Shown piece after piece: positions 1 through 15,942 of a DNA stretch of 15,942 nucleotides; the stretch's first letter is position 1; each line of letters opens with the position of its first letter. Position numbers and translations under genes: made by a program. This DNA is from an uncultured Gemmatimonadota bacterium. Lineage in GTDB: Bacteria; Gemmatimonadota; Gemmatimonadetes; Gemmatimonadales; Gemmatimonadaceae. The notes beneath the pieces are model-generated. The model saw only the letters and a list, made by a program, of their open reading frames with translations. It was not told the DNA's origin and made no database searches. The stretch covers positions 1 through 15,942 of the forward strand of contig CAMLEQ010000033.1 in the NCBI GenBank assembly GCA_946479015.1, given 5' to 3'.

Positions 1-39
1 GTATTACGCAGCCGGCGTGTGGCGTGGGGCGCGCGGCGC

Positions 40-65
40 GGGCCCCCGGGGGGTCCCGGGGGCCC
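40..65 (-). terminator. GC-only inverted repeat downstream of the OmpA lipoprotein gene
   Basis: An 8-base arm, GGGCCCCC at 40-47, is matched by GGGGGCCC at 58-65, about 80 bp beyond the OmpA-family stop codon in the direction of transcription. No T-tract follows on either strand, so it is only a possible terminator or end-of-transcript hairpin. The rest of 1-144 is C-rich and shows no credible gene. Confidence 0.3.
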
Positions 66-144
66 CCCGCCGCCGTTCGAGTCTGCCATCCCGCCCTCCC
101 CCAGCTCCCCCCGGCCCCTGGCCCCCGGCCCAAGCCCCCGCGCT

Positions 145-831
145 TCAGACGCCGCCGTTCTTACTCTGGAGCTCCTTCCGGTACGCGTCGCTCGCGTAGA
201 TCGCCACCTCCACGCGTCGGTTCTGCTGGCGTCCCGCATCGGTGGCGTTCGATGCCACCGGCTCCGCCTCGCCGCGCCCTGAAGTGTGGATCCGGTCGCG
301 CGACACCCCCTGCGCCGCCAGGTAGTCCGCGGCCGCGAGCGCGCGCCGCTCGGAGAGCTGCTGGTTGTACGAGGAGGTGCCCACCGAGTCCGTGTGGCCG
401 ACGATGAGCAGGTCGGTGTTCGGGTACTTGTCGAGGCTCGCCGCCAGGTTGTGCAGGTTCTGTCCCGCCTCCGGGCGGATCCGGTCGGAGTCGAAGTCGT
501 AGAGCAGCCCCGACTGGAACGTCACCTGGATTCCCTCCCCCACGCGCTCCACCTTCGCGCCGGGGATGTTCTGCGCGAGCTCTCGCGCCTGCTTGTCCAT
601 CTGGTGGCCGATGATCGCGCCCACCGCGCCTCCCACCGCCGCGCCGATGATGGCGCCCTTGGCCGTGGACCCGTTGTTCTTCCCGATCACGCCGCCCACG
701 GCGCCGCCGGCGCCCGCGCCGATGATCGCCCCCTTCTGCGCGCGGTTCATGCTCTTGCACGACGCCGAGCCAATCGTCGCCAGTATAATGAGTGCGGCCG
801 CGCCGCCATTCCGCCGAGCTGTGCTGCGCAT
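145..831 (-). CDS. OmpA-family peptidoglycan-binding lipoprotein with glycine zipper
   Basis: A 228-residue protein. Residues 1-25 form a lipoprotein signal ending in the lipobox SASC (Cys25), so it is probably lipid-anchored to the outer membrane. Residues 33-76 are a glycine-zipper stretch with repeated GAxxG-type motifs, as in SlyB and YiaD-like proteins. Residues 100-214 are an OmpA C-terminal domain with GHTDSVG at 145-151, LSERRA at 159-164 and NRRVEV at 204-209. Asp148 and Arg163 have the 15-residue spacing of the diaminopimelate-binding pair in this family. The role is to tie the outer membrane to peptidoglycan. The chosen ATG has an AAGGAG ribosome binding site nine bases upstream. 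It is the last gene of a minus-strand series containing the usher-like gene, but it has its own structured leader. YiaD-like is the closest assignment; a symbol is not justified. Confidence 0.93.
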   Translation of the reverse strand: MRSTARRNGGAAALIILATIGSASCKSMNRAQKGAIIGAGAGGAVGGVIGKNNGSTAKGAIIGAAVGGAVGAIIGHQMDKQARELAQNIPGAKVERVGEGIQVTFQSGLLYDFDSDRIRPEAGQNLHNLAASLDKYPNTDLLIVGHTDSVGTSSYNQQLSERRALAAADYLAAQGVSRDRIHTSGRGEAEPVASNATDAGRQQNRRVEVAIYASDAYRKELQSKNGGV

Positions 832-835
832 GGTT

Positions 836-881
836 CATTGCTCCTTGCTGGTGCGTCGGGACTCTCCTAGCAGGAGCAATG
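836..881 (-). promoter_or_regulatory. Leader hairpin that can hide the OmpA-gene ribosome binding site
   Basis: On the plus strand CATTGCTCCT (836-845) is perfectly complementary to AGGAGCAATG (872-881). In the minus-strand mRNA the copy nearer the start codon contains the Shine-Dalgarno bases, so the 10-bp stem with a 26-base loop would occlude ribosome binding. The upstream anti-Shine-Dalgarno CUCCU can instead pair with a local AGGAG (864-868) to make a 5-bp, 3-base-loop hairpin, giving two exclusive folds. The pairing is read from sequence; a regulatory function is inferred. Confidence 0.45.
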
Positions 882-939
882 CCACAGTCCGCCTACAGCG
901 GTCCGACCGAACCCGCCACGATCGAGGCGCTCGCTCGCG

Positions 940-1956
940 TCAATTGCGCTTGCAACTCTCGAGGACGGCACGCACCTCCCGCGCGAGCAGGTCGGGGGTG
1001 AACGGCTTGGGGAGGAACGGAGCGTCCGAGATGTCCAGGCCGGAGCGCGAGATGTCCTGCGGAGAGTACCCCGACATGTACATCACCCCGATGTCCGCGC
1101 GCCGCACGCGAATCTGCTCCACGCAGGCCCGCCCGTCGAGCTCTGGCATGATGCAGTCGGTGAGCACCAGGTCGATCGGCGCATCGTACGTGCGTGCGAC
1201 GGTCAGCGCGTGGCGCCCGCTCCACGCCTCGAGCACCCGGTATCCGCACCGCTCGAGTATGCGCCGCATCGCCGCGCGCACCTCCGCGTCATCGTCCACG
1301 AGCAGGATCGTCCGCCCCGCATCCGCCGGCGCGCACACCCCGCTCCGCAGCAGTGCGTGATGCTGCGCGTTGTCGATCGCCTGCGCGGCAAGATACGCCA
1401 GCTGCTCGGCGAGTCGGATCGTCGGCGCGCCGTAGCCGCCGCGCCGCCCCGCGTCCGTGAGGACCAGCGCGCCGAGCGAGCGCCCCTTCGCCTGGAGCGA
1501 GAGCACCAGGCTCGTGCCGGCGCCGAGCGCTTCGCCGAGCGTACCGAGCGCGGGATCCATCGATCCGATCGATGCCGCCGGAGCAGTCGGGTCGTGCGGC
1601 ACGACCTCCGTGAGTCCCGTGCGAGCCACGCGCGCGATCGCGCCATCTGCCTCCGGCGCGATCGCGCGGCGCGTGAGAGCATCACGCATCAGCACCTCCC
1701 CGCGCCGGGAGGCGGCGGCACCCTCGCGCCGCTCCAGGCGTCGGTCGCTCCCGGCGAGATAGACGACGCACCAGTCGGAGAGCGCTGGCACTGGCGCCGC
1801 CGCGGCGCGCGCGAGCGTGGTCCCGAGATCGAGCGAGCGACCGAGCACCGTGCCGGCGTGCACCAGGAAGCGGAGCGCGTTCACCTCGGCACGAAGGCTC
1901 TCGTCCTCTTCCGGCAGGGCGAGGGATGTGGCGATGTCGGCGTGATTCGGTTGCAT
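940..1956 (-). CDS. GAF domain - receiver domain signalling protein
   Basis: A 338-residue soluble protein. Residues 20-205 look like a GAF sensory domain (alpha/beta region with conserved LGALVLTDAG near 161-170 and a long helix at 178-203). Residues 214-338 are a CheY-like receiver domain with the acidic pair Asp221/Asp222, phospho-acceptor Asp267 in LVLTDCIMPELDG, Ser295 in MSGYS and Lys317 in FLPKPF, so all phosphotransfer residues are present. There is no histidine-kinase, DNA-binding or enzymatic output domain. It could therefore act as a phosphate sink or intermediate, or by protein contact. The ATG at 1956 was chosen because everything further upstream in this frame is antisense to the end of the usher-like gene; GGAA lies just upstream as a weak ribosome site. 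It follows the usher-like gene after 86 bp and may be co-transcribed. The cognate kinase is not in the window. Confidence 0.85.
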   Translation of the reverse strand: MQPNHADIATSLALPEEDESLRAEVNALRFLVHAGTVLGRSLDLGTTLARAAAAPVPALSDWCVVYLAGSDRRLERREGAAASRRGEVLMRDALTRRAIAPEADGAIARVARTGLTEVVPHDPTAPAASIGSMDPALGTLGEALGAGTSLVLSLQAKGRSLGALVLTDAGRRGGYGAPTIRLAEQLAYLAAQAIDNAQHHALLRSGVCAPADAGRTILLVDDDAEVRAAMRRILERCGYRVLEAWSGRHALTVARTYDAPIDLVLTDCIMPELDGRACVEQIRVRRADIGVMYMSGYSPQDISRSGLDISDAPFLPKPFTPDLLAREVRAVLESCKRN

Positions 1957-2042
1957 GATGGTTCCGTATTGAAGGGTTTCATGGGAGCGCGAACGCTCGC
2001 CTGTCGCGGAGTTCGGCGTCGGCAGGTGCAGCACGTCCCACC

Positions 2043-5000
2043 TCACGGCCGCCTGCCCGCGCGCGCGCATCCCTCGCGCGCCGGATCGGTGCCGTCGCGC
2101 GCCAGCGCATCGCGCGCGCGCATCTCCTCGTCCGTGAGCGGTCCCGGGTCCGGCACGCGCAGCCGGAGTCCATCCGGCAGCACCGTCGGGCTCACGAGAC
2201 GGCATCGGTTCGCCACCCAGATCTTCGGCCACAGCGCCGCGTCGCCGTACATGAAGCTCGCGATCGCCATGAGATTGGTGTCCCATCTGGTCACCGTGTA
2301 CCAGTGCCGGACCGCTGTGGAGCCCGGCGCCCCGCTTCGCACTCCATGCCGGCCCGCGGTGTAGCTGTCGCGCGCGGCGATCTCCTCCGAAGTGAGCGGC
2401 GCGGAGTCGGGGACGAACAGCCGCACTCCCGCCGGGAGCCGCTCGGCGGAGCGGAGCATGCGCCGGTTCGCGAGCCACAGCTTCGGCCAGAGCGCGCTGT
2501 CGCCGTACACGAAGCCCGCGATGCTCGGCAGGTCCGTGTCCCATCGCGTGACCGTGTATCGGTGGTGGATCGCGCCCGGCGCGCGGGCCTCGCGGCCGGC
2601 GGCGACATCGGTGCGGCGCACAGAGGAGTCGGCGGCGGCCACTCGGGCCACCGTGTCGCCCGCCGGCCGGAGGTGCGCCACGGCGGTGCTGTCACGGGAC
2701 CTCGCATCGAGCTCACCCTTGATGATGATGCGTATCGCGCGCTTGCGCGGCAGCACTCGCGCGGCGATGGCAGTGTCGCTCCCCGGCGCGACATCGAGTT
2801 CGAAGGCCTCCTGCTCCAGGTAGTGCTCCGGCGGCAGCATCGCCCGCTCCACCCGGAGCGTCCAGCGCCCCGGACGCAGATCCTCGAAGCGGAAGCGCCC
2901 GTCGCCGTCGGTGACCCGCCGCACGATCTCGCTCCCGCTCGTGAGCGCGACGATGGCGCCCTGCAGACCGCCCACTCGCGTGATGGACGAGCCCGAGTCC
3001 GCCGCGCCCGCAGCCGTGGCGTTGAACACATCCACTTGCCCGCTCACGCGCGCGGCGCGTACCACCCCCAGCTCCACGCGCGTCGTGCCACCTACCGTCA
3101 CCTTCACCGGCAGCGGGTTCTCCTGCGTGGGTACACGGTCGAGCCCGATGCTGCCGCGATCGAGCTCCAGGTACTGCACGCCGGGGCGAATGCCCGTCAG
3201 CATCAGACGCCCGGCACCGTCGGTCAGGACGGCGCGCCCGCCCACTCGCACGAGCGCATTCGCGACGCCGCGTCCGCTCTCCACGTCGTACACGCGCCCG
3301 CTGATGCGCGCCGACGTGCGCGAGTGGCTCACCGGGATCCCGAGCGGCACGCGGTATTCGAGCTCCGCCACCGACTCGCCGAGCGCCGCGACGCCAGCGA
3401 ACGTGCGCAGGCGCACTCTCGCACTCAACTCGTGTCCGAACGGGAGCCGCTGCTCCACCGCCGCGTCCACGCTGCCGGACCGGAACGAGGAGTTGGTGCC
3501 GTCGCGCACCCCGCGTGCGAGGAGCCGAATGCGCGTGGCATCGTGACCGAGCCGCATGGTCGCATTGGCCGTGGCCGACATCTGCTCGCGCGACCAGGAC
3601 GTGTACAGGCTGCTCCCTGCCCAGCGGTCGACCGAGACGCCGTACGACATCCGGGTGCCCGGCGCGAGCAGCGCCTGCACCGCTTCGTGCTCGAACGGGC
3701 GCCACTCGGCGACCGCCGCCCGCTCCCTCGAACGCCCGCGCTCGGCGAGTCCGGCAATGGTCAACGGACCGAGCCGCGCGCGCGCGCGCAGCCGCACCGA
3801 TTCCTGCACGCCGCCACGACCGAGGAGCAGGGAGCCGGCGCGCTCCGTCCGCACGTAGTCCGCGCCGATCGCCGAGCCGTACGCGATCCCCCCTTCCATC
3901 CGCCGCTGCCGATCGTCGATCGTCGTGGCCAGGAACGGGATCGAGTGCGACTGTTCCGCGATCTGGCCGTGCACCGCGAGCTGGCGCCAGACGCGCACCC
4001 AGGCGCTGCCGCCATCGTAGGCGGTGCCGCTCGCCGAGCCCGGGTAGTCCCTCCCCGCCGCGAGGTGCTGCGCCGAGATGCCGAGCCGCGCCCAGCTCCC
4101 GGTGAGCGAGACGGTGTTCGCGGTGCTCCGCCTCGTGGCGCTGGCGCCGAAACCGTACTCCGCATCCACGCGCGTGCCGGGGATCGGCGCCACCGAGCCG
4201 CGCACGGCCCAGAGCGAGCCTGGACGGCTCCCTCCTCGCGACAGGTAGGTGACCCCCAGCGTGGAGCTCGTGCCGAGGCGGGCGGTGGCGAAGCCGCCCT
4301 CGTGCCGGTCGTCGTAGAACGTGGATCCCCACCGACTGCGGAGCGCGAAGCCGCCGACGGTGAGCGGGCCGGTGGTGACGCGCCCCGATGCGCCGAAGCC
4401 CGAGCGCCCGCTCTCGGTGAGCGGCGAGAGTGCCACGCTCTGATCGCCGAGGCGAAGGTCGGCGCGCGACGAGCCGAGTCCGATCCGGTATTCATCCCGC
4501 TCCCCGAAGGCGACGAGCGGTGCCGGCTGGGGGCCGCGCAGGAGGACGTCGAGCTGCGTGTCCCCTCCATCCGTGAGCGTTCCTCGCGCCCGCAGCTCGC
4601 CCGTGTAGTACATCGCCTCCGGCGTCCCCGGCGCGCCCTTCACGCTGATGCCGCGCACGGCCACCTCGGCGGGGAGCGTGTGGAAGCGATGCGCCGGTTC
4701 GGTCACCTGCGGGATGAGCTCCACCACGCTCGCCGCGCTGGCCGGCGGCACGCTGTCGCGCGCGGCGAGACTCGCGCGGAGCTCGAGCCGGTGCAGGAGA
4801 TGCCGGCTCCGCAGGCCGTCGGTCCGCACCACCACGCGCACCTGCGCCGACGCGCCGGGGCGCAGGTGTACCACGCCGCTGTCGAGCGACGTCGGCAGAT
4901 CGTTGCCGCTCGCGACGCGCAGTGTCACCGCTGCCTCCACGTTGCCGGAATTCCGCACCGAGAACGTCGCCGCGTAGGCGCTCCCCGCCGCGATGCGGCG

Positions 5001-5447
5001 CGGCGCGTCGAGGAGCACGACCTCGATGTGGTGGTACGCGCGCACGTCCACGGCGATCGAGTCCACGCGCAGCAGCACGCGCGCATCGCTCGGGAGCGGT
5101 GTGAGCACCACCCAGTACCGCCCCGGCGCCGCATCGGAGGGGACCGCCACGCGCACGATGCACAGCTCGCGCGCCCCCGCGTCCGCGTCGATCGGCGCCT
5201 GGGGAGTAACGAGGCGCCAGCCGGCCGGGTACGCGATGCGCGGCTGGATGCGCATCGCGCGGCGCGAGGGGTTCGACACCCGGAACACCAGCGTGACGCC
5301 ATCGCCGGGCTTCGCGGCGACGCTGTCCGGGGCGTGACCGCCGGTCGCGTCCGGAGCGGGAGTGCTGGCTCTGGCAGAGATGGGCATCGCGGCGAGCAGC
5401 GAGAGCAGGACGGCGCAGCCCGTGCATGCGAGCCGCAGGCTGGACAC
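2043..5447 (-). CDS. Usher-like outer-membrane protein with two C-terminal LysM repeats
   Basis: A 1134-residue secreted protein starting at GTG, with GGGAG four bases upstream and only 11 bp after the chaperone-like gene, so the two are almost certainly co-translated. Residues 1-27 are a signal peptide. Residues 45-135 and 145-245 resemble NEW3/Ig-type beta-sandwich domains (VSNPSRRAM, VRNSGNVEAAV). Residues 255-700 are a long series of short amphipathic, Gly/Tyr/Arg-rich segments typical of an outer-membrane barrel. Residues 711-795 and 799-900 are carboxypeptidase-regulatory-like domains (GRVYDVESGRGVANALVRV; TDGDGRFRFEDLRPG), the fold also found near usher C-termini. Residues 963-1013 and 1048-1099 are LysM domains. 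The most economical reading is an assembly and secretion platform partnered with the adjacent chaperone, anchored to peptidoglycan through LysM. Classical ushers such as FimD or PapC are roughly 800-880 residues and lack LysM. The usher assignment is inference; a large surface scaffold is the alternative. Confidence 0.75.
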   Translation of the reverse strand: MSSLRLACTGCAVLLSLLAAMPISARASTPAPDATGGHAPDSVAAKPGDGVTLVFRVSNPSRRAMRIQPRIAYPAGWRLVTPQAPIDADAGARELCIVRVAVPSDAAPGRYWVVLTPLPSDARVLLRVDSIAVDVRAYHHIEVVLLDAPRRIAAGSAYAATFSVRNSGNVEAAVTLRVASGNDLPTSLDSGVVHLRPGASAQVRVVVRTDGLRSRHLLHRLELRASLAARDSVPPASAASVVELIPQVTEPAHRFHTLPAEVAVRGISVKGAPGTPEAMYYTGELRARGTLTDGGDTQLDVLLRGPQPAPLVAFGERDEYRIGLGSSRADLRLGDQSVALSPLTESGRSGFGASGRVTTGPLTVGGFALRSRWGSTFYDDRHEGGFATARLGTSSTLGVTYLSRGGSRPGSLWAVRGSVAPIPGTRVDAEYGFGASATRRSTANTVSLTGSWARLGISAQHLAAGRDYPGSASGTAYDGGSAWVRVWRQLAVHGQIAEQSHSIPFLATTIDDRQRRMEGGIAYGSAIGADYVRTERAGSLLLGRGGVQESVRLRARARLGPLTIAGLAERGRSRERAAVAEWRPFEHEAVQALLAPGTRMSYGVSVDRWAGSSLYTSWSREQMSATANATMRLGHDATRIRLLARGVRDGTNSSFRSGSVDAAVEQRLPFGHELSARVRLRTFAGVAALGESVAELEYRVPLGIPVSHSRTSARISGRVYDVESGRGVANALVRVGGRAVLTDGAGRLMLTGIRPGVQYLELDRGSIGLDRVPTQENPLPVKVTVGGTTRVELGVVRAARVSGQVDVFNATAAGAADSGSSITRVGGLQGAIVALTSGSEIVRRVTDGDGRFRFEDLRPGRWTLRVERAMLPPEHYLEQEAFELDVAPGSDTAIAARVLPRKRAIRIIIKGELDARSRDSTAVAHLRPAGDTVARVAAADSSVRRTDVAAGREARAPGAIHHRYTVTRWDTDLPSIAGFVYGDSALWPKLWLANRRMLRSAERLPAGVRLFVPDSAPLTSEEIAARDSYTAGRHGVRSGAPGSTAVRHWYTVTRWDTNLMAIASFMYGDAALWPKIWVANRCRLVSPTVLPDGLRLRVPDPGPLTDEEMRARDALARDGTDPAREGCARAGRRP
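2151..2561 (-). repeat. Tandem LysM-coding duplication in the usher-like gene
   Basis: Two units encode YTVTRWDT, YGDxALWPK and PLTxEE in register (LysM cores at 2409-2561 and 2151-2306). By hand alignment well over half of the residues match, and the similarity continues past the LysM core into a shared tail, PLTxEExxARD. This indicates internal duplication of a unit of about 86 codons. Both copies carry Arg-Trp where canonical LysM has Pro-Gly before Asp-Thr. Confidence 0.8.
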
Positions 5448-5458
5448 CGTGCTCCCGA

Positions 5459-6292
5459 TCAGAACGTGAGCGTGATCTGCCCGCCGATCACGTCGTCGCC
5501 GCCGCCATCGACCAGGAGCAGGGCGCGGTAGCGCCCCGGTTTGAACCGCGTGAGGTCGAAGCGCTGCCGCAGCGAAGAGCCAGGGTAGAGCGGCTCGCGC
5601 CCCTGCGAGAGCTTCCCCGCGAGCGTGCCGCTCTCATCGTACAGCTCGATCGAGAGCTTCGGATGGATGCCGCGCTCTCCCGTGTTCACGATGTCCCAGA
5701 GCAGAAGCCGGCGGCCGTCCACCATCGCCACCTTCACATCGCCGAAGGCGACCTTGGTCGCACCGCGCGGAAGGAGGTGTGTCACGAGCTGGATGGCGTA
5801 GCGCACGTGCGCCTCCACCCCGACGTGCACCTGTGGGGTGGACGCGGCGTGCAGCCGCGACTCCGGTGACGTCTTCGCGATCACCTCCACCATGAGCATG
5901 CTCCAGTGCGTCCCCGGGAGTGGCGCGGCATCGCGCGGCGGCACCGTGACGGTGTAGCTGACGTCCACCGTCTGGTGCGAGGGGATCATGACGTACGATG
6001 GACTGAACGCGATCCACTTCGCGTTCGAGCGCGGCGTCGTGCCCGGCGCGCCGTAGAGCGTGCGGCCGTCGGCGTACGCCAGGTAGTCCGTCTGGTAGAG
6101 CTTCGCCTCCACCGGCCCGTCAGTCGGATTACCTAGCGTGATGACGCCCGAGTAGCGCTCGCCCGGCCGCGCCTCGCGCTCGACGATCGAGCCGCTGCGG
6201 ATCTCGATCTGCGCCGCCACGGCGGTGGGCATCATCAGCGCCGCCGTGAGCGCGATGGTCATGGTGTGGCAATGTCTGCGGAGTCCGAACAC
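5459..6292 (-). CDS. Periplasmic two-domain Ig-fold chaperone-like protein (PapD / WxL-interacting-protein type)
   Basis: A 277-residue secreted protein. The GTG start at 6292 is preferred over ATG 6262 because it adds the basic n-region (LRRH) that the following hydrophobic segment needs; cleavage is likely after AVAA near residue 27. Residues 28-140 form one beta-sandwich (GVITLGNPTDGPVEAKLY, a KWIAFSP segment, then VSYTVTVPPRDAAPLPGTHW). Residues 155-277 form a second (LLLWDIVNTGERGIHPKLSI ending in GGQITLTF). This is the layout of PapD-type pilus chaperones and also of Gram-positive DUF916/DUF3324 WxL-interacting proteins. It stands 11 bp before the usher-like gene and divergent from a secreted beta-protein gene, so it probably caps or delivers that subunit in the periplasm. 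Assignment to a precise family would need profile searches. Confidence 0.72.
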   Translation of the reverse strand: MFGLRRHCHTMTIALTAALMMPTAVAAQIEIRSGSIVEREARPGERYSGVITLGNPTDGPVEAKLYQTDYLAYADGRTLYGAPGTTPRSNAKWIAFSPSYVMIPSHQTVDVSYTVTVPPRDAAPLPGTHWSMLMVEVIAKTSPESRLHAASTPQVHVGVEAHVRYAIQLVTHLLPRGATKVAFGDVKVAMVDGRRLLLWDIVNTGERGIHPKLSIELYDESGTLAGKLSQGREPLYPGSSLRQRFDLTRFKPGRYRALLLVDGGGDDVIGGQITLTF

Positions 6293-6609
6293 TGCGTCTC
6301 GATGTGGTGAGTGGCCCCTAATGAATGCATCTTCATCGCGCGCGTGCTCGTTAGGCGATCATAATCGTGTTCGCTGCCTTCGACGCCCGTGTCGCGCGCG
6401 ATGCGCACCTTGCTGTGACGATCGGATGTATGGGAAGTCATAGCTCCGACCGACACCCGCCGCGGCCCGCACACGCGATGCACTCCAGTGAGAATCGTCT
6501 CACGCGATGGCGAAGCGCGGCGCGCCGCGGCCGGGGGAGCTCGACGGATCACGCATCGGTCCCGCTCGGGCTCGACGTTCACCTCACACTTCTCTCTGAG
6601 GACATCTTC
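6293..6609. promoter_or_regulatory. Divergent intergenic region between chaperone-like and subunit-like genes
   Basis: A 317-bp non-coding region that must hold the promoters of both transcription units. The chaperone side (6301-6370) is relatively AT-rich and includes TATGAT on the minus strand (6363-6358), a plausible -10 with no convincing -35. The subunit side contains a 16-bp palindrome at 6488-6503 and the short inverted repeat CCTCA/TGAGG (6582-6586, 6597-6601), whose second arm overlaps the subunit ribosome binding site. The open frame running through from 367 is not treated as coding because its residues there look like random GC-rich translation. Confidence 0.5.
6488..6503. promoter_or_regulatory. 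Perfect hyphenated palindrome GTGAGA-N4-TCTCAC
   Basis: Arms GTGAGA and TCTCAC are exact reverse complements separated by ATCG. It lies 107 bp upstream of the subunit-like start codon and about 195 bp from the chaperone-like start. The size and symmetry fit a dimeric regulator's operator. The regulator is unknown, and the site is single in this region. Confidence 0.4.
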
Positions 6610-7104
6610 ATGAAGCTGATCCGCTTTCTCCCCGCGGTCGCGCTCACCGCGCTGATCACCGGCACGGCGAGCGCGCAGAGCACCACCGCGCAGGCGACGG
6701 TGACCTACTCGGTGACGGACACCAAGTCGATCGCGGTCTCCGGCGACCCGGGGGCGATGAGCGTGAGCGCCGGCGGCTCCGGCGCGACGGCGACGGAGAA
6801 CACGACGACGTACGACGTGACCACGAACGCCGCGCCCGCCTCCCCGGCGAAGATCACGGCGCAGCTCGGCTCGGCGATGCCGACCGGCGTGACGCTGAGC
6901 GTGGATCTCGCGGATCCCGATGGCGCCGGCGCCGCGACGAGCGCGGGCTCGGTCGCGCTGAGTGATGCGGCCGCGACGGACGTGGTCACGAACATCTCCA
7001 ACCTCGATGCGCCGGGAAACACGATCACCTACTCGCTCGCGGCGACCGCCGCGGCGTCTGCGGCGTCGAACAACACGGTCGTGGTGACGTACACGATCCA
7101 GTGA
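6610..7104 (+). CDS. Secreted Ala/Thr/Ser-rich beta protein, candidate fibre subunit
   Basis: A 164-residue protein with a clean signal peptide (cleavage after ASA, residue 22) and no cysteines, giving a mature chain of about 142 residues. GAGGA lies seven bases before the ATG. The mature chain opens with an alternating strand (ATVTYSVTD) and ends with another (TVVVTYTIQ). The middle is Ala/Gly/Thr/Ser rich with segments such as TTYDVTT and GVTLSVDL. This strand-at-both-ends layout is what donor-strand-exchanging pilins show, and the gene faces a chaperone-like/usher-like pair. I do not recognise a named family; DUF4402, spore-coat-U or WxL-like surface proteins are conceivable relatives. It appears monocistronic, ending in a strong hairpin. 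A subunit role is inferred from context and composition, not from a specific motif. Confidence 0.75.
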   Translation: MKLIRFLPAVALTALITGTASAQSTTAQATVTYSVTDTKSIAVSGDPGAMSVSAGGSGATATENTTTYDVTTNAAPASPAKITAQLGSAMPTGVTLSVDLADPDGAGAATSAGSVALSDAAATDVVTNISNLDAPGNTITYSLAATAAASAASNNTVVVTYTIQ

Positions 7105-7125
7105 GCGCCCGCTCGGGTGGCCGCT

Positions 7126-7169
7126 GAAGCACGACGCCTCCGGCGGCATCGCCGGAGGCGTCGTGCTTC
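7126..7169 (+). terminator. Perfect 20-bp-stem hairpin after the subunit-like gene
   Basis: Bases 7126-7145 and 7150-7169 are exact reverse complements with a GCAT loop, 21 bp past the stop codon. There is no T-run after the stem, so it may act as a strong 3' stabilising hairpin as well as a terminator. It also separates the unit from the opposing membrane-protein operon. Confidence 0.75.
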
Positions 7170-7240
7170 GTGTCGGGACCCGGCCCCGACGGGGGAGCGC
7201 GGCAACCTCTCGATCCTCCTCAGTATCTTCCCACCTCCCC

Positions 7241-7639
7241 TCACGCGGGGTTCGCCTCCATCTCCCGCCACGGCAGTGCCCTCGAGCGGATGAAGCGCGC
7301 GAGCCGGTCGGCCGCGACCATGGCCACGATCCCGATCAGCAGGTGCGCCACGCGCACCACCCAGTGCGCGGGTCCGGGGAGCAGTCGCATCTGCGCGATG
7401 CCGAACGCCGGGATCACCAGCCCCCACGCGACGGCCGCGAGCACCAGCGCCGGGTGCAGCCCGGCGCGGGCGGCGATCGCGGCGAGGAGCCAGAGCGCGA
7501 TCACGAACGCCACCCCGATCGCCATGTGAACCGGCAGGAGCGCCAGCGCCCGCCCGCTCCAGAACAGCAGGCCGAGCACCACCAGCGCCGGCCCCGTCAC
7601 GCGCACCACCCAGCGCGCGATGTTCGTCATCCTCATCAT
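7241..7639 (-). CDS. Four-helix integral membrane protein of unknown function
   Basis: A 132-residue protein with four predicted membrane helices (about 13-27, 37-57, 63-83 and 91-110) and a basic, soluble C-terminal tail (DRLARFIRSR). Histidines at 38, 62, 92 and 99 lie in or at the ends of helices. No enzyme motif is recognised. The start is the first of two consecutive ATGs, with an excellent ribosome site (GGAGGGGAGGGG) seven bases upstream. It follows the next gene after only 21 bp, so both form an operon reading away from the TetR-type regulator and are probably repressed by it. Membrane His residues could bind haem or metal, but nothing here proves it. Confidence 0.75.
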   Translation of the reverse strand: MMRMTNIARWVVRVTGPALVVLGLLFWSGRALALLPVHMAIGVAFVIALWLLAAIAARAGLHPALVLAAVAWGLVIPAFGIAQMRLLPGPAHWVVRVAHLLIGIVAMVAADRLARFIRSRALPWREMEANPA

Positions 7640-7660
7640 TGGTCGCCCCTCCCCTCCAAC

Positions 7661-8164
7661 TCAAGCGTGCGCCCGGCCGCTCACCCGTGCGCGCGGGAGG
7701 AGGCGGGCGAGGTAGCGCGCGGTGAGCGCGGCGGGGATCACGTGCAGCACCCCCGTGATCTCGAAGAACCAGTCGTTCGGCATCTCGTACATGGGCGGCG
7801 GAAAGAGCGCGCGCATGTGCGACGTGGACAGGCCGGCCAGGTACAGGACGTTCTTCAGCACGTGGTTGTACGCCCCCTCGAACACGCCGAGGAAGAGCAC
7901 GAACACGACTGCGTTCACGACGAAGAACGTCCACCACGCCGCGCGCCCGGTGGCACTCGCGGGGCGCGCTCGGCTCACCGCGAGCGCGCCGATCATGACG
8001 AGCAGCGCGAGCCCGGCGACGAGCGCCGCGTGGGCGCGCCACGGCGTGTGATAGCGGAAGGCGCCGTACACGTGATGGATGGCCGTGACGGCGTACACCA
8101 TGGCTCCGCCGAGCAGCGCTCGGCGCTCACCCTGGCGGTCGTGGGACAGTGCGTGATGCGACAT
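7661..8164 (-). CDS. Polytopic membrane protein of unknown function, first gene of TetR-divergent operon
   Basis: A 167-residue protein with four hydrophobic helices (about 15-36, 44-64, 76-97 and 135-153). Conserved-looking polar residues lie inside or near the membrane: HH at 30-31, FEGAYNH at 95-101 and a loop FPPPMYEMPNDWFFE at 121-135. The acidic/aromatic loop and buried His suggest a ligand-binding or transport-accessory role, but I do not recognise the family with confidence. The start ATG at 8164 has GAGG about ten bases upstream. It lies 80 bp from the paired palindromes that probably bind the divergent TetR regulator, so its likely control is repression relieved by a small molecule. 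Confidence 0.78.
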   Translation of the reverse strand: MSHHALSHDRQGERRALLGGAMVYAVTAIHHVYGAFRYHTPWRAHAALVAGLALLVMIGALAVSRARPASATGRAAWWTFFVVNAVVFVLFLGVFEGAYNHVLKNVLYLAGLSTSHMRALFPPPMYEMPNDWFFEITGVLHVIPAALTARYLARLLPRARVSGRAHA

Positions 8165-8243
8165 GATCGAGAACCTCGTTCCAGGGAGGCGCCGGCACCC
8201 CGTCCGGCGCGCGGGGGCCGCGGCGGGCGCCGCGACCGTAACT

Positions 8244-8280
8244 TTGGTAATAATACCAATCGCCTTGGTAGGGTTCCCAA
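8244..8280. promoter_or_regulatory. Two operator-like boxes spaced 21 bp between TetR gene and membrane operon
   Basis: TTGGTAATAATACCAA (8244-8259) is a perfect palindrome with 6-base arms. TTGGTAGGGTTCCCAA (8265-8280) has the same 16-base TTGG-N8-CCAA frame with imperfect interior. Their centres are 21 bp apart, two helical turns, and the surrounding DNA is a 21-bp direct repeat sharing TTGGTA and CCAATC. The first box contains TATTAT on the minus strand, a possible -10 for the membrane operon. This is the only AT-rich patch in the intergenic region and fits cooperative TetR-dimer binding. Confidence 0.72.
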
Positions 8281-8363
8281 TCACCCTCCCCCCGCCGCGC
8301 CGCGGCCGCTGGCGCGGGGCGCGCGCCCCTGGTAGGATCACCAGAGACCCATCCCGAGCGCCG

Positions 8364-9014
8364 ATGCCAGAGAGAAAGCCGACCCGGAAGCGGGCGCGTC
8401 CCCGGAGCCCCGCGCGTCCAGCCAAGTCCCCCGCTCCACCCTCGCCCCAGCCGCATGCGCCGGCGCCGCGGCGCGAGCGCGGCGACGTCCGCGAGCGCAT
8501 CCTCGACGCCGCCATGGCGATCCTGCACGAGGAGGGGATCCAGGGGCTGTCGCAGGTCCAGGTGTCGCGCCGGGCGAAGGTGCGGCAGTCGCACCTCACC
8601 TACTACTTCCCCAAGCGCCACGACCTCACCGAGGCCGTGGCGCAGCGCTTCCTCGACGGCATGCTCCACGACATCGAGCAGGCTACCGCCGGCGCGGCCG
8701 CGGGGGGCGTGGAGGCGATGCTCCGGCGCATGGCCGCCGCCATCCTCGATCGGGGGCACATGCGCATGTTCACCGCCGTCGTCGTGGAGGCCGACGGCGA
8801 TCCCGAGCTCCGCGCCATGCTCGCCCGCCTCACTCGGCGGCTGCAGGCCATGCTTGCCGAGCGTCTCGGAGGGGGCAAGGGCGGCATCCGCGCCATGGAA
8901 CGCGCGGAGCGCGTCCTGGCCGCGATGTGGGGGATGGGACTCTACGACTTCATCATGCGGCCGGCGCGCCCGCCGGTGTTCCCCACGGAGGGGTGGGACG
9001 TGGACGGCGCCTGA
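8364..9014 (+). CDS. TetR-family transcriptional regulator
   Basis: A 216-residue protein. Residues 41-97 are a TetR-type helix-turn-helix domain: RILDAAMAILHEEG, then LSQVQVSRRAKVRQSHLTYYFPKRHDLTEAVAQRF. Residues 98-205 are the helical ligand and dimer region, not assignable to a ligand. The first 40 residues are an unusual Pro/Arg/Lys/Ala-rich tail, probably disordered and able to add non-specific DNA contacts. The ATG at 8364 is chosen as the first good start after the operator region; its ribosome site (GAG) is weak, and initiation closer to the HTH cannot be excluded. The gene is divergent from two membrane-protein genes, and the intervening boxes make autoregulation and repression of that operon likely. 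Confidence 0.9.
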   Translation: MPERKPTRKRARPRSPARPAKSPAPPSPQPHAPAPRRERGDVRERILDAAMAILHEEGIQGLSQVQVSRRAKVRQSHLTYYFPKRHDLTEAVAQRFLDGMLHDIEQATAGAAAGGVEAMLRRMAAAILDRGHMRMFTAVVVEADGDPELRAMLARLTRRLQAMLAERLGGGKGGIRAMERAERVLAAMWGMGLYDFIMRPARPPVFPTEGWDVDGA

Positions 9015-9024
9015 GCGCGCCGCG

Positions 9025-9048
9025 CATCGCCCGGCGGGCCCGGCGATG
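9025..9048. terminator. Hairpin between convergent TetR and phosphoesterase genes
   Basis: CATCGCC (9025-9031) pairs with GGCGATG (9042-9048) across a 10-base GC-rich loop in the 57-bp gap between two converging stop codons. It could serve both directions. No T-tract is present. Confidence 0.45.
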
Positions 9049-9071
9049 TCGCCGCGCGCGCATCCCGGCCG

Positions 9072-9974
9072 TCACGGCCCCGTGAAGAACTCCGCCATGT
9101 TCGATGCGGCCGCCGCCGTCCCTGGAAAGCGCGCGAGCCCCAGCCCTTCGGCGGTGAGACGCAGCGTGCTCTCGTGCCCGTACGGCGCGCCCGAGCGGTA
9201 GCCGCGCTTCGACCGCGGGCTCACCTCCACCCACGCCACGCGCCCTCCGCCTCCGGTGCCGTCGTCGTGCGTGGCCTCGTCGAACACGATGATGAGCAGG
9301 CCATTGTCCTGGAATGCGGCGCTCGAGATGAGCGGCGCGATGTGCAGGCGCAGCCACGCGTCCGCGGTGGCGGGGGGACAGTTGTGCGCATCGTCGCACA
9401 TGTCCGGCACGATGAAGCCGTAGTCGGGGAGCGCGTTCCCCTTCAGGTCCGCGCCGAGCTGCGTCAGCGGCACCAGGTTCTGTCGCTGCGCCGGATCGTC
9501 CACCACATCAGAGAGGTACGACATCGGGTTGTGCGACCGTGCGTACCTGCCCCGGCTCCCTCCCGTGTAGCCCGCGAAAGGGAGGTCCTCGTCGTACGAC
9601 TTCCACGTCCTTCCCGCGGCCACCAGCTCGCGCACGATGTTGTCCGCCGTCACCGTGCCGCCGAACGCGTCGTCGTTCGTGACGACGTCTCCCACCGTGA
9701 GCATGAAGTAGTTGCCGATGGACGGGTGCGTGTCCGCGTGGTACTCGGTGGCGAGCCCGTACTGGCCGGCGAGGCTGTCCAGGTACGGCATCGCGTGCCC
9801 GTCGATCACCGTCTCGTAGTCGCGGTTCTCCTCCACCACCACGAACACGTGCGAGAAGCGCGGGGTGGGCTCGCTCGTCGCCGATGAGTGCGGCGCCGTC
9901 GCGTCGCTCGTGCTCCCGCATGCGGCGAGGAGGAGCGCCCCCGCGCCGAGTACCAGTCGTCCAGCCCGCTGCAT
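9072..9974 (-). CDS. Lipoprotein phosphoesterase (phospholipase C / acid phosphatase AcpA-like family)
   Basis: A 300-residue protein with a lipoprotein signal (LLAAC, Cys19) followed by a Ser/Thr/Pro linker to about residue 38. It then shows the conserved blocks of the phosphoesterase family of the alkaline-phosphatase superfamily: VVVEENRDYETVI (45-57), DTHPSIGNYF (81-90), PDMCDDAHNCP (190-200), LIIVFDEATHDD (227-238) and YGHESTLRL (265-273). The acidic, Asn and His residues in these blocks are the expected metal ligands, and Ser85 in HPS is the likely nucleophile. It probably hydrolyses phosphomonoesters or phosphodiesters at the cell surface or in the periplasm; the substrate cannot be told. 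It is shorter than phospholipase C enzymes and closer to the small bacterial acid-phosphatase group. The start is set by the lipoprotein signal; the ribosome site is poor. It is divergent from the multicopper oxidase gene. Confidence 0.88.
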   Translation of the reverse strand: MQRAGRLVLGAGALLLAACGSTSDATAPHSSATSEPTPRFSHVFVVVEENRDYETVIDGHAMPYLDSLAGQYGLATEYHADTHPSIGNYFMLTVGDVVTNDDAFGGTVTADNIVRELVAAGRTWKSYDEDLPFAGYTGGSRGRYARSHNPMSYLSDVVDDPAQRQNLVPLTQLGADLKGNALPDYGFIVPDMCDDAHNCPPATADAWLRLHIAPLISSAAFQDNGLLIIVFDEATHDDGTGGGGRVAWVEVSPRSKRGYRSGAPYGHESTLRLTAEGLGLARFPGTAAAASNMAEFFTGP

Positions 9975-10133
9975 ACCGTACCGCCCGCCTCGATGTGCCT
10001 CCGGTGTCACCGCAGCCGGCACGATGGCGCCGGACTCGGCACCGGTGTCGAAGGCAATTCCCGGACTTGCGGCGGCGGCGGCTTCGTGCATCCGTCGTGG
10101 CGAGACATCACGAATTCTTCGCGGGAGGCTCAC

Positions 10134-11549
10134 ATGCCCGACCATCACGAGGTCACCGAGCACGGGCACCACGAGCACGGGCACCACGAGCACCAGCACC
10201 ATCATGGCGGCCACGGCCCCGTCATCCACGCGCCGCCGGCCGATGCGCACGTCGCGTACGACCGCGCGTTCGATGCCGCGCGCCCCGATCCGGGACGCGA
10301 GGTGGTGTCCGTGGAGCTCGTCGCCGGCGACTGCGACTGGGAGCTCGCCCCCGGCCGCACCGTCCGCGGCTGGGGCTACAACGGCCAGATCCCCGGCCCC
10401 ACCATCGAGGCGCGCGTGGGCGACGTCCTCGAGGTGCATCTCACGAATCGCCTCCCCGAGCCCACCACCATCCACTGGCACGGGCTCCGGGTGCCGGCGG
10501 CGATGGACGGCACGGACATGGTCCAGCACCCCATCGAGCCGGGCGGCACCTTCACCTACCGCTTCCGCCTCCCCGACGCCGGCACCTTCTGGTATCACCC
10601 GCACAGCAACGAGACCGTGCAGATGGAGCGCGGCCTCTCCGGCGCGCTCATCGTGCGCGGCGAGAACGAGCCGTTCCTCGACGCCGAGCGGGTGCTCGTG
10701 CTCGACGACGTGGCGCTCGACCGCAAGGGGCAGATCAGGCCGCCCGGGTGGTGGATCGAGCAGCACAACGGACGCGAGGGAAGCACCCGCCTCGTGAACG
10801 GAAAGAGAGAGCCGGAGCTGACCATGGCCGCCGGGCAGATCGAGCGCTGGCGGATCGTGAACGCCGCGAGCGCGCGCTACGTGCGCCTCTCCATCGGCGG
10901 CCGTCCGTTCATCATCCTCGGCACCGACGGCGGGCTACTCGGCGCGCCCGTCACCGTGAGCGAGGTGCTGCTGACGCCGGCGGACCGCGTGGACATCGCC
11001 GTGGGGCCGTTCGCCAAGGGGGACGTGCTGCGCATCGATGCGCTCCCGTACGACCGCCGCAGCCTCCAGCGCGTGCGCACCCAGCGCTTCGCGACGCTGC
11101 GCGTCGGCCCCGCGGCCCCATCGCGCGCCGTGATCCCCGAGACGATGCGCCCCATCGAGCCGCTCGTGACCGGTCCCGTGCCGCCGACGCGCGAGGTGCA
11201 CCTCGGCGTGCGGGCGAGCATGCGCCACGGTGTGGACTTCCTCATCGGCGGCGAGCAGCACCATCGCGACCAGCCCGTGACCGTGAACGAGCTCCAGGTG
11301 TGGGACGTCTTCAACGACACCATGATGGATCACCCCTTCCACCTGCACGGCTTCTTCTTCCAGGTGCTGGAGGTGAACGGCCAGCCGCCGGACTTCCTCT
11401 CGTGGGAGGACACCGTGAACGTGCCCCCCAAGAGCCGCGTGCGCATCGCGTGGATGCCCGACGACCGGCCGGGGGAGTGGATGTACCACTGCCACATCCT
11501 CGAGCATCACGCGTCAGGGATGATGGCGCACTTCGAGGTGGTGAGGTGA
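10134..11549 (+). CDS. Multicopper oxidase (laccase-like) with His-rich N-terminus and no signal peptide
   Basis: A 471-residue protein with all four copper-binding blocks: HWH at 114-116, HPH at 155-157, HPFHLH at 400-405, and HCHILEHHASGM at 452-463, which supplies the type 1 Cys453, His458 and axial Met463. It is expected to oxidise phenolic, metal or other reducing substrates with four-electron reduction of oxygen to water. Residues 4-32 hold 14 histidines, a likely metal-capture tail encoded by a short repeat. Unlike most bacterial multicopper oxidases it has no Tat or Sec signal at the ATG, and the in-frame upstream sequence supplies none. GGGAGG lies five bases before the start, supporting that start. 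It overlaps no neighbour and is followed after ten bases by a truncated lipoprotein gene. Cuprous-oxidase versus laccase specificity is open; the Met-rich insertion of CueO is not evident. Confidence 0.92.
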   Translation: MPDHHEVTEHGHHEHGHHEHQHHHGGHGPVIHAPPADAHVAYDRAFDAARPDPGREVVSVELVAGDCDWELAPGRTVRGWGYNGQIPGPTIEARVGDVLEVHLTNRLPEPTTIHWHGLRVPAAMDGTDMVQHPIEPGGTFTYRFRLPDAGTFWYHPHSNETVQMERGLSGALIVRGENEPFLDAERVLVLDDVALDRKGQIRPPGWWIEQHNGREGSTRLVNGKREPELTMAAGQIERWRIVNAASARYVRLSIGGRPFIILGTDGGLLGAPVTVSEVLLTPADRVDIAVGPFAKGDVLRIDALPYDRRSLQRVRTQRFATLRVGPAAPSRAVIPETMRPIEPLVTGPVPPTREVHLGVRASMRHGVDFLIGGEQHHRDQPVTVNELQVWDVFNDTMMDHPFHLHGFFFQVLEVNGQPPDFLSWEDTVNVPPKSRVRIAWMPDDRPGEWMYHCHILEHHASGMMAHFEVVR

Positions 11550-11559
11550 GGGATCGCGC

Positions 11560-11772
11560 GTGAAGGCGTGGCTCCTCGTCGGCGGCGTCCTGCTCTGCGC
11601 GAGTTGCCGGCCCGCGCGGGGCGGGGGCCGGAGCGCTCCGGCCCCCGCCTCGCTCGCGGTCGCCGCCCGAGCACGCACGATCTCCGATTCCGGCGCGCCG
11701 CGTCTCCGCGTCACCGTGGATGCGCGGAACATCGGTGATTCCACCGTGCAGTTCGAGGGCGGGATGGGCTAG
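11560..11772 (+). pseudogene. Probable truncated lipoprotein gene after the multicopper oxidase
   Basis: An open frame of 70 codons starts at GTG with GAGGGA six bases upstream, ten bases after the oxidase stop, so it looks translationally coupled to it. The product begins with a lipoprotein signal (LLCASC, Cys16), a short linker, and then what looks like the first strands of an Ig-like domain (RLRVTVDARNIGDSTVQFEGG). It stops at TAG just there, where G+C content drops. The beta domain needs more strands, so the rest was probably lost or displaced when the adjacent island arrived. BsuPI-type domains begin in a comparable way, but this is a loose resemblance. A functional 70-residue lipoprotein is possible. 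Confidence 0.6.
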
Positions 11773-11778
11773 CGATCA

Positions 11779-11786
11779 TAGCCATC
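11779..11786 (+). repeat. 8-bp direct repeat TAGCCATC, left copy
   Basis: TAGCCATC here recurs at 12698-12705. The two copies bracket the lower-GC segment carrying the NYN nuclease gene, its leader and its promoter candidate. It is a possible target-site duplication or recombination scar; eight bases could match by chance. Confidence 0.3.
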
Positions 11787-11821
11787 TTTTCGCGCGGGTA
11801 TGGGCGGCGATCCCGGCGGCA

Positions 11822-12520
11822 TCACCAAGATGTGGGCTTCTCGACCAGCCTGCCGTTGCTGGCACGCAGTGCGGGAGGAAACTGGTGCGAGCGATAGAGC
11901 TCAGCGCTGATCTTGAGGTGGCGACTCACGAGCTTCTCGAGCTCGCGATTGTGCCTGTGGAACGGAAAGGCAACGCCTATGTCCGCGGCGGGATAGAGCA
12001 GCTGTGCGGTCCGGATCGCCGGCGCGACGTCGGTATCGCCGCTGACGAGCATCGCCCCGTCACAAGCCCCTTTGCACAGTAACTCGAGGAGCTTGCAAGC
12101 AATCGCGACGTCCGTCTCCTTCTCCTCGTGCGTTCGATACCAGAGGCGAATCCTTCTCGTGGGGATCGTGAGCCATCGCCGGAACGGAAGGACCTGAACC
12201 CGCATCTCAGCCAAAGTCTTCAGACGGTCCTTCCTCTTGAAGCTCGCGAGTGAAACCTCCACACCCGTGGACCGGAGCGCGGCAATGAATGTCCTATGCC
12301 GACGTACGACGTCTGGCTTTCGGTATTCCAGGTGCGAGGCCAACGCGGAGAAGTAGTGAACTCCGGCAAGCGTGCATCCGGGTCCATAGGTGCTCCGAAC
12401 GATGGTCTCACAAAGGGCGCGGATGTGCAGCCATCTGAGAGGGCCAGTTCTCAGATGGTCCTCGGCCTTCCTGATGGAGTGGTAGAGATTGAATCCGTCG
12501 ACGAGAAAGCAGATGCGCAT
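11822..12520 (-). CDS. NYN-domain (PIN-like, LabA/DUF88-type) predicted RNase
   Basis: A 232-residue protein with the hallmarks of the NYN nuclease fold: FLVDGFNLYH at 5-14 (Asp8, Asn11), EKETDVAIA at 133-141 (Asp137) and MLVSGDTDVAPAI at 157-169 (Asp162, Asp164). These acidic residues would bind the divalent metal for RNA cleavage. The C-terminal part after about 205 is unassigned. Base composition is clearly lower in G+C than the flanks, codon use includes A/T-ending codons, and no related gene is adjacent, all signs of horizontal acquisition. The ATG at 12520 must be close to the true start because Asp8 is catalytic, yet no ribosome binding site precedes it; instead a hairpin and seven T residues directly abut it. 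Such proteins occur in RNA decay, toxin-like and defence settings, and the sequence does not choose among them. Confidence 0.85.
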   Translation of the reverse strand: MRICFLVDGFNLYHSIRKAEDHLRTGPLRWLHIRALCETIVRSTYGPGCTLAGVHYFSALASHLEYRKPDVVRRHRTFIAALRSTGVEVSLASFKRKDRLKTLAEMRVQVLPFRRWLTIPTRRIRLWYRTHEEKETDVAIACKLLELLCKGACDGAMLVSGDTDVAPAIRTAQLLYPAADIGVAFPFHRHNRELEKLVSRHLKISAELYRSHQFPPALRASNGRLVEKPTSW

Positions 12521-12550
12521 AAAAAAACCCCGGGGCCGTGGCCCCGGGGG
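12521..12550 (-). terminator. Intrinsic terminator (hairpin plus T7) ending at the NYN start codon
   Basis: On the minus strand CCCCGGGGCC and GGCCCCGGGG (12549-12528) form a 9-10 bp GC stem, followed at once by seven T residues (12527-12521), and the next base is the A of the NYN ATG. It could end the LuxR-family transcript, whose stop is about 257 bp upstream, or attenuate the NYN gene itself. Confidence 0.85.
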
Positions 12551-12551
12551 A

Positions 12552-12574
12552 CCCGAGGGCCGAAGCCGCTCGGG
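12552..12574 (-). promoter_or_regulatory. Second leader hairpin with UUCG loop, just upstream of the terminator
   Basis: On the minus strand CCCGAG and CTCGGG (12574-12569 and 12557-12552) pair, with an inner GGC/GCC stem closing a TTCG loop and one bulged C. It stands two bases from the terminator stem, giving a two-hairpin leader. UUCG tetraloops are unusually stable in RNA. The G- and C-runs of the two hairpins could also pair with each other in alternative folds. Confidence 0.55.
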
Positions 12575-12589
12575 GATGACGTAGCAAGG

Positions 12590-12617
12590 AAACTAAGAGG
12601 CAATGGAATCCTGTCAA
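12590..12617 (-). promoter_or_regulatory. Candidate promoter for the NYN gene
   Basis: On the minus strand a perfect TTGACA (12617-12612) is followed after 16 bases by TAGTTT (12595-12590), a weak -10. A transcript from here would begin near 12583 and run through both leader hairpins before the NYN start codon. The region 12521-12806 has no gene. Confidence 0.4.
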
Positions 12618-12697
12618 TACCGACGACTTCGACAGGTGCCTCAACTCAGCACGACACGGGGGCGACGCGATCGATCACGATAAGCGCCGCCAAACCG

Positions 12698-12705
12698 TAG
12701 CCATC
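12698..12705 (+). repeat. 8-bp direct repeat TAGCCATC, right copy
   Basis: This matches 11779-11786 exactly. G+C content rises again in the bases around and beyond this copy, consistent with the edge of the inserted segment. Confidence 0.3.
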
Positions 12706-12806
12706 ATCCATGGCCTGCGCGTCGGGTTCAAAGATTCCCTCCATCGCGGCCGCGCCTGGCGGGCGCGGTGCACGCTCCCCGATGACGTCGGCCTCTTGCC
12801 TCCACC

Positions 12807-13931
12807 TCACCCATGCAGCCTCTCGGCGTATCCGTCGAAGAAGAGCCGCGCGAGCAACGCCCGCCGCCCACGCACGCCGACCTTGTCGGACGCGTGGCCG
12901 AGGTGCTCTTGCACGGTGTAGCTGGAGATCCGGAGCCGAGCGGCGATCTCCTTCGTCGAGTACCCGCGCGCCACGAGCGTCAGCACCTCCCGCTCGCGCG
13001 GCGACAGCCCGTACAGCTTCGCCAGGAGCGGCGCCAGTTCGCGGCGCTCGAGCGGCGCGATGAGGACGATCGTATTCGAGCACCCCGACGCGTCCGGCTC
13101 GGTGAGCATCGCGCGGATCGTGTACCACCGCCCGGACCGGCCGCGCGCGCGCAGCTCCCGCGGCGCGACGTCCTCGTCTCGTGTGCGGCCGGCGCGCGGC
13201 CGTGCGAGCACGCTGCGGACGGCCGACGGGAGATCGCCGTCGAGAAGATCCCCGGCGTCTCGTGAGACGTCCGCGAGATCCGCGAGCTGCGCCGCCGCCG
13301 CGGGGGTGCGCTGCACCAGCCGCCCGCACGCATCCACCACGAGTACCCCCGGCGCGGCATCGTTCACGACACCGTCGTCCTCGGCGCCCCGCTCCACGCC
13401 GGACAGCACCCCCGCGAGCTCGCGCAGCGCCGCCGTGCGGAGCGCGCGCCCGACGGCCGGCGCGATGCGGCACAGGAAGGCGCGCTCTCGCTCCCCGAAC
13501 GGAGGCGCGCTCCGCTCGCGGACCGCGCACAGGATCCCCCACGGCTCGTCCCCGACGGCGAACGTCGCGCGCAGCTCGCGCCCGAGCCCCACGCTGGCGA
13601 AGAGCCGCTGCAGCTCCGGGCTCGCGCTCCGCGCGATCACCTCGCCCGAGCGCGCGAGGTCGATGATCCCCGCCGCCTCCACCTCTGGGTAGACGAAGCC
13701 GAAGTACCGCCGCGGCAGCTCCGGCGGCGCGCCCTCGCCCATGGCGTGCGTCACGAGCCCCGTCTCCGGATCGAGCACGTTGAAGAAGCTGGCGTCGGCC
13801 GGGATCAGCCGCCCGAGGTGGCGCAGCAGCGCTCGGCGGAGCGACACCGAGTCCATCCCGGCCATACAGACGCGCGTGATGCTCCGGGCCACGTCGCGCT
13901 CCACCGACGACCACCCGCGCAGGACCGGCAT
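12807..13931 (-). CDS. LuxR-family regulator with GAF and PAS-like sensory regions
   Basis: A 374-residue protein. Residues 10-170 look like a GAF-type domain (ASFFNVLDPETGLVTHAMG, then FAVGDEPWGILCAVRE). Residues 190-295 look like a PAS-type domain (GVLVVDACGRLVQRTPAAAAQL). Residues 307-366 are a LuxR/NarL helix-turn-helix: LSPREREVLTLVARGYSTKEIAARL followed by SSYTVQEHLGHASDKVGVRGR. No receiver domain is present, so control is probably by a ligand or redox signal sensed at the GAF or PAS region. A GGGGGG run precedes the ATG by four bases and serves as ribosome site. It is divergent from a secreted-protein gene, and the 127-bp gap holds a large inverted repeat, making that gene and itself likely targets. 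A signal cannot be assigned. Confidence 0.88.
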   Translation of the reverse strand: MPVLRGWSSVERDVARSITRVCMAGMDSVSLRRALLRHLGRLIPADASFFNVLDPETGLVTHAMGEGAPPELPRRYFGFVYPEVEAAGIIDLARSGEVIARSASPELQRLFASVGLGRELRATFAVGDEPWGILCAVRERSAPPFGERERAFLCRIAPAVGRALRTAALRELAGVLSGVERGAEDDGVVNDAAPGVLVVDACGRLVQRTPAAAAQLADLADVSRDAGDLLDGDLPSAVRSVLARPRAGRTRDEDVAPRELRARGRSGRWYTIRAMLTEPDASGCSNTIVLIAPLERRELAPLLAKLYGLSPREREVLTLVARGYSTKEIAARLRISSYTVQEHLGHASDKVGVRGRRALLARLFFDGYAERLHG

Positions 13932-13976
13932 TCATCCCCCCCAGAAAGTTGGGATGGCGGGGATGCGCTCCCGCCT

Positions 13977-14017
13977 CGATCGTGTGGTCGGGCACGCGAC
14001 GCCGACCGCGTCGATCG
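13977..14017. promoter_or_regulatory. 41-bp hyphenated inverted repeat in the divergent promoter
   Basis: CGATCG (13977-13982) and GGTCGG (13986-13991) are mirrored by CCGACC (14002-14007) and CGATCG (14012-14017), each arm interrupted by 3-4 unmatched bases. It lies 46 bp from the LuxR-family start and 42 bp from the opposing gene's start, an obvious place for an operator. Confidence 0.45.
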
Positions 14018-14058
14018 CCCCGCTCACTCCCGACATTCGAGTATCCAGAGGAGGTATT

Positions 14059-14694
14059 ATGGCGTCCGCTCGCGCGCTCGCAACGATTCCCGCGCTGCTG
14101 CTCGTCTCCGGCGGACTGATCGCCGGCTCAGCCCGTCCGGCTCGCCCGGCGCACCGGGTCGATCCCGGCGCGCTCGGCCACATCCGCGAGGCCACCGCCC
14201 GCTACCGCGACGTGAAGAACGCGCTCGCCGACGGCTACGTGCGCGATCCCATGAACATGTGCGTGACCGCCGCCGTCGAGGGGCAGCCCGCGTGGCTCGG
14301 AGGGATGGGGATCCACTTCTTCCGCCCCGACATCCTCGGGATCACCGCGACCAAACCGCGCGTCACCGGCAACGGGACGCACACCGATTTCGCCACGCCC
14401 GGCGTGCTCATCTACGAGCCGCAGGCCGACGGATCGCTTCGCCTGGTCGCGGTGGAGAATCTCGTGTTCGAGAAGGCGTGGCGCGCCGCCGGGCACGCCG
14501 AGCCCCCCGCGTTCGAGGGTTACGAGTACTTTCACATGGTCGACAACCCGCTCACGCCGGCGGATGAGGCCCACGGCTTCGCGCCGCATTACGAGCTGCA
14601 CATCTGGACCGAGCGATCGAACCCGAGCGGAAGCTACATGCAGTTCAATCCGGACGTCACGTGCCGGTATCATCGGCCGGGGGCGGCGCGGTGA
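14059..14694 (+). CDS. Conserved secreted protein of unknown function
   Basis: A 211-residue protein with an N-terminal signal peptide (about residues 1-31, Ala/Leu-rich, cleavage near ARPAHR). A very good ribosome site, AGAGGAGG, lies four bases before the ATG. The mature part has blocks I associate with a widespread uncharacterised family of exported proteins: a helix with YRDVKNALADGY (49-60), GGMGIHFFRPDI (81-92), PGVLIYEPQADGSLRLVAVENLVF (113-136) and FAPHYELHIWTERSNPSG (175-192), ending in a Cys near the terminus (Cys203). The His and acidic residues in the second and fourth blocks could form a metal site. Cys68 and Cys203 may form a disulphide. It is divergent from the LuxR-type regulator and is its most likely target. 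No function is claimed. Confidence 0.82.
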   Translation: MASARALATIPALLLVSGGLIAGSARPARPAHRVDPGALGHIREATARYRDVKNALADGYVRDPMNMCVTAAVEGQPAWLGGMGIHFFRPDILGITATKPRVTGNGTHTDFATPGVLIYEPQADGSLRLVAVENLVFEKAWRAAGHAEPPAFEGYEYFHMVDNPLTPADEAHGFAPHYELHIWTERSNPSGSYMQFNPDVTCRYHRPGAAR

Positions 14695-14771
14695 AGGAGG
14701 GTGCATCACGAGCGCGGCGGAGTCGTCGGCATCGCCGTCACTCGAGCGCGCCGCGTGGTCACTCTCGACGT

Positions 14772-15149
14772 CTACCGTGAGTGGTCTGGCCCGCCAGCCA
14801 AGGCAGCACCTTGGGCTGCCATTGCCCTCGCGGTAAGCGATGATGCGATTTCACGGCGCAGCAACCACCAGAGCAACAGCGCGACCAGGTTGATCCCGAC
14901 CAACGTCTCGTGCCCCGATGCTGCCGCACTCGTTCCGATGGCGAAGTGCACGGTCGTGCCGATCTCCTGAACGGCGCGAAGCTCACCACTTGTCAGGAAC
15001 ACTCCCACACGGACGGCCAGATACACGTTGTATGCGAGAGAGCCACTCTGGATGATCGGGACTTGCAGCGCTTGGACGATGCGGGACAGGCGGAGACCAC
15101 GTTCAGTTCCGCGCCACAGTTCTATACCTCCATAAGAGCGCCATAGCAT
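14772..15149 (-). CDS. Small integral membrane protein, possibly the 3' part of a frameshifted gene
   Basis: A 125-residue open frame with two or three hydrophobic helices (about 36-54, 66-80 and 83-97, including VGINLVALLLWWLLRR) and a soluble tail. The stretch LRLSRIVQALQVPIIQSGSLAYNVYLAVRVGVFL looks like a real membrane-protein segment and not antisense noise, and no better frame exists here. Its start overlaps the end of the next upstream ORF by 47 bp, and no good ribosome site precedes the ATG, so the two may be one gene broken by a single-base shift. The region is lower in G+C (about 58-65% in lines counted) than the flanks. Unassigned family. Confidence 0.45.
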   Translation of the reverse strand: MLWRSYGGIELWRGTERGLRLSRIVQALQVPIIQSGSLAYNVYLAVRVGVFLTSGELRAVQEIGTTVHFAIGTSAAASGHETLVGINLVALLLWWLLRREIASSLTARAMAAQGAALAGGPDHSR

Positions 15150-15309
15150 CGAACAAGCACCCTACCAAGACGAGCGTAGAGTGGGCGACGCCGCGAGCTG
15201 ACGTAAAGCCCAAGGAGTTGCTCGCCATGTCGCTCAGCGATCCTGCGGCGGCGAACGCCACGCCGATCAGCTGTGGGGTGCCGATCACCCTCATCGTCGT
15301 CTTTGTCAT
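15103..15309 (-). CDS. Short membrane ORF, possibly the 5' part of the same gene
   Basis: A 68-residue open frame with two hydrophobic stretches (about 11-25 and 41-60). The ribosome site is unclear: AGGAGG lies more than 30 bases before the ATG. It ends inside the following ORF in another frame. Read together, the pair would give a four- to five-helix protein of about 180 residues. The candidates are a genuine overlapping gene pair, a decayed gene, or a sequencing indel near 15103-15149. Confidence 0.38.
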   Translation of the reverse strand: MTKTTMRVIGTPQLIGVAFAAAGSLSDMASNSLGFTSARGVAHSTLVLVGCLFDAMALLWRYRTVARN

Positions 15310-15565
15310 TTACAGCTACCGCGACCCGCCAAGCTGGACCTCCTGCGTATTCAACACAGTGCTGTTTGGCGGAAGAAGAAGCGCAATGTCCTTCGACGCG
15401 CATCTCGCGGTCCTTCCCGGGCAGCGCGCACCGCGACGAACCCTCGCGCGAACGCCACGCGGCGCGCGCATCGGGACACGCGCGCATGGCGCGATCCACC
15501 GCCCCGGTGACTGGCGCGCCACTCGTGAGGTTTGTACTGTTACCCACCCCCTCCCGGAGCCCGCC
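15310..15565. other. Intergenic region before the serpin gene
   Basis: No convincing gene is seen; the short open frames are Arg/Pro/Ala-rich translations without a fold. The serpin promoter must lie here. The ACAG-TG-CTGT palindrome near 15355-15364 is too short to call. Confidence 0.4.
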
Positions 15566-15942
15566 ATGCCCCTGACTCGTCAGGCCGTCCTCACCGCCGC
15601 CCTCGCGCTCCTCGCCGCCGGCTGCCACGAGGCGCCCACCGCGCCGCCCCCGCCGCTCCGCGCCCTCCCACGCGAGCTCTCCACCGGCGAGCGGCAGCTC
15701 ATCTCGGGCAGCAACACGTTCGCCTTCTCGCTCCTACGCGCGGTCGACGCGCAGCCCGCGGCAGCCGACTCGAACCTGTTCCTCTCTCCCCTCAGCGCTT
15801 CGATGGCGCTCGGCATGACGGCCAACGGCGCCGCCGGCGCGACGCGCGACGCCATGCGCTCGGCGCTCGGCTTCGGCGAGGCGCCGCTCGCGGAGGTCGA
15901 CAGCTCCTACCGGAGCCTGATCGACCTCCTGCGCTCGCTCGA
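15566..15942 (+). CDS. Lipoprotein serpin (serine/cysteine protease inhibitor), 5' part only
   Basis: The frame is open to the window edge, giving about 125 residues. GGAG lies six bases before the ATG. Residues 1-20 are a lipoprotein signal with lipobox LAAGC (Cys20), then a Pro-rich linker. From residue 48 the serpin start is clear: NTFAFSLLRAV, then SNLFLSPLSASMALGMTANGAAGATRDAM (68-96), matching helices A-C of the serpin fold. The reactive-centre loop lies beyond the window, so inhibitory function and target protease cannot be judged. Family members are about 370-400 residues, so roughly two thirds of the gene is missing. A surface-anchored serpin would guard the cell against foreign or its own secreted proteases. 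Confidence 0.92.
   Translation, partial: MPLTRQAVLTAALALLAAGCHEAPTAPPPPLRALPRELSTGERQLISGSNTFAFSLLRAVDAQPAAADSNLFLSPLSASMALGMTANGAAGATRDAMRSALGFGEAPLAEVDSSYRSLIDLLRSL

Follow-up and report, generated by a model that had tools for sequence, protein, structure and literature searches.

The window, a stretch of 15,942 nucleotides from an uncultured Gemmatimonadota bacterium, probably encodes a fibre secretion and assembly system of the chaperone-usher type that belongs to a lineage apart from the classical, archaic, and alternative pathways. This lineage is filed here as a separate branch of the chaperone-usher kind. A sequence-only reading had proposed a chaperone-usher-like fibre locus, and the proposal is supported by the prediction of a barrel for residues 255-721 of its largest protein and by the wide co-occurrence of its genes. 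The chaperone-usher pili used for comparison comprise FimC/FimD and PapD/PapC, the archaic CsuC, and the alternative CfaA and EcpB. Common to both are a periplasmic chaperone with two immunoglobulin-like (Ig) domains, a large barrel in the outer membrane with two beta-sandwiches C-terminal to it, clustered genes, and small subunits bearing an alternating N-terminal strand, together with one that lacks it; in nearly every readable locus of the new lineage, this strand-less subunit is encoded beside the chaperone.

Three genes make up the locus. On the minus strand, the gene for a secreted periplasmic chaperone of 277 amino acids with two Ig domains, WxLIP/PapD-like (positions 5459-6292), is followed after a gap of 11 bp by that for an usher-like outer-membrane platform of 1134 amino acids (2043-5447), and the coordinates, sizes, and spacing originally assigned to the pair hold. 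The fibre subunit gene (6610-7104, plus strand; 164 amino acids) lies on the opposite strand across a divergent intergenic region of 317 bp (6293-6609). The subunit is matched by its HMM at 6634-7101 (E 2e-38); it carries the signal peptide MKLIRFLPAVALTALITGTASAQ and is cysteine-free, as described from the letters alone, while its start moves from 6367, where the open reading frame (ORF) as listed opens, to what is most likely the true start, the ATG at 6610. At 7126-7169 (plus strand), 21 bases past the subunit stop, two perfectly matched 20-bp arms flank a loop of 4 bases; this inverted repeat, which lacks a T-run, is likely the transcript end of the subunit gene. A promoter scan of 5300-7250 detects no sigma-70-type site. 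An ORF that follows the platform on the minus strand (940-2544) encodes GAF and response-regulator-receiver domains (PF01590 and PF00072) and could act as a regulator of the locus, and a nearby OmpA-family protein with a glycine zipper (145-831, minus strand) is possibly another peptidoglycan binder. Elsewhere in the window, a multicopper oxidase gene (9888-11549, plus strand) adjoins that of a phosphoesterase-family protein (9072-10766, minus strand).

Relatives of the locus are spread over many phyla. A chaperone-profile scan of genome contigs yields 125 relatives, the best 80 of which form, with the window, a set of 81 loci. By record title, these best 80 of 125 comprise 27 Ignavibacteria/Bacteroidota, 10 Deltaproteobacteria in the wide sense, 10 Gemmatimonadota, 8 gamma/beta-proteobacteria, 4 Spirochaetota, 3 Planctomycetota, 2 Zixibacteria, 2 Armatimonadota, 7 single others, and 7 without assignment. 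The presence of the lineage in Gemmatimonadota, Ignavibacteria/Bacteroidota, Spirochaetota, Planctomycetota, and others sets it apart from chaperone-usher pili. Many records are metagenome bins, and single cases may therefore be misbinned. Of 101 Gemmatimonadota genomes, 11 have a match, which is strong in seven (E 4.2e-79 or better) and weak in four, so that the occurrence is patchy. Cultured carriers include Thiocapsa, Thiohalocapsa, Thiococcus, and Deinococcus deserti. Over 91% of its searched residues (30-920), the window platform is 99% identical to a partial protein recorded under the name Gemmatimonadaceae bacterium, which makes a member of this family the most likely source of the window. 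Homologues, where named at all, are mostly called 'hypothetical protein'.

The three genes are linked across phyla. In 79 of the 81 loci, the chaperone is followed on its own strand by a platform match, the exceptions being L029, on a short contig, and L046, with the platform upstream. Of the 80 other loci, 48 went into the alignments behind the platform HMM, which is to that extent circular; BLAST searches with the window proteins are free of this circularity and match 75 of these best 80 loci with the platform and 50 with the subunit. An iterated subunit profile detects subunits in 74 of the 81 loci, and in the remaining seven the chaperone starts less than 900 nt from the contig start. Because homologues of all three genes are found together across many phyla, in line with the co-occurrence predicted for a true system, their grouping is not a matter of chance.

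Alternating hydrophobic residues mark both ends of the subunit, as had been noticed at first sight, and the pattern is seen in the column statistics of 132 aligned rows. The putative N-terminal donor strand (residues 24-38, STTAQATVTYSVTDT; 6679-6723, plus strand) has large hydrophobics at residues 31, 33, 35, and 38 in 96, 99, 100, and 96% of rows, and at residues 32, 34, and 36 in 3, 8, and 11%; unlike most rows, the window subunit has threonine at residue 38. The strand that closes the protein (residues 157-164; 7078-7101, plus strand), predicted from its hydrophobic pattern, has large hydrophobics at residues 159, 161, and 163 in 100, 100, and 93% of rows. Ordinary subunits show a stretch like TATQTVTFQVDAINE right behind the signal peptide, with alternate hydrophobics, and then the core.

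The N-terminal extension is absent from one subunit of known pili, the tip adhesin. Among the 73 loci with a subunit-type gene immediately 5' of the chaperone, that subunit is strand-less in 71; the tally of the 81 loci is completed by 2 with a strand-bearing subunit there, 7 cut before the chaperone, and the window. In the first strand-less type (36 loci), the chaperone-adjacent subunit starts at model position 24-35 and the signal peptide leads directly into the core; position 30 is reached 5-13 residues after the hydrophobic segment, compared with typically 22-28 in the remaining subunits. L074, where the chaperone frame is broken up, also fits this type. A second, divergent type with a motif like TGSWSETID...GAGSDL adjoins the chaperone in 32 loci and also lacks the strand; compared by profile, it matches the subunit core (86.7%, column 34 onward) but not the first type (0.7%). 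L028 and L058 are likewise strand-less before the chaperone. The two exceptions are L077, which has a strand-less subunit immediately 3' of the platform, and L035, whose contig stops about 600 nt past the chaperone. The picture is complicated by L009 and L011, each with a second strand-less subunit, and by three further short subunit matches that resemble cut or split genes; of the 151 subunit matches not immediately before the chaperone, 7 start at 15-23. Full subunits number up to 7 per locus. No strand-less subunit lies within reach in the window, which differs in this from almost every other readable locus and may represent a one-subunit form or have its tip gene elsewhere.

The two-domain Ig fold proposed for the chaperone is borne out by its AF2 model, which is of the PapD type. 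The putative G1 donor strand (residues 163-173; 5774-5806, minus strand) alternates, with hydrophobic residues at 163, 165, 167, and 169 and invariant R164 and Q168. A comparison with DUF916 and DUF3324 had been suggested and paid off: WxLIP (DUF916+DUF3324), a cell-wall protein known from Gram-positives, is the closest solved structure to the model and the sole family, out of five reference families, matched by the chaperone profile over both domains (83.9%). Its nearness to WxLIP sets the window chaperone apart from the chaperones of chaperone-usher pili. The Pfam families of 79 chaperone members number 35, and the 25 of these that are listed include no PapD family; the chaperone profile matches neither PapD nor nine E. 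coli chaperones. PDB sequence searches seeded with the chaperone, the chaperone profile, or the platform return weak or LysM matches only.

Likeness to WxLIP brings in the reading of a diderm WxL/WxLIP wall binder, in which the 'chaperone' would remain on peptidoglycan as a structural partner of the subunit, with the barrel serving as a tether or porin. The Gram-positive WxL/WxLIP (DUF916-DUF3324) clusters share not only the chaperone fold and profile but also small protein genes that adjoin the WxLIP gene as they adjoin the chaperone here, and in 7 of 11 Gram-positive plasmid regions WxL genes are among the annotated neighbours. In AF2 models presented in PMC10599100, a WxLIP strand fills a gap in WxL, in parallel, and completes the WxL sandwich. 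In contrast to WxLIP, the window chaperone ends with strand 267-276 in its model and lacks the C-terminal membrane helix, an outer-membrane platform of usher-like form is present and nearly constant, and the subunits are not recognizable as WxL, all of which renders the wall-binder reading quite improbable. Against nine WxL proteins, hhalign gives 0.2% for the subunit, 0.5% for the first strand-less type, and 9.4%, over 29 columns, for the second; a WxL identity of the subunit is rejected for lack of a profile match.

The AF2 model of the platform (83 sequences; pLDDT 86, pTM 0.60) opens with two Ig-like domains of NPCBM_assoc and HYDIN type (residues 40-245; 4713-5330, minus strand), modelled as beta-sandwiches at 42-245, and continues with a beta-barrel (residues 255-721; 3285-4685, minus strand) of 27 DSSP strand segments, about 26 strands, in which most ten-residue blocks exceed pLDDT 90. 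Two CarboxypepD_reg/TTR-like domains, the counterpart of usher CTD1/CTD2, come next (residues 726-905; 2733-3272, minus strand), with their beta-sandwiches modelled at 732-900. The N-terminal beta-sandwiches and the barrel at residues 255-700 of the sequence-only reading are recovered in the model, and its carboxypeptidase-regulatory-like C-domains reappear as two stretches of PF13620 (E 6e-12). Whereas FimD and PapC barrels have 24 strands, the window platform differs from these ushers in its strand number, in its N-terminus of two NEW3/Ig domains, and in having no plug, as no domain-size insertion lies between the barrel strands of the model. Nor do PF00577, PapC_N, and PapC_C match the window platform at E up to 1 or 17 other platforms at E 0.01, and PF00577 is found in none of 12 genomes carrying this locus type. 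Classical FimC/FimD membership is rejected for lack of a PF00577 or PapD family match and of a profile match to the nine E. coli chaperones.

The 12 best Foldseek matches to the platform are FimD and PapC (E 3e-17 to 1.4e-10), with query-normalised TM-scores that are low (0.18-0.24), as expected because multidomain chains superpose poorly. Among the 50 VIA-align matches listed, MtrB has the top barrel Z (20.9, 410 aligned), and ushers (13.2-15.4) score level with TonB receptors and with porins (OccK10, 15.6); barrel Z alone therefore cannot single out ushers. These values would also suit a conduit for other cargo, with an MtrB-like or TonB-receptor-like barrel and incidental neighbours; yet the platform is tightly linked to chaperone and subunit genes across phyla, its C-terminal domains match those of ushers, and none of the 10 window proteins scanned has a cytochrome match, and such a conduit is accordingly very hard to credit. 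Only the usher rows among the 50 matches listed reach across the C-terminal domains, aligning 255-899 with FimD 137-833. The platform profile likewise aligns with usher C-terminal domains (window 726-867 with FimD 724-848) at 87%, against 0.3-0.4% for reversed controls; because the TTR/carboxypeptidase-regulatory-like fold is common, descent is supported, not proven. The platform N-terminus aligns with the chaperone profile at 90% over 193 columns (reversed, 0.3-0.5%), a likeness that serves as a lead only because the aligned stretch takes in signal peptides and generic Ig domains.

Behind the C-terminal beta-sandwiches, a disordered link in the model leads to two LysM-like domains, at about residues 961-1013 (2409-2567, minus strand) and 1046-1100 (2148-2312, minus strand). 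The two LysM domains of the sequence-only reading are backed by two beta-alpha-alpha-beta units in the model (residues 962-1012 and 1048-1098) and by NCBIfam PRK11198, which matches two stretches (E 3.3e-11) at 43.8 bits, below its cut-off of 134; with Pfam LysM, the window tail does not reach E 0.01. As a fixed platform feature they do not stand, since the tail is an accessory: among 68 platforms whose C-terminal domain is complete (one of the 68 cut by the contig end), 38 finish no more than 40 amino acids past that domain. Scanning of 29 tails (28 plus the window) detects SPOR in 10 and LysM in 2 at E 0.01, and LysM tails also occur in platforms P0126, P0130, and P0131 and, weakly, P0122. 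LysM as a defining feature is rejected, as many platforms lack a tail and SPOR is commoner among the scanned tails. Both SPOR and LysM bind peptidoglycan, which suits a periplasmic C-terminus with an optional tie to the wall. Outer-membrane proteins bearing LysM or SPOR form a class that resembles the platform in the peptidoglycan-binding tail behind a barrel; in the platform, by comparison, the tail is an exchangeable accessory on an usher-like protein. Long hydrophobic tails replace LysM/SPOR in Rhodothermales/Bacteroidetes platforms (L061:12573-13811, L043:9675-10799, L079:12463-13527), and one of the 29 scanned tails matches a mechanosensitive-channel domain.

The gene set, the predicted folds of chaperone and platform, the strand pattern, and the absence of the strand from one subunit in nearly all loci are computational results. 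From this combination we infer the subunit fold, donor-strand exchange, the path through the pore, the tip role, and LysM anchoring as parts of one scheme. The subunit would be exported by Sec, and the chaperone would lend its G1 strand to complete the subunit fold. The complex would dock at the N-terminal Ig domains of the platform, where the N-terminal strand of the next subunit would displace that of the chaperone, akin to the donor-strand exchange described in PMC4654587. The growing chain would pass through the unplugged barrel, aided by the two C-terminal domains, while the LysM domains would anchor the platform to peptidoglycan; in most relatives, the strand-less subunit encoded beside the chaperone would form the tip. 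A surface-display or S-layer-type system, with a platform that exports single subunits or places them on the outer membrane in the absence of donor-strand polymerisation and with LysM/SPOR that tie this membrane to the wall, would suit the single subunit of the window and the LysM or SPOR tails of part of the platforms. Polymerisation, however, fits better with loci of up to 7 full subunits, and is favoured by the alternating donor-type strands and by the strand-less subunit that directly precedes the chaperone in 71 of the 73 loci, so that a display system is unlikely. For the fibre system, the strand loss in one subunit provides an immediate mechanistic test.

A bolder reading, put forward tentatively, is that of a deep, separate, multi-phylum donor-strand lineage in which the chaperone is the diderm counterpart of WxLIP and the platform a plug-less usher with a chaperone-like N-terminal module. 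If true, monoderm WxL clusters and diderm chaperone-usher pili would descend as two branches from a single ancestral system of strand donation. The fibre system itself would extend donor-strand fibres to Gemmatimonadota, Ignavibacteria, Spirochaetota, Planctomycetota, and others, would assign a function to a widespread set of mostly 'hypothetical' proteins, and would connect pili with Gram-positive WxL clusters in a way that can be tested. A literature search, drawn largely from papers outside subscription, finds no description of this system and nowhere joins WxL and chaperone-usher pili as one mechanism.

In the genome of L064, an Atribacteria record, a second DUF916-like protein (L081:1078-1917) lies beside a small secreted protein (L081:1877-2431), and no platform is seen among the listed ORFs of this short locus. 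Outside the 81-locus sample, plasmid 2 of Deinococcus deserti (L107:5480-9867) carries a row of subunit, chaperone, platform, and strand-less subunit; the subunit before the chaperone is strand-bearing, and the one after the platform is strand-less if read upstream of its annotated start. The chaperone there is annotated as a 'FimB/Mfa2 family fimbrial subunit', probably a misannotation. A plasmid of Deinococcus psychrotolerans (L108:4865-10611) harbors a more distant chaperone (E 3e-27) and a platform with other small genes around them, and perhaps represents a further sub-lineage.
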